The position numbers and the translations under genes are program-made. A stretch of 64,000 nt of DNA from an uncultured Pelagibacteraceae bacterium (lineage in GTDB: Bacteria > Pseudomonadota > Alphaproteobacteria > Pelagibacterales > Pelagibacteraceae): positions 1 through 64,000 of the forward strand of contig CACKBP010000003.1 in the NCBI GenBank assembly GCA_902598315.1. Reading direction: 5' to 3'. The notes below the pieces were generated by a model. It saw only the letters and a list, made by a program, of their open reading frames with translations. It searched no databases and was not told where the DNA came from. Positions 1 to 64,000 of this stretch are shown here, piece after piece; the first letter of the stretch is position 1; each line of letters starts with the position of its first letter.

Positions 1-1
1 T

Positions 2-196
2 CATAAAAAGGTTAAGCTGAATACTAACCGAGGAAAAAAAATAATAAGAAAATTATTTTATACTATTAAAAAGAATCCAAATAGATATATAAATGTTAGT
101 AAGTATGATAAATCAAATATTGATAGATCTATTAGTGATTTTATAGCTGGTATGACGGATAGATATGCAATAAATCTGTACAATAAAATAAAATGA
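2..196 (+). CDS. dgt: dGTP triphosphohydrolase (dGTPase), C-terminal fragment
   Basis: Open frame from the window start to TGA at 194-196; translation ends ...SDFIAGMTDRYAINLYNKIK, matching the dGTPase C-terminal motif; precedes argS. Confidence 0.75.
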   Translation, partial: HKKVKLNTNRGKKIIRKLFYTIKKNPNRYINVSKYDKSNIDRSISDFIAGMTDRYAINLYNKIK

Positions 197-1917
197 ATAT
201 ATTCGAAAATTATTTATCAAAAATTAGCAAAATCATTATAGATAATAAAGATCATTTAAAGTTAAAAAATGTCGAAAAACTAAATATTGTTAACCTAGAA
301 GTCCCCCCGTCTCATATTAATTTTGATTTATCTACTAATATTTCCCTAGTTTTATCAAAAGCTAATAAAATTGAACCTAAAACTTTAGCAAATAATATTA
401 AAAATTTATTATTAAAAAAAATTCATCATTTTGAAAAAATTGATATTGCTGGCCCAGGATTTTTAAATATTAAATTTTCAAAAGAGGGGTTGGCGATAAA
501 TATTAATGATATTTTTAGAAACAAAAGATCTTACGGATCAAAAAAATCAAAAGGAAAATTTAACATAGAGTTTGTCTCTGCTAACCCCACAGGTCCAATG
601 CATGTCGGTCATTGTAGAGGAGCAATTTTCGGAGATGTTTTATCTAATTTATTGTTATTCAATGGAAATAAAGTGATTAAAGAATATTATATTAATGATT
701 ATGGCAATCAGATTAAGAACTTTGTAGAATCTGTTTACTTAAGAATACGAGAAATCAAATTTAAAGAAAAATTTGTTGCTAAAGAAAATTTGTATCCTGG
801 TAATTATATTAAAGAAATTGCTTTAAAAATTGTTAAAAATAAAAAAAAAATCAAATTTGAAAAATTAGATGAATGTTTTGAAGAATTAAAAAAACTTTCT
901 TTAATAGGATCAATGAATTTAATTAAGGAAGATTTAAGAAAACTTGGAATTAAACATGATTATTTTTTTTCAGAAACTGATCTCGTAAAAAAAAATTTAG
1001 TGACTAAAACTATTAAAAAACTACAAAGTAAAAATTATGTTGAGGAGGGCTTTCTTGAACCTCCAAAGGGCGAGCCCTCAAAAAACTGGAAAAAAGTTAA
1101 ACGGCTTATATTTAAGTCAACTAAATTTGGAGATGATGCAGATAGGGCATTACAGAAAAATGATGGGTCATGGACTTATTTCGCAAACGATGTTGCATAC
1201 CATTCAAACAAAATTAATAGAAATTTTGAAAACTTAATTAATATACTTGGTGCAGATCATACTGGTTATATAAAAAGAATTTCTGCTGCAGTAAAAGCAT
1301 TATCGGAAAATAAAGTTAATTTTAATTGTAAAGTTTGTCAACTAGTAAAACTTTATAAGAATGGAAAACCCTTTAAGATGTCAAAAAGGGAAGGAGAATT
1401 TATTTCAGTTCAAGATTTACTTAACGAGGTTGATAAGGATTCAGTAAGGTTTATGATGCTTAATAGAAGTAATGACGTTGAATTAGACTTTGACTTTGAA
1501 AAGATAAAAGAAAAAACAAAAGATAACCCAGTATATTATGTTCAATATGCCTACGCTAGAATTAATTCAATTACTAGATCTCTTAAAAAAAATTTAAATG
1601 ATAAAATATCAGTAAACCCCATTTTATTCTCACCAAACGAGTATGAGCAAAAAATTATTAGAAAAATCTTTGAATGGCCAAAAATAATCGAAGTAGCAGC
1701 CAATAAACTTGAACCTCACAAAATTCCTTTTTATTTATATGAACTTTCAATATTATTTCACGCATATTGGAGTAAAGGAAATGAGGACATTAAATTTAAA
1801 TTTATTGAAAATGGTAAGATTAAAAGACCCGAGTCCTTAATATTTATTTATCTAGTTGCAATTGTTATAAAAAATGGGATGAATATTCTTGGAGTCTCTC
1901 TACCTAATAAAATGTAA
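193..1917 (+). CDS. argS: Arginyl-tRNA synthetase
   Basis: 574 aa ORF; class I motif SANPTGPMHVGHCRGAIFGD, C-terminal MLNRSNDVELDFDFEK. Confidence 0.97.
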   Translation: MNIFENYLSKISKIIIDNKDHLKLKNVEKLNIVNLEVPPSHINFDLSTNISLVLSKANKIEPKTLANNIKNLLLKKIHHFEKIDIAGPGFLNIKFSKEGLAININDIFRNKRSYGSKKSKGKFNIEFVSANPTGPMHVGHCRGAIFGDVLSNLLLFNGNKVIKEYYINDYGNQIKNFVESVYLRIREIKFKEKFVAKENLYPGNYIKEIALKIVKNKKKIKFEKLDECFEELKKLSLIGSMNLIKEDLRKLGIKHDYFFSETDLVKKNLVTKTIKKLQSKNYVEEGFLEPPKGEPSKNWKKVKRLIFKSTKFGDDADRALQKNDGSWTYFANDVAYHSNKINRNFENLINILGADHTGYIKRISAAVKALSENKVNFNCKVCQLVKLYKNGKPFKMSKREGEFISVQDLLNEVDKDSVRFMMLNRSNDVELDFDFEKIKEKTKDNPVYYVQYAYARINSITRSLKKNLNDKISVNPILFSPNEYEQKIIRKIFEWPKIIEVAANKLEPHKIPFYLYELSILFHAYWSKGNEDIKFKFIENGKIKRPESLIFIYLVAIVIKNGMNILGVSLPNKM

Positions 1918-2180
1918 TGTATAAAGTCGTAAATATTTTGATGTTATTGTTAATAATGATTTTTATTTTTATTGTGTTTAATCATTACTCATCTAATAAA
2001 AATATAAACATTAAAAAATACAATCGCTTAAATATTGATGAGATTCTTAAAAAAAAAATAATCGATTTACCAACCCTTTCTACAGATACTGATAATGTAA
2101 TAGAGTTCAATAATTCTATTAATAACGGGATAAATGGTGAAAAAAAAAGAAGTTTTTGGGATTTAATAAAAAGTAAATGA
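1917..2180 (+). CDS. Small single-TM hypothetical protein in the slot between argS and nagZ
   Basis: 87 aa, N-terminal TM helix, tight overlap with both neighbours. Confidence 0.6.
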   Translation: MYKVVNILMLLLIMIFIFIVFNHYSSNKNINIKKYNRLNIDEILKKKIIDLPTLSTDTDNVIEFNNSINNGINGEKKRSFWDLIKSK

Positions 2181-3121
2181 AACGCAAGGCCTTAATCATA
2201 AGTATTAAAGGTACAAGGCTCACAAAAATGGAGAGACTACTTATATCTAAAGAAGCACCTTGGGGTGTTATTCTTTTTAAAAGAAATTTAAAATCATTTA
2301 AACAAACTAAAGAATTAATAAATAAAATTAAATTATTAGCAAATAATAAAAAGTTCCCAATTTTGATAGATGAAGAGGGTTTAAAAGTCTCAAGATTAAA
2401 AAATATAATAGACCATAATATCTCTGCAAATTTTTTCGGTAGTTTATTTAATTCAAATAAAATCTTCTCTATAAGACTGCTTAAACACTATATAAACTCT
2501 TTAAGTAAGATCTTAAAAGGTCTTGGTATAAATATAAACACTATTCCTGTTCTTGATGTGTTAAGGAATAATACTAATAAAATTATAGGAAATCGTAGCT
2601 TCTCAAAAAATAAAAATATAGTGAAAGAATTAGGAAAACTCACTATTAAATATCTACATTCAAATAAAATTGCTGGTGTCATCAAACACATACCAGGTCA
2701 TGGTGCCACTAGTTTAGATAGTCATAAAAAAAAACCAATAATTAAGTCAAGTTTTAAAATTTTAAATTCAATAGATTTTTATCCATTTAAATTATCAAGG
2801 GCTAAACTAGCTATGACTGCTCATGTTCTTTATCTCAATATAGATAAAAAAAATGTTGCAACTTTTTCAAAAAAAATTATTCAAAAAATAATTAGAAAAA
2901 AGTTAAAATTTAAAGGTATTTTGATATCAGATGATATTTCTATGAAAGCATTGAAATATGATATAGTAACTAATGCAAAAAAATCTATTGAAGCAGGTTG
3001 TAATCTTGTACTGTATTGTTCAGGTAAAACCAAAGAAAATTTTAAACTAATTAAATCACTACCTTATATTGATGATTTTACTAGAAAAAAAACATCAGAA
3101 TTTTATAAATTTTTAAGGTAA
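2177..3121 (+). CDS. nagZ: Beta-N-acetylhexosaminidase (GH3, NagZ)
   Basis: IDEEGLKVSRL, KHIPGHGATSLDSHKK, ISDDISMKAL motifs. Confidence 0.93.
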   Translation: MKRKALIISIKGTRLTKMERLLISKEAPWGVILFKRNLKSFKQTKELINKIKLLANNKKFPILIDEEGLKVSRLKNIIDHNISANFFGSLFNSNKIFSIRLLKHYINSLSKILKGLGININTIPVLDVLRNNTNKIIGNRSFSKNKNIVKELGKLTIKYLHSNKIAGVIKHIPGHGATSLDSHKKKPIIKSSFKILNSIDFYPFKLSRAKLAMTAHVLYLNIDKKNVATFSKKIIQKIIRKKLKFKGILISDDISMKALKYDIVTNAKKSIEAGCNLVLYCSGKTKENFKLIKSLPYIDDFTRKKTSEFYKFLR

Positions 3122-3129
3122 AATTGAAT

Positions 3130-3864
3130 ATGGAATCAAAAAATACTAATCAAATTTCTATTAATATACCGAATTACAATGGTCCTTTAGAAGTTCTTCT
3201 TGATTTAGCAAAAACTCAAAAAGTCGATTTAGCGGAAATTTCAATTACTAAATTAGCTGATCAATTTTTAGATTTTATTAAAAATAATCAAAATTTAAAT
3301 TTAGAAACAGCATCAGAATACTTACTAATGGCGACATGGCTTGCATATTTAAAATCAAAACTATTATTACCTGAAGATGATCAGGATGATTTTAAAGCAT
3401 TAGAGGTTGCTGAAAAATTAAAACTTCAGTTAAAAAAATTGGAATTAATTCGTATATTATCCGATCAAATGCTTAAAAAAAAAAGATTAGGAGTACATAT
3501 TTTTACTAGGGGCATTAAAGGTGGAATTAGATCAATCAATACACCAATATATGATGTTTCCCTATATGAATTATTAAAAACTTATTCGAACATTCAAATG
3601 CAGAAAACCTTTCAAAACATTAGCATTCCAAAGTTGCCAGTTTTCACAGCAGAAGAAGGCATAAAACAAATAAGAAACAATGTAAAAAATTTAGTTGATT
3701 GGAAAAATTTGTTTGAATTAATTCCTGAATTTTATTCTAATAATAAAATGAAGAAAACAGGTGTAGCGGGTATTTTCGCAGCCTGCCTTGAGCTATCGAA
3801 AGAGGGTATCGTTTCGATCTCCCAAAAGAAATTATTTGATAAATTAATGATAAAAAAATTATAA
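3130..3864 (+). CDS. scpA: Segregation and condensation protein A
   Basis: NYNGPLEVLLDLAKTQKVDLAEISITKLADQFL; followed by scpB. The track start at 3124 is TTG; ATG is at 3130. Confidence 0.93.
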   Translation: MESKNTNQISINIPNYNGPLEVLLDLAKTQKVDLAEISITKLADQFLDFIKNNQNLNLETASEYLLMATWLAYLKSKLLLPEDDQDDFKALEVAEKLKLQLKKLELIRILSDQMLKKKRLGVHIFTRGIKGGIRSINTPIYDVSLYELLKTYSNIQMQKTFQNISIPKLPVFTAEEGIKQIRNNVKNLVDWKNLFELIPEFYSNNKMKKTGVAGIFAACLELSKEGIVSISQKKLFDKLMIKKL

Positions 3865-3865
3865 T

Positions 3866-4552
3866 ATGAAAAATAAAAAAAAAAATAACATAATAGATTT
3901 TCCCACTTCACCAACTAAGCTTGAGAGACAAGTTGAAGCTATTTTATTTGCAGCTTCTGAACCACTAGATATCGAAACTATTGAAAAAAGAGTTCAAACA
4001 ACAACAAACATAAAAAAGATATTAGAAACTCTCCAAGCAATATACAAGAAAAGAGGAATTAACTTAGTGTGTATAAAAAATAAGTGGTCATTCAGAACAG
4101 CCGATGATTTATCAAAACTAATGGCTTTACAAAAATCTACTCAAAAAAAATTATCAAAAGCAACGATTGAAACTTTATCTATCATTGTTTATCATCAACC
4201 AGTTACCAGATCAGAGATTGAGGAAATTAGAGGTGTTTCCTTCGCCTCAAACACTCTTGAAATTTTACTAGAACTAGATTGGGTCAGGCCTGCAGGACGT
4301 AAAGATGTGCCTGGTAAACCAATTCAGTATGCCACGACTGAAAATTTTTTAAATCATTTCAATATTCAAAAATTGTCTGATTTACCGACCATTGATGAAT
4401 TGGGTTCAGCTGGTTTAATAGATACATCGAGTATTGATAAATCAATTTTTGGAACTGGTAAATTTTTTAAAGAACAGACTATATCTGAAAAACAGAATAT
4501 TTATGAAGATATTGACGAGGCAATCAAAAAAGCTCCTGAAGAGGAAAAATAA
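3866..4552 (+). CDS. scpB: Segregation and condensation protein B
   Basis: VEAILFAASEPLDIETIEKRV, LSIIVYHQPVTRSEIEEIRGV. Confidence 0.95.
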   Translation: MKNKKKNNIIDFPTSPTKLERQVEAILFAASEPLDIETIEKRVQTTTNIKKILETLQAIYKKRGINLVCIKNKWSFRTADDLSKLMALQKSTQKKLSKATIETLSIIVYHQPVTRSEIEEIRGVSFASNTLEILLELDWVRPAGRKDVPGKPIQYATTENFLNHFNIQKLSDLPTIDELGSAGLIDTSSIDKSIFGTGKFFKEQTISEKQNIYEDIDEAIKKAPEEEK

Positions 4553-4593
4553 ACATATTTATTTAACTATTTTTATTGTATATAATTACCTCT

Positions 4594-4791
4594 ATGGGAA
4601 TTAGTTTCTGGCAAATAGCAATAGTTGTTGTTCTTGTTGTTTTACTCTTTGGAAGAGGGAAAATATCAAGCTTGATGGGAGACGTGGCTAAAGGCATTAA
4701 AAGTTTTAAAAAAGGTATGTCTGATGATTCTTCAATAAATAATCAAGATGACAACTCCAAATCAGACGATTCTGATTCTGAAAACAAATAA
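4594..4791 (+). CDS. tatA: Sec-independent protein translocase TatA
   Basis: [45 protein letters not shown] at 4594 preferred to TTG at 4576. Confidence 0.93.
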
Positions 4792-4796
4792 TCAAA

Positions 4797-5033
4797 ATGC
4801 CGCAAATTGGATGGTTAGAGATTTTATTTGTAGTAATTGTTGCAATATTAGTTTTAGGACCTAAAGAATTTCCAATAGCATTAAAAAAAATTGGTTATTA
4901 CGTAGGAAAAATTAAAAATACATTAATTAATTTTCAGAAAGATTTTTCATCAGCCACAAAAGATATCGATTTAGAGGAAGAAATTTTACCTAAAGATCAA
5001 AAAATTAAAGAAGGTAAAGACAAAAATGGCTGA
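4797..5033 (+). CDS. tatB: Sec-independent protein translocase TatB
   Basis: MPQIGWLEILFVVIVAILVLGPKEFPIALKKIGYYVGK; between tatA and tatC. Confidence 0.93.
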   Translation: MPQIGWLEILFVVIVAILVLGPKEFPIALKKIGYYVGKIKNTLINFQKDFSSATKDIDLEEEILPKDQKIKEGKDKNG

Positions 5034-5793
5034 TAGTAATTCTTTTACAAGCCACTTTGTAGAATTAAGAAAAAGGCTTTTAAATTCTGTAATATTTATT
5101 TTTTTTGCGTTTATAATCTCATATCTTTGTGCAGAACATATCTACAATTTTTTAGTTGAACCATATGCCAATGCAGTAAAAAATGATGAAGTTTCAAGGC
5201 GTCTTATCTTTACAGCTTTACACGAAACATTCATCACTTATTTAAAGGTTGCCTTTTTTACTGCAATATTTTTAGGAAGTCCTGTTTTGTTAATACAAAT
5301 TTATAAATTTATTGCACCCGGGCTTTATAGAAATGAAAAAAAAGCAATTCTACCTTATTTGATATTTACACCTGTATTATTTTTATTCGGAGCATTGCTT
5401 GTCTACTATTTAGTTATGCCTCTTGCAATAAAGTTTTTTCTATCATTTGAAACTTTAGGCTCTAACACTAGTCTACCAATACAACTAGAGGCAAAAGTTA
5501 ATGAATATTTGTCTTTAATCATGCGATTGATATTTGCCTTTGGTATAAGTTTTCAATTACCTATATTGCTTAATTTATTAGCAAGAATCGGTGTAGTAAA
5601 TTCAAATTACCTTAAAACAAGAAGAAGGTATGTAATTGTAATTATTTTTGCTATAGCAGCAATTTTAACTCCACCAGACCCTATTACGCAAGTTGGACTA
5701 GCAATACCTTTGTTATTACTTTATGAACTGTCTATATTTACAGTTAGATTTATTGAAAAAAAAAAAGATAAAGAAAATTTGAAAGATGCATAA
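5026..5793 (+). CDS. tatC: Sec-independent protein translocase TatC
   Basis: HFVELRKRLLNSVIF, multi-TM, AAILTPPDPITQ. Confidence 0.96.
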   Translation: MADSNSFTSHFVELRKRLLNSVIFIFFAFIISYLCAEHIYNFLVEPYANAVKNDEVSRRLIFTALHETFITYLKVAFFTAIFLGSPVLLIQIYKFIAPGLYRNEKKAILPYLIFTPVLFLFGALLVYYLVMPLAIKFFLSFETLGSNTSLPIQLEAKVNEYLSLIMRLIFAFGISFQLPILLNLLARIGVVNSNYLKTRRRYVIVIIFAIAAILTPPDPITQVGLAIPLLLLYELSIFTVRFIEKKKDKENLKDA

Positions 5794-7033
5794 TTTAAAG
5801 GATTTAAGAAAAAATATTGAGAATTTTAAAAAAAAACTGCTAGATAGAAATTTTGATTTTAAAATCAATGATTTTGAAACTCTAGATACAAAAAATCGAT
5901 TATTGATAAGTGAAAAGGAAAAATTAGAACAAGAAAAAAAACTACTATCAAAATCAAAAGATCAATCTAATTTTAAAAAATCAAAAGATATATCTGAAAA
6001 AATATCTAAAATATCAAATGATCAGCTTATTGCACAGAATCGATTAAACGAATTATTACATGTTTTACCCAATTTAGCTTTAGATGACGTTCCAATAGGA
6101 AAAGATGAAAAAGCAAATAAACTAATAAAAAAATTTGGTAATATTAAAAAATTTCCGTTTAAACCCAAGTCACACGTTGAAATCGGTTCAAAAGAAAATA
6201 ATATTGACTTTGAAACCTCAATAAAATTATCTGGATCAAGATTTGTTGTACTTAAAGATAAGTTAGCTTTATTAGAAAGAGCTCTTATTAATTTTATGTT
6301 AGACGTACATACAAATGAGTTTAATTATGTTGAAATTTCTCCGCCGCTAATCGTCAATGAAAATGTCATGTTTGGGACTGGACAATTACCGAAATTTGAA
6401 GAGGATCAATTTGAGATAAAATTTGGCAATTCTGATCAAAGGAAATTTTTAATTCCAACTGCTGAGGTCGTGTTGACTAATTTAGTAAGAGATTCTTTAT
6501 TAAATGAAGATCAATTGCCCATGAGATTCGTAGCGTCTACACCTTGTTTCCGTAAGGAAGCCGGTAGTTACGGTAAAGATACAAAGGGCATGATTAGACA
6601 ACATCAATTTTATAAAGTTGAATTGGTCAGTATTGTAGAACCAAAAAACTGTAATTCAGAACTTGAGAGAATGCTTAATTGCGCTCAAAAAATATTAGAA
6701 AAATTAGAGCTACCTTATCAAATTATATTATTATCATCTGGAGATATGGGTTTTAGTGCTGAGAAAACTTATGATATTGAGACATGGATACCTTCTGAAA
6801 ATAAATATAGGGAAATTTCAAGCTGCTCATCTTGTGGCTCTTTTCAAGCAAGGAGAATGGGTGCAAAATACAAAACTAGTACAGGCAAGCAGTTTGTAGG
6901 CACACTGAATGGCTCAGGTTTAGCTGTTGGAAGACTTATGATAGCTTTGCTAGAAAATAATCAAAATGAAGATGGTTCAGTTACTATTCCAAATGTTTTA
7001 AAAAAATATATGAATAATTTGGATAAAATTTGA
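5786..7033 (+). CDS. serS: Seryl-tRNA synthetase
   Basis: Class II motifs: FRKEAGSYGKDTKGMIRQHQFYKVELV, REISSCSSCGSFQARRM, NGSGLAVGRLMIALLEN. Confidence 0.97.
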   Translation: MHNLKDLRKNIENFKKKLLDRNFDFKINDFETLDTKNRLLISEKEKLEQEKKLLSKSKDQSNFKKSKDISEKISKISNDQLIAQNRLNELLHVLPNLALDDVPIGKDEKANKLIKKFGNIKKFPFKPKSHVEIGSKENNIDFETSIKLSGSRFVVLKDKLALLERALINFMLDVHTNEFNYVEISPPLIVNENVMFGTGQLPKFEEDQFEIKFGNSDQRKFLIPTAEVVLTNLVRDSLLNEDQLPMRFVASTPCFRKEAGSYGKDTKGMIRQHQFYKVELVSIVEPKNCNSELERMLNCAQKILEKLELPYQIILLSSGDMGFSAEKTYDIETWIPSENKYREISSCSSCGSFQARRMGAKYKTSTGKQFVGTLNGSGLAVGRLMIALLENNQNEDGSVTIPNVLKKYMNNLDKI

Positions 7034-7080
7034 TAAAATTTAACTTGTTAATCTAATTCATTTATTATAATTGTCTGTTG

Positions 7081-7365
7081 ATGAGTGGCCAAGGAATAGC
7101 ACAATTTATACCATTAATTTTAATTTTTGTAATTTTTTACTTTTTTCTAATTAGACCACAGCAAAAAAGGGTGAAAGATCATAAGGCAATGGTGGAGTCT
7201 CTAAAAAGAGGAGACGAGGTGATTACATCAGGAGGAATCATAGGTGTTGTCGACCGAGTAATGGAAGACGATCGTATAGAAGTCATAATTGGAGAAGAAA
7301 CGAAAGTTCAAATTATTAGATCTACGATTACAAGTTTATTAAAAAAAGAAGAAGTAAAAAAATAA
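7081..7365 (+). CDS. yajC: Preprotein translocase subunit YajC
   Basis: LILIFVIFYFFLIRPQQKRVKDHKAMV...GDEVITSGGIIGVV; upstream of secD. Confidence 0.95.
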   Translation: MSGQGIAQFIPLILIFVIFYFFLIRPQQKRVKDHKAMVESLKRGDEVITSGGIIGVVDRVMEDDRIEVIIGEETKVQIIRSTITSLLKKEEVKK

Positions 7366-7374
7366 TTCTTTTTT

Positions 7375-8919
7375 GTGTTAAATTTTTCTAAAATAAATAT
7401 TTTACTTATTTATTTAATATTTTTTTTGGTATCAATATTTTCTTTATTAAATCTTCAAAATAAAAATAATATTTTTTTAGATAAGAAAGTTAATCTTGGT
7501 CTTGATTTACAGGGTGGCTCTTATCTTTTGTTAGAAATAAATGCTGATACTTTAGTAAAAGAAAAAATACAATCAAAAGTAATACCAATTAAAAAGTTAT
7601 TGAAAGAAAATAATTTAGATTATGCTGATTTCAAAATTGAAAATAAGAATATTTTGTTAAAAGTTAATGATTTAGATAAATTTGAATTACTTTTTTTTTC
7701 AAAAAAAGATAACTTGGTAAATCCATTTATTGATAATTATAGATCACATGAATTAGATTTTAAAAATTTAGGTAATAACAAAATTAAGATTTCATTTTCT
7801 AAATTTGGACTATTAACAATTAATAATGCTGCTTTAAAACAATCCATTGAAATTGTTAGACGTAGAATTGACGATACAGGTACTAAAGAACCGACAATTC
7901 TTCAAAGAGGAGAAAAAAGGATTTTAGTAGAATTACCTGGTCTTAAAGATCCAGAAAGAATTAAAAACTTACTAGGTAAAACCGCTCAACTAAATTTTCG
8001 ATTAGTAAGTGATAAATCAGAATTTGGTATTGACGAACTCTTATCAGAAACTGGAGAAAAATTAAAGGTAAGCAAGAGAATTGTTATGAGTGGTGAAAAT
8101 TTAATTGATGCACAGCCAAGTATTCAGAATCAACAAAATGAGCCGACAGTTTCATTCACTTTAGATAGACTAGGTGCACAAAAATTTGGTAGAGCTACAA
8201 CAGATAATGTTGGCAGAAGATTAGCAATTGTTCTTGATGGTAAAATAATTAGTGCTCCAAATATTAACGAGCCAATTACTTCTGGAAACGGAATGATATC
8301 AGGTAATTTTACTTTTCAAGAAGCTACAGATTTAGCACTTTTACTAAGGTCAGGAGCATTACCTACGCCTCTAAATGTTGTTGAAGAAAGGACTGTTGGC
8401 CCTGATTTAGGAGAAGATTCTATAAAATCAGGAGTTATCTCGTTAATTGTAGGATTTGTTCTTGTAATAGTGTTTATGTTTTATAAATACAAAATATTTG
8501 GATTAATAGCTAATACAGCTTTGATTGCAAATTTACTAATGCTAGTTGGTGTATTAACAATTTTAGAGGCCACCTTAACATTACCTGGTATCGCAGGAAT
8601 CATTTTAACTGTTGGAATGGCAGTTGATGCAAATGTGTTGATATTCGAAAGAATAAAAGAAGAGTTAAAAACAGAAAAAACAGCTATCCATGCTTTTGAT
8701 GCAGGATACTCTAAAGCCAAAATAACAGTTCTCGATGCAAATATTACAACATTAATAGCTGCAGTAATATTGTTTGCTTTTGGTTCTGGACCAGTAAAAG
8801 GCTTTGCTATTACTTTAGGAATAGGAATAATTACCACGCTCTTCACGGCTTATTTTTTAGCAAGACATTTAACTTCAATAATAGTTTTAAGAAATAATAA
8901 CAAAGAAATAAAAATATAA
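7375..8919 (+). CDS. secD: Protein translocase subunit SecD
   Basis: LGLDLQGGSYLLLE, VGMAVDANVLIFERIKEEL; GTG start. Confidence 0.97.
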   Translation: MLNFSKINILLIYLIFFLVSIFSLLNLQNKNNIFLDKKVNLGLDLQGGSYLLLEINADTLVKEKIQSKVIPIKKLLKENNLDYADFKIENKNILLKVNDLDKFELLFFSKKDNLVNPFIDNYRSHELDFKNLGNNKIKISFSKFGLLTINNAALKQSIEIVRRRIDDTGTKEPTILQRGEKRILVELPGLKDPERIKNLLGKTAQLNFRLVSDKSEFGIDELLSETGEKLKVSKRIVMSGENLIDAQPSIQNQQNEPTVSFTLDRLGAQKFGRATTDNVGRRLAIVLDGKIISAPNINEPITSGNGMISGNFTFQEATDLALLLRSGALPTPLNVVEERTVGPDLGEDSIKSGVISLIVGFVLVIVFMFYKYKIFGLIANTALIANLLMLVGVLTILEATLTLPGIAGIILTVGMAVDANVLIFERIKEELKTEKTAIHAFDAGYSKAKITVLDANITTLIAAVILFAFGSGPVKGFAITLGIGIITTLFTAYFLARHLTSIIVLRNNNKEIKI

Positions 8920-9821
8920 TGTTTGAAAGTATTAATTTCGTATCAAAATTTAGAAAAGCAAATATAGCCTCAATAATTATTTTTATTTTAAGTATTTTAT
9001 TTATTACTTTCAAAGGGTTAAATTACGGCATAGATTTTAAAGGTGGCACATTAATAGAACTTAGAACAGAAAAAAATATTTCTGCTTCTACTATTAGGGA
9101 CTCACTTAATTCGATGAACTTAGGAGACGTGAATGTAAAAAAATTTGGTAAAGATGGCGATTATTTAATTAAAGTAGAACAAAAAAACACAGATAATAAA
9201 ATTATTCCTGCAATTAAGAAAACTTTAAAAGATAATATTAATGCTGATGTTGATTTTAGAAGAGTAGAAAATGTTGGCCCAAAAGTCAGTGCGGAATTGT
9301 TGGAGTCCTCGTTAATTGCAATTTCATTAGCTTTAGCTGCTATGCTATTTTATATATGGGTAAGATTTGAGTGGCAGTTTAGTCTTGGTTCAATAATTGC
9401 ATTATTTCATGATGTTGTCATAACATTAGGTATTTTTTCATTGTTATCACTTGAAATTAATTTATCAATAATAGCTGCAGTTCTAACAATAGTAGGTTAC
9501 TCAATGAATGATACTGTAGTTATTTATGATCGTATAAGAGAAAATCTTTTTAAGTATACAAAAATAAGTTTTAGCGATATAGCAAACCTTTCTATAAATG
9601 AAACATTAGCAAGAACCGTGATCACTTCTGTGACCACTTTACTAGCTTTGTTATCAATTTACATATTAGGAGGAGAAATATTAAGAGGTTTTTCTTTTGC
9701 GATGATTTTAGGAGTTATAATTGGCACATATTCTTCAATTTTTGTTGCATCACCTATACTTAAATTTTTTAAGGTAAGTTATAAGACTTTAGAAAAAGAG
9801 GAAGATAAAATTTTACCTTAA
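8919..9821 (+). CDS. secF: Protein translocase subunit SecF
   Basis: GIDFKGGTLIELR, VGYSMNDTVVIYDRIREN. Confidence 0.97.
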   Translation: MFESINFVSKFRKANIASIIIFILSILFITFKGLNYGIDFKGGTLIELRTEKNISASTIRDSLNSMNLGDVNVKKFGKDGDYLIKVEQKNTDNKIIPAIKKTLKDNINADVDFRRVENVGPKVSAELLESSLIAISLALAAMLFYIWVRFEWQFSLGSIIALFHDVVITLGIFSLLSLEINLSIIAAVLTIVGYSMNDTVVIYDRIRENLFKYTKISFSDIANLSINETLARTVITSVTTLLALLSIYILGGEILRGFSFAMILGVIIGTYSSIFVASPILKFFKVSYKTLEKEEDKILP

Positions 9822-9857
9822 TTAGTATAAATTTGTATTTTTAGACGTATTTAAATC

Positions 9858-12737
9858 TTAAGCAGTTTTTTTCATAGAGCCGTTACCTATAATTTCTTTT
9901 ATAAATTTACCAGTATAACTATCTTTTACAGTTGAAACTTTCTCTGGAGTTCCTTCAGCTATGATTCTACCTCCATTAATTCCACCTTCTGGCCCCATAT
10001 CGATTATATGATCTGCAGTTTTTATAACATCTAAGTTATGTTCTATAACTACAACAGTATTTCCAGTATTAGCAAAAGCCTGTAAAATTTCTAACAATTT
10101 CTTAATATCATGAGAATGTAATCCAGTTGTTGGTTCATCTAAAATATACAACGTTCTTCCAGTTGGCCTTTTTGATAGTTCTTTTGCTAATTTAATCCTC
10201 TGGGCCTCACCACCTGAAAGTGTTGTTGCTTGTTGGCCAATTTTCATATACCCAAGTCCAACGTGTTTAAGCGTAATAAGCTTAGACTTAATTGTTTGAA
10301 TATTTTCAAAAAATACGCATCCTTCATCTACTGTCATATCTAATACGTCAGCAATATTTTTATTTTTAAAGCGTATTTCCAGGGTTTCTCGATTATATCT
10401 GGCTCCTTTACATGTATCGCAAGGTATAAATACGTCGGGTAGAAAGTGCATTTCATAAGTTAGAACACCATCGCCTTCACAAGTCTCACATCTTCCTCCT
10501 TTAACATTAAAAGAATATCTACCTACTTTATACCCTCTTGCTTTAGACTCAGGAAGACCAGCAAACCATTCTCTAATAGGTCCAAATGCACCAGTGTACG
10601 TAGCTGGATTTGATCTTGGAGTTCTCCCAATAGGAGATTGATCTATATCAATTATCTTATCAATCAATTCAGTGCCTTTAAATCCAGTAAAGGCCTTAGG
10701 AACTTTCCTACTTTTATTTTTATTTAACATTAAGTTGAAAGCATTATAAAGAGTATGAAGTATTAAAGTTGACTTACCGCTTCCAGAAACTCCAGTTACA
10801 CAAGTAAATGTTCCGACAGGTATTTTTAAATTAACTTTTTTTAAATTATTTCCACTTGCACCATTTATCTCGATAAATCTTCCATTTTTCGCATGCCTTC
10901 TTTTTTTTGGAATAGATATAAATTTTTTACCCGATAAATAATCTCCTGTAATACTATTTTCATTTTTAATGATTTCTTTTACTTCACCTTCAGCTACTAT
11001 TTTTCCTCCTTTTAATCCAGCTTCTGGACCAATATCAATGATATGATCTGAGCTTTCCATTGTTTCAATATCATGTTCAACGACTATAACTGTATTACCA
11101 AGATCTCTTAATTTTTTAAGTGCCTTTATTAATTTTTTATTATCTCTTTGGTGCAAACCAATTGAAGGCTCATCTAGAACATATAAAACGCCTGTTAGCC
11201 CAGATCCAATTTGAGAAGCAAGCCTTATTCTTTGAGCCTCACCTCCAGACAATGTTCCTGACTCTCTAGATAAAGTTAAATAATTTAAGCCCACATTTAA
11301 AAGAAAATTTAATCTTTCATTAATTTCTTTTAAGATATGTTGAGCAATTTTATTTTCCTTTTCAGTCAAAATATTTTCTAAATCAGCAAACCATTTCTGG
11401 GCTTGATCTATAGATTTTTCTGTAACTTGGCTGATATTTAAATTATTAATTTTGATACATAAAGCCTCATCCTTTAATCTCATTCCTTTACATTTTTCAC
11501 AATCACTTTCACTTTGATATTGAGATATCTCTTCTCTTTTCCACTCACTATCAGTCTCAAGATATCGCCTTTCTAAATTATTTATAACACCTTCAAAGGT
11601 TTTTTTTGTAGTATATGCCTCATAGCCATCATCATATGAAAATTTAATTTCTTCTTCATCAGATCCATATAAAATTACATCTTGTATTTTCTTTGAAATT
11701 TTTTTCCAAGGATCTGCTAAAGAAATTTTATAATGTTTTGCTATAGATGCTAAAGTTTGTGCGTAATATAATGATGTTGATTTTGACCAAGGCTCAATCA
11801 CACCATCTTGAAGACTTTTTTTTGGGTCTGAAATTACTAAATTAGGATCTACATTTAAATTATGCCCTATACCTTCACATTCCTCGCAAGCCCCGTAAGG
11901 TGAGTTAAAAGAAAATAATCTAGGTTCTATCTCTTCAATGGTAAAACCGCTTTCTGGACAGGAGAATTTTGATGAAAATAATATAGTTTCTTTTTTTCTA
12001 AACTTCTTTGGCAAAGTTTCATTTTCATATTCTACGATTAATAAGCCATCAGATAAATTTACAGCTGTTTCAACGCTATCAGCTAATCTATTTCCTAAAT
12101 TTGAATTTAAAATAATTCTATCAACAATTATTGAAATATCATGTTTTACTTTTTTATTTAAATCTGGAAATTCATCAATATTCAAATATTTACCATCTAC
12201 TTTTATCTTTGAAAATCCCCTTTTTTTGTAATTTAACATTTCCTTTTTATATTCACCTTTTCTCCCTCTAACCACTGGTGCAAGTAAATGAATAGTATTA
12301 TTTTTTGGTAGTTTTTTAATTTTATCTACCATTTCACTAATTGGCTGAGATCTTATTGGTTTGCCGGTAAATGGAGAGTAAGGAATACCTATTCGAGCAA
12401 ATAAGACTCTCATATAATCATAAATTTCTGTTACTGTAGCAACAGTTGATCTAGGATTTTTTGATGTATTTTTTTGTTCTATTGAGATAGCTGGGCTTAG
12501 TCCTTCAATAAAATCCACATTGGGTTTTTTCATTTTATCAAGAAATTGTCTTGCATATGAAGATAGACTTTCAACATATCTCCTCTGCCCCTCAGCATAA
12601 ATAGTATCGAATGCTAAGGATGATTTCCCAGATCCTGATAGGCCAGTTATTACTACTAATTTCTCTTTAGGAATCTCAAGAGAAACATTTTTTAAATTGT
12701 GTTCTTTGGCGCCTTTTACAACGATTTTTTTCAACAT
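9858..12737 (-). CDS. uvrA: Excinuclease ABC subunit A
   Basis: 959 aa; duplicated ABC domains [14 protein letters not shown] and [14 protein letters not shown], zinc-finger cysteines, [12 protein letters not shown] twice. Confidence 0.98.
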
Positions 12738-12838
12738 TTTTTAATAACCAAATAATAATCACCTTATATTTAGATTTCAAATATGATATAAATCTATTAC
12801 TTTAAATAATAAAAAATCATATTTTATTCAAAAATATT

Positions 12839-13297
12839 ATGGCTGGAAGTTTAAATAAAGTACAATTAATAGGTCGTTTAGGCGCAGATCCTGATATAAA
12901 GCAAATGGTTAATGGAAAAAGTGTTGCAAGACTTAGCATCGCAACTAGTCAGTCCTGGAAAGATAAATCTAGCGGAGAGAGAAAAGAGAAAACCGAGTGG
13001 CACAGGGTTGTTATTTTTAATGAAGGTTTAGTTAACGTAGTTCAGCAATATGTTAAAAAAGGAGCAAATGTTTATATAGAAGGCCAGCTTAGCACTAGAA
13101 AATGGAAAGACGAAGCTACTGGACAAGATAAATATTCAACTGAAATAGTTTTACAAGGATATAATTCCAGTTTAACCATGCTTGATAGTAGAAATAACGC
13201 TAATAACTCTAATCTTGTATCAGACAATAAAAGCTCACTTCCTAATGATAATTTAAATCAAGACGCTACAGATCTAGATGACGAAATTCCTTTTTAA
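12839..13297 (+). CDS. ssb: Single-stranded DNA-binding protein
   Basis: SLNKVQLIGRLGADPDIK, acidic C-terminus DLDDEIPF. Confidence 0.97.
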   Translation: MAGSLNKVQLIGRLGADPDIKQMVNGKSVARLSIATSQSWKDKSSGERKEKTEWHRVVIFNEGLVNVVQQYVKKGANVYIEGQLSTRKWKDEATGQDKYSTEIVLQGYNSSLTMLDSRNNANNSNLVSDNKSSLPNDNLNQDATDLDDEIPF

Positions 13298-13303
13298 CTC
13301 TTC

Positions 13304-15877
13304 ATGGAAAAAAATACTCTAGAAAAAAATAAAACATTCAAACCTATATTCATGCAGGATGAAATGAGTTCATCATATTTATCATACGCCATGAGTGTAA
13401 TTGTTAGTAGAGCTTTACCTGACGTAAGAGATGGATTAAAACCTGTACATCGAAGAATAATTTACGCAATGTATAAAGGAGGCTATGATTGGTCTAGACC
13501 TTTTAGAAAATCAGCAAGGATTGTTGGTGATGTAATTGGTAAATACCATCCTCATGGAGATCAGTCTGTTTACGATGCATTAGTCAGATTAGTACAAGAT
13601 TTTTCAATGAGCTTACCGCTAATAGCTGGTCAAGGTAATTTTGGTTCAATTGATGGTGATCCACCAGCAGCAATGAGATATACAGAGACAAAATTGGGAA
13701 GAATTGCTCAGTTCCTTACAGAAGATTTAGAAAAAAATACAGTCAATTTTAGAAGTAACTACGACGAAACTGAAAAAGAACCAGAGGTATTACCTTCTCA
13801 ATATCCAAACATTTTAGTAAATGGCGCCGGTGGAATTGCAGTCGGTATGGCGACAAGTATACCCCCACATAATCTTGGTGAAGTGATAGATGCAACAATA
13901 GCTTTTATTAACAATAAAGAAATATCGATCAGTCAGTTAATGAAATATGTTCCAGGTCCAGACTTTCCTACTGGTGGAGTTATTATTGGAAAAGATATTA
14001 TTAAACAAGGTTATAACAAGGGAAGAGGATCATTTAAAATAAGAGGTGAAATTGAATTTGAAGAAAAAAAAGGTGGTAGGGATTTACTAATTATAAAGTC
14101 TATTCCATACCAAGTGAATAAATCTACTTTAATTGAAAAGATAGCACAATTAGTAAGAGATAAAAAAATTGATGGGATTAGAGACTTACGGGATGAGTCA
14201 AATAGAGAAGGGATAAGAGTGGTTATAGAGTTAAGAAAAGGGGTTGAACCAGAAACTGTTAGAAGGCAGTTGTATAAGTTAACTAATATAGAAAGCTCCT
14301 TTGGATTTAATACATTAGCAATAGTAGGAAACAAACCGAAAATTTTAAATTTAAAAGAATTTATTTCTGAATTTTTAAAATTTAGAGAGGACACAGTTAC
14401 TAAAAGAGTAAAATTTGATTTAAAAAAAGCAGAGGAAAGAGCACATGTATTAATTGGTCTTGCTGTAGCTGTTGAAAATATAGATGAAGCAATAAAGATA
14501 ATTAAAAATTCAAAAGATACATCAACAGCTAAAAAAAACCTGATTAATAAAAAATGGAAAATCAGAAAAAGCGTAAAAGTTATTAATTCATTAGAGAAGA
14601 AAAAAAATATTTCATCTTATCAATTAACTAATAAACAAGTTGAGGCAATACTTGAACTAAGACTGCAAAAATTAACTGCTTATGGGATAGGGGAAATTGA
14701 AAGTGAAATTTCTAATTTGTCAAAATTAATTGTTGAATATAACAAAATTATTAATTCTAAAAAAGCTTTGTATAATCTAATAATTGAAGAGTTAGGAAAA
14801 ATTAAAGATAAGTTTTCTTCTCCAAGAAAAACAAAGATAATTGATGCTGTTTTAAACTATAACATAGAAGAAACTATCCAAAAAGAATCTGTAGTTATTA
14901 ATATTACTAATCAAGGTTACATAAAAAGGGGCCCGCTAAGTTCTTTAAAAGCTCAAAAGAGAGGTGGCAAAGGTAAAACAGGTATATCTACTAGAGAGGA
15001 TGATTTTGTTGTTCAGATTTTTACCGCTAACACTCATACTCCGGTCCTATTCTTTTCGACACAAGGTCTTGTTTATAAGATAAAAGCACATAAAATTCCG
15101 GAGGGATCTGCTTCTTCAAAAGGGAAATCTATATTTAATATTTTACCTTTGAAAAGCCACCATTCAATTAGCTCAATTATGCCATTACCAGAAGACGAGT
15201 CAGAATGGAAAAATCTTATGGTTATTTTTTCTACTGCAAAAGGCAATGTTAGAAAAAATTCTCTTGAAGATTTTATTAATATTAATAACAGCGGTAAAAT
15301 AGCAATGAAACTTGATCAAGATGATAAAATCATAGGGGTAAAAATATGTAAAGATGATCAAGATATTTTATTAAGCACACAATATGGGAAATGCATAAGA
15401 TTTAAGTCAAAAAAATTAAGATTATTTAAAGGAAGGTCTTCTAAAGGTATTAAAGGTATTCAGCTTAAAGACAATGATAAAGTTATTTCATTATCAATAC
15501 TAGACAATGTTCAGATTGACACAAAAACTATCAACAAGGATAACAAAATTAAAAAAGCAGTAGATAGATTTGTCTTATCAGTATCTGAAAACGGTTATGG
15601 AAAAAGATCCTCTTACACAGATTACAGAGTAACAAACCGAGGGGGAAAAGGAATAATAGGTATTATAAATTCGGCAAGAAATGGAAATATAGCATCGTCA
15701 TTAGTGGTTACAGAGACAGATGAAATTTTACTTTCAACAGATAAAGGAAGCATGATGCGATGCGCTGTAAAAGAAATAAGGATTGCAGGTAGAAATACTC
15801 AAGGAGTAAGAATAAAGAAGCTATCAGGATCTGAAAAAGTTGTTTCAGTAATCAAGATTGAGGATAATATTAATTAA
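13304..15877 (+). CDS. gyrA: DNA gyrase subunit A
   Basis: [35 protein letters not shown]-terminal blades. Confidence 0.97.
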
Positions 15878-16365
15878 ATGAAAATAGCAGTTTATCCAGG
15901 GACTTTTGATCCTATGACTTATGGTCATATTGATGTAATAAAAAAATCTCTTAAAATATTTGATAAAATTATTGTCGCTACAACAGATAATAATGATAAA
16001 AACTATTTTTTCTCTGTTGAAGAAAGAATAGATATAATAAATAATTCTTTATTTAAAGATTTGAAATTAGATAAAAAAAAAGTGAAAGTAATTTCTTTTA
16101 ATAATTTGACAATCGAATTGTGTAAAAAATATAATGCATCAGCAATTATAAGAGGTCTTAGGGCTGTTTCAGATTTTGAATATGAGTTTCAGTTAGCAGG
16201 TATGAATAAAAAACTTAATTCTAAGATTGAAACAATGTTTTTAATGTCTGATGTAGAAAATCAGATAATATCATCAAAATTTGTTAAAGAAATAGCAAAT
16301 TTAGGAGGAGATATCGAAAGGTTTGTCACTAAATATGCAGTCAAAATGTTAAAAAAAAGATACTA

Positions 16366-16366
<1 letters not shown>
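15878..16366 (+). CDS. coaD: Phosphopantetheine adenylyltransferase
   Basis: AVYPGTFDPMTYGHIDVIKKSL, IIRGLRAVSDFEYEFQLAGMNK. Confidence 0.97.
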
Positions 16367-18041
<1,675 letters not shown>

Positions 18042-18085
18042 ACATTTGAATTTTTGTTAATTAGTCTATAAAAGATCGTTTTTAA

Positions 18086-18161
18086 GGGCCCTTAGCTCAG
18101 TTGGTAGAGCACCTCCCTTTTAAGGAGGGTGTCGATGGTTCGAGTCCATCAGGGCTCACCA
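18086..18161 (+). tRNA. tRNA-Lys (TTT), CCA encoded
   Basis: Cloverleaf by eye: acceptor GGGCCCT/AGGGCTC (one G-U), anticodon loop CTTTTAA, GGTTCGAGTCC T-arm, CCA. Confidence 0.96.
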
Positions 18162-18167
18162 AATAAA

Positions 18168-19001
18168 TTACGTTTTTATTGGTGGGTAATTAATAATAAC
18201 CTCATTTATCCATCCCTCTAGATTTTCAATTCTTTTCTTACTACTGGGATGCGTGCTTAAGAATACGGGGGGTTCTTTGCCTTTATTTTTTTCTGCCATT
18301 CTTTGCCAAAGTTTTACTGACTCTCTGATATCATATCCAGATAGGGAAGAAAAAATTAAACCCAAATAATCAGCTTCAGTTTCTTGTTTTCTACCAAAAG
18401 GATTCATAATACCTAATTTAAATATATCTAATCCAGTATTTTGACCAACTGTATTTCTTGTTCTGTTTATTGCGCCACCTAAAAAAATATCAGCAACAGT
18501 TGTTCCTAGATTTATGGTCATCGCGTGACTCATTCTTTCTACAGAATGTCTTGCAACAGCGTGAGCTATTTCATGACCCATTACGATCGATAAAGCGTCA
18601 GTATTTTTTGTAATTTTTAGAAGACCAGTGTAAACCGCAATTTTACCACCAGGCATACACCAAGCATTAACTACTTTATCGTTATCTACAAGAATATAAT
18701 CCCAAGCAAAGTTTTTTGTGGGGTCAGGTTTGCCCTGTTTCAAGAAAAAGGCACTTACCGAATTTTCCATCTTTTTTCCTATCTCTTGGATTTTTAATAA
18801 TTCTTTTCCAGCAGTAACTAATTTTGATTTACTTCTAAAATTTTCGTAAGCAGCAGCTGCCTGTTGATTAATTTTAGCCTCAGGTATAATGCTTAATTGT
18901 TTTCTATCTGTTATTGGAACAGTTGAGCAAGAAGGCATTACAATTGAACAACAGCCACAACCAATTAAGCCAAGAAATTTTCGTCTGTTTATGTTATACA
19001 T
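18168..19001 (-). CDS. M48 family metallopeptidase, lipoprotein with a Tat-like signal
   Basis: HEIAHAVARHS zinc motif; N-terminus NRRKFLGLIGCGCCSIVMPSC. Confidence 0.92.
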   Translation of the reverse strand: MYNINRRKFLGLIGCGCCSIVMPSCSTVPITDRKQLSIIPEAKINQQAAAAYENFRSKSKLVTAGKELLKIQEIGKKMENSVSAFFLKQGKPDPTKNFAWDYILVDNDKVVNAWCMPGGKIAVYTGLLKITKNTDALSIVMGHEIAHAVARHSVERMSHAMTINLGTTVADIFLGGAINRTRNTVGQNTGLDIFKLGIMNPFGRKQETEADYLGLIFSSLSGYDIRESVKLWQRMAEKNKGKEPPVFLSTHPSSKKRIENLEGWINEVIINYPPIKT

Positions 19002-19092
19002 TTCAAAGATTCATGATTTTAAATAATAAATTATTAATTGCAATTTTTATATTAATTATAATATTTATTATTTATTCAAGCTATACTTAAAA

Positions 19093-19707
19093 ATGGATAA
19101 AAAAAATATTAAAAAATCAATTTTTGCTCGTATTAGAAACAATTTTATAGCTGGAATTGTGGTACTTATACCGATTGGAATAACTCTCTATCTTACAATA
19201 TTTTTTGTTAGAGTATCTGGAAATATTATACCTAAAGAAGTGAATCCTAATAATTACTTGCCGTTTAATATTCCTGGAGTCGAAATCTTTGTAGCATTAA
19301 TTTTTATAACTATAGTAGGTTGGTTATCTTTATCTTTTTTAGGTAAAAAATTTTTTGAGATATTTAATAATATTTTAAAAAAGATACCAATACTTAGAAC
19401 AATTTATTCTGCCATAGGTCAAATGACAGAGAGTTTTACTAAATCAGATAATAAATCAAAGAGCGTTGTTTTACTAGAATACCCAAGAAAAGGGATATGG
19501 GCTGTAGGTTTTGCAACAAATAAAAATGAGGGAATAATTGAGGACAAAGTTAATCAGGGACTTGTTAATGTGTTTGTGCCAACCACTCCGAATCCTACAA
19601 GTGGTTTTTTACTTATGGTTCCAAAGAAAGATTTAATTTATTTAGATGTATCATTTGAGCAAGCATCGAAATTTATTGTGTCAGCAGGCACCACAAACTT
19701 AAATTAA
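19093..19707 (+). CDS. DUF502 family membrane protein
   Basis: ARIRNNFIAGIVVLIPIGITLYLTIFFV, PIVRTIYSA-like motif, VFVPTTPNPTSGFLLMVPK. Confidence 0.9.
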   Translation: MDKKNIKKSIFARIRNNFIAGIVVLIPIGITLYLTIFFVRVSGNIIPKEVNPNNYLPFNIPGVEIFVALIFITIVGWLSLSFLGKKFFEIFNNILKKIPILRTIYSAIGQMTESFTKSDNKSKSVVLLEYPRKGIWAVGFATNKNEGIIEDKVNQGLVNVFVPTTPNPTSGFLLMVPKKDLIYLDVSFEQASKFIVSAGTTNLN

Positions 19708-21758
19708 ACTTCGCCAATATTTATAATATCAGCTTTATCGAATAACTTGAGAAGAAAATTATATTTATTTATGTCAACATCATTATTTATTGAGAATATA
19801 AATTCCTCAGCTAATTTAAATAAATCATTATGTAAAACCGGATCCGCAAATCTAAAAATTTTCATTCCACTTTGTTGATAACCAGTTAAATCCCCAAAAC
19901 CTCTTAATTTTAAATCTTCATCAGCTATGTAGAAACCATCATTAGAATTTTTAAGTATTTTTAATCTTTTTATTGCATTTTGGGATAAACTTTCCTTAAA
20001 TAATAAAACACAAGTTCCTTGTTTACTTCCTCTACCAACTCTTCCTCTGAGCTGATGTAATTGGGCTAAACCAAATTTATTGGCATTTTCAATTATTATT
20101 AAACTTGCGTTAGGAAAATCAATTCCAACCTCAATTACTGTTGTTGATACAAGTATGTGAATTTTTTTATTAAGAAATGACTTTAATACATCTTCTTTTT
20201 CTCCTTTTTCTAAAGAGCCATGAATTAACCCTACTTTATTTGAGAATTTTTTTTTAATCATATCATATCTTTTTTTAGCAGATGAGTAATCTAAAAACTT
20301 AGATTCTTTAATTAAAGGACAAACCCAAAATATTTGATTATCTTCCTTAATTTGTTTTTCGATAAAAGGCCATAACTCATTTATTTTTTTTTCAGGCTTA
20401 CTTAAGGTGATTATCTTTTTTCTATTAGATGGTTTATTTGTAATTTTTGATATATCCATATCACCGTATATTGACATCATCATTGTTCTCGGGATTGGAG
20501 TAGCAGACATTAGTAACACATCACAATTTTTACCTCCTTTAGACGCTAGTTCAGATCTTTGCTTTACTCCGAATTTATGTTGTTCATCAATTACGACATA
20601 ACCTAAATTTTTAAATATTATTTTTTTTTGGAACAAAGCATGAGTGCCAATTAATAATTTTGTTTTCCCTTTAATTAAATTATCTAAGATTTTTTTCCTA
20701 ATTTTTGAATCCGTTTTACCACTAAGAAATTCAACATTAATATTCATGTTTTTAAAAATTTGTTTAGCTTGTTCGTAGTGCTGCCTTGATAAAATTTCAG
20801 TTGGGCCCATAAGCGCACATTGATATCCAGCCTCGATTACATTAGCTATGGAAAGCAAAGAAACTATTGTCTTACCTGATCCTACGTCTCCTTGCAAAAT
20901 TCTAAACATTCTATCACTATTCTTTAAGTCAGAGTTAATTTCATTAAGAACTTTTTTTTGGTCAAAGGTCAGATTAAAAGGAAGATTTAATAAAACTTTT
21001 TCAGCATAAGTGTTATTAAATTTTTTAACTTTTTTAGTTTTTTTAATTCTTTTTCTATTTTTAGATAAAGTAAGAAAATTCGCACAAATTTCGTCAAAAA
21101 CAAGTCTCCTAAAACTTTCTGACTTTAAATTTCTACTTTCATCAGTGTTATGTAATTTTTTTATAGTTTCGTTCCAATTTAATAATTTATTTTCTTTGAT
21201 AAAATTCTCACTTAACCAGTCATCAATATTTGGAAGATTTTGAGTGACTTGTTCACTTATTGACCTATATTTTTTCTCATTTATTCCTTTTGTTAAATTA
21301 TATTTAGGTATATTTTTTAATACATATTCTTGATTATCTATTGTTGTAACGTAATCAGGATTTGTAATTTGATATTTTTTCTTAAAAAAATTTACTTTTC
21401 CGCTGACGATAATCCATTTTCCTAAAGGGAATATCTTTCTTAAGTATCCCTCACGACTGTTAAAATATACAATATCTATTTCACCAGTATCATCTCTACA
21501 AATTATTCTATTTGGAAGGTTTCTTATTCGAGGGAAATTCAGTCTTTTTACATTGACTTTTATTGTTTGAATTTTTCCAATTTCAAGTTCATTTAGATTT
21601 GAAATTTTTGATCTATCAGTTTCTGAGTAAGGTAAATTCAGAATAATATCTTTGATTTTTTCTATCTTTCTTTTTTTTAAGTATTTTGATAACTGTGAGC
21701 CAATACCCCTTAATTTTCTTATATCTTGAAATAAAAAATCTTTTTTTATTAAATCCAT
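19704..21758 (-). CDS. recG: ATP-dependent DNA helicase RecG
   Basis: LQGDVGSGKTIVSLLSI, IDEQHKFGVKQR, QLHQLRGRVGRG, wedge domain. Confidence 0.97.
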   Translation of the reverse strand: MDLIKKDFLFQDIRKLRGIGSQLSKYLKKRKIEKIKDIILNLPYSETDRSKISNLNELEIGKIQTIKVNVKRLNFPRIRNLPNRIICRDDTGEIDIVYFNSREGYLRKIFPLGKWIIVSGKVNFFKKKYQITNPDYVTTIDNQEYVLKNIPKYNLTKGINEKKYRSISEQVTQNLPNIDDWLSENFIKENKLLNWNETIKKLHNTDESRNLKSESFRRLVFDEICANFLTLSKNRKRIKKTKKVKKFNNTYAEKVLLNLPFNLTFDQKKVLNEINSDLKNSDRMFRILQGDVGSGKTIVSLLSIANVIEAGYQCALMGPTEILSRQHYEQAKQIFKNMNINVEFLSGKTDSKIRKKILDNLIKGKTKLLIGTHALFQKKIIFKNLGYVVIDEQHKFGVKQRSELASKGGKNCDVLLMSATPIPRTMMMSIYGDMDISKITNKPSNRKKIITLSKPEKKINELWPFIEKQIKEDNQIFWVCPLIKESKFLDYSSAKKRYDMIKKKFSNKVGLIHGSLEKGEKEDVLKSFLNKKIHILVSTTVIEVGIDFPNASLIIIENANKFGLAQLHQLRGRVGRGSKQGTCVLLFKESLSQNAIKRLKILKNSNDGFYIADEDLKLRGFGDLTGYQQSGMKIFRFADPVLHNDLFKLAEEFIFSINNDVDINKYNFLLKLFDKADIINIGEV

Positions 21759-21782
21759 AGATTTTTTATATATTATATTTAT

Positions 21783-22040
21783 ATGACTGAAAAATTAGAA
21801 ATACTAAAAAAAAGAATTATCTACAGAGCCTCATATCGTGGGACTAAAGAAATGGATATTCTTTTAAGTTCATTTGTTAAAAAATATATAGAAATATTAA
21901 ATCACGAACAGTTGTTTGAATTAGAAAAATTTTTAAAATTTGAAGATGAAATAATTATAAATTATTACAATTTAGATGTAACAAATCAAGATATTGAAAA
22001 AAATAAGATCTCAAAAATTTTTAAACAATTTAAATTATGA
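21783..22040 (+). CDS. sdhE: Succinate dehydrogenase assembly factor (SdhE/SDH5 family)
   Basis: 85 aa; RIIYRASYRGTKEMDILLSSFV matches the RGxxE family motif. Confidence 0.92.
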   Translation: MTEKLEILKKRIIYRASYRGTKEMDILLSSFVKKYIEILNHEQLFELEKFLKFEDEIIINYYNLDVTNQDIEKNKISKIFKQFKL

Positions 22041-22130
22041 TGGCGGAGAGGGTGGGATTCGAACCCACGAACGAGTTGCCCCGTTGCTGGTTTTCAAGAC
22101 CAGTGCTTTCAACCGCTCAGCCACCTCTCC
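22041..22130 (-). tRNA. tRNA-Ser (TGA), CCA encoded
   Basis: Minus-strand cloverleaf: acceptor GGAGAGG/CCTCTCC, anticodon loop CTTGAAA, long variable arm, CCA. Confidence 0.95.
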
Positions 22131-22221
22131 AAAAGTTGAATTGTATTATTTATTACTATCTATGAACGAAAATAACAATAAATAAAATGAGATTTCTTTA
22201 GCTAGTTAATAAATTACAAAT

Positions 22222-23235
22222 ATGTTAATTAAAAAAATGTCTAAAATATTTATTATATTATTAACTGCAATTTTTTTATTCACGAATATCTCCTTAGCTG
22301 AAACACAAAGTTTTAATTCATGGTTAACAAGTTTTAAATTAACAGCTGAAAAATCAGGTATATCAAAAAAAGTAATTGAAGATGTACTGACAGATGCCAG
22401 GTTTCTACCGAAAGTCATAGAATATGATCGATATCAGCCTGAATTCTACGAGGATACATTTACCTATATTAAAAAGAGATCTACAAAAAAAAAAATAAGA
22501 GATGGTTTAAAATTGTACAAAAAAGAAAAATCTTTAATAGACAAAGTTGAAAATGAATTTAATGTTGAGAAAGAACTTTTATTAGCCTTGATGGGAATAG
22601 AAACAAATTTTGGAAAATATCTTGGCAAGATGGATATTATTTCATCATTAGCTACATTAAGTTATGATAAAAGACGAAGTGAATTTTTTACTAAAGAGCT
22701 ATTAATATTATTAAGATTGGTAGATCAAAATTTGATTAACAAAGATATATTATTTGGATCTTGGGCTGGAGCCTTTGGTAATTTTCAATTTATGCCAAGA
22801 ACTATTAGAAACTATGCAATAGATTATGATAATAATAAAATGATAGAATTAAAAAAAACTCATGATTCATTTGCTTCAGCAGCTAATTACCTTAAATCGA
22901 TAGGTTGGAAAAAAAATCAACCTTGTTATATGAAAATTGAACTTAAAAAAAATATTCCTGATAAATATTTAAATTCATCAGCCAGAAATATTAAAAACAA
23001 GCGTAAAATGAATTTTTTTAAAAAGTATATTCATAATTTTGAAAATCTAAAATTTAAAAATAATATTAATTCAGCCATAATAATACCAGATAAAGATATT
23101 ATTCCAGGGTCAAAAAGTCTATCACCAGCTTATTTAATATTTGAAAATTATGAAAAAATTCTAAATTGGAATAGATCTTTAAGATTTGCATTGGCAGTAT
23201 GCACTTTAAAAGATAATTTTAAAAATGAAATTTAA
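22222..23235 (+). CDS. mltB: Lytic murein transglycosylase (MltB-like)
   Basis: Signal peptide; LLALMGIETNFGKYLGKMDIISSLATLSYD, GSWAGAFGNFQFMPRTI. Confidence 0.92.
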   Translation: MLIKKMSKIFIILLTAIFLFTNISLAETQSFNSWLTSFKLTAEKSGISKKVIEDVLTDARFLPKVIEYDRYQPEFYEDTFTYIKKRSTKKKIRDGLKLYKKEKSLIDKVENEFNVEKELLLALMGIETNFGKYLGKMDIISSLATLSYDKRRSEFFTKELLILLRLVDQNLINKDILFGSWAGAFGNFQFMPRTIRNYAIDYDNNKMIELKKTHDSFASAANYLKSIGWKKNQPCYMKIELKKNIPDKYLNSSARNIKNKRKMNFFKKYIHNFENLKFKNNINSAIIIPDKDIIPGSKSLSPAYLIFENYEKILNWNRSLRFALAVCTLKDNFKNEI

Positions 23236-23962
23236 AATTTTAATTTTTCTATTAATATTTAATTCTTGTACTGTAAATTATACTAAACAAGAAAATAGAA
23301 CTGCGTACAATACAAGGGGTTTTGCTTATATTTATAATACTAGTGATTATGAGAACAAAATAATTAAAGATAAAATGAATAATGAGATCTTACAAATTTC
23401 TCATTATGCTTTAAAATCGGGGACTCTAGTAAAATTAATAAACCCCAAAACTAAAGACACTATTGTTTTGAAAAATTACAGGCAAATAAAGTTTCCTGAA
23501 TTTTATAAGATATTAATAACCAAACCTGTGGCCGAAAGAATAAATCTGAATAAAGATTTACCTTATGTTGAAGTACTTGAAATCAAAAAAAATAAATCTT
23601 TCGTTGCAGAAAAAGCTAAAATTTATAATGAAGAGAAAAAGATATCAAATAAAGCTCCTGTTGCCTCAGTAGAAATTTCAAATATATCGAAAAATAAAAT
23701 AAAGACGACTAAATTGAGAGGTGAAAAAATCTTTATTTTAATAGCTTCTTTTTATTCAAGTGATGTAGCTGATTTTTTGAAGAAGAGAATCGCTAAAGAT
23801 ATCCCTGCTTTTGATATTAGAAAACTTAAAACTAAAAAAATCAACAATAAGAAAATAAACCTAATATCAGGACCATATAAAGCTATTAATTTAGTAAAAA
23901 ATGATTACATTCTACTAAAAAAATTTGGTTTTGAAGAATTAGAAATTTATATTTATGAATAA
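23225..23962 (+). CDS. RlpA-like (DPBB) lipoprotein with C-terminal SPOR-like region
   Basis: Lipobox FNSC, DPBB-like ISHYALKSGTLVKLINPKTKDTIVLKNYR, SPOR-like FILIASFYSSDVADFLKKRI; sits between MltB and DacA. Confidence 0.7.
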   Translation: MKFKILIFLLIFNSCTVNYTKQENRTAYNTRGFAYIYNTSDYENKIIKDKMNNEILQISHYALKSGTLVKLINPKTKDTIVLKNYRQIKFPEFYKILITKPVAERINLNKDLPYVEVLEIKKNKSFVAEKAKIYNEEKKISNKAPVASVEISNISKNKIKTTKLRGEKIFILIASFYSSDVADFLKKRIAKDIPAFDIRKLKTKKINNKKINLISGPYKAINLVKNDYILLKKFGFEELEIYIYE

Positions 23963-25103
23963 AATAGTTTTAATAGTTTTGATTTATTTATCGTTTATTT
24001 TTAAAGCTGTCGCTAATCCAAATATTAATGCAAGGACGATTATTTTGATGGATTATCATTCTAATGAAGTTTTATTTGAAGTTGATCCTGATGCTGAAAT
24101 ATATCCCGCATCAATGACTAAAATAATGACATCCATCATAGCTTTTGATTTGTTAAAAAAGGGACAGCTTTCATTAGACGACAAATTTGTAGTATCAGAG
24201 AATGCATGGAGACTTTCGCAAAGTGGATATTCATCAATGTTTATAATGGTTAATGACCAAGTTTCGGTTGAAGATTTATTAAGAGGAATTATTGTTGCAT
24301 CGGGTAATGATGCATGTGTTGCTCTAGCAGAGGGTATAGCTGGTTCTGAAGAAAATTTTGCGGAAATGATGACCGAAAAAGCTTATGAGATTGGTATGAC
24401 TAATACAAATTTTACTAATTCCTCAGGCATTAATGATCCTAACAATTTATCAACTGTAAGAGATATTGCAGTAATGTCCAAATATTTGATAGAAAATTAT
24501 CCAATTTACTATGAAATTTTTAAAGAGAAAAACTTTACTTGGGATCGAACTGGAGGAGACCCAATTAAACAGGGAAACAGAAACCCACTGCTCTATAAAA
24601 ATGTTGGAGTTGATGGAGTTAAAACTGGCTATTTAGCTGTTGAAAAATATTCTTTAGCTAGCTCAATGAAAAAAAAGGATAGAAGAATTATTGCAGTTGC
24701 TTCAGGATTTCCAACAAAAAATTTGAGAAGCTCAGAGTCATTAAAGCTACTTAACTGGGGCTTTAGAAACTCAAATACATTTGAGGTTACAAAAAAAAAT
24801 GAAACCTTTTTTGAACTAGAAACTTGGTTGGGTAGAAAAAATAAAATTAGGGCAATAAGTAAAGATGATTATTATTTAACATTAAATAAAAAAGATATAA
24901 GAAACCTTAAAATTTCTCTAAAATATGATGGACCTATTATAGCGCCAGTTCAAAAAGATCAGCGTGTAGCGGAATTAGTAATTTATAATAAAAATAAAAT
25001 TCTTAAAACATTACCTCTTTTTGCAGCTGAGGATTTAAAAAAAGTCAATTTTTTCAAAAGTTTATTCACTTCCCTCAACTTTTTAATATGGGGTGATGCG
25101 TAA
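23955..25103 (+). CDS. dacA: D-alanyl-D-alanine carboxypeptidase (DacA/PBP5 family)
   Basis: ASMTKIM (SxxK), SGND (SxN), DGVKTGY (KTG); signal peptide. Confidence 0.95.
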   Translation: MNKIVLIVLIYLSFIFKAVANPNINARTIILMDYHSNEVLFEVDPDAEIYPASMTKIMTSIIAFDLLKKGQLSLDDKFVVSENAWRLSQSGYSSMFIMVNDQVSVEDLLRGIIVASGNDACVALAEGIAGSEENFAEMMTEKAYEIGMTNTNFTNSSGINDPNNLSTVRDIAVMSKYLIENYPIYYEIFKEKNFTWDRTGGDPIKQGNRNPLLYKNVGVDGVKTGYLAVEKYSLASSMKKKDRRIIAVASGFPTKNLRSSESLKLLNWGFRNSNTFEVTKKNETFFELETWLGRKNKIRAISKDDYYLTLNKKDIRNLKISLKYDGPIIAPVQKDQRVAELVIYNKNKILKTLPLFAAEDLKKVNFFKSLFTSLNFLIWGDA

Positions 25104-25743
25104 AAAAAAACCTTTTCTAATTGTATTTGAAGGAATAGAAGGTTGTGGGAAATCTTTCCAAAGTAGAAAACTTCATAATAAATTAAAAAAACTTGGAATT
25201 TCCTCAATACTTACACGGGAGCCAGGCGGCACAAAAAGTGCTGAATTAATAAGAAATTTAATTTTGAAAGACTATTTTAAAAGTACACAGAGAGATAAAT
25301 TTGACAAGTATACTGATACATTGCTTTATTTAGCAGCTAGAAATGAGCATATTAAATTTAAAATTAAACCTGCTTTAAAATTAAATAAAGTTGTCATATG
25401 CGATAGGTTCATAGACTCTACCACAGCTTATCAAGTTTATGGTAAAAAAGTTAATAAAAATTTTATTAGCAGTATACACAAACATATTTTGCATGGTGTA
25501 AAGCCAAATATAGTTTTTGTTTTAAAAGTTTCACAATTATCCGCAAAAAAAAGGTTGCTAAAAAGAAAAAGTAAAAATAGGTATGATAATCTTGGTAAAG
25601 CTTTTTATAATAAAGCTCAAATGTCTTTTTTGAAAATAGCTAATAGAAAAAAAAACTACTATATCTTAAATTCTTCAGATAATGATAATTCTTTAGAAAA
25701 GAAAATATTTGAAATAGTAAAAAAACAACTGAAGATAAAATGA
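25096..25743 (+). CDS. tmk: Thymidylate kinase
   Basis: IVFEGIEGCGKSFQSRKL, TREPGGTKSAELIR, VICDRFIDSTTAYQ; ATG at 25096 (track uses GTG at 25093). Confidence 0.95.
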   Translation: MRKKKPFLIVFEGIEGCGKSFQSRKLHNKLKKLGISSILTREPGGTKSAELIRNLILKDYFKSTQRDKFDKYTDTLLYLAARNEHIKFKIKPALKLNKVVICDRFIDSTTAYQVYGKKVNKNFISSIHKHILHGVKPNIVFVLKVSQLSAKKRLLKRKSKNRYDNLGKAFYNKAQMSFLKIANRKKNYYILNSSDNDNSLEKKIFEIVKKQLKIK

Positions 25744-26669
25744 ACATTGATGAATTTTTCGATCCAAAAAAATCACTTGAGCTATATGGCCTTAAAAATT
25801 ATTTTAAATTTTTAAAGGATCTTTATGATAACAAAAATTTACCAAAAGTGCTTTTGCTATCAGGTGAAAAAGGTCTAGGTAAATCTACTTTAGTAAATCA
25901 TATTTTATATTACATTTTCGACCGTAACAACTATAATCTAGAAAAAAATTTATTAAGTTATAAAAGTTCATTTTATAAACAATTTACCAAAAATATTTTT
26001 TCGAATATTATTTATTTATCTGGCTCATCTTTTACAAATATAAAAGTAGATGAAATAAGATCTTTAAAAAGAAATATCCTAAAAACGTCGCTAAGTAAAA
26101 AACTTAGATTTATAATTTTTGATGAAATTGATGTATTTAATAAAAATTCTTTAAATGCATTATTAAAAATAATTGAAGAGCCAGGAGAAGATACTTCTTT
26201 TATATTAATTAACAATAGAACAAAAACAATTCTCGAGACTATTAAATCTAGATGCCTAGAAATTAAGATTCATATGAATTCACAAACAAAATTAAAAGTA
26301 ACGGATCTTTTGTTAAAAAAATTTGATTTATCAAAAAAATTAGATTCGTATGGATCAATATCACCTGGAAATTCTATTAAACTTAACTATCTCCTAGAAA
26401 ATGATAAGTTTGATATAAATCAAAACTATAATAAAAATTTAAACAAACTTATTAACTTATATAAAAAAGAAAAAGAAGAATTTTATAATAATGTAATTTT
26501 ACTTTATACAGATTATTATTTTGAAAATTTAATGAAGAAAAAAATTTATCCCAACCAAAAAATTATAGAGGATAGAGTTTTTACTATAAAGAGTATTAAT
26601 GATTTTTTTATTTATAAACTAAACCAAAATAGCTTATTAACAAATATTAATGAGAGATTTAATGCGTAA
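25740..26669 (+). CDS. holB: DNA polymerase III delta' subunit
   Basis: LLSGEKGLGKSTLVNHI, FIIFDEIDVFNKNSLNALLKIIEEPGEDTSFILI; between tmk and metG. Confidence 0.88.
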   Translation: MNIDEFFDPKKSLELYGLKNYFKFLKDLYDNKNLPKVLLLSGEKGLGKSTLVNHILYYIFDRNNYNLEKNLLSYKSSFYKQFTKNIFSNIIYLSGSSFTNIKVDEIRSLKRNILKTSLSKKLRFIIFDEIDVFNKNSLNALLKIIEEPGEDTSFILINNRTKTILETIKSRCLEIKIHMNSQTKLKVTDLLLKKFDLSKKLDSYGSISPGNSIKLNYLLENDKFDINQNYNKNLNKLINLYKKEKEEFYNNVILLYTDYYFENLMKKKIYPNQKIIEDRVFTIKSINDFFIYKLNQNSLLTNINERFNA

Positions 26670-28203
26670 AAATTTTTACATAACAACACCAATTTATTAT
26701 CCATCAGGAAAACCTCATATGGGTCACGCTTACTCAAGCATAGTAGCCGATATTTTTGCAAGGTTTAAAAGGATAGAGGGTTATAATGTTTTGTTTTTAA
26801 CCGGAACTGATGAGCATGGGCAAAAAATTCAAAAAGAGGCAGAAAAAAACAACAAAGATCCAAAAATATTCTGCGATGAAATATCTGAAACATTTAGATC
26901 TTTAACTAAAACATTAAATTTAACTAACAGTGACTTCATACGAACATCAGAGACCAGGCATTTTAAATCAGTTAATGAAATATGGAATAGATTGATTAAT
27001 TCAGGAGATATTTACTTAGACAAATATAGTGGTTGGTATTCTGTATCGGATGAAGCTTATTACGATGTGGACGAAATCGAAGAAAAAAATGGTAAGAAAT
27101 TATCAAAAATTTCTGGGTCTACTGTAGAATGGGTGGAAGAAGAGTCTTATTTTTTTAAATTGTCTGCATTTCAAAATAAGTTATTAGATCATTATAAAAA
27201 GAACCCAGATTTTATTTTACCTACTTCAAGAAGAAATGAAGTAATAAGTTTTGTCCAAAAAGGGTTAAAGGATTTATCAATAAGCAGAACATCTTTTTCT
27301 TGGGGGATACCAGTTCCAGGAAATAAAAAACACGTTATTTATGTTTGGCTTGATGCTTTAACGAATTATTTAAGTGCAGTAAATTTCCCTAATACAAATG
27401 ACGATAAGTATAAATCTTTTTGGCCAGCGGATGTTCACATCATTGGTAAAGACATTTTGAGATTTCACGCTATTTACTGGCCAGCCTTTTTGTTTGCTGC
27501 AAACTTACCACTACCGAAAAGAGTTTTTGGACACGGTTGGATTCTTTCAGATGATAAAAAGATGTCAAAATCTCTTGGAAATATTTTGGATCCAATAGAA
27601 GTAATTAAAGATTATGGGATCGATCAGCTAAGGTATTATTTGATAAAAGAGGTCTCTTTGGGAAATGATGGGAGTATTTCTATGGGAAATTTGGAAAAAT
27701 GCATTAATAATGATTTAGCCAATAATTATGGTAATTTATGTCAAAGAGTTTTTTCATTCATTAAAAAAAATTGTAATAATAAAATTCCACAAAAAGATAA
27801 ATTGAAAGATACTGACGTCAAAATCATAACAAATATTAAAGATAATATTCCTAAACTTATTGAATATATTAATAAACAAAATCTAAATGAATATATTAGA
27901 ACAGTAGTCAATTTTTCATTTGAAGCTAATAAATATTTTAATGATTCTGAACCTTGGCATTATAAAACAAAGGACCCTAGTAGAATGCATGCTATATTAT
28001 ATACAATTGTAGAACAAATTAAAAATATTTCTATTTTATTAAACCCAATTATACCAATAGCTACTAAAAAAGTTTTAAACTCAATTAATATATCTGATAA
28101 AGATATTTTAATAGATAATATCAAAAAAAATAACGCTTTGGACTGTAGTTCTGAATTAAAAAGTTTAGAAATCTTATTTAAAAAAATCGAAAATGATAAT
28201 TGA
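26650..28203 (+). CDS. metG: Methionyl-tRNA synthetase
   Basis: YITTPIYYPSGKPHMGHAYSSIVADIFARF, KMSKSLGN; internal ATG at 26662 may be the true start. Confidence 0.96.
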   Translation: MRDLMRKNFYITTPIYYPSGKPHMGHAYSSIVADIFARFKRIEGYNVLFLTGTDEHGQKIQKEAEKNNKDPKIFCDEISETFRSLTKTLNLTNSDFIRTSETRHFKSVNEIWNRLINSGDIYLDKYSGWYSVSDEAYYDVDEIEEKNGKKLSKISGSTVEWVEEESYFFKLSAFQNKLLDHYKKNPDFILPTSRRNEVISFVQKGLKDLSISRTSFSWGIPVPGNKKHVIYVWLDALTNYLSAVNFPNTNDDKYKSFWPADVHIIGKDILRFHAIYWPAFLFAANLPLPKRVFGHGWILSDDKKMSKSLGNILDPIEVIKDYGIDQLRYYLIKEVSLGNDGSISMGNLEKCINNDLANNYGNLCQRVFSFIKKNCNNKIPQKDKLKDTDVKIITNIKDNIPKLIEYINKQNLNEYIRTVVNFSFEANKYFNDSEPWHYKTKDPSRMHAILYTIVEQIKNISILLNPIIPIATKKVLNSINISDKDILIDNIKKNNALDCSSELKSLEILFKKIENDN

Positions 28204-28969
28204 TTCTCATTGCCATTTAACATACGAACCTATGTCAAAAGCTTTAGATGAAACTATAAATAGAGCAAATAGGGATGGTGTTAGGTATATGCTCACTATT
28301 TCGACTGAGGATAAAAGTTTTGATAAAATATTAAAGATAGTCCAAGATCATAAAAGTGTTTACGGTACCTATGGTATTCATCCTCATGAGGCAAAATCTC
28401 ACCAACATATTAAAAGTGATGATATAATTAGCAAAGTCAATCAAAATACAAAAATTATAGGTATTGGCGAAACAGGTTTAGATTTTTATTACAATCACTC
28501 TGAAAAAAAGGATCAAATTAATAGTTTTGAGGAACATATATTAGCCGCGCAGGAAAAAAATTTACCACTTATAGTCCATACAAGGTCTGCAGAAAAAGAA
28601 ACTCTTGAAACTTTAGAAAAACATCTAAAAAATAAAAATACTAAAATTCTTATTCATTGTTTTACTGGAACAAGGGAATTTGCTTTCAAATTATTAGATT
28701 TAGGTGCCTATATTTCTGCTAGCGGAGTAGTAACATTTAATAAATCTAAAGACTTAGCCAATACTTTTAGAGATATACCAAATGACAAAATATTAGTTGA
28801 AACTGATGCACCATATCTTGCCCCTGTGCCTTTAAGAGGTAAACCAAATGAACCTAGCTACATTATTCATACAGTAAAATTTTTATCCAAAATTAAAAAT
28901 TTATCATTTGATGAATTTTCAAAAATTACAACTAACAATTTCTTTAATTTATTTGGTAAATTAAATTGA
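28193..28969 (+). CDS. TatD family metal-dependent hydrolase
   Basis: MIIDSHCHL, GIGETGLDFYYN, VETDAPYLAPVPLRGKPNEP. Confidence 0.95.
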   Translation: MIIDSHCHLTYEPMSKALDETINRANRDGVRYMLTISTEDKSFDKILKIVQDHKSVYGTYGIHPHEAKSHQHIKSDDIISKVNQNTKIIGIGETGLDFYYNHSEKKDQINSFEEHILAAQEKNLPLIVHTRSAEKETLETLEKHLKNKNTKILIHCFTGTREFAFKLLDLGAYISASGVVTFNKSKDLANTFRDIPNDKILVETDAPYLAPVPLRGKPNEPSYIIHTVKFLSKIKNLSFDEFSKITTNNFFNLFGKLN

Positions 28970-29733
28970 AAAGCAAATTTACAATATTAGGCTGTGGAAG
29001 TTCACTTGGATCCCCGTGGATAACTAATTACAGAGGAAATCTTAAAGTAAGTCCAAAAAACTTAAGAACTAGATGTTGTGCTCACATACAAAAAGGAAAT
29101 TTGTCTGTTTGTATAGATACATCCCCAGATATAAAACATCAATTTTTAAGAAATAAAATTAAAAATCTTGACTCAATAATTTACACTCATGAACATGTAG
29201 ATCAAACAGCAGGCATTTTTGAGATGAGACCGTTTTATTGGAAAAATAAATCAAAGATTCCTATTTACGGAAGTCAAAGAACGATTCAAGCTTTAAAAAA
29301 ATCTTATAGATTTTGCTTTATTGAAGAGCAAGGTTATAAACCGATTATGAAAGCCAACATTATAAGAAAAAATTTTTTTATTAAAAAAAATAAAGTTAAA
29401 TTATCAATAAGAGCTTTTCAAGTTACTCATGGACTAATAAAATCAACTGGTTATGTAATAGACAAAATTGCATATATTAGTGACTGTAATAAAGTGCCTT
29501 TGAAAAATTTAAGATATCTTAAAAATCTTAATTATCTTGTATTAGATTGTCTAAAATTTAAAAAACACCCATCTCACTTTAATTTAGATGAGGCTTTAGA
29601 CTTAATAAATATAACTAAACCTAAAAAAGCTATACTTACTAATTTGCATACAGATTTAGATTACTTTGAATTAAAAAAAAAATTACCAAATAATATAATC
29701 CCCGCGTACGATGGATTAAGTTTTACTAGTTAA
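28966..29733 (+). CDS. MBL-fold metallohydrolase (PhnP-like)
   Basis: GCGSSLGSPW, YTHEHVDQTAGIFEMRPF; follows tatD; TTG start. Confidence 0.9.
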   Translation: MKSKFTILGCGSSLGSPWITNYRGNLKVSPKNLRTRCCAHIQKGNLSVCIDTSPDIKHQFLRNKIKNLDSIIYTHEHVDQTAGIFEMRPFYWKNKSKIPIYGSQRTIQALKKSYRFCFIEEQGYKPIMKANIIRKNFFIKKNKVKLSIRAFQVTHGLIKSTGYVIDKIAYISDCNKVPLKNLRYLKNLNYLVLDCLKFKKHPSHFNLDEALDLINITKPKKAILTNLHTDLDYFELKKKLPNNIIPAYDGLSFTS

Positions 29734-30266
29734 ATCAAGTTCTCAATTACTTTAATGAATTTTTTAGATGAAGGTTTTGTTATTGAGGAAAATGTTTCTA
29801 CAACTTTTCCATCTTTTCCAATTATAATTTTATGAAAATTCCACTTTGGTATTGCACCAATACCATAATCTTTTCTTGCCCATTTATAAAATGGATGCGA
29901 ATTATTACCTATTACACTAATCTTTTCCGTCATCGGAAATGTAATTCCAAAATTTGTTTCACAAAAGTTTTTTATTTCTTTATTGCTACCAGGTTCTTGT
30001 CTGAAGTTATTAGTGGGGATCCCTAAAACAACTACATTTCTACTCTTATATTCAGACCACAATGTTTGAAGATCTTCGTATTGAGGCGTGTAACCACATC
30101 TACTCGCAACATTTACCACTACAATTACCTTTCCTTTGTACTGACTTAATTTGATTAAGTCTCCATCTATGCTATTAAATTCGTAATCATAAGCGGTGCC
30201 ATTATTCCCAGCTATAACTTTTGAAAAAAAACCGAACATAAATAAAATAATGAATATTTTTTTCAT
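29730..30266 (-). CDS. Exported glutathione peroxidase family protein
   Basis: Signal peptide; VVNVASRCGYTPQYEDLQTL, WNFHKIIIGKDGKVVETF. Confidence 0.93.
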   Translation of the reverse strand: MKKIFIILFMFGFFSKVIAGNNGTAYDYEFNSIDGDLIKLSQYKGKVIVVVNVASRCGYTPQYEDLQTLWSEYKSRNVVVLGIPTNNFRQEPGSNKEIKNFCETNFGITFPMTEKISVIGNNSHPFYKWARKDYGIGAIPKWNFHKIIIGKDGKVVETFSSITKPSSKKFIKVIENLI

Positions 30267-30664
30267 AATTTTAATGCTTTTAATACTGCATCAATTGGCA
30301 AAAATATACATTTAAATCTATTAAAATTGTCGCTATTTAGTAATTTTTCGAAATCAGATAACCTTTTAGGAATTTTTACATTTTTTTTTAATGATATTTT
30401 TTTTAAGATTGTTAAATCATTTTTAATATCTTTTAATTTAACGTTTTTTATTTTTCTCGATAGAAGACTTGCTGAAGCCTCACAGTATACACAAGATATA
30501 GTTTCGTATTTCATTGAGCTTATCTTTTTTTTATCTGCTATTAACTCTAAGGTAATTTTGTCGCCACATGTTGAATTTTTTAAAGATATCTTGTGTGAGT
30601 ATTTTTTTTTAAGACCTACATTTGAAGTATTAGAGGCTAATCTAATGATATCTTTATTAATCAT
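30263..30664 (-). CDS. NifU/SufU-like iron-sulfur cluster scaffold protein
   Basis: NSTCGDKITLEL, ISCVYCEASASLLS, FKCIFLPIDAVLKAL (three conserved Cys and the Asp). Confidence 0.85.
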   Translation of the reverse strand: MINKDIIRLASNTSNVGLKKKYSHKISLKNSTCGDKITLELIADKKKISSMKYETISCVYCEASASLLSRKIKNVKLKDIKNDLTILKKISLKKNVKIPKRLSDFEKLLNSDNFNRFKCIFLPIDAVLKALKL

Positions 30665-31833
30665 TTCTTAGAAGAAAATAACAGCAAGAAATATCCAAAG
30701 AGTGTAGAAAGAAGCGAGCCAGTTAACACTCCAATTTTAACTCCATCCATATATTCTAAATTATTTACAAAAGCTAAATTTCCAACAAATAAACTCATTG
30801 TAAATCCAATACCTGTTAATATTGAAACTCCATAAACAGCTAACCAAGTAGAACCGGATGGTTTATCTGCAAATTTAAGCTTAACAGATATATAAGAGAG
30901 GGCAAAGACACCAATTTGTTTTCCAAAAAATAGACCTAAAACAATTCCAAGAGGTACAGGATTTAACAAAGTAGCAAAAGTAAGCCCTTCAAGTGAAACT
31001 CCTGCATTTGCAAAAGCAAAAAGGGGCATTATTCCAAAAGCCACATAAGGTGACAATCCATGTTCTAATTTGAGTAACATTGACTCTTTACTCTTATTTT
31101 TGTTATGTGGAATTGTTAGGGCTAAAAGAACACCTGCAATAGTAGCATGTATTCCTGACTGATGAGTAAAATCCCACAGAAAAATTCCTACAATAAAAAA
31201 AGGTATAAAACTTTTTATTTTATATTTATTAAGAGCTATTAAAACAATTAAAGACAGTAACATCAGAACTAAATATTTTGCTTCAATATTTCCAGAATAA
31301 AAGAAGGCAATAATAACAATTGCCCCTAAATCATCAATAATTGCTAGAGCGGTCAAAAAAACTTTAAGCGATATTGGAACCCTTTTACCTAATAATGATA
31401 AAACTCCTAAAGAGAAAGCAATATCTGTAGCTGAAGGTATAGCCCAACCATTCAATGTTGTGCTGTCAGAATAATTTACAACGATATAGAATAATGCCGG
31501 CACCGCCATCCCTCCAACTGCACCAATGATAGGTAGCATAGCTTGTTTTGGATTAGATAATTCCCCCTGAATAAATTCTCTTTTTATCTCTAATGAAACA
31601 AAAAAGAAAAATATAGCCATCAGAACATCATTTATCCAATGAAGAACACTTAGTTTTAGACCAAATTCTTTAGTACCAAGTGTGATATATTTTTCTAGGG
31701 TAGAAAAATAAATTTCACTTAAACCACCATTACTAATTATAAGCGCTAATATTGCAGCAAATAACAAAACTAACCCAGAAGCAGCTTCAAGTTTAAAAAA
31801 ATATTTAAATGGTTTTGTAATATGCTGTATCAT
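30661..31833 (-). CDS. nhaA: Na+/H+ antiporter NhaA
   Basis: INDVLMAIFFFFVSLEIKREFIQGELS, PSATDIAFSLGVLSLLG, ALAIIDDLGAIVIIAFFY. Confidence 0.97.
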   Translation of the reverse strand: MIQHITKPFKYFFKLEAASGLVLLFAAILALIISNGGLSEIYFSTLEKYITLGTKEFGLKLSVLHWINDVLMAIFFFFVSLEIKREFIQGELSNPKQAMLPIIGAVGGMAVPALFYIVVNYSDSTTLNGWAIPSATDIAFSLGVLSLLGKRVPISLKVFLTALAIIDDLGAIVIIAFFYSGNIEAKYLVLMLLSLIVLIALNKYKIKSFIPFFIVGIFLWDFTHQSGIHATIAGVLLALTIPHNKNKSKESMLLKLEHGLSPYVAFGIMPLFAFANAGVSLEGLTFATLLNPVPLGIVLGLFFGKQIGVFALSYISVKLKFADKPSGSTWLAVYGVSILTGIGFTMSLFVGNLAFVNNLEYMDGVKIGVLTGSLLSTLFGYFLLLFSSKK

Positions 31834-31906
31834 TGGTATTATTTACTTCTATAGAGACTATCTTTCAATTGCCAAAATCACTTAATTAACCTATAAAACA
31901 GACGTT

Positions 31907-31983
<77 letters not shown>

Positions 31984-31991
31984 TTATAAAC

Positions 31992-32276
31992 ATGAAAAAA
32001 GCTAAAATTTATATACCTGCTAAAACTGCGATGCAATCGGGCAGGGGCAAAATTAAAAATTGGGTATTAGAATTTATAACCAAAGATCCCTCAATAAATC
32101 CTTTAATGGGGTGGGAGACATCGAGTGATACCCTAGAAGAGGTTATTCTTAAGTTTCCATCGAAAGAAAAAGCTATAGAATATGCTGAAAAAAATAATAT
32201 TTATTATAATGTTATTGAACCCAATAAGAAAGAATTTGTTATAAAATCATACGCAGATAATTTTCTTAAAGATTAA
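31992..32276 (+). CDS. NADH dehydrogenase accessory subunit, NDUFS4-like (ETC complex I)
   Basis: KIYIPAKTAMQSGRGKIKNWVLEF..DPLMGWETSSDTLEEVILKFPSKEKAIEYAEKN. Confidence 0.92.
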   Translation: MKKAKIYIPAKTAMQSGRGKIKNWVLEFITKDPSINPLMGWETSSDTLEEVILKFPSKEKAIEYAEKNNIYYNVIEPNKKEFVIKSYADNFLKD

Positions 32277-32278
32277 AT

Positions 32279-33286
32279 ATGTGGAGAAGTTTTTTCAGAG
32301 ACAAAAAATGGTTTTATTGGTCCTACGGAGGAGGTTTTTTTATTATTTCTTTGCTAGTGTTGCAAACCTATTTAGATGTTCTCTTCAATAGTTGGTACAA
32401 GGATTTTTATGATATTCTCCAAACAGCTGAGAAACGTGAAATATCTGAGTTTTGGGAGTCAATTAAAAGATTTTTATACATAGCACTTCCGTACGTAACA
32501 CTTTTTGCTTTTACTAATTGGTTTACTAGGCTATGGGCATTCAGATGGAGAGAGGCTATGACGTTTTCGTATATGCCATATTGGAGAGCTACTGAGGCAA
32601 AAGTAGAGGGTTCATCTCAAAGAATTCAAGAAGACTGTATGAATTTTGCAAAAATTGTAGAGTCAATAGGATTGCAGGTTGTCAAAGCTATTATGACATT
32701 AATAGCATTCATACCAATTTTATGGGTTCTATCTTCAAATGTTACTGTTCCTTTTTTAAACAATGTATCCGGATCTTTAGTATGGGTAGCGCTTACTCTA
32801 AGTTTAGGTGGAATACTTATTAGTTGGCTAGTTGGAATAAAATTACCTGGTCTCGAATATAACAATCAAAAGGTTGAAGCTGCATTTAGAAAAGAATTAG
32901 TTTACGGTGAGGACGACAGAAAAAACTATGTTCAAGCTCCTACGATTTTACAATTATTTACTGGAATAAAATTCAATTACCATAAGTTGTTTTTACACTA
33001 CGGATATTTTGATTTATGGGCTATTTGGTACAGACAATTATTTGTAATTGTACCATTTTTAATAATGGCGCCAGGATTGTTTACTGCAGCGTTCACTTTG
33101 GGTATTATGATGCAAGTGGTAAATGCATTTGGTGAGGTAAAGGACGCTTTTTCTGTATTTCTATATAATTGGACAAGAATTACAGAACTAAGATCAATAC
33201 ATAAGCGATTAATGGAGTTCGAAACGGCTATTAATTATAACACTAATAAGTTGAGAAAGCCTCGAAAATCTGATGTAAGAGTTTAA
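32279..33286 (+). CDS. SbmA/BacA-like inner-membrane transporter
   Basis: TYLDVLFNSWYKDFYDILQ, RWREAMTFSYMPYW, EGSSQRIQEDCMNFAKIVES. Confidence 0.88.
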   Translation: MWRSFFRDKKWFYWSYGGGFFIISLLVLQTYLDVLFNSWYKDFYDILQTAEKREISEFWESIKRFLYIALPYVTLFAFTNWFTRLWAFRWREAMTFSYMPYWRATEAKVEGSSQRIQEDCMNFAKIVESIGLQVVKAIMTLIAFIPILWVLSSNVTVPFLNNVSGSLVWVALTLSLGGILISWLVGIKLPGLEYNNQKVEAAFRKELVYGEDDRKNYVQAPTILQLFTGIKFNYHKLFLHYGYFDLWAIWYRQLFVIVPFLIMAPGLFTAAFTLGIMMQVVNAFGEVKDAFSVFLYNWTRITELRSIHKRLMEFETAINYNTNKLRKPRKSDVRV

Positions 33287-34185
33287 TGGAACTCTATATC
33301 AAACTGATAGACGTCATACTTCCAGTATTTTTTGTAATTGGTATAGGCTATTACCTTGGAAAAAAAGATCCAAATTTTAACACCGATTTTATAACTACAT
33401 TGGCTGGTAATGTGGGTACTCCTGCAATGATATTTTACACTATTACTTCTACAGGTGTAACTCTTGAAACATTTATAGAATATTTTACATATGCTTTAAT
33501 TATAATAGGCGGGTTTGCTGTAGTAGGCTTAATTATTCTTGTTTTAATGAAAAAGGACTTTGTAAGTGAACTTCCTCCGTTAATATTGCCAAATACTGGT
33601 AATATGGGTATACCAATTTGCTTATTTGCCTATGGTACAAAGGGTTTAGGTATAGCCTCAGCTATAGCATCAGTAATTATTTTGCTTCACTTCACATTAG
33701 GTGTCCTTTTAGCAAAAAAGAGTTTTTCACTGAAAATATTAATAACTAATATGCCTATTTACGGAATAATAGCGGCTGTGATTGTTTTATATTATGATTG
33801 GGAAGTCCCTGGCTTTGTAGTAAACACTACCTTTTTATTAACCTACGCTACAATATTTCTGGTTCTCATGTCCCTAGGAATTGCATTGACAAAATTAAAA
33901 GTAGTATCATGGTTTAATGCATCTATTTTAAGCTGCGTAAGAATTATAATTGGTCCCATAATTGGATTTGGTTTAATTAAATATTTAAACCTTACTGGAT
34001 TATCTGCTGGTGTGCTTTTAATTCAATCTGCTATGCCAAGTGCTATTTTAACTTATTTAGTGGGCTCTATGTATTCAGAGAAAAGGGTAGTCGACAGTAT
34101 TGCTAGCGTTATAGTTACTTCCACACTAATGTCATTTATAACTATCCCAATTGTTGTATATTTTAGTCTCAAATATTTTCAATAA
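33286..34185 (+). CDS. AEC family transporter
   Basis: Multi-TM; VILPVFFVIGIGYYLGKK, LPNTGNMGIPICLFAYG, QSAMPSAILTYLVG. Confidence 0.9.
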   Translation: MELYIKLIDVILPVFFVIGIGYYLGKKDPNFNTDFITTLAGNVGTPAMIFYTITSTGVTLETFIEYFTYALIIIGGFAVVGLIILVLMKKDFVSELPPLILPNTGNMGIPICLFAYGTKGLGIASAIASVIILLHFTLGVLLAKKSFSLKILITNMPIYGIIAAVIVLYYDWEVPGFVVNTTFLLTYATIFLVLMSLGIALTKLKVVSWFNASILSCVRIIIGPIIGFGLIKYLNLTGLSAGVLLIQSAMPSAILTYLVGSMYSEKRVVDSIASVIVTSTLMSFITIPIVVYFSLKYFQ

Positions 34186-34598
34186 ATACAATTACTTACA
34201 GTAAATAGTTAAAGCAATTAATTAAGAAATAAGTCAATACTACTTATATTTTATTTAAAAAAATGCAGTTAATGATTGGAAAATAAAGCTTATTATCATT
34301 GATAAAAAATAAAAATCAGTAAAAAAGCTATCAAAAATTAAGTACTGATTATAAAAAACGGTAAGCTGTTCAATTGCTGTAAGCTAAAATTAACTAAAAT
34401 TCAGTGTTTTAGACCTATCTAAAAGCATTTAAAATTAACAATTCTACGAGCTTTGCGTTTACTGAATATAGCGTTTAAACGGTCATAGAGGGTGTTTTTT
34501 TTGGAATTACTCATTTCAGAGTACAACTAACTGGTGTGTGGATAAAAAAAACAGTGAAATAGGGGTCATTAGACCCGATCGCCTGTCAAATAACAATT

Positions 34599-34874
34599 CT
34601 AGAGTTTTATACCCTCTTTTTTTAGCAAAAATCTCTTAGTTTTTACACCTCCTCTACCTGAATAGCCTCCGAGCGACCCGTCAGATCTTATGACTCTATG
34701 ACAGGGTATTTTGGGTGCATAGGGGTTTTTTCCTATAGCATTAGCCACAGCACGTACAGCGAGCGGTTTTCCTATAGCTTTTGCCACTTGGGAATAGGTT
34801 TTAACGCTTCCACGAGGTATTTTTCTCAAATAAGCCCATACTTTAACCTGAAATACAGTACCCATTAACTTCAT
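34599..34874 (-). CDS. Short methylated-DNA-[protein]-cysteine S-methyltransferase family protein (Ogt/MGMT C-terminal domain)
   Basis: 91 aa; FQVKVWAYLRKIPRGSVKTYSQVAKAIGKPLAVRAVANAIGKNP..IPCHRVIRSDGSLGGYSGG-like; active-site PCHRV present. Confidence 0.93.
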   Translation of the reverse strand: MKLMGTVFQVKVWAYLRKIPRGSVKTYSQVAKAIGKPLAVRAVANAIGKNPYAPKIPCHRVIRSDGSLGGYSGRGGVKTKRFLLKKEGIKL

Positions 34875-35065
34875 TAGTCAAATAACAAGTAAATTGTTAG
34901 AGATATTCCTATTAAAAGGGCTATTATTAAGCCTATAGCTATCATTTTTTTGCCCTTTGAACTCGAGTTAGTCCAGAAGTAAGATATTCCATAAACCGCA
35001 GCTATAAATACCACTATAGGAAGAATAAATTTAATCATAGACTCAGAAATTATATGTATTGACAT
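34874..35065 (-). CDS. Small two-TM hypothetical protein
   Basis: 63 aa, two hydrophobic segments, ATGA overlap with the downstream ogt-like gene. Confidence 0.6.
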   Translation of the reverse strand: MSIHIISESMIKFILPIVVFIAAVYGISYFWTNSSSKGKKMIAIGLIIALLIGISLTIYLLFD

Positions 35066-35082
35066 CTAAAATCACTTAATAT

Positions 35083-35117
35083 ATTACTAATGATAATTAA
35101 TTGTTATCAATAGTAAT
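35083..35117. promoter_or_regulatory. Near-perfect inverted repeat (14-bp arms, 1 mismatch, 7-bp spacer); candidate recombinase core site or operator
   Basis: ATTACTAATGATAA-TTAATTG-TTATCAATAGTAAT immediately upstream of the tyrosine recombinase ATG at 35126. Confidence 0.6.
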
Positions 35118-35125
35118 TAAGACAT

Positions 35126-36079
35126 ATGAATGAGTTGATTACAGATATTAAAAAACTTCATGAGGATACGCTAAACAACCTCAAGTTATCTAAAGCTAAT
35201 AATACTCTAAGAGCTTATAAATCAGACTTTAAAGATTTTGCAGCATTTTGCGCAAAACACGGATTTAATTCAATTCCATCTGAACCTAAGGTTGTATCAT
35301 TATACCTTACACATCTATCTTCTAATTCAAAAATAAGTACTTTAAGACGTAGGCTCGTGTCTATTAGCGTTGTTCACAAACTAAAAGGACATTATTTAGA
35401 TACTAAGCATCCAATTATTATTGAAAATTTGATGGGAATCAAAAGAAAAAAAGGAAGTATTCAAATAGGCAAAAAACCTATATTAATCAATCATTTAAAA
35501 CAAATAATTAATGCAATAGACGAACAAAAAATAGAAAAAATAAAAAAATTAAGGAATCGAACATTAATACTTATTGGTTTTGGCGGGGGTTTTAGGCGTG
35601 CAGAATTAATTTCTATAGACTATGAAGATTTAGAATTTGTCGATGAAGGTGTAAAAATAACTCTAAGAAAGTCTAAAACGGATCAATTTGGAGAGGGTCT
35701 AGTAAAAGGATTGCCCTACTTCACCAATGAAAAATATTGTCCAGTTACAAGTTTAAAAAATTGGATAAACTTATCAAATATAAAAACTGGTCCAATTTTC
35801 AGAAGATTTGCAAAAGGATCAATATTAACAGGACATAGGTTAACAGATCAATCGGTTGTATTAATTATTAAAGATTATTTAAAATTAGCAGGGATAGAAA
35901 ATCAGAATTTTTCAGGACACAGTTTGAGATCAGGATTCGCAACAGTAGCCGCAGAGTCTGGTGCTGACGAACGAAGCATTATGGCAATGACCGGTCATAA
36001 GACTACACAAATGGTAAGACGTTATATAAGGGAAGCAAATATATTTAAAAACAATGCGTTAAATAAAATAAAACTATAA
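35126..36079 (+). CDS. Tyrosine recombinase / site-specific integrase
   Basis: 317 aa; catalytic R (GGGFRRAEL), K (RKSKTDQ), HSLR, GHKT, Y (VRRYIREA) all present. Confidence 0.95.
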   Translation: MNELITDIKKLHEDTLNNLKLSKANNTLRAYKSDFKDFAAFCAKHGFNSIPSEPKVVSLYLTHLSSNSKISTLRRRLVSISVVHKLKGHYLDTKHPIIIENLMGIKRKKGSIQIGKKPILINHLKQIINAIDEQKIEKIKKLRNRTLILIGFGGGFRRAELISIDYEDLEFVDEGVKITLRKSKTDQFGEGLVKGLPYFTNEKYCPVTSLKNWINLSNIKTGPIFRRFAKGSILTGHRLTDQSVVLIIKDYLKLAGIENQNFSGHSLRSGFATVAAESGADERSIMAMTGHKTTQMVRRYIREANIFKNNALNKIKL

Positions 36080-36092
36080 AAAGGCAATTAGA

Positions 36093-36794
36093 TTATTTTT
36101 TTTGAATTAAAACTTGGTGCCAAACTATTAATTTATTAATCTGACTAATATTTTTTTCAATAAAAGAATTTACCGAGAAAGCTGGATTATTTTTTAAATC
36201 TTTGTAATACCACCACATATAGTCATCTATTAGCAGGAAACCATTTTTATTCAAAAAGGACCAAGCATTTTTTAAATCTTTTAAGACCTGATCATTAGAA
36301 TGATCACCGTCTACGAATATAAAATCAAATTTGTTTTTATTTTTTTTAAAAAATTCATCAGAGGTCATTTTAAATTTATAAATTTGCATATTATCTTTTA
36401 GAGATTTAATATTATAATCAAAATTACTTTCAATAGAATTGAAATTGACTTCCTTATGTTCATCGCTTCCTACCCATGTATCAACACATGAGATCTTACT
36501 ATTTTTAAAAAGATCTAAAAAAAATAAGGCACTACGACCTTCGTATGAACCGATTTCAAGCAAATTGTTTATAACACGATTGGAAAGATTTTTCTTTAAA
36601 AAATAAAGATTATTTGTAAACCATTTTTTGGAAATATCATCTGATCTAAAATTTGAATATATTTGTTTCTCAATCTCAAAACATTCTTTTTTTTTCCTAT
36701 AATTTGGAAAATAATTTTTTAAATAATTAATTATTATATAATATGGTGTTCCTATTAAAATTAAATTAAATATATTTCTTATTAATTTTTTCAT
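36093..36794 (-). CDS. Class I SAM-dependent methyltransferase (Methyltransf_24-like)
   Basis: LLEIGSYEGRSALFFLDLF, FDFIFVDGDHSNDQVLKDLKNAWSFLNKNGFLLIDDY. Confidence 0.85.
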   Translation of the reverse strand: MKKLIRNIFNLILIGTPYYIIINYLKNYFPNYRKKKECFEIEKQIYSNFRSDDISKKWFTNNLYFLKKNLSNRVINNLLEIGSYEGRSALFFLDLFKNSKISCVDTWVGSDEHKEVNFNSIESNFDYNIKSLKDNMQIYKFKMTSDEFFKKNKNKFDFIFVDGDHSNDQVLKDLKNAWSFLNKNGFLLIDDYMWWYYKDLKNNPAFSVNSFIEKNISQINKLIVWHQVLIQKK

Positions 36795-37678
36795 ATATTT
36801 AAAAAAAATAGTTTAAATTTATCTTTAATAAGATCTAAAAAATAATTGATATTTTTTTGAGGATTTTTTAACGGTCCATCATACTTATTGCATAGAATTC
36901 TTTTAAATTTTGTAGTTTTACAACCTCTTAAATAATGTTTTGTAAAAAACCTTATAGAAAATCCCCATTTTTTTAAAAAAATTTTTCCTCCTTTACTACC
37001 TGACTCTGTAATAACTGTTTTATCATCCTTAAATTTTTTTCGAGTTACTATAGAGCCAAAATGATAAACTTTTGACTTTCCTAAGCCTTTAAAAATTCTA
37101 ACTCCAATATTCCATAATTTCATATTTAGGTCTGGGTCTGAACCAGTGCCAGGAAAAAACTCTTCACTAAATCCCCCCACTTTATTCCACACTTCTTTAT
37201 GAATTACATGTGGAGCCCAAGTTGATCCTTGAAAATCGAAATAATCAATTTTGCTATTATTTAATAATAACTTTTCTTCATCAAAATCTTTAATATTTTC
37301 TCCACAATTAAAATCTACTTGACCATTTTGAACCATAGTACCTGATAAATAAAATAAATTAGTTTTAAGATTTTCAATTTCTTTCTTAAAAACGACATCC
37401 CACCCTGGAAGAAAGTAAAAATCATCATGAGCATAAACTATATAATCTGTGGTTGACTTTTTAGCACCTAAATTTACACCCTCACATATACCCGCATTAT
37501 AGTCTGTTTTTGAGTAAGTTATCTTATTTTCTTCAATAAAATTTGAGGGCAATTCTTCTTTACCGTTGTTATGAATTATAATTTCATGATCAAATTTTGA
37601 ATTTTTTTTAATACTTTTTATACAAAGCTTTAAATAATCCAGATTGTTAAAAGTAGGAATTACTATAGAAAATCTCAT
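36791..37678 (-). CDS. Family 2 glycosyltransferase
   Basis: FSIVIPTFNNLDYLKLCIKSIKKNS, DYIVYAHDDFYFLPGWD, WNKVGGFSEEFFPGTGSDPDLNMKLW. Confidence 0.9.
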   Translation of the reverse strand: MRFSIVIPTFNNLDYLKLCIKSIKKNSKFDHEIIIHNNGKEELPSNFIEENKITYSKTDYNAGICEGVNLGAKKSTTDYIVYAHDDFYFLPGWDVVFKKEIENLKTNLFYLSGTMVQNGQVDFNCGENIKDFDEEKLLLNNSKIDYFDFQGSTWAPHVIHKEVWNKVGGFSEEFFPGTGSDPDLNMKLWNIGVRIFKGLGKSKVYHFGSIVTRKKFKDDKTVITESGSKGGKIFLKKWGFSIRFFTKHYLRGCKTTKFKRILCNKYDGPLKNPQKNINYFLDLIKDKFKLFFLNI

Positions 37679-37681
37679 GAT

Positions 37682-39808
37682 TTATTTCATCCATGACATT
37701 TTAAATTTTGGTTTTTTATCGAACAGGCGAGCGCATATATAATCTGAAATTATCTTATTATTAAATATCCTGAAATATTTTTCTTTTCCTTTTTTTGCTA
37801 TTTGGTTTCTTTTTTTTGCATTGTCTTTATACAAATTAATTTTTTCAGATAGATCACGAATATTTTTATAAAAAACTACCTCATCGTTTGAAAAAAAATC
37901 ATTTAATTTTGTATTTATATCAACAAAAGTTAAAATACCATTTCCTATAAGCGAGGCAATTCTGTTACTTGAATAATATTTCACATTATTTATTCTGCTT
38001 AGATTTAAAGCCATTTTTGATTTGTAAAGCGCATCATAAAAATCGTGAGACCAAATTGGTTGTTGGTTTTTGTATCCATAAATGTCAAAAATTATATCAG
38101 GATTTAATGAAACTAATTTCTTTACAAACGGTTCTCGTACATCTATTTTATTCTTTCTTAAAACTCCTTTATTTACTCCATGACTCATTGTAAAAAATAC
38201 ATCTTTAATTGGATTTTTATTTTTATAACATTTCAAATATTCAATATTTTCATCGACTGGTATTGGTAGATAGCTACATTTATATTTTTTATCTAGATTT
38301 AAGAAGTGAGGATCAGAAGTAACAAAACTATGATCTAAAAAATCTATATATTTTAAAAAATTTTTTTTATTTGTAATCGGATCAGGTCCATTTTTAGATA
38401 GATTATCCTCAAACCATTGAGATATTTTTAGGTTTTTATATTTTTTTTTTGCAACTTCTAAAGTTTGTTCTTGTATATTGTTAACATGACCTAATATTAT
38501 TGCATCCGGCTTATAGTTATCAATTGTCTCAATTATTAAATTATTAAGATAATCTGATCCTTTACTAAAATTTTTTAATCCTCTATTAAGTCTCACTACA
38601 TCCCTATCGCTTACATTGATTACATCGTGTCCATTTCTAATTAATCCGTTGGATATTTTTTTCGCAATTGAAATATTATAAAGTCTATTTGCCTGCCTTT
38701 GTCCAAAATTAGAAATATGAATTATTTTAAATTTTTTATTTTTATTAATATTGAAATTAAAATCTTGTAAAATTTCATCTCTAATTTTATCAATCTTTAA
38801 AGTATTTTTGCTCAATTCATGAATTACATTTCTAAAAGATGCTATTTGTATTTTTTTTGCTTTTTTTTCGTTCTTAATTAAAAACTTTATATTTTTATAA
38901 ATTTCTGAAGCTGTTAATCTTTTTAAAATAATTGAATTTAAATTAGTTTCAGTGATACCACCCCTATTCGATATTATAGTTGCACAACCTCTCGAACCAG
39001 CTTCCATTGATGTTCTTCCAAAAGGTTCCTCCCATGTCGATGGGCTTACTGCAATTTTGGATTTTTCGTAAAATTTTAAAGTTTTATCATGATTAATCCA
39101 CCCCAATAAATTTAAATTTTTATGTTTAAAATTATATTTTTCACGTGGTTCATCTCCGATTACAACAGATTTCCAATTATGGAACTCGTTTAAAATCCTC
39201 TTAATAGCCTCTCCAAATATATGATAACCTTTGGATTTATTAAGTTTGCCAACAAAAATAATTAAATTTTGTTTTTTTGGAAATTTTTTTAATCTATTTA
39301 TACTTGGGTAAATAACTTCACATTTATTATCATTTTTTATTTTAAACCCCTCAAAAAATCTTTGTTTGACCCAATTACTAACAAATAAAATTTTTTCACA
39401 ACTATTTATAATATTTTGTCTTTCTTTAATTGTTTCTGACCCACTCAAATTTAAGGGATCATTATGAAATATCAAAATTTTTTTAAGATGTTTGTCTAAA
39501 TAGTTAATATAGTTTGGCCTATTGTGAAGTTCTACTAAATCGATTTTTTTATCTTTTATTAATTTATTAAATATTTCTACGTATTTTTTATTCTTGCTTC
39601 CTAAGTAATAATCAAAGTTATAATTAATATTTATATAATTTTTTTTATCAATTAAGAGATCTTTATTTAATTTATTTATATAACCATAAACATAAATATT
39701 TTTTTTGTATTTCGATTTCTTTATGAAATCTTTAACCCATATTGATGCAGATCCAGCCTTATCTTTTGTATAAGTATCCTTAAATGGTAATAGAATTGCT
39801 ATTTTCAT
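37682..39808 (-). CDS. Two-domain glycosyltransferase (GT4-like N-terminal, CgeB-like C-terminal)
   Basis: 708 aa; N-half FVGKLNKSKGYHIFGEA..WEEPFGRTSMEAGSRGCATIISNRGG; C-half MALNLSRINNVKYYSSNRIASLIGNGILTFVD. Confidence 0.8.
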   Translation of the reverse strand: MKIAILLPFKDTYTKDKAGSASIWVKDFIKKSKYKKNIYVYGYINKLNKDLLIDKKNYININYNFDYYLGSKNKKYVEIFNKLIKDKKIDLVELHNRPNYINYLDKHLKKILIFHNDPLNLSGSETIKERQNIINSCEKILFVSNWVKQRFFEGFKIKNDNKCEVIYPSINRLKKFPKKQNLIIFVGKLNKSKGYHIFGEAIKRILNEFHNWKSVVIGDEPREKYNFKHKNLNLLGWINHDKTLKFYEKSKIAVSPSTWEEPFGRTSMEAGSRGCATIISNRGGITETNLNSIILKRLTASEIYKNIKFLIKNEKKAKKIQIASFRNVIHELSKNTLKIDKIRDEILQDFNFNINKNKKFKIIHISNFGQRQANRLYNISIAKKISNGLIRNGHDVINVSDRDVVRLNRGLKNFSKGSDYLNNLIIETIDNYKPDAIILGHVNNIQEQTLEVAKKKYKNLKISQWFEDNLSKNGPDPITNKKNFLKYIDFLDHSFVTSDPHFLNLDKKYKCSYLPIPVDENIEYLKCYKNKNPIKDVFFTMSHGVNKGVLRKNKIDVREPFVKKLVSLNPDIIFDIYGYKNQQPIWSHDFYDALYKSKMALNLSRINNVKYYSSNRIASLIGNGILTFVDINTKLNDFFSNDEVVFYKNIRDLSEKINLYKDNAKKRNQIAKKGKEKYFRIFNNKIISDYICARLFDKKPKFKMSWMK

Positions 39809-40043
39809 TTTTTATTTTTTTTCTTAGACTTCTATTATTCTTTATATAATATTCTCTAGAAATTGCCTCTTTTTTAGTCCTATATACTTCTTTGTAAATT
39901 AATTTCCACTTTCGCCCTCTTGTAAATTTTGCCCCTTTACTATTATTATGAAGATCTATTCGTCTTTTTAAATTATTAGTATAACCAACATATGTTATAG
40001 TTTTCTTGCCCTTTGATTTGAGCATATAAACGAAATAAGTCAC
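39780..40043 (-). CDS. GIY-YIG nuclease family protein
   Basis: 87 aa; YFVYMLKSKGKKTITYVGYTNNLKRRIDLHN..GAKFTRGRKWKLIYKE. Confidence 0.92.
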   Translation of the reverse strand: MTYFVYMLKSKGKKTITYVGYTNNLKRRIDLHNNSKGAKFTRGRKWKLIYKEVYRTKKEAISREYYIKNNRSLRKKIKNENSNSITI

Positions 40044-40049
40044 TTAAAC

Positions 40050-40841
40050 TTAATATCCTTTAGAATCTGGACCTTTTTTTGCTCCTTTAATTTTTTCTAT
40101 GGCAGTTTTTGCTCCTGAGCTCATGAATCTTTGATCTGATCCTACAGTTACCAAATTGAAACCTTTTTCGATCATTTTTTTAGCGTACTCAGCGGTTCCA
40201 TTATGGATACCAGCGAATAAACTTCTTTTTTTTGCGGCTTCTAATATTCTTGTAATTTCTTTGTAGGCGACAGTGTTCTCTTGTTTGTCAAAGCCAGGTT
40301 CTTCTCCAATTGCTAAGCTAAGATCAGCGGGCCCTATATATATACCATCTAAGTGTGGAGTATCTAAAATTTCATCTAAATTTTCAAGCGCCTCTTTGGT
40401 TTCTATCATTGCCAATTTTAAAATTTCATTGTCTGAATGCTTGGCATAATCACTTCCGCCATATAGCAATCCTCTGATTGGCCCAAAACTCCTATAACCT
40501 TTAGATGGGTAGAGGCATGCCTGCACAAAATTTTCTGCTTCTTTTCTATTGCTTACCATTGGACATATAACTCCATAACAACCTGCGTCTAATATTTTCA
40601 TTATTTGACCAGGTTCATTCCAATTTACTCTTGCTAATGGAGTCACATTTGTTGTTGATATAGCTTGGAGCATATTTAGTGCATTCACGTAATCAACAAC
40701 GCCGTGTTGCATATCAATAGTGCAAGAGTCCCAGCCTTGGTGGGCCATAACTTCAGCAGAAAAACCACTCGGAATTTGTAACCAGCCATTTACAATTGGC
40801 TTTCCTTCTTTGAACATTTCTTTAAGTTTGTTTTTTCTCAT
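40050..40841 (-). CDS. HpcH/HpaI family class II aldolase
   Basis: NGWLQIPSGFSAEVMAHQGWDSCTIDMQHGVVDY, VNWNEPGQIMKILDAGCYGVICPMV, GIYIGPADLSLAIG. Confidence 0.93.
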   Translation of the reverse strand: MRKNKLKEMFKEGKPIVNGWLQIPSGFSAEVMAHQGWDSCTIDMQHGVVDYVNALNMLQAISTTNVTPLARVNWNEPGQIMKILDAGCYGVICPMVSNRKEAENFVQACLYPSKGYRSFGPIRGLLYGGSDYAKHSDNEILKLAMIETKEALENLDEILDTPHLDGIYIGPADLSLAIGEEPGFDKQENTVAYKEITRILEAAKKRSLFAGIHNGTAEYAKKMIEKGFNLVTVGSDQRFMSSGAKTAIEKIKGAKKGPDSKGY

Positions 40842-42283
40842 TCGTAAGAAATGCCAAAGTGAGTATATTTAATATTTAAGTAATCTTTAATTGCCATAGA
40901 TCCACCCTCTCTTCCATATCCAGTTTGTTTAATTCCTCCAAATGGAGCTTCTGCAACGGCAACTACGGGTGTATTAACTGCTACACAACCAGTTTCTAAT
41001 TTTTCAGATGCTTGATTTGCTTTTTTTAAATCAGTTGTATAAACGTAACTTGCTAAACCCAAATCATTGTCGTTAGCTCTAGTCATTACTTCATCAAAAT
41101 CTTTAAAACTAAGAATTGGAACTATAGGTCCAAATGGTTCTTCTCTCATGACTGTAAAATTATCTTTGATATTATCAAAAATAGTTGGTTCATAATAATA
41201 GCCTTTGTTAAAGTTTGCGGCTCTTTTACCACCCAAGAGAACTTTTCCACCCTCTTTTTTGGTTGTTTCAACCAACCTTTCAACACCCTCTAATCTCTCT
41301 TTTGTGCATAAAGGTCCGAGCAAAGTGTCTTTGTCCATACCATTACCCATTTTTAGTTTCTTTGTTTTTTTTACCATCAGCTCAGCAAATTCATCTTTCT
41401 TTTTTTCATGGATATAAAATCTGTTAGGAGAAATACAAACTTGACCATTATTTCTAAATTTTGCTGTTATAGCCATATCTGTTACTTTATTTAAATCAAC
41501 ATCATCAAACACGATAAAAGGAGAGTGCCCACTTAATTCCATCGTTACTCTTTGCACCTTATCAGCAGCTTGTTTTAGAATTAACTTACCTACCCTAGTT
41601 GATCCAGTAATAGAAATTTTTTTAATAATATCAGATTGAATTAATTCAGAAGAAATAGCTGCTGGATCGCCAGATAATAAGTTGACCACGCCTGGAGGAA
41701 CACCAGCTTCTTTACATATATCGACAATTTCCATAACACTACCTGGAGTTATTACATCAGGTTTAACTATAACTGAACATCCAGCAGCTAAAGCAGTAGA
41801 AATCTTTCTTGATGCTAAAATAACTGGAAAATTCCAAGGAACTAATGCAGCCACTACGCCAACAGGCTGATAGATCACATGTATTTTTGTATTAGGAAAA
41901 CGACTTTGGTTTATTTCACCAAAAATTCTTTTTGTTTCTTCAGAGTTCCATTCAAATATATCAGCTGCACCCCCTACTTCACCCGCGCCTTCAGATAGAG
42001 GCTTGCCAACTTCTAAAGTAAGCCACTTAGATAACGTATCAACTTTTTTTCTCATCAGATCGGAAATTTTTCTAATTACTTTTGATCTTTCCCATGGCGA
42101 TGTATTTTTCCAAATTTCTAAACCTTTTTCTGCTGAGTTAAGAGCTCTTTGAATATCTTTACTATTTGCCTTTGATGCTTTACCAATAATCTCTTCAGTA
42201 GCTGGGTTGATCACTTCATAAGTTTCACCACTAGATGATTGTTGCCATTTACCGTCGATAAACTGACCAAATTTTTCGTACAT
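40838..42283 (-). CDS. NAD(P)-dependent aldehyde dehydrogenase
   Basis: ALVPWNFPVILASRKISTALAAGCSVIVKP, ITGSTRVGKLI, MELSGHSPFIVFDDVD, NNGQVCISPNRFYI. Confidence 0.95.
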   Translation of the reverse strand: MYEKFGQFIDGKWQQSSSGETYEVINPATEEIIGKASKANSKDIQRALNSAEKGLEIWKNTSPWERSKVIRKISDLMRKKVDTLSKWLTLEVGKPLSEGAGEVGGAADIFEWNSEETKRIFGEINQSRFPNTKIHVIYQPVGVVAALVPWNFPVILASRKISTALAAGCSVIVKPDVITPGSVMEIVDICKEAGVPPGVVNLLSGDPAAISSELIQSDIIKKISITGSTRVGKLILKQAADKVQRVTMELSGHSPFIVFDDVDLNKVTDMAITAKFRNNGQVCISPNRFYIHEKKKDEFAELMVKKTKKLKMGNGMDKDTLLGPLCTKERLEGVERLVETTKKEGGKVLLGGKRAANFNKGYYYEPTIFDNIKDNFTVMREEPFGPIVPILSFKDFDEVMTRANDNDLGLASYVYTTDLKKANQASEKLETGCVAVNTPVVAVAEAPFGGIKQTGYGREGGSMAIKDYLNIKYTHFGISYE

Positions 42284-42339
42284 ATATTATATATAATTAT
42301 TGAATATATTAAGTTAATTAACTATCTTATAATGAATTT

Positions 42340-44184
42340 ATGAAAAACATTCAACTTACTTGTGCTCACGCGCTTGTTAAATTCCTAACAAAACAAAAAA
42401 TTTTAATTGATGGAAAGAAAGAACCATTATTTCCAGGCGCATTTGGAATTTTTGGACATGGTAACGTGGCGTGCTTAGGGCAAGCACTTCAAGAAAATCA
42501 AAAAGAACTTCCCACATGGAGAGGTCATCATGAGCAAAATATGGCTCTAACTGGAATAGCTTACTCAAGAGCAAAAAGAAGAAAACAAATATTCATTGCA
42601 ACCAGTTCAGTTGGACCAGGTTCTACAAATATGATTACAGCTGCAGCTGTTGCTATGAGCAATAGACTTCCAATATTATTTTTACCTGGTGATACATTTG
42701 CAAATAGAATGCCAGATCCAGTGCTTCAACAGGTTGAACATTTCAACAATCCTGGAATTACTCAAAATGATGGATTTAAACCTGTTGTAAGATATTTTGA
42801 TAGGATTATACGCCCTGAACAAATTATTTCTACTTTACCTCAAGCTATTGAAGTTATGCTTGATCCTGCCGATTGCGGCCCTGCTTGTATTTCTTTAAGC
42901 CAAGATGTTCAAGGTGAAGTATTTGATTATCCTGAGGATTTTTTTAAGGAGAGAGTACATTCAATTAGACGACCACGACCAGATGATTATCAAATAAAAA
43001 AAGCAGTTGAAGTTATTAAATCTTCTAAAAATCCAATAATAATTTCTGGAGGTGGTGTTTTTTATTCTGATGCAATGAAAGAATTATCTGACTTTGCAAA
43101 AAAACATAATATACCAGTAACACAAACTGTTATGGGTTACTCTACCATGAAAAGGGATCATTCTCATTTTTTAGGACCAATTGGTGGTCTTGGTGGAAAA
43201 GCAGCAAATAATATGGCAAAAAAAACAGATTTAGCAATAGCTATCGGAACAAAACTAGCAGATTTTACAACTGGATCCTGGGCAAATTTTGAAAACCCAA
43301 ATTTTAAACTTGTATCCATCAACGCAGCAAGATTTGACGCAAACAAACATATGGCGCAGGCAGTAGTTGGTGACGCAAAAGTTTCATTATCAGAACTATC
43401 TCTAGCTCTTGGAAGTTGGAAAGCAGAAGATAGCTGGAATAAAAAAGCACAAATGGAATTAAAAAGTTGGAATGAATATGTTGATAAAGAGAGTGGCCCA
43501 ACAAATCAGAAGTTACCTAGTTATGCTCACGCTGTTGGGGCAATTTATAGAAATTCTCATCCATCAGACATAGCAGTAACTGCTGCCGGTGGTTTAGTAG
43601 GTGAAGTTGTTCAAGTCTGGAGGCCTAGAGAGCTAAATACTCATGAAACTGAATGGGGTTTTAGTTGTATGAGTTACGAAATTTCAGGTGCATTAGGAAT
43701 AAAAATGGCAAATCCAAATAAAGAAGTTATAGCTTTTGTAGGTGATGGATCTTACCTCCTATATAACTCAGATATATATAGTTCAGTAATAACTAATAAT
43801 AAATTGATTATTATAGTTTGCGATAACGGAGGTCATGCAGTTATCAATCGACTTCAGTTATATAAAGGTGGTAAAGAATTTAACTGTTTATTGAAGAGCT
43901 CAAAAACCCCAAATCTTGTTCCGGTTGATTTTGCCTCACATGCAAAAAGTATGGGAGCAGATGGTGAACAAGTTAATTCGATATCTGAACTGGAGGAAGC
44001 TTTTAAAAGAGCAAAAAAATCAAAGAAAACATATGTTATAAGCATTCAAACAGACGGTTATCAATGGTTAGAAGGCTCTGCGTACTGGGAAAGTCCCACT
44101 CTTTCTCTACCTACGACTGAGGAAAATAAAAGAGCCCTAAAAGAACACCTAGACGGGAAGAAAAAACAGAGAAAAGGTGTATAA
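42340..44184 (+). CDS. iolD: 3D-(3,5/4)-trihydroxycyclohexane-1,2-dione acylhydrolase (IolD), ThDP-dependent
   Basis: 614 aa; LPTWRGHHEQNMALTGIAYSRAKRRKQIFIATSSVGPGSTNM, GDGSYLLYNSDIYSSVITNNKLIIIVCDNGGHAVINRLQ. Confidence 0.92.
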   Translation: MKNIQLTCAHALVKFLTKQKILIDGKKEPLFPGAFGIFGHGNVACLGQALQENQKELPTWRGHHEQNMALTGIAYSRAKRRKQIFIATSSVGPGSTNMITAAAVAMSNRLPILFLPGDTFANRMPDPVLQQVEHFNNPGITQNDGFKPVVRYFDRIIRPEQIISTLPQAIEVMLDPADCGPACISLSQDVQGEVFDYPEDFFKERVHSIRRPRPDDYQIKKAVEVIKSSKNPIIISGGGVFYSDAMKELSDFAKKHNIPVTQTVMGYSTMKRDHSHFLGPIGGLGGKAANNMAKKTDLAIAIGTKLADFTTGSWANFENPNFKLVSINAARFDANKHMAQAVVGDAKVSLSELSLALGSWKAEDSWNKKAQMELKSWNEYVDKESGPTNQKLPSYAHAVGAIYRNSHPSDIAVTAAGGLVGEVVQVWRPRELNTHETEWGFSCMSYEISGALGIKMANPNKEVIAFVGDGSYLLYNSDIYSSVITNNKLIIIVCDNGGHAVINRLQLYKGGKEFNCLLKSSKTPNLVPVDFASHAKSMGADGEQVNSISELEEAFKRAKKSKKTYVISIQTDGYQWLEGSAYWESPTLSLPTTEENKRALKEHLDGKKKQRKGV

Positions 44185-44192
44185 GCTTTTTA

Positions 44193-45350
44193 ATGGGTAA
44201 AATTTTTAAAGTCGGCTTAGTCGGCTGCGGTCATATAGCTGAGACTTATTTTAGAGCTCATAAATATTTCAATAATTTTAAAATAATTAAATGCGCTGAT
44301 ATAAATAAATTTGCTGCTCAAAGGTGTGCAAAAACTTATAAGATAAGTTCAGTTTCAGTCAATGAATTGCTTAAAGATAAAGAGATTCAAGTAGTTCTCA
44401 ATTTAACAATACCTAATGCACATTATTTAATAGCTAAAAAATCATTACTTAATGGTAAACATGTTTATTCTGAGAAGCCTTTGGCAGTATCATTTAAAAA
44501 TGGAAAAGAACTTATAAAAATTGCAAAAAGAAAAAAACTTTACATAGGAAATGCTCCAGATACCTTCTTAGGTGGAGGAAATCAAAAAGCAAGAGAGCTT
44601 TTAGATAAAAAAGTGATAGGTAAAGTGAAATTTGGGACAGGAATATTTGCCTATCCAGGAATACAATCCTACCATCCTAATCCAGAGCCTTGGTTTGCTA
44701 AAAAAGGAGGTGGTCCTGTTATAGATATGGGTCCGTATTATTTAACTGCCTTAGTAAATTTATTAGGTCCAGCTAAAGAAGTAACAAGTATAAGCTCAAA
44801 AGGAGTTAGTATGCGCACTATTGGTATAGGTCCGAAAAAAGGTAAAAGATTTAAAGTGGAGTGTCCAACAACTTACTTTTCTACTATAAAATTTCATAAT
44901 GGCACAATAATTAGATTAACTTTATCTTTTGATGTTATTTCTCATCTAAGGAATCATATAGAACTTTATGGAGAAAATGGTTCTATGATAGTTCCAGATC
45001 CAAATATGTTTGGTGGATCTGTTTTAATCAGTAAGAAATTAGGCAGCTCATGGAAAGATCATCAAACAAATAAAATGACTCTTGGAAAAATAAATATTAG
45101 ATCCCAAAGCTCTAGGGCAAATGAGTCTCCTACTAACGCAAATTATAGAGGCGTAGGATTATCAGAAATGATAAACTCTATTCAAAATAAGAGAAAACAT
45201 AGGTGTAATGGAGTTTTATCTCTTCACGTTTTAAACATAATAGAGGCAATTCATTTATCTGCAAAAAATAATAAAAAATATAGAATTTCTATTATATGTG
45301 AAAAACCAAAGCCGTTTTTAAACCAAGAAATTAGATCAATAATTAAATAG
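44193..45350 (+). CDS. Gfo/Idh/MocA family oxidoreductase
   Basis: KVGLVGCGHIAETYFRAHKYF, GKHVYSEKPLAV, GGGPVIDMGPYYLTALVNLLGPAKEV. Confidence 0.93.
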   Translation: MGKIFKVGLVGCGHIAETYFRAHKYFNNFKIIKCADINKFAAQRCAKTYKISSVSVNELLKDKEIQVVLNLTIPNAHYLIAKKSLLNGKHVYSEKPLAVSFKNGKELIKIAKRKKLYIGNAPDTFLGGGNQKARELLDKKVIGKVKFGTGIFAYPGIQSYHPNPEPWFAKKGGGPVIDMGPYYLTALVNLLGPAKEVTSISSKGVSMRTIGIGPKKGKRFKVECPTTYFSTIKFHNGTIIRLTLSFDVISHLRNHIELYGENGSMIVPDPNMFGGSVLISKKLGSSWKDHQTNKMTLGKINIRSQSSRANESPTNANYRGVGLSEMINSIQNKRKHRCNGVLSLHVLNIIEAIHLSAKNNKKYRISIICEKPKPFLNQEIRSIIK

Positions 45351-46230
45351 CATTTTGCTTACTCAATATTGCAGCTCCTCGAACACCACTGGCATCACCA
45401 AATTTTGGTTTCAAAAAAATCGTTTTTAAATTCACACTTTTGATATTATTAAAATTTGATAAATATTTCTCTGTAGTTTTTTTAATTTCATCTAAAGATT
45501 CAATTTCATTTGACACTCCACCGCCAAAAACAATTGCATCTGGATCAATTACATTAATAATTAAGGATAAACTTCTTGCTAGTTTTTTTTTAAATTCATC
45601 AATTATTTCTATTTCATCTTGACTATTATTTTTTGCATTCTTAAAAATTTTATGTGCAGAAAGATTTTTATTAAATCTTTCTGTAAATTTTCTTTCTAAA
45701 CCTTTACCTGAAATATATTCTTCGATGTTGGTTTCGCTATCAGGTTTTCCTATGGGTATATGACCCCATTCACCTGTAAATGAATTTGGCCCAATAATTA
45801 TTTTTTTATCAATTACTAATCCCCCGCCACATCCTGATCCCAAAATTATCCCAAAAACTGTTTTAAAATCTTTTGCAGATCCATCAAAAGCCTCTGATAA
45901 AGCAAAACAATTTGCATCGTTTTCACAATAAACATTTCTATTTAAACTTTTAGATATATCTTTTGAAAATGTTTGATTGTTCAACCATGGAGAGTTAAAA
46001 GCGTTTTGAATAAATCCTGTTTCTAAATTTGTTGATCCAGGATGACATATTCCTACATTTAAATTCTTTTTAAATTTCTTTTCAATATTGTTTACTATAT
46101 TTGTGATGTCACTAATTGTTTTCTGATAATTTTTTGGAGACTGTATTCTATCTCTATGTACTTCAAGACCATCCTCTTTAAGAAGTACTGACTCAATTTT
46201 AGTTGCTCCTAAATCAATACCGATTTGCAT
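45343..46230 (-). CDS. ROK family sugar kinase
   Basis: IGIDLGATKIESVLL, ENDANCFALSEA, GIILGSGCGGGLVI, GEWGHIPIG, DAIVFGGGVSN. Confidence 0.92.
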   Translation of the reverse strand: MQIGIDLGATKIESVLLKEDGLEVHRDRIQSPKNYQKTISDITNIVNNIEKKFKKNLNVGICHPGSTNLETGFIQNAFNSPWLNNQTFSKDISKSLNRNVYCENDANCFALSEAFDGSAKDFKTVFGIILGSGCGGGLVIDKKIIIGPNSFTGEWGHIPIGKPDSETNIEEYISGKGLERKFTERFNKNLSAHKIFKNAKNNSQDEIEIIDEFKKKLARSLSLIINVIDPDAIVFGGGVSNEIESLDEIKKTTEKYLSNFNNIKSVNLKTIFLKPKFGDASGVRGAAILSKQNAI

Positions 46231-46231
46231 T

Positions 46232-47020
46232 TTAATTTTTTCTGTTTATCTCTTGAAGTTCAACTTCTAATTTGTTTAATTCCTCACCACCTGCCATCAT
46301 GCTTAATAATTTTTCTCTAGATATATTCTTTTTCTCATAAGTGCCTAAACTTTTGCCTCTATTTAGTACGGTAAAACTATTACCTACTGGATATGCATGA
46401 TGAACGTTATGTGTTATTAAAATTACAGCTAACCCCTGAGAAGCAGCCTTGACTATGTATTTTAAAACAACTGAAGCTTGGTGAACTCCTAAAGCAGAAG
46501 TAGGCTCATCTAAAACAAGAACTTTTGCTCCAAAATATATAGCTCTGCTAATTGCTAAACATTGTCTCTCACCACCTGACATTGTACCAACTGCTTGAGA
46601 TGGATCCCTAACATCAATACCTATTTGCCCCATTCTCTCAGCAGCTATCTTGTTTGCTTTTTCTATATCAAACGTTTTGAAAAATGGTGGGCCTTTCATG
46701 GGTTCTCTGCCCATAAAAAAGTTTCTTGTTACACTCATTAAAGAAACTAAGGCTAAATCTTGATATACAGTAGCTATTCCCATATCCAATGCATCTTTGG
46801 GACTATCAAATATAGTTTTTTTTCCTTCAACAATAATTTCACCTTCATCAGGTCTGTGGACTCCAGCCAATGTTTTAATTAAGGTTGATTTACCTGCACC
46901 ATTATCACCAAGTAAGCACATGATTTCACCTTTTTTTAATTTCATGGTTACATCTTTCAAAGCTATAACCTTTCCAAAAAATTTACTAATATTATTAAAT
47001 TGAACTAAATAGTCCGACAT
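46232..47020 (-). CDS. Sugar ABC transporter ATP-binding protein
   Basis: [57 protein letters not shown]. Confidence 0.95.
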
Positions 47021-48148
47021 TTATTTACTCTCAGTTACCTTTCTTCTTATATAATTATTAAAAATCACCGCAATCAACATCATTGCTCCTAAAAAAACTT
47101 TAAACCAGTCTGTATCTACATCGGTGTAAAATATCCCCATCGAAACTGTTCCGAAAATCAAAGCTCCAAATGCTGCACCTATTGCTGAACCATAACCGCC
47201 AGTTAATAAACACCCTCCAACAACTGCGGCGGCAATAGCCTCTAATTCCTTTAAAGTTCCACGCATTGTATCAGCTGAACCAGCGTCTAAAACTTGAATT
47301 GTAGCAAAAATAGTTGCTGCTACTGCAGTACCTATAAATAAACTTATTTTTACTCTACCAACCGGTACCCCAACATTGTTAGCACCATTTTTATCTCCAC
47401 CAGATGCAAATATCCAATTTCCATATCTTGTTTTCATTAGTATCCATGTTGTGATAATCGCTAAAGCTATGAACCATATTACAGATGGTGGTATTCCCGT
47501 AGCGAGTGGAGTCCCATCAGTTCTTAATGCTATTAGATTCATAGAACCTAACCAAGTAAAAACCCATTTAAAAGTATCAGTTGCAAATATCCATGCTAAT
47601 GGATCATCTTCGATTAAAACTCTTAGGCCAGGAACTTGAGTTCGACCAGTAATCAATCTTGTTATAGCTAAAGTTGCGCCTCTTAAAATAAAAAGCATTG
47701 CAAGGGTAACGATAAATGATGGCAAGCCTGTTCTTACAACTAATATTCCATTAAAATAACCTACTAGAACTGCCATTGAGAATGCAAAAACAATACTCAT
47801 CCATAGTGGCCACCCCCAATAAATTGCTGGAATAGCTATACATATACCTGCAAATCCAATCATTGATCCAATGGATAAATCGAATTCTCCACCTATCATT
47901 AACATAGCTGCGGCAATAGCTATTATTCCAAGATTAGCTGAAACATCTAAGAAGTTTAATACTCCATATGCACTAAACATTCCCGTATCCCCAGCAACTA
48001 TACCAAAAAATATAAATACAAGTATAGCTCCACCAAGTGCACCAAGTTCGGGTCTATTTAACAATAATCTTAATTTAGAAACTTTTTTGAGTCTTTCATC
48101 CTGATTGAAATCAGTTTTTGTTTCAATACTTTTAGACTTTGTAGACAT
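47021..48148 (-). CDS. Sugar ABC transporter permease (RbsC/BPD_transp_2 type)
   Basis: Multi-TM; MLMIGGEFDLSIGSMIGFAG, RTGLPSFIVTLAMLFILRGATLAI. Confidence 0.95.
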   Translation of the reverse strand: MSTKSKSIETKTDFNQDERLKKVSKLRLLLNRPELGALGGAILVFIFFGIVAGDTGMFSAYGVLNFLDVSANLGIIAIAAAMLMIGGEFDLSIGSMIGFAGICIAIPAIYWGWPLWMSIVFAFSMAVLVGYFNGILVVRTGLPSFIVTLAMLFILRGATLAITRLITGRTQVPGLRVLIEDDPLAWIFATDTFKWVFTWLGSMNLIALRTDGTPLATGIPPSVIWFIALAIITTWILMKTRYGNWIFASGGDKNGANNVGVPVGRVKISLFIGTAVAATIFATIQVLDAGSADTMRGTLKELEAIAAAVVGGCLLTGGYGSAIGAAFGALIFGTVSMGIFYTDVDTDWFKVFLGAMMLIAVIFNNYIRRKVTESK

Positions 48149-48164
48149 ATAAAAAAACTTAAAA

Positions 48165-48198
48165 AAAAAGGCCTAGTGATTATTCACTAGGCCTTTTT
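48165..48198 (-). terminator. Rho-independent-type hairpin between SBP and permease genes
   Basis: AAAAAGGCCTAGTGA-TTAT-TCACTAGGCCTTTTT, perfect 15-bp stem (10 bp plus A/T tract), U-tract on the minus transcript. Confidence 0.85.
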
Positions 48199-48208
48199 AA
48201 TATTTTTC

Positions 48209-49132
48209 TTATCTATAACCCTGAGCAGCCCATTTTATTACACTCTTAGCGTTTTTAGGTGTAACAAAACCAGGACCTGTCATAACAACGCCAGCCGGCA
48301 TTGTTCCATATCTCATATATTGAGAAAAGATAGCTATAGGTAAATAACCTTGTAAATACTGTTGTTGATCAATTAAAAACTCAACTTTTCCAGCAGCTGC
48401 AGCTTTAAGCATTCCTGGCGACATATCGAATGTACCAAGTTTTACACTTCCAACTTTACCAGCTGACTCCAAAGCTTTTAGAGCAGCTTCTCCTGCAAGG
48501 CCAGCTCCTAAAGTAAGAATAGTGTCATATCCACCACCTAACTTAGCAGCTACAGCTTTTTGAATTTCAGTTGGGTCATTTGATGTACCTAATATGTCTA
48601 CAGATCCACCAAAACCTTTTTTGAAACCAGCACATCTTCTATCTAAAGCGACGTTACCTACTTCATGGTTAACACATAGTGCTTTTTTACCACCAGCAGC
48701 TTTCATTTTTTGTCCGCCACCTACACCAGCTTCGAACTCTGTTTGTCCTACGTGAGCACTAATACCTAGTTTCATGTAGTCGTCTGAGCCTGAATTCATA
48801 GAGATTACTGGAATGCCCGCAGATATTGCAGCTTTAACAGATTTACCTAATGCGGCAGCATCTGGCAAAGTTATTACAATACCTTTTGGTTTTTGAGAAA
48901 CAGCGTTGTCAATTAGTTTTGCCATCTCTACCATGTCAAATGTTGCTGGAGCAGTATATTTGCAAGATACTTTCATATCTTTACAAGCTTTATCAACTCC
49001 ATTTTTTGCAACAGACCAGAAAGGGTCATTTGCTTGTCCATGAGACACTACAATAATATCAACTGCTAAAGCAGCTACTGACATCATTGCCCAGCTCATT
49101 AGAGCAGCAATTGTTAAGTATAGTTTTTTCAT
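48209..49132 (-). CDS. Sugar (likely inositol-type) ABC transporter periplasmic binding protein
   Basis: Signal peptide MKKLYLTIAALMSWAMMSVAALA; Peripla_BP_4-like sequence; GGGAAA SD before ATG at 49132 (track start at 49168 judged too long). Confidence 0.93.
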   Translation of the reverse strand: MKKLYLTIAALMSWAMMSVAALAVDIIVVSHGQANDPFWSVAKNGVDKACKDMKVSCKYTAPATFDMVEMAKLIDNAVSQKPKGIVITLPDAAALGKSVKAAISAGIPVISMNSGSDDYMKLGISAHVGQTEFEAGVGGGQKMKAAGGKKALCVNHEVGNVALDRRCAGFKKGFGGSVDILGTSNDPTEIQKAVAAKLGGGYDTILTLGAGLAGEAALKALESAGKVGSVKLGTFDMSPGMLKAAAAGKVEFLIDQQQYLQGYLPIAIFSQYMRYGTMPAGVVMTGPGFVTPKNAKSVIKWAAQGYR

Positions 49133-49233
49133 GATTATTTCCCTCATTTGTTTGTTAAACTTGCGCAATTAAAACAAAAAATTTATTAAAATTCAAAAGG
49201 AAAAAAAATATATACAACTAGAGGTAGTTCAAA

Positions 49234-50229
49234 TTACTTTAATTTTATTACCTTTTTTTTCTTCAGAGATTGATATGCAGCATTAGCAATTTTTAAAGCT
49301 AAATAACCATCTTTGAAAGTTGATCTAGGTTTTATTCTTTTTTTGTGAAGAGAAATCAGTTCATCCAATTGCAAATTATAAGCTTCTTTGTATCGTTCAA
49401 TAAAAAAATTTAAAAATGGTTTTTGTGAATGGGATTGATTTGAATTAAATATCTCTGTGGTTATGCTTTTTTGATTGCCTGATAAAAGCATTCCTTTTTT
49501 TCCAAATAATTCAACCCTTTGATCGTACCCAAAAGAGCAATGTCTAGAATTTGTGATTACACATATAACTCCTTTTTTTGATTTCATAGATACCGTGGCT
49601 AACTCATGATCTTTAATTTTTTTATAAAAATTCTCAAACGAGCTTACAAATGAGCTTATTTCAGAAATTTCATCCTCCTTTAAATAATATCTACATAAAT
49701 CAAAGTCATGAATCATCATGTCTCGAAAAATACCCCCAGAATATTTAAGGTAAGACTTCGAAGGAGGTGCTGGATCTCTACTTGTGATTATTATTTTTTC
49801 CAATCTTCCTATTTTGCCTTTTTCTAAATCTTTTTTAATAGAATGGTGGCTAGGATCAAATCTTCGATTAAATCCCATCTGTATCCTCGAATTATTTTTT
49901 TTAACTTTTTTGAAAGTTTTAACAATTTTATTTATATTTAAGTCCAAAGGTTTTTCACAAAATATAGTTTTATCATGTTTGATGCCTTCTTCGATGAATC
50001 TAATATGAGTGTTTGTAGGACTAGAAATAAAAATAATATCTACTCTTTCGTCTGAAAAAATTTTTTTATAATTTTTTTCAATTTTACAATTATAAAGATT
50101 TTTAGCCTTTTTTCTTAATTTATCAATTTTTTCATACACATATAACAAATTAAGCATTTTATTTTGATATATATTTTGAGCATGCATTTGACCGATTCTA
50201 CCAAAACCCAAAAGTGCTACATTGATCAT
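49234..50229 (-). CDS. iolG: Gfo/Idh/MocA oxidoreductase, inositol 2-dehydrogenase-like
   Basis: VALLGFGRIGQMHAQNIYQN, KTIFCEKPLDL, MGFNRRFDPSH, GGIFRDMMIHDFDLCRYYL. Confidence 0.85.
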   Translation of the reverse strand: MINVALLGFGRIGQMHAQNIYQNKMLNLLYVYEKIDKLRKKAKNLYNCKIEKNYKKIFSDERVDIIFISSPTNTHIRFIEEGIKHDKTIFCEKPLDLNINKIVKTFKKVKKNNSRIQMGFNRRFDPSHHSIKKDLEKGKIGRLEKIIITSRDPAPPSKSYLKYSGGIFRDMMIHDFDLCRYYLKEDEISEISSFVSSFENFYKKIKDHELATVSMKSKKGVICVITNSRHCSFGYDQRVELFGKKGMLLSGNQKSITTEIFNSNQSHSQKPFLNFFIERYKEAYNLQLDELISLHKKRIKPRSTFKDGYLALKIANAAYQSLKKKKVIKLK

Positions 50230-50286
50230 AAATTCTTTTGTAACTTAATTATTTATAATATAAAATATTAATACTTTCTAAAAAAT

Positions 50287-51186
50287 ATGTCGATAAAATT
50301 AGGAATAGCGCCTATTGCATGGAGCAACGATGATATGCCTGAATTAGGTGGCAAAACTCCATTAGAGCAATGTTTAAAAGAAGCAAGTATGGCAGGTTTT
50401 ACTGGAATTGAATCTGGTGGAAAATTTCCAATGAATTCGAAAGAACTTATTCCAAAACTTGAAAAAGAGAATCTTAAATTATGCTCAGGTTGGTATGGAG
50501 CTAAACTATTAAAAAGATCACCTAAAGAAGAATTTAGTCTTATGCAAAAACAACTTAAATTATTCAAAGATTGTGATGCACCGTGCATGGTTTTTGCTGA
50601 GGTAACAGACTCCATCCAAGGAGATCCGATAACACCGTTATCAAAAAGACCTAAGTTAGATAAAGATGATTGGAAAAAATTTATTAATTCAATAAATGAA
50701 ATTAGTAAAATGATGATAGATGAAAATATGCCATTAGCTTATCATCATCACATGGGAACTGTTATAGAAACTGAGGAAGATACTTCTAGACTTATAGAAA
50801 ACACAAAGGATACAGTTAAATTATTGGTAGATACTGGTCATATGTTGTTTGCACAAGGTAACTCTATTAAATTAGTTGAAAATTTTTCCGAGCGTATAAT
50901 TCACGTTCATTGTAAAGACATAAGAAAAGATATTTTAGAAAAATCTTTGAAAAATGATGCATCATTTAGACAAGCATTTTTAGATGGGGCATTTACTGTG
51001 CCAGGCGATGGGTGTATTGACTACATTCCTTTCTTAAATACTTTGAAAAAAAAAAATTATTCTGGATGGCTGGTAGTAGAAGCAGAACAAGATCCTGTTA
51101 AAGCAAATCCATTTGAATATGCAAAAATTGGTTTCAACTATTTAAGTAAAACTGCAAAACAATGTGGTTTCAAAATTATTAATTAA
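50287..51186 (+). CDS. iolE: Myo-inosose-2 dehydratase (IolE)
   Basis: LGIAPIAWSNDDMPELGGKTPLEQCLKEASMAGFTGIESGGKFP, LAYHHHMGTVIET, DTGHMLFAQGN. Confidence 0.93.
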   Translation: MSIKLGIAPIAWSNDDMPELGGKTPLEQCLKEASMAGFTGIESGGKFPMNSKELIPKLEKENLKLCSGWYGAKLLKRSPKEEFSLMQKQLKLFKDCDAPCMVFAEVTDSIQGDPITPLSKRPKLDKDDWKKFINSINEISKMMIDENMPLAYHHHMGTVIETEEDTSRLIENTKDTVKLLVDTGHMLFAQGNSIKLVENFSERIIHVHCKDIRKDILEKSLKNDASFRQAFLDGAFTVPGDGCIDYIPFLNTLKKKNYSGWLVVEAEQDPVKANPFEYAKIGFNYLSKTAKQCGFKIIN

Positions 51187-51692
51187 CGGTATACAGAGAC
51201 TAATTCATTATTACCGGCAGCTACGCAAGGTGACTTTATACAAGTACCAACTACCCATTCAGAGCCTGGCTCTGACTCAAAGTTATTTGAAGAAACAAAA
51301 ATTATACCTTTATCTGTAGATTGACCTGCTTTACCTTCGGCCTGAATTCTTGGATCTTGAGAAGTTTGAATTAGCGGTTTATTAATTGAATATGGATTTT
51401 TTAGATCGATATTAGTAATCACATAACTTACGATTTTTTCAGAAGTCCAAGCAGAATTACATTTCTCACCCCAAGATGTTAAACTCTCTTCATTTGAGCT
51501 GCAAATATTTACCTCATCATTAATGAAATCGACCACAGACTTATGATTTGATTTTATATCATTTGCATTTTGTAGAACTTCTGATCTAGTCGAAGCTGTC
51601 CACAATAACATTACAACTACGTAAGTAATAGAACTTAATACTAAAACTTCTAAGGGACCGAAATTTTTTAATTTCCTACTTATATATATCAT
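51183..51692 (-). CDS. Membrane-anchored hypothetical protein with paired cysteines
   Basis: 169 aa, one N-terminal TM, extracytoplasmic-type domain. Confidence 0.65.
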   Translation of the reverse strand: MIYISRKLKNFGPLEVLVLSSITYVVVMLLWTASTRSEVLQNANDIKSNHKSVVDFINDEVNICSSNEESLTSWGEKCNSAWTSEKIVSYVITNIDLKNPYSINKPLIQTSQDPRIQAEGKAGQSTDKGIIFVSSNNFESEPGSEWVVGTCIKSPCVAAGNNELVSVYR

Positions 51693-52645
51693 AATTTTAC
51701 AATCATTGATTTATCAATCTTCTTACCAAAAAAATCAATAATATTTTTTATTGTTTCTAAAGACATTCTAGATTTACATTCATTAGTAAATGTTGCTGAA
51801 TGTGGGCTTAATAAAACTTTTTTATTTGATAGCAGAGGATTAGTTTTATCTACAGGCTCTTTTTCAAAAACATCTAATCCTGCTCCAAAAATTATATTCT
51901 CTCTTAATGCCTTGTCTAAATCTTTTTCATTAATAATTCCACCTCTTGCAGTATTGATAACGATTGCCTCCCTTTTCATATTCTGAAGTTTAGAATAATT
52001 AATTAAATTTTTAGTTTTTTCATTTAGTGGAACATGTAAAGAAACAAAGTCACAAATTTTTAATCCATCATCGAGATTTTCAATTTTTTGTCCTCCAAAT
52101 CTCTCAATGGTTTCTTTATTTACAAAAGGATCAAATACTTTTACTTTCATTTCGAAACCTTTACATCTTTTAATTAAACTTTGTCCAATCCTTCCAAAAC
52201 CAACTATTAAAATCTCTTTATTAAATAGTTCTAAAGTTGTAATAGTAGATGCGCTTTTCTTAAAATTTCCAATTCTAACTTCATGGTCATATTGATTTAT
52301 ACTTTTAGATATAGATAGCATCATAGAAATTACATGTTCTGCTACAGATACTGCATTTGCAGTAGCAGTAATTAATAAAGTTATTTTGTTTTTTTTAATA
52401 TAATTTAAATCAACATTATCATACCCAACCCCATGTCTAGATATAACTTTTAAATTTTTACATTTTGATAGAATTTTTTCGTTTAATTTAGAAACTCTTA
52501 GTGTACAAGCATCAAAATTAGGAAGTACTTTTATTAAATTTTCTTCGGAAGTATCTTCAATTATTTCAAATTCAAAGGCTGAGTTCTTCTTTAATAAATT
52601 TATCCCGTCTTGGTGAATTTTTTCTATTATCGCTACTTTATGCAT
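51689..52645 (-). CDS. D-2-hydroxyacid dehydrogenase (phosphoglycerate dehydrogenase-like)
   Basis: VISRHGVGYDNVDL, ILIVGFGRIGQSLIKRCKGF, INTARGGIINEKDLDKAL, SPHSATFT; start moved to MHKVAI at 52645 because the longer ORF runs into a tRNA. Confidence 0.92.
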   Translation of the reverse strand: MHKVAIIEKIHQDGINLLKKNSAFEFEIIEDTSEENLIKVLPNFDACTLRVSKLNEKILSKCKNLKVISRHGVGYDNVDLNYIKKNKITLLITATANAVSVAEHVISMMLSISKSINQYDHEVRIGNFKKSASTITTLELFNKEILIVGFGRIGQSLIKRCKGFEMKVKVFDPFVNKETIERFGGQKIENLDDGLKICDFVSLHVPLNEKTKNLINYSKLQNMKREAIVINTARGGIINEKDLDKALRENIIFGAGLDVFEKEPVDKTNPLLSNKKVLLSPHSATFTNECKSRMSLETIKNIIDFFGKKIDKSMIVKL

Positions 52646-52651
52646 TTTTTT

Positions 52652-52726
52652 TGGCGGTCCCAAGGGGAATCGAACCCCTCTTTGTTGGATGAAAACCAAC
52701 TGTCCTAACCGATAGACGATGGGACC
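52652..52726 (-). tRNA. tRNA-Glu (TTC), CCA encoded
   Basis: Minus strand GGTCCCATCGTCTATCGGTTAGGACA..anticodon loop TTTTCAT..GGTTCGATTCCCCTTGGGACC-G-CCA. Confidence 0.96.
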
Positions 52727-54492
52727 GTATTTTTGATTGTCTTATTAACAGAAATATCATCGATAATAAACTCCACATTTGATTGCCCTTGCCACTCGTT
52801 TAAGGATAATTTACCAGCAATATTAAATAATTTTTTATCTTTTTTGAGCAAATAGGCTCCAATTTCATTTTCTACGCAGTTAAATGCTATTGATTTGACA
52901 GTAGATCCATCCAATCCAACTAAAACTGATTTTATGTGTTTATCCTTTATAATCTTATTATTTATTGATTTCATATCTTTTATAACAAATTTCGGCTCTG
53001 GATTTCCTGAACCAAAAGGAGCAAGTGTATTAACCTTATCATAAAATTGAAGATTTAATGCGGTTGGGGCTATTACGCTATCTAGATATAAAGGTTTTGT
53101 ATTCATTTTGCTATTACTCATTCTTTCAAATTTTTTTAAGATAAATTTTTTAAATTTTTCAACGTTTTCAGTTTTAATTGTAAATCCCCCAGCCATTTTA
53201 TGTCCTCCCCCTTTAATCAAGATATTTTCTTGAACAGCAGAAATAATTACTGAACCCATATCAAAACCCACAATAGATCTAGCTGATGCTTTTCCGATAC
53301 CGTTATCATCTATTGAAATAATTATTACTGGTTTATTGAATTTATCTTTAATTCTAGATGCAACTATTCCAATTACACCTTCGTGCCAATTTTTTCCAAA
53401 AATGACTATTACGGACTCATGTATTTTGTTGTTTAAATTCTTCAAAATTTTGTCCATAAGGTCTTTTTCTAAAATTTGTCTCTCTTTATTAAAATGATCC
53501 AATTCAGTTGCAATCTTAAAAACATCTTTGGGATTATTGCTAATTAACAAATTTGCCCCATGAGAAGACTTTCCTACTCTACCTCCAGCATTAATTCTTG
53601 GTCCTAGTTGATAGCCAATATGATAAACATTTGGTTTACTTTGGATATCACAAATATCAAATAATGTTTTCAATCCAAGATTTTTTTTTGATTTTAGAAT
53701 TTTTAATCCTTGTGAGACAATTGCTCTATTTAAACCAATCAAAGGAACAACATCGCAAACTGTTCCTAAAGCTACTAAATCCAAATATTCAAGCAAATTT
53801 GGCTCTATAATTTTTGATTTGATAAACCAATCGGTTGATCTAAGTTCTTTATTCAAAGAAACTAAAAACATAAAAGTAACCCCAGCAGCACATAAATATT
53901 TTAAATTAGATTTATCATCTAGTCTATTTGGGTTTACTATAGAGTGAGCTTTAGGCAGATTTATTTCTGATTGATGGTGATCAAGAACAATTACATCAAT
54001 GTTATTAGAAAACGCAAATTCTATTGCATCAAATGATAGTGTTCCACAATCAACTGTAAAAATCAATTTTGTTCCGTTATCTATTAACTTTTTAAAAGAT
54101 TCTTCAGATGGTCCATAGCCCTCTTTTTTTCTATCTGGTATATAAATTTCGTAAGGGACATTTATTGAGTTAAAAAAATTTGCAAGTAATGCTGATGCTG
54201 AAGCACCATCAACATCATAATCTCCAAAAATACCAATTTTATGCTTTTGAGAAATTGCATGTATTGTTCTTTTTGCTGATTTTTGCATATCTTTTAAAAT
54301 CTCAGGATTGGGCAGAAAATTCTTTATAGACGGGTTTAAAAAAGCTTGAACCTCATCTTTTTTAATATTTCTAATTGATAAAAGCTTTGATGTTAATTCA
54401 TCTAATGAGTAATTTTCTTTATAAAATATAACATCTTGTTCATTGTATTTTCTAAAAATCCAGTTTTTGTTACTTACTGAATTTGAATTCAT
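52705..54492 (-). CDS. recJ: Single-stranded-DNA-specific exonuclease RecJ
   Basis: GIFGDYDVDGASASALL, VDCGT, VLDHHQSE, GPRINAGGRVG, KGGGHKMAGGF. Confidence 0.96.
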   Translation of the reverse strand: MNSNSVSNKNWIFRKYNEQDVIFYKENYSLDELTSKLLSIRNIKKDEVQAFLNPSIKNFLPNPEILKDMQKSAKRTIHAISQKHKIGIFGDYDVDGASASALLANFFNSINVPYEIYIPDRKKEGYGPSEESFKKLIDNGTKLIFTVDCGTLSFDAIEFAFSNNIDVIVLDHHQSEINLPKAHSIVNPNRLDDKSNLKYLCAAGVTFMFLVSLNKELRSTDWFIKSKIIEPNLLEYLDLVALGTVCDVVPLIGLNRAIVSQGLKILKSKKNLGLKTLFDICDIQSKPNVYHIGYQLGPRINAGGRVGKSSHGANLLISNNPKDVFKIATELDHFNKERQILEKDLMDKILKNLNNKIHESVIVIFGKNWHEGVIGIVASRIKDKFNKPVIIISIDDNGIGKASARSIVGFDMGSVIISAVQENILIKGGGHKMAGGFTIKTENVEKFKKFILKKFERMSNSKMNTKPLYLDSVIAPTALNLQFYDKVNTLAPFGSGNPEPKFVIKDMKSINNKIIKDKHIKSVLVGLDGSTVKSIAFNCVENEIGAYLLKKDKKLFNIAGKLSLNEWQGQSNVEFIIDDISVNKTIKNTVPSSIG

Positions 54493-55430
54493 TTATTGTA
54501 TATATTTCTAATTATTTTGTTAATCTTTTTACTTTTGTGCAATGCAAAAGTTGTCACCTCAAATTCATTTCCAAGGTCCTTCACTCCCTTAGTTAAATCA
54601 CCATCTGTTACACCAGTTGCACAAAATATAACATCTCCTTTAACCATATCTTCGATATTATATTTTTTTTTAAAATCAGTAACACCAAGTTTTTTTGCTC
54701 TAATTTTTTCTTCTTCATTTAGAACTAAACGACCTTGTATTTGACCGCCAAAACAAGATAGTGCTGATGCTGCTAAAACCCCTTCTGGACCTCCACCTGT
54801 GCTATAGTATATATCATTTTTTGGTCTTTCTCCAATTACACTCAAAACACCAGCTATATCACCATCTGTTATGTAATTTATTGTTACCCCTAGTTTATTC
54901 ATTACTTCAACAATTTTATCGTGTCTTGGCCTTTTCATTACACATGCATTTATCTCTGAAATTTTTTTATTTTTTGCTTCAGCTAGTATTCGAATATTTT
55001 TTTCTACTCCATTATCAATATCTAATAAATTTTTTGGTAAATCAGATCCAATTGCTATTTTTTCCATGTAAGTATCAGGAGCAGATAATAATTCACCTTT
55101 TTTTGCAACTGCAATCACAGAGAAAGCGTTTGGTTGATTATTTGCTGTGAATTTTGTTCCTTCTAACGGGTCCACTGCTATATCAAATTTAGGTCCATTT
55201 AGTGTACCTAATCTTTCGCCAATGTATAACATAGGAGCTTCGTCCATCTCCCCTTCCCCAATAACAATTGTTCCTTCCATATTAATTTTATTTAACTCTC
55301 TTCTCATTGGATCAACAGCACCTTTATCAGCAGCAATTTTATCATTTTTACCTATAAATTTTGAAGCTCCTATTGCTGCCTTTTCGGTCGCTTTAATAAA
55401 TAAATTCAAAAATTTTTGATCTATTGACAT
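54489..55430 (-). CDS. glpX: Class II fructose-1,6-bisphosphatase
   Basis: TIVIGEGEMDEAPMLYIGE, DIAVDPLEGT, KRPRHDKIVEVMN, TGGGPEGVLAASAL. Confidence 0.96.
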   Translation of the reverse strand: MSIDQKFLNLFIKATEKAAIGASKFIGKNDKIAADKGAVDPMRRELNKINMEGTIVIGEGEMDEAPMLYIGERLGTLNGPKFDIAVDPLEGTKFTANNQPNAFSVIAVAKKGELLSAPDTYMEKIAIGSDLPKNLLDIDNGVEKNIRILAEAKNKKISEINACVMKRPRHDKIVEVMNKLGVTINYITDGDIAGVLSVIGERPKNDIYYSTGGGPEGVLAASALSCFGGQIQGRLVLNEEEKIRAKKLGVTDFKKKYNIEDMVKGDVIFCATGVTDGDLTKGVKDLGNEFEVTTFALHKSKKINKIIRNIYNK

Positions 55431-56717
55431 TTATTCGTCATCTATTCTTATCAATTTAGATCTTTTTTTAACATAAGATCTTTTATCAATAGTCTGAATA
55501 ATTCTATTTAATGATTTATCTTTTGAAGGATGAGTTACGATTATAATTGATGACGAGCTCTTATTTTTATTTGGGTCTTGAACTAATCTTTTTATAGAAA
55601 CTTTATTTCTTGAAAAAATTTGAGTAATATTTGACAAAACACCAGGTTTATCAGTAACATTAAATCTAAAGTACGCAGAAAATAAACGCTCTGATATATC
55701 TTTAAAATTTAAATTTTTTCTTTCTTTGTTTGATATTGAAAAAGGAAATTTAATGTTTCCTCTTAAAATTGATGAGATATCAGAAATTAATGCAGAAGTT
55801 GTTGCTGAAGGTCCCGCTCCCTCACCTTGTATTATACTTTGACCAACCGGATTTCCATCCACAATAACGGCATTCAAAACGCCATCAATACTTCCTACAT
55901 AAGAGCTGTCTTTAATTAATGTAGGGTGAACTCTTTGATAAATATTTTTTCCTATAAGTTCTGCATAACCGAGTAACTTAATTTTATAACCAAGCCTTTT
56001 AGCATAATTTATATCTTCCTTATCTATATCTTTAATTCCCTCAACGTGGATATTTTTATTTAAAAATGAATTAAAACAGAGGGACGACAAGATTTTTAAT
56101 TTTGCTGCTACATCCTCTCCATTCAGATCCGCTGTAGGATTTGACTCTGCATATCCTAATTTTTGAGCATTTTGTAAAACTTCTTTAAAAGATCTATTTT
56201 CTTTATCCATTGAAGAAAGTATATAATTTGAAGTACCATTAAATATTCCAAACACTTTACTAATTTTGTTGGCTATCAAACCTTCCTTTAAAGATCTTAT
56301 AATTGGTACTCCACCGCAAACTGACGCCTCGAATTCCAAATTCACTTTATTTATTTCAGCAATTTTTGATAATTGATCGCCATATTTAGCAATTAAAGCT
56401 TTGTTTGCAGTTACGACATGTTTTTTATTTTTTAACGCATTAAAAACTAGTTTTTTAGCCGGTCCTTCAGATCCACCAATAAGTTCGATTATTAAATCTA
56501 CGTTTTTATTTTTTGTAGCTGATAAATAATTATCAAGCCATTGATTTTTATTTATCTTTATACTTCTCTTTCGATTCTTATTTTTTGCAGAAACATATAA
56601 AATATTAGGAATGCAATTATTTTTTTTTGATAAAATCTTTTTATTTTTATTAAGATACTTATATAAATAACTGCCTATATTTCCTAAACCTATTATTGCA
56701 ATATTTAACTTCTTCAT
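55431..56717 (-). CDS. hom: Homoserine dehydrogenase
   Basis: IAIIGLGNIGSYLYKYL, VVTANKALIAKYG, GTSNYILSSMDKENRSFKEVLQNAQKLGYAESNPTADLNGEDVAAKL, ACT domain. Confidence 0.96.
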   Translation of the reverse strand: MKKLNIAIIGLGNIGSYLYKYLNKNKKILSKKNNCIPNILYVSAKNKNRKRSIKINKNQWLDNYLSATKNKNVDLIIELIGGSEGPAKKLVFNALKNKKHVVTANKALIAKYGDQLSKIAEINKVNLEFEASVCGGVPIIRSLKEGLIANKISKVFGIFNGTSNYILSSMDKENRSFKEVLQNAQKLGYAESNPTADLNGEDVAAKLKILSSLCFNSFLNKNIHVEGIKDIDKEDINYAKRLGYKIKLLGYAELIGKNIYQRVHPTLIKDSSYVGSIDGVLNAVIVDGNPVGQSIIQGEGAGPSATTSALISDISSILRGNIKFPFSISNKERKNLNFKDISERLFSAYFRFNVTDKPGVLSNITQIFSRNKVSIKRLVQDPNKNKSSSSIIIVTHPSKDKSLNRIIQTIDKRSYVKKRSKLIRIDDE

Positions 56718-56719
56718 AA

Positions 56720-57289
56720 TTACATTCTATTTTCTCTTAAAGTAATATCAGGAAATTTTCTATCCTTACTTTGCTTAATCAAATATTTTGATATTTTATC
56801 AATAGTGCATTTATCAACAATAGTACAAACATCAACTATTATAGTACTATTATTTTCTAGTTTTTTTTGACTTGTTTTGTTTAAAGGATCTTTATTATTG
56901 ATAATTTTCTCTGTTTTTAAAACTTTTTGATTTTTTTTTAAATTTATTTTTGCAACATTATCGATTTTCTTTTCCTTTTTCATTGCTGATTTTATCTGTT
57001 TAATTTCGTCTTTTGAAAGTTTTTTTATTTTTTTATTTGTTTTATTTTTAGTTGAAATAAAGACTTTTTTTTGATGTGGTGAATTTTCTTTTAGGTTTAA
57101 CTCAACTAAACTAATTTCTTTTTTCTTTTTAGAGTCTAAAACTCTTATTTCTATTGATAGATTTTCCTCAAAATATTTTTTAGCTTCAGCTTTATTAACA
57201 CAGACGTGATCGCCACAAATAGTAACTGTTTGTGGTTTGCTACAATTAGCTAAAAAAATTATAAAAAAAAATACTATTATTTTATTCAT
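56720..57289 (-). CDS. Lys-rich lipoprotein, hypothetical, with two CxnC motifs
   Basis: Lipobox LANCSKP; TICGDHVC near the N-terminus, DVCTIVDKC near the C-terminus. Confidence 0.6.
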   Translation of the reverse strand: MNKIIVFFFIIFLANCSKPQTVTICGDHVCVNKAEAKKYFEENLSIEIRVLDSKKKKEISLVELNLKENSPHQKKVFISTKNKTNKKIKKLSKDEIKQIKSAMKKEKKIDNVAKINLKKNQKVLKTEKIINNKDPLNKTSQKKLENNSTIIVDVCTIVDKCTIDKISKYLIKQSKDRKFPDITLRENRM

Positions 57290-58320
57290 TTAATACCTAG
57301 TTTTTCTGAAAAGCCAAACAGTAAATTCATATTTTGAATTGCTTGACCGGAAGCACCTTTAATCAAATTATCTAATGCTGAGAAAATTATTATTTTGTTT
57401 TTTATTCTTGTTTCACAAACAGAAATCTCACATTTATTTGTATTTAAAACATTTCCTGAGCCAATGTGTGAATTAAGTTTTAAAATTTTGATAAAACTTG
57501 CATTTTTATAATATTTGACTAGTTCATTTCTAACACTTTTTGCACTTTTGTTGTTTGTGTATAAGTAAATGGAAGAGAGAATCCCTCTAAAAGTTGGAAG
57601 TAAATGTGGATTGAAAGAAAAATTAATTTTTTTTCTTATTTTTTTTTGAAACTCTTGATCAATTTCACTAATGTGTCTATGTTTTTCAATTCCATAAGCA
57701 AAAGTTGAGTCAAATAAATTTTTATGGTTAAATTTCTTTTCAAAATTCTTTCCTGCTCCAGAATATCCTGACTTTGAATCAATTGTAATATTATAAGTTT
57801 TTACCATATTTTTTAATAAAATTGGTATTAGTGCTAATTGGATCGAGGTAGGGTAACAACCAGGATTTGATATAATTCTATATTTATAAATTATTTTTTT
57901 ATTAAATTCACTTATTGAATAAATTGATTTTTTTAACAGATCTTTTGATTTGTGTTTTATTTGGTAATTTTCATAATAAATTTTTGGATTTTTTAATCTG
58001 AAATCAGCTGACAAATCTATATATTTTAAATTTTTATATTTATAATAAGTTGCTTTTAAAATCTTTTGCGCCTCACCATTAGGCAATGATAAAAATACCA
58101 AATCTAAGTTTTTCCAATTAATATCTTTAATAGAGGTTAACTTTGGTAATTTTTTTTTAATTCTATTATCAAAAGAAGAAATTTTTCTACCTAATTTTTT
58201 TGTTGCACAAAGGTACTTTATTTCTACCTTTGGATGTTTAGTTAAAAGATATACAAGCTCTAATCCCGTATATCCTGTAGCTCCAATAACAGCAGTTCTT
58301 AATTTATTTGTTTGAGGCAT
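57286..58320 (-). CDS. argC: N-acetyl-gamma-glutamyl-phosphate reductase
   Basis: AVIGATGYTGLELVYLLTKHP, ISNPGCYPTSIQLAL, SGYSGAGK. Confidence 0.96.
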   Translation of the reverse strand: MPQTNKLRTAVIGATGYTGLELVYLLTKHPKVEIKYLCATKKLGRKISSFDNRIKKKLPKLTSIKDINWKNLDLVFLSLPNGEAQKILKATYYKYKNLKYIDLSADFRLKNPKIYYENYQIKHKSKDLLKKSIYSISEFNKKIIYKYRIISNPGCYPTSIQLALIPILLKNMVKTYNITIDSKSGYSGAGKNFEKKFNHKNLFDSTFAYGIEKHRHISEIDQEFQKKIRKKINFSFNPHLLPTFRGILSSIYLYTNNKSAKSVRNELVKYYKNASFIKILKLNSHIGSGNVLNTNKCEISVCETRIKNKIIIFSALDNLIKGASGQAIQNMNLLFGFSEKLGIK

Positions 58321-58362
58321 AATAATTTATACCATTGTCTTTATAATATTAAAATTAAATGA

Positions 58363-58791
58363 TTATCTTTTAGAAAATTGAAAGCTTCTTCTTGCTTTCC
58401 TATGTCCGTATTTTTTTCTTTCAACTACACGGGAATCTCTCGTAGTTAATTTGTCTTTTTTTAAGCTTTTCTTCAGATTTTCATCTTGAGATATTAAGGC
58501 TTTTGATATCCCCAAAATAATTGCGCCAGCTTGACCAGATAAGCCTCCACCTCGCACAGAGCATTTTACATCATAATTATTTGTAACTTGAGATATCTCT
58601 AGAGGTCTTGTTACAATTATTTGATGAACTGGTCTTTTAAAATATTCGTTCATTTTTAAACCATTGACATGAATATTTCCTGTTCCCTTTTTTACCCAAA
58701 CCTTTGCTATTGATCTTTTTCTCCTTCCAGTAGCATATTTACTATCTTTAAAGTCTAATTTTGTTTTTTTTATTATCGGTGTGTTTTCCAT
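58363..58791 (-). CDS. rpsI: 30S ribosomal protein S9
   Basis: YATGRRKRSIAKVWVKKGTGNIHVNG, GGGLSGQAGAIILGISKAL, C-terminal KYGHRKARRSFQFSKR. Confidence 0.97.
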   Translation of the reverse strand: MENTPIIKKTKLDFKDSKYATGRRKRSIAKVWVKKGTGNIHVNGLKMNEYFKRPVHQIIVTRPLEISQVTNNYDVKCSVRGGGLSGQAGAIILGISKALISQDENLKKSLKKDKLTTRDSRVVERKKYGHRKARRSFQFSKR

Positions 58792-59249
58792 TAAATTACT
58801 ATATTTTGTTTATTTAATTTTTCAAAATTTATGATCTTTGGTTTTTGCATTTCATGAGGGTGTTTATCTCCTTGATAAATCTTTAATTTTGTCAATTGTT
58901 TTTTTGCTAAAGGGCCGCCCGGTAACATTCTTTTTACTGCGAGTTTTAGAATTTCTTGAGATTTATTTCTACTAGTTAAAGAGAGCGGAGTTGTAAACTT
59001 AATTCCGCCAGGATGTCCTGTGTGCTTAAAATATTTTTTTTCTTTAAATTTTTTTCCTGTAAATTTAATTTTTTCAATATTTGTTACCACTACAAAATCT
59101 CCGTTATCAATATGAGGATTAAATTGAGGTTTATTTTTTCCTCTTAGAATTTTTGATATAAAAGCAGCTAACCTGCCTACCGAAGCATTTTGAGCGTTAA
59201 TTAAATACCAATCTTTTTTTATTTCTTTTTTTTTAATAAACGGTGTCAT
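58791..59249 (-). CDS. rplM: 50S ribosomal protein L13
   Basis: WYLINAQNASVGRLAAFISKILRGKNKPQFNPHIDNGDFVVVTN; start taken at MTPFIKKKEIKK. Confidence 0.97.
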   Translation of the reverse strand: MTPFIKKKEIKKDWYLINAQNASVGRLAAFISKILRGKNKPQFNPHIDNGDFVVVTNIEKIKFTGKKFKEKKYFKHTGHPGGIKFTTPLSLTSRNKSQEILKLAVKRMLPGGPLAKKQLTKLKIYQGDKHPHEMQKPKIINFEKLNKQNIVI

Positions 59250-59291
59250 AAATATGGGCGATAAATACAAAGAATAATCTTTAAAGTCAAT

Positions 59292-60350
59292 TTAATTTAT
59301 GTTGTAATAGTATAGAGTTAGACTGCTAAATACTAATAAGACACTACTAATTTGATGAGCTGATGCTAGGAACATATTTAGTCCGCTTATTAAAGTAACT
59401 ATTCCTAAAATTATTTGCAAAAAGAGAAAAAAAATTAAAAAAAATAAAGGATTATAAAGTTTTTTATTTTTTTTTTTAAAAATTAAGATTGAAAGCAAAA
59501 AAACATAAAAAGTTATAAAATACGCTAGATTTCTATGATAAAATTGAACTAATGAATGATCATTAAAATTAAATAATTCTTTAAAATTTATTTCGTTTAG
59601 GTCATCTGGAAAAAAAGAGTTTCCCATTAATGGCCAGGTTTGATAAATTTTTCCTGCATCCAATCCTGATACAAATGCGCCAATAATTATTTGTAAAAAT
59701 AATAATAGTATTAAAAAAAGATAGGGAATGTTCTTTTTGGATATGTAAAAAAAAGAATAATAAGTGTTTTTTTTTAAATTTATTATTATCCAATAAAGTG
59801 AAGAAATTATTATTAAAGCAGTGCTTAAATGGATTGATAATCTATAATGACTTACAGTAATATCATTTACTAAACCACTTTTAACCATATACCAGCCGAT
59901 AACGCCTTGGAAAATAATTAAGATTGAAATTATCAAACAAGGAAATAAATATTTTTTTTCTATTTTTTTACTAAGATAGAATAAGATTAGAGGTACTAAA
60001 AAAAATAATCCAATTAATCTAGCTAAAATTCTGTGAAAGTATTCCCAATAAAAAATGATTTTAAATTCTTCTAAGCTCATGTTAAAGTTCAATAATTTAT
60101 ATTGAGGTATTTCTTTATACATCGAGAAATAAAAGTCCCAGGACGATTCATTTAATGGAGGCAATATACCTTTAAACAATTCCCATTCAGTAATTGAGAG
60201 GCCTGAATTAGTTAATCTGGTTAATCCACCAACAATTATTATAAAAAAAACTAAAATTAAAGACGTTGAAAGCCAGTAAGTAAATAAATCTTTAATTTTT
60301 TTAACGTGTTTAAACATTAGATTTAATATATATATAATTTTAACAATCAA
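59292..60350 (-). CDS. ctaA: Heme A synthase (COX15/CtaA)
   Basis: VGGLTRLTNSGLSITEWELFKGILPPLN, EYFHRILARLIG, GAFVSGLDAGKIYQTWPLMGNSFFP. Confidence 0.96.
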   Translation of the reverse strand: MIVKIIYILNLMFKHVKKIKDLFTYWLSTSLILVFFIIIVGGLTRLTNSGLSITEWELFKGILPPLNESSWDFYFSMYKEIPQYKLLNFNMSLEEFKIIFYWEYFHRILARLIGLFFLVPLILFYLSKKIEKKYLFPCLIISILIIFQGVIGWYMVKSGLVNDITVSHYRLSIHLSTALIIISSLYWIIINLKKNTYYSFFYISKKNIPYLFLILLLFLQIIIGAFVSGLDAGKIYQTWPLMGNSFFPDDLNEINFKELFNFNDHSLVQFYHRNLAYFITFYVFLLSILIFKKKNKKLYNPLFFLIFFLFLQIILGIVTLISGLNMFLASAHQISSVLLVFSSLTLYYYNIN

Positions 60351-60368
60351 AAATTAAAATATGTCGCT

Positions 60369-60650
60369 ATGGTCAATAAAAACATATTAAGCATTAGGCA
60401 AAAACTTGACAAATTAGATAATAATTTTCTTAAGTTATTAAAAAGAAGAACCTTGTTAGTTGATCAAGTTTTAAAAAATAAGAAATTTAAAAAAGACATC
60501 ATAGACAAAAAAAGAATACGCGTAATATTAAAAAATATTTTGATGAAATCTAAGAAATACAATATTGATCCAAGAATAACTAACAAGATTTGGAAATCAA
60601 TGATTCGAGCTTACATTGATTATGAGTTTAGAAATTTTAAAAATAGGTAA
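60369..60650 (+). CDS. Chorismate mutase (AroQ class)
   Basis: IRQKLDKLDNNFLKLLKRRTLLVDQVLKNK..IWKSMIRAYIDYE. Confidence 0.85.
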   Translation: MVNKNILSIRQKLDKLDNNFLKLLKRRTLLVDQVLKNKKFKKDIIDKKRIRVILKNILMKSKKYNIDPRITNKIWKSMIRAYIDYEFRNFKNR

Positions 60651-60651
60651 A

Positions 60652-60843
60652 TTATTTACTGTGTGGTGGTAATTTTTTTTCAACAAAAAATTCGTGCTTT
60701 CTTGTATTAGGATTATATTTTTTTAACTTAAGTTTCTCTTTTGCCTTTTCTCCTTTTGTTGGTTTTTTTGCATAATAAATAATTTTGCTATCTGGGTTAC
60801 TTTCAGGAACCATTCTTACTTTAATATGTGTTTTTTTTGCCAT
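60652..60843 (-). CDS. rpmG: 50S ribosomal protein L33 with internal insertion
   Basis: AKKTHIKVRMVPESN..YYAKKP..LKLKKYNPNTRKHEFFVEKKL. Confidence 0.85.
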   Translation of the reverse strand: MAKKTHIKVRMVPESNPDSKIIYYAKKPTKGEKAKEKLKLKKYNPNTRKHEFFVEKKLPPHSK

Positions 60844-61207
60844 TATTTTTGAATTTTTTAATTTTATCTAATAATTTTAAGCTTTTATTTTTCAGCCTTT
60901 CTTTGTAATAGTCAGCTTTTAAACTATGTGAATTATAATCGTCAAGTTTATTTATGTTAGAATTTAAAACATTTTTAACGCCAAGAGTAGTTAGACCCTT
61001 ATTTTTTATTAAAAAATGAATTAATCTTACTATCTCGACTTGGTCAGATGAATAATATCTACGATTATTTATTTTTTTTGGTTTGATTTGCTTAAATTCT
61101 TTTTCCCAATATCTTATTACATAATTCAGTGGTTTTTTTTTAACAGGGTCTACAAGGTTAATTAATTTTGATAATTCTCCAATAGTTATTAATTTTTTAT
61201 TACTCAT
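60821..61207 (-). CDS. MerR family transcriptional regulator
   Basis: ITIGELSKLINL..NYVIRYWEKEFKQIKPKKINNRRYYSSDQVEIVRLIHFLI. Confidence 0.93.
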   Translation of the reverse strand: MSNKKLITIGELSKLINLVDPVKKKPLNYVIRYWEKEFKQIKPKKINNRRYYSSDQVEIVRLIHFLIKNKGLTTLGVKNVLNSNINKLDDYNSHSLKADYYKERLKNKSLKLLDKIKKFKNNGKKNTY

Positions 61208-61491
61208 TCGTTTAAAGAATTTAATAATTTTTTTGAGGCAATAAAACTAATAGATTTTCTTTTTGATATTTTGAAAGATTTACGAGTTTTAGGATTTCTG
61301 CCAACTCTCTCACTTTTATTAATTATTTTAAATGTGCCAATATTTTTTAATATTAGATTATTTTTTTTAATACTTTTGCTAAGTATCATTATTAAATCAT
61401 TTATCAACTTTCTTGAATAACTTACAGGTAAGCCAAGTTTACTGCTTAAATTTTTAGAAATTTCAATTTTCTCAAGATTATTTCTGTTCAC
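61204..61491 (-). CDS. ihfA: HU/IHF family DNA-binding protein (IHF-alpha-like)
   Basis: LINDLIMILSKSIKKNNLILKNIGTFKIINKSERVGRNPKTRKSFKISKRKSISFIASKKL; next to MerR-type gene as is usual for ihfA. Confidence 0.85.
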   Translation of the reverse strand: MNRNNLEKIEISKNLSSKLGLPVSYSRKLINDLIMILSKSIKKNNLILKNIGTFKIINKSERVGRNPKTRKSFKISKRKSISFIASKKLLNSLNE

Positions 61492-62515
61492 TCTTTAAGT
61501 GGCTCAAGTTGCTTTTTATTTGTTTCATTAAATCACCTTTTACAATTTTATAACACAATTCGATAGAATGGTAAAAACCTAATGCATCTGTGCCTCCATG
61601 ACTTTTTACCACCGGGCCATTTAATCCAAGAAATATTGCTCCATTATATTTTCTTGGATCTAAACGATCTTTGAACTTTTTTAAAGAAAAATAGGAAAAA
61701 ATTAGTGATATCTTTGAAAAAATGTTTTGAGTCAAAGATTGTCTCAGATTATCAGTTATGAATTTAGCTGTACCCTCTGCTGTTTTAAGAGCTACATTTC
61801 CTGTAAAACCATCTGTAACAATTACATTACTATCGCCGTTCATTATTTGATTGCCTTCAATATATCCATTGAATATGAAGTTATTTTCATTACTCAAGTT
61901 ATTAAGCTTTTTATATGCGCTTTTTAATATTTCAGTTCCTTTAATTTCTTCTGAGCCTATATTTAAAAGTGCAACAAATGCTTTGTTGTCATAAAGTGAC
62001 TTATATAAAGCAGAACCTAATTCAGCAAAATCTACTAAATTTTGTTCGTTACACTCTATATTAGCTCCTAAGTCTAAAACAACATTCATACCCTTTTTAT
62101 TTGGCCATAAACCAGCAAGAGCAGGCTTATTAACATCATTCATCATTTTTAAAATCATTCTTGATATAACCAAAAGAACTCCTGTGTTGCCCGCAGATAA
62201 ACTAATATCCGACTCTCTATCTAATTGAGATTTAATGGAATTCCACATACTTGTATTTTTAGAATTTTTGATTGCGGTCAAAGGTGTTTCTTCATCAGAT
62301 ATAACAGAGTCTGAATGAAAAATTTTTATATTAGAAAGATCAGCATTTTCTTTTATTAATTCATTTTTAATTTTTTCTTTATCACCGAATAAATTTAATG
62401 TGAAATCATTATGATTGTTATATTTTTTTAAAAATAAACATGCTCCTTTTATGGTTTTGTGTGGTGCGTTTTCACCACCCATTGCATCAATTGCAATAGT
62501 TATTTTTTTAGTCAT
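61478..62515 (-). CDS. plsX: Phosphate acyltransferase PlsX
   Basis: IAIDAMGGENAPHKTIKG, SAGNTGVLLVIS, VVKSHGGTDALGFYHSIE. Confidence 0.96.
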   Translation of the reverse strand: MTKKITIAIDAMGGENAPHKTIKGACLFLKKYNNHNDFTLNLFGDKEKIKNELIKENADLSNIKIFHSDSVISDEETPLTAIKNSKNTSMWNSIKSQLDRESDISLSAGNTGVLLVISRMILKMMNDVNKPALAGLWPNKKGMNVVLDLGANIECNEQNLVDFAELGSALYKSLYDNKAFVALLNIGSEEIKGTEILKSAYKKLNNLSNENNFIFNGYIEGNQIMNGDSNVIVTDGFTGNVALKTAEGTAKFITDNLRQSLTQNIFSKISLIFSYFSLKKFKDRLDPRKYNGAIFLGLNGPVVKSHGGTDALGFYHSIELCYKIVKGDLMKQIKSNLSHLKSEQK

Positions 62516-62524
62516 TTTAATTTA

Positions 62525-62698
62525 TTAAATATCTAGGATCTTCTTTCCGTTATAATATCCGGATTTAAGATCTATGTGATGAGACAATTTATATTCACCA
62601 CTCTTTTTATCCTCGACAATATTAACAGAGGAAATCTTATGATGAGATCTTCTCATTTTTTTTTTTGAATAAGAGGTTTTTCTTTTAGGTACAGCCAT
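62525..62698 (-). CDS. rpmF: 50S ribosomal protein L32
   Basis: [21 protein letters not shown]; start at 62698 (track start 62707 is MIIMAVPK). Confidence 0.96.
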
Positions 62699-63194
62699 AA
62701 TTATCAAATTTTAATGCATCTCTTATCATATTATCAAGAGATAATTCAAAACAAAAATTATAAAAATTAGTAAAATATCTTTCAAAATCATTGAATTTGG
62801 CATTTTTTTGATCATTAAATTCTTTGAAATACTTAAATATTATTTTTTCATTTACTTCGAAGCCTTTTTTTTCATTTTTATTAATTTTTAGTAAAATATC
62901 ATATAATAACTTATTTAAATCTTTCATTTTTTTATTTACTGATACATCTCCAAATCCCAATTCTCTTAAATTGTTTTCTATATTGAAAAAAAGTGAGTCA
63001 TATGATTTTTGATCGAATTTTTTTCCTTTTTTTTTAAAAATAATCATCATAATTGAAAAATGGATAAACATTAAATAAACCCTGGACTCAAAATTATCCT
63101 TAAATTTTAAATCTTTATAGAAGAAAATGTTTCTAGATAAACTAAGTAAAGTATTATACAAAGTAGATGTATGCTTATTCGTATTAAAAATCAT
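62685..63194 (-). CDS. Ubiquinol-cytochrome c chaperone family protein (CBP3-like)
   Basis: [71 protein letters not shown]; next to rpmF as in other alphaproteobacteria. Confidence 0.85.
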
Positions 63195-63641
63195 ATTATT
63201 TTAATATTATTTTTCATTATTTCCATTAGTTTACTTGGATGTCAATTACAAGAACCATTAAAAACGCACGGTATTTTATATTTAGAAAATCGGTCAAATA
63301 AATTAACCTTAAATAAATCAAATAAAAATGACGTAATAAGAGTTATGGGTCAGCCTCACATTAAAGATGAAAATACTGATAATTCTTGGATATATCTAGA
63401 AAGAATTATTGCTAAAGGTAAATATCATAAATTGGGGGACCATGTGCTAAAAGAAAACAATGTTTTAGTGCTCAATTTTGATAAGTATGGAGTTCTTTCA
63501 AAAAAAAATTTTTACAATAAGGAAAAGCTAAATAAAATTGAATTCTCAGAGGATATAACTGAAAATGAGTTATCGCAAAAAAGTTTTGTCCAAAAATTCT
63601 TACAAAGTATCCAACAAAAAATGTATAGGAATAGAAAATAG
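63171..63641 (+). CDS. bamE: Outer membrane assembly lipoprotein BamE (SmpA/OmlA family)
   Basis: Lipobox ISLLGCQ; HGILYLENRSNKLTLNKSNKNDVIRVMGQPHIKDENTDNSWIYLER. Confidence 0.9.
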   Translation: MLIRIKNHIILILFFIISISLLGCQLQEPLKTHGILYLENRSNKLTLNKSNKNDVIRVMGQPHIKDENTDNSWIYLERIIAKGKYHKLGDHVLKENNVLVLNFDKYGVLSKKNFYNKEKLNKIEFSEDITENELSQKSFVQKFLQSIQQKMYRNRK

Positions 63642-63643
63642 AT

Positions 63644-64000
63644 CTAATGAGCTATAACTGCTAATAATAACAACGCTACAATATTTGTTATTTTTATCAT
63701 TGGATTGACAGCCGGTCCAGCTGTGTCTTTATAAGGATCTCCGACAGTATCTCCCGTAACTGCTGATTTATGTGCCTCTGATCCTTTGCCACCAAAATTT
63801 CCATCTTCAATATATTTTTTTGCATTATCCCAAGCCCCGCCGCCAGCGGTCATAGAAACTGCAACAAATAATCCTGTTACTATCACTCCAAGTAGCATTG
63901 CTCCTAGTGAGGATAAGGCTGCTTCTAAACCACCAATTTGTAATATAATAAAATAAAGTATTATCGGTGATAAAACTGGAAGTAGTGATGGTAATATCAT
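63644..64000 (-). CDS. hppA: Membrane-bound proton/sodium-translocating pyrophosphatase, C-terminal fragment
   Basis: [59 protein letters not shown]; runs off the window end. Confidence 0.95.

Follow-up and report, generated by a model that had tools for sequence, protein, structure and literature searches.

The XerS/difSL system of Streptococcus and Lactococcus has one recombinase, whose dif site adjoins the gene at the terminus, and it is linked to FtsK (PMC5357621); XerS has 356 aa, the difSL centre is 11 bp long and the arms of the site are unequal. XerH/difH of Helicobacter and Campylobacter also works with a single recombinase (354-362 aa) and a dif site usually near the gene and at the terminus. 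In the Legionellales, the single recombinase XerL was overlooked by homology surveys; its dif site has long uninterrupted palindromic arms and is mimicked by a mobile element, and more than 400 kb separate xerL from dif in L. pneumophila (PMC9765430). The XerCD/dif system has two recombinases, an asymmetric site with a 6-bp centre and ATAA...TTAT inner half-sites, a terminus position, and FtsK and KOPS. Cre/loxP of phage P1 combines one enzyme with a palindromic site that has an asymmetric spacer of 8 bp, and the archaeal XerA/dif system has a single recombinase that was reported to be FtsK-independent (PMC5357621).

The locus described here lies in a stretch of 64,000 nucleotides (the window) from an uncultured bacterium of the Pelagibacteraceae (SAR11), in which a palindrome adjoins the gene of a single recombinase. 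It resembles XerS/difSL in its one enzyme, its adjoining terminus site and its probable link to FtsK, but it differs in enzyme length, site centre and arms, and the protein reaches only 43 of the 267 bits that the XerS model requires. The XerH fold is similar to that of the SAR11 protein (TM 0.62, predicted structure), although XerH is longer and the sequence similarity is marginal (E 2e-4). With XerL it shares, by description, the single enzyme overlooked in surveys, the uninterrupted arms and the mobile-element mimics of the site, whereas gene and site adjoin in SAR11. The inner half-sites, terminus position, FtsK and KOPS-like motifs recall XerCD/dif, but neither of its two recombinases is found in SAR11. 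Cre gives the best profile and fold match and its site has a comparable design, yet the SAR11 module is chromosomal, located at the terminus and present family-wide, its spacer is 7 bp long and the identity to Cre is about 20%. XerA (4a8e) is one of the closest matches by sequence whose structure has been solved, although its fold match is weaker. By analogy, the SAR11 module would work like XerS/difSL, XerH/difH and XerL, and mechanically like Cre/loxP.

The palindrome, ATTACTAATGATAA-TTAATTG-TTATCAATAGTAAT, occupies positions 35083-35117 of the window (no strand assigned) and is predicted to be a dif-like recombination site of type 1 (defined below) on the evidence of conservation, uniqueness and terminus position. 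The left half-site (35083..35096, plus strand) and the right half-site (35104..35117, plus strand) match at 13 of 14 positions and flank an asymmetric central region of 7 bp, TTAATTG (35097..35103, plus strand). Re-checking of the sequence agreed with the initial annotation on the 14-bp arms with one mismatch and the 7-bp spacer; the gap to the recombinase ATG at 35126, given there as 9 nt, is 8 nt (35118-35125). The repeat was also correctly placed between divergent genes, as two ORFs lie upstream on the minus strand, one of 63 aa (34877-35065) and one of 91 aa with an alkyltransferase domain (34599-34874; PF01035). The 91-aa protein consists of the DNA-binding domain of O6-methylguanine-DNA methyltransferase alone and is an alkyltransferase-like or reduced form. 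From 36093 onward, where the window carries glycosyltransferase genes, lies a variable region (described below), which begins right at the terminus module.

Equally good repeats were rare in randomised sequence. The palindrome pattern occurs once in the window and in none of 100 shuffles, a repeat as good was found in 4 of 2000 Markov surrogates of the 251-bp intergenic region, and the whole window holds two other repeats of this quality, one of them terminator-like. The palindrome is real and not due to chance, and conservation provides the stronger test. Separately, we noticed a perfect inverted repeat at 48164-48199 of the window, AAAAAGGCCTAGTG-N6-CACTAGGCCTTTTT, which is probably a bidirectional terminator.

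Wherever the recombinase gene was kept in SAR11 and upstream sequence was available, the palindrome adjoined its start (127 of 127 orthologues), a linkage as in the XerS and XerH systems. The distance between site and start was -2 to 14 bp at 126 loci and 58 bp at the remaining one, where the choice of start is uncertain. No similar palindrome was present upstream of nine XerD genes of the sister family. Across the 127 loci the core GATAATTAAT.GTTATC is nearly invariant, with GATAA and TTATC fully so, nearly all spacers read TTAATKG, and the two half-sites covary, namely at arm positions 5/27 (A-T or T-A), 7/25 and 6/26. The arms fall into two types: ATTACTAAY-GATAA...TTATC-AATAGTAAT at 107 loci (type 1) and ATTTCC-GATAA...TTATC-GGAAAT at 20 loci (type 2).

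A scan of this genome and its relatives gave a single site per genome. The core was present in one copy, always at the recombinase gene, both in the genome from which the window comes and in 11 complete genomes; two extra matches with one mismatch in the same set look like chance. A weight matrix was also run over 3.6 Mb of fetched sequence: the window's site scored 49.6 bits, and no additional host site exceeded 15. The site is thus a palindromic, AT-rich, intergenic element of about 28-35 bp, one per chromosome. The canonical dif pattern CATAANNNNNNTTATGTTAA, with up to one mismatch, gave only scattered chance-level matches in SAR11. We also observed TATAATTACATTTATGTTAA as a single copy in each of many genomes from one sister-family genus (among G025-G039), where it may be the canonical XerCD dif of that family.

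The adjacent gene (35126..36079, plus strand) is predicted to encode a Cre-like single Xer recombinase of 317 aa with the catalytic residues R157, K184, H265, R268, H291 and Y300. This R-K-H-R-H-Y set, which places the protein in the tyrosine recombinase superfamily, is invariant in 127 orthologues and was aligned to Cre. The protein is 81-92% identical to the products of other Pelagibacteraceae/SAR11 genes, and full-length orthologues have 304-319 aa. In a profile search its best full-length relative of solved structure was Cre (E 4e-13), followed by XerD and the archaeal XerA; the predicted structure (mean pLDDT 78) was closest to Cre (TM about 0.69), then to XerH (TM 0.62), and this predicted fold resembles Cre and XerH as bound to their sites. 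The NCBIfam equivalog cut-offs were not reached for XerD (74.9 bits against 329.6), XerC (67.8 against 335.15) or XerS (42.8 against 267), and the match to XerH was marginal, the SAR11 proteins of 304-319 aa being compared with about 355 aa.

It was found that the recombinase is a single-copy gene across the Pelagibacteraceae. Five of the 40 family genomes that are at least 90% complete had no match (G052, G059, G068, G088 and G122), all of them drafts in which an assembly gap and true loss are indistinguishable. In the window's genome (83% complete) it is the only PF00589 tyrosine recombinase, and the adjacent gene is the only recombinase gene that could act on the site. No protein in 99 family genomes passed the XerD cut-off; most of these genomes had one clear match to the XerD model, at about 60-112 bits, and some had a weaker integrase in addition. 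The sister family served as the positive control for this search, and both an XerD-like protein (308-326 bits) and an XerC-like protein (244-258 bits) were detected in 13 of its 14 genomes. The Pelagibacteraceae have one Xer-type tyrosine recombinase and lack the XerC/XerD pair, and since 13 of the 14 sister-family genomes carry both, we infer that the single-gene state was derived in the Pelagibacteraceae or its stem. Carnoy and Roten (2009) stated that Pelagibacter ubique is without a dif/Xer system (PMC2731167), and the annotation of strain HTCC1062 includes a xerD, SAR11_1019 (PMC5069961), presumably the counterpart of the gene studied here. Our literature search found no paper that ties SAR11_1019 to a recombination site.

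The position of the site on the chromosome was examined by cumulative GC skew, and it lies at the replication terminus as marked by the skew maximum. In five of five complete genomes the maximum coincided with the end of the interval in which the site is located, the skew being calculated from 20-kb blocks that covered about 28-61% of each chromosome. The peak was 1.0-2.9 kb away from the site in five contiguous stretches, the window's contig among them. An unbiased ranking of 7-mers gave GAGTAGG and GAGCAGG as the top strand-biased words aimed at the site. In the sampled chromosomes GAGYAGG pointed toward and away from it in a ratio of 182:36, and this polarity ranked first of 105 permutations, so the bias exceeds base skew. 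The E. coli KOPS consensus GGGNAGGG showed a ratio of 25:2 and ranked third of 56 permutations. For G102 and G062, motif polarity was best centred about 70 and 20 kb off the site, respectively. GAGYAGG(G) is a candidate SAR11 KOPS motif (sampled chromosomes L051-L170). An FtsK_gamma domain was found in 40 of 40 good genomes, so FtsK with its gamma domain accompanies polarised KOPS-like motifs that converge on the site.

Site type and recombinase type agreed in all 127 cases. Type 1 sites occurred together with the presence of residues 226-237 and with Q242 (107 of 107), and type 2 sites with the lack of this segment and with K242 (20 of 20). In the window, the type 1-specific segment is encoded by codons 226-237 (35801..35836, plus strand), and codon 242 (35849..35851, plus strand), Gln in type 1 and Lys in type 2, aligns with Arg259 of Cre, which contacts loxP bases. 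On a recombinase tree built without the insert columns, site type changes once and genus changes 16 times, several branches being weakly supported; both site types are present within four genera. From this tree it seems that gene and site change hands jointly and move between lineages as a unit.

The site also overlaps the predicted promoter of the recombinase gene. A predicted -35 hexamer, TTGACA (35059..35064, plus strand), matches the consensus and is followed after 17 bp by a predicted -10 hexamer, TATTAC (35082..35087, plus strand), which overlaps the left arm, so that the site covers the expected transcription start. TTGACW and TATTAY with 17-bp spacing kept the same offset at 120 of 127 loci, TTGACW lying at -26 from the 31-bp site. 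Since this would place the transcription start within the site, bound enzyme should prevent transcription, and autorepression of the recombinase gene is likely. In P. ubique, xerD and recA are both up-regulated in light (PMC3090418) and both respond to sulfur depletion (PMC5069961).

With high confidence we regard the palindrome as the dif of a single-recombinase module for the resolution of chromosome dimers. The locus is best explained as a single-recombinase Xer/dif module of a new lineage, in which a Cre-like enzyme would act on a near-perfect palindrome. This reading draws on computed conservation, uniqueness, terminus position, motif polarity, absence of XerC/D, coevolution of enzyme and site, and promoter overlap. 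The product of 35126-36079 would bind each of the two near-identical half-sites. Once homologous recombination had joined sister chromosomes, the enzyme would exchange strands in the 7-bp centres of two terminus sites, the central region 35097..35103 being the expected strand-exchange region whose asymmetry sets the direction, and the dimer would become two monomers before division. FtsK, guided by the G-rich KOPS-like motifs aimed at the site, probably pairs the sites and triggers the reaction, and enzyme bound at the -10 region probably represses its own gene.

Could the palindrome be an autoregulatory operator only, with recombination taking place elsewhere or nowhere? The constant position beside the gene, the overlap of the -10 element with the left arm and the fixed offset of the -35 element would suit such an operator, which would likewise be conserved next to its gene. 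An operator alone, however, accounts neither for the position at the GC-skew peak and the convergence of KOPS-like motifs nor for the conservation of an asymmetric 7-bp spacer and the copies (described below) that SAR11 phages carry with no recombinase gene beside them, and we consider this reading improbable. The operator that the initial annotation had thought possible is supported as a second function of the site, and its view of the repeat as a dif-like core site of a tyrosine recombinase gained strong support from terminus position, single copy, conservation, covariation and the polarity of the KOPS-like motifs.

The same annotation had further proposed a self-contained cassette or inversion system, which did not hold up: inversion or excision needs two sites per locus, and with one site per genome there is no partner for either. 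More broadly, a tyrosine recombinase beside an att-like palindrome is what one would expect at the attachment site of an integrated element or island, with the adjacent gene as its integrase, or at an inversion switch. The genes that directly follow the recombinase differ widely between SAR11 genomes (31 clusters in 115 loci), and in the window they are rich in glycosyltransferases, which also fits. But there is neither an attL/attR pair nor an inverted partner, the gene is a single-copy, family-wide gene and not cargo, the upstream flank is largely common to SAR11 loci and the location tracks the terminus, so this explanation is largely refuted and very unlikely. Still less probable, to a negligible degree, is a transcription or RNA feature unrelated to the recombinase, such as a terminator or riboregulator. 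Dyad symmetry and a position in the 5' region of the gene are compatible with it, but no T-run follows the palindrome, the arms are conserved in sequence beyond what pairing alone would need, and the arm type tracks residues in the recognition region of the recombinase. A terminator or known RNA was rejected, as there was no Rfam match.

We also searched for the site in an annotated phage collection of 50,697 records, and the best matches were Pelagibacter phages in every search. Five phages stood out, and in all of them the sites were intergenic and on the upstream side of the terminase gene (terL): Greip (L281, 6001-6033), HTVC024P (L282, 6001-6070), HTVC100P (L283, 3001-3062), HTVC035P (L284, 3001-3061) and HTVC106P (L285, 2966-3028). 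Their half-sites scored up to 35.7 bits, compared with 36.7 for the host and about 17 as the highest value in shuffles. In four of the five there is a pair of sites, 29-37 bp apart, of which one resembles type 1 and the other type 2, and most of the remaining HTVC010P-type phages examined have weaker ATAA-N7-TTAT sites upstream of their terminase gene. HTVC010P-type phages have been called lytic for want of an integrase (PMC6811365), and HTVC100P has no annotated integrase. A homologue of their terminase was present in 8 of 397 SAR11 genomes; no integrated HTVC010P-type phage was found at the site, and on the sole contig with both, the terminase homologue was 180 kb away. The phage sites suggest that these phages may use the host enzyme for integration or genome resolution, a proposed likeness to IMEX elements, which likewise use the host enzyme. 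The wider proposal, that SAR11 swapped XerCD for a Cre-like recombinase/dif module with two specificity alleles exchanged as a unit, and that integrase-less HTVC010P-type phages recruit the host enzyme to dif mimics of their own, either for integration or for genome resolution, is put forward tentatively, its chance of holding in both parts being a little below even.

SAR11 bacteria, which are among the most abundant cell groups of the ocean, serve as the textbook example of genome streamlining. The 2009 survey read the absence of dif/Xer in SAR11 as evidence that chromosome-dimer resolution can be lost through streamlining (PMC2731167). Our analysis points to the opposite: chromosome-dimer resolution seems to have been retained, with a different, self-contained module taking over the task. 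SAR11 thereby gains a mapped terminus site and a candidate KOPS motif, and the two types of enzyme and site offer a natural specificity switch that is directly testable. If the proposal on the phages is true, the supposedly lytic HTVC010P-type phages may depend on the host recombinase for their life style, and the site would be a possible route for abundant pelagiphages into the SAR11 chromosome.
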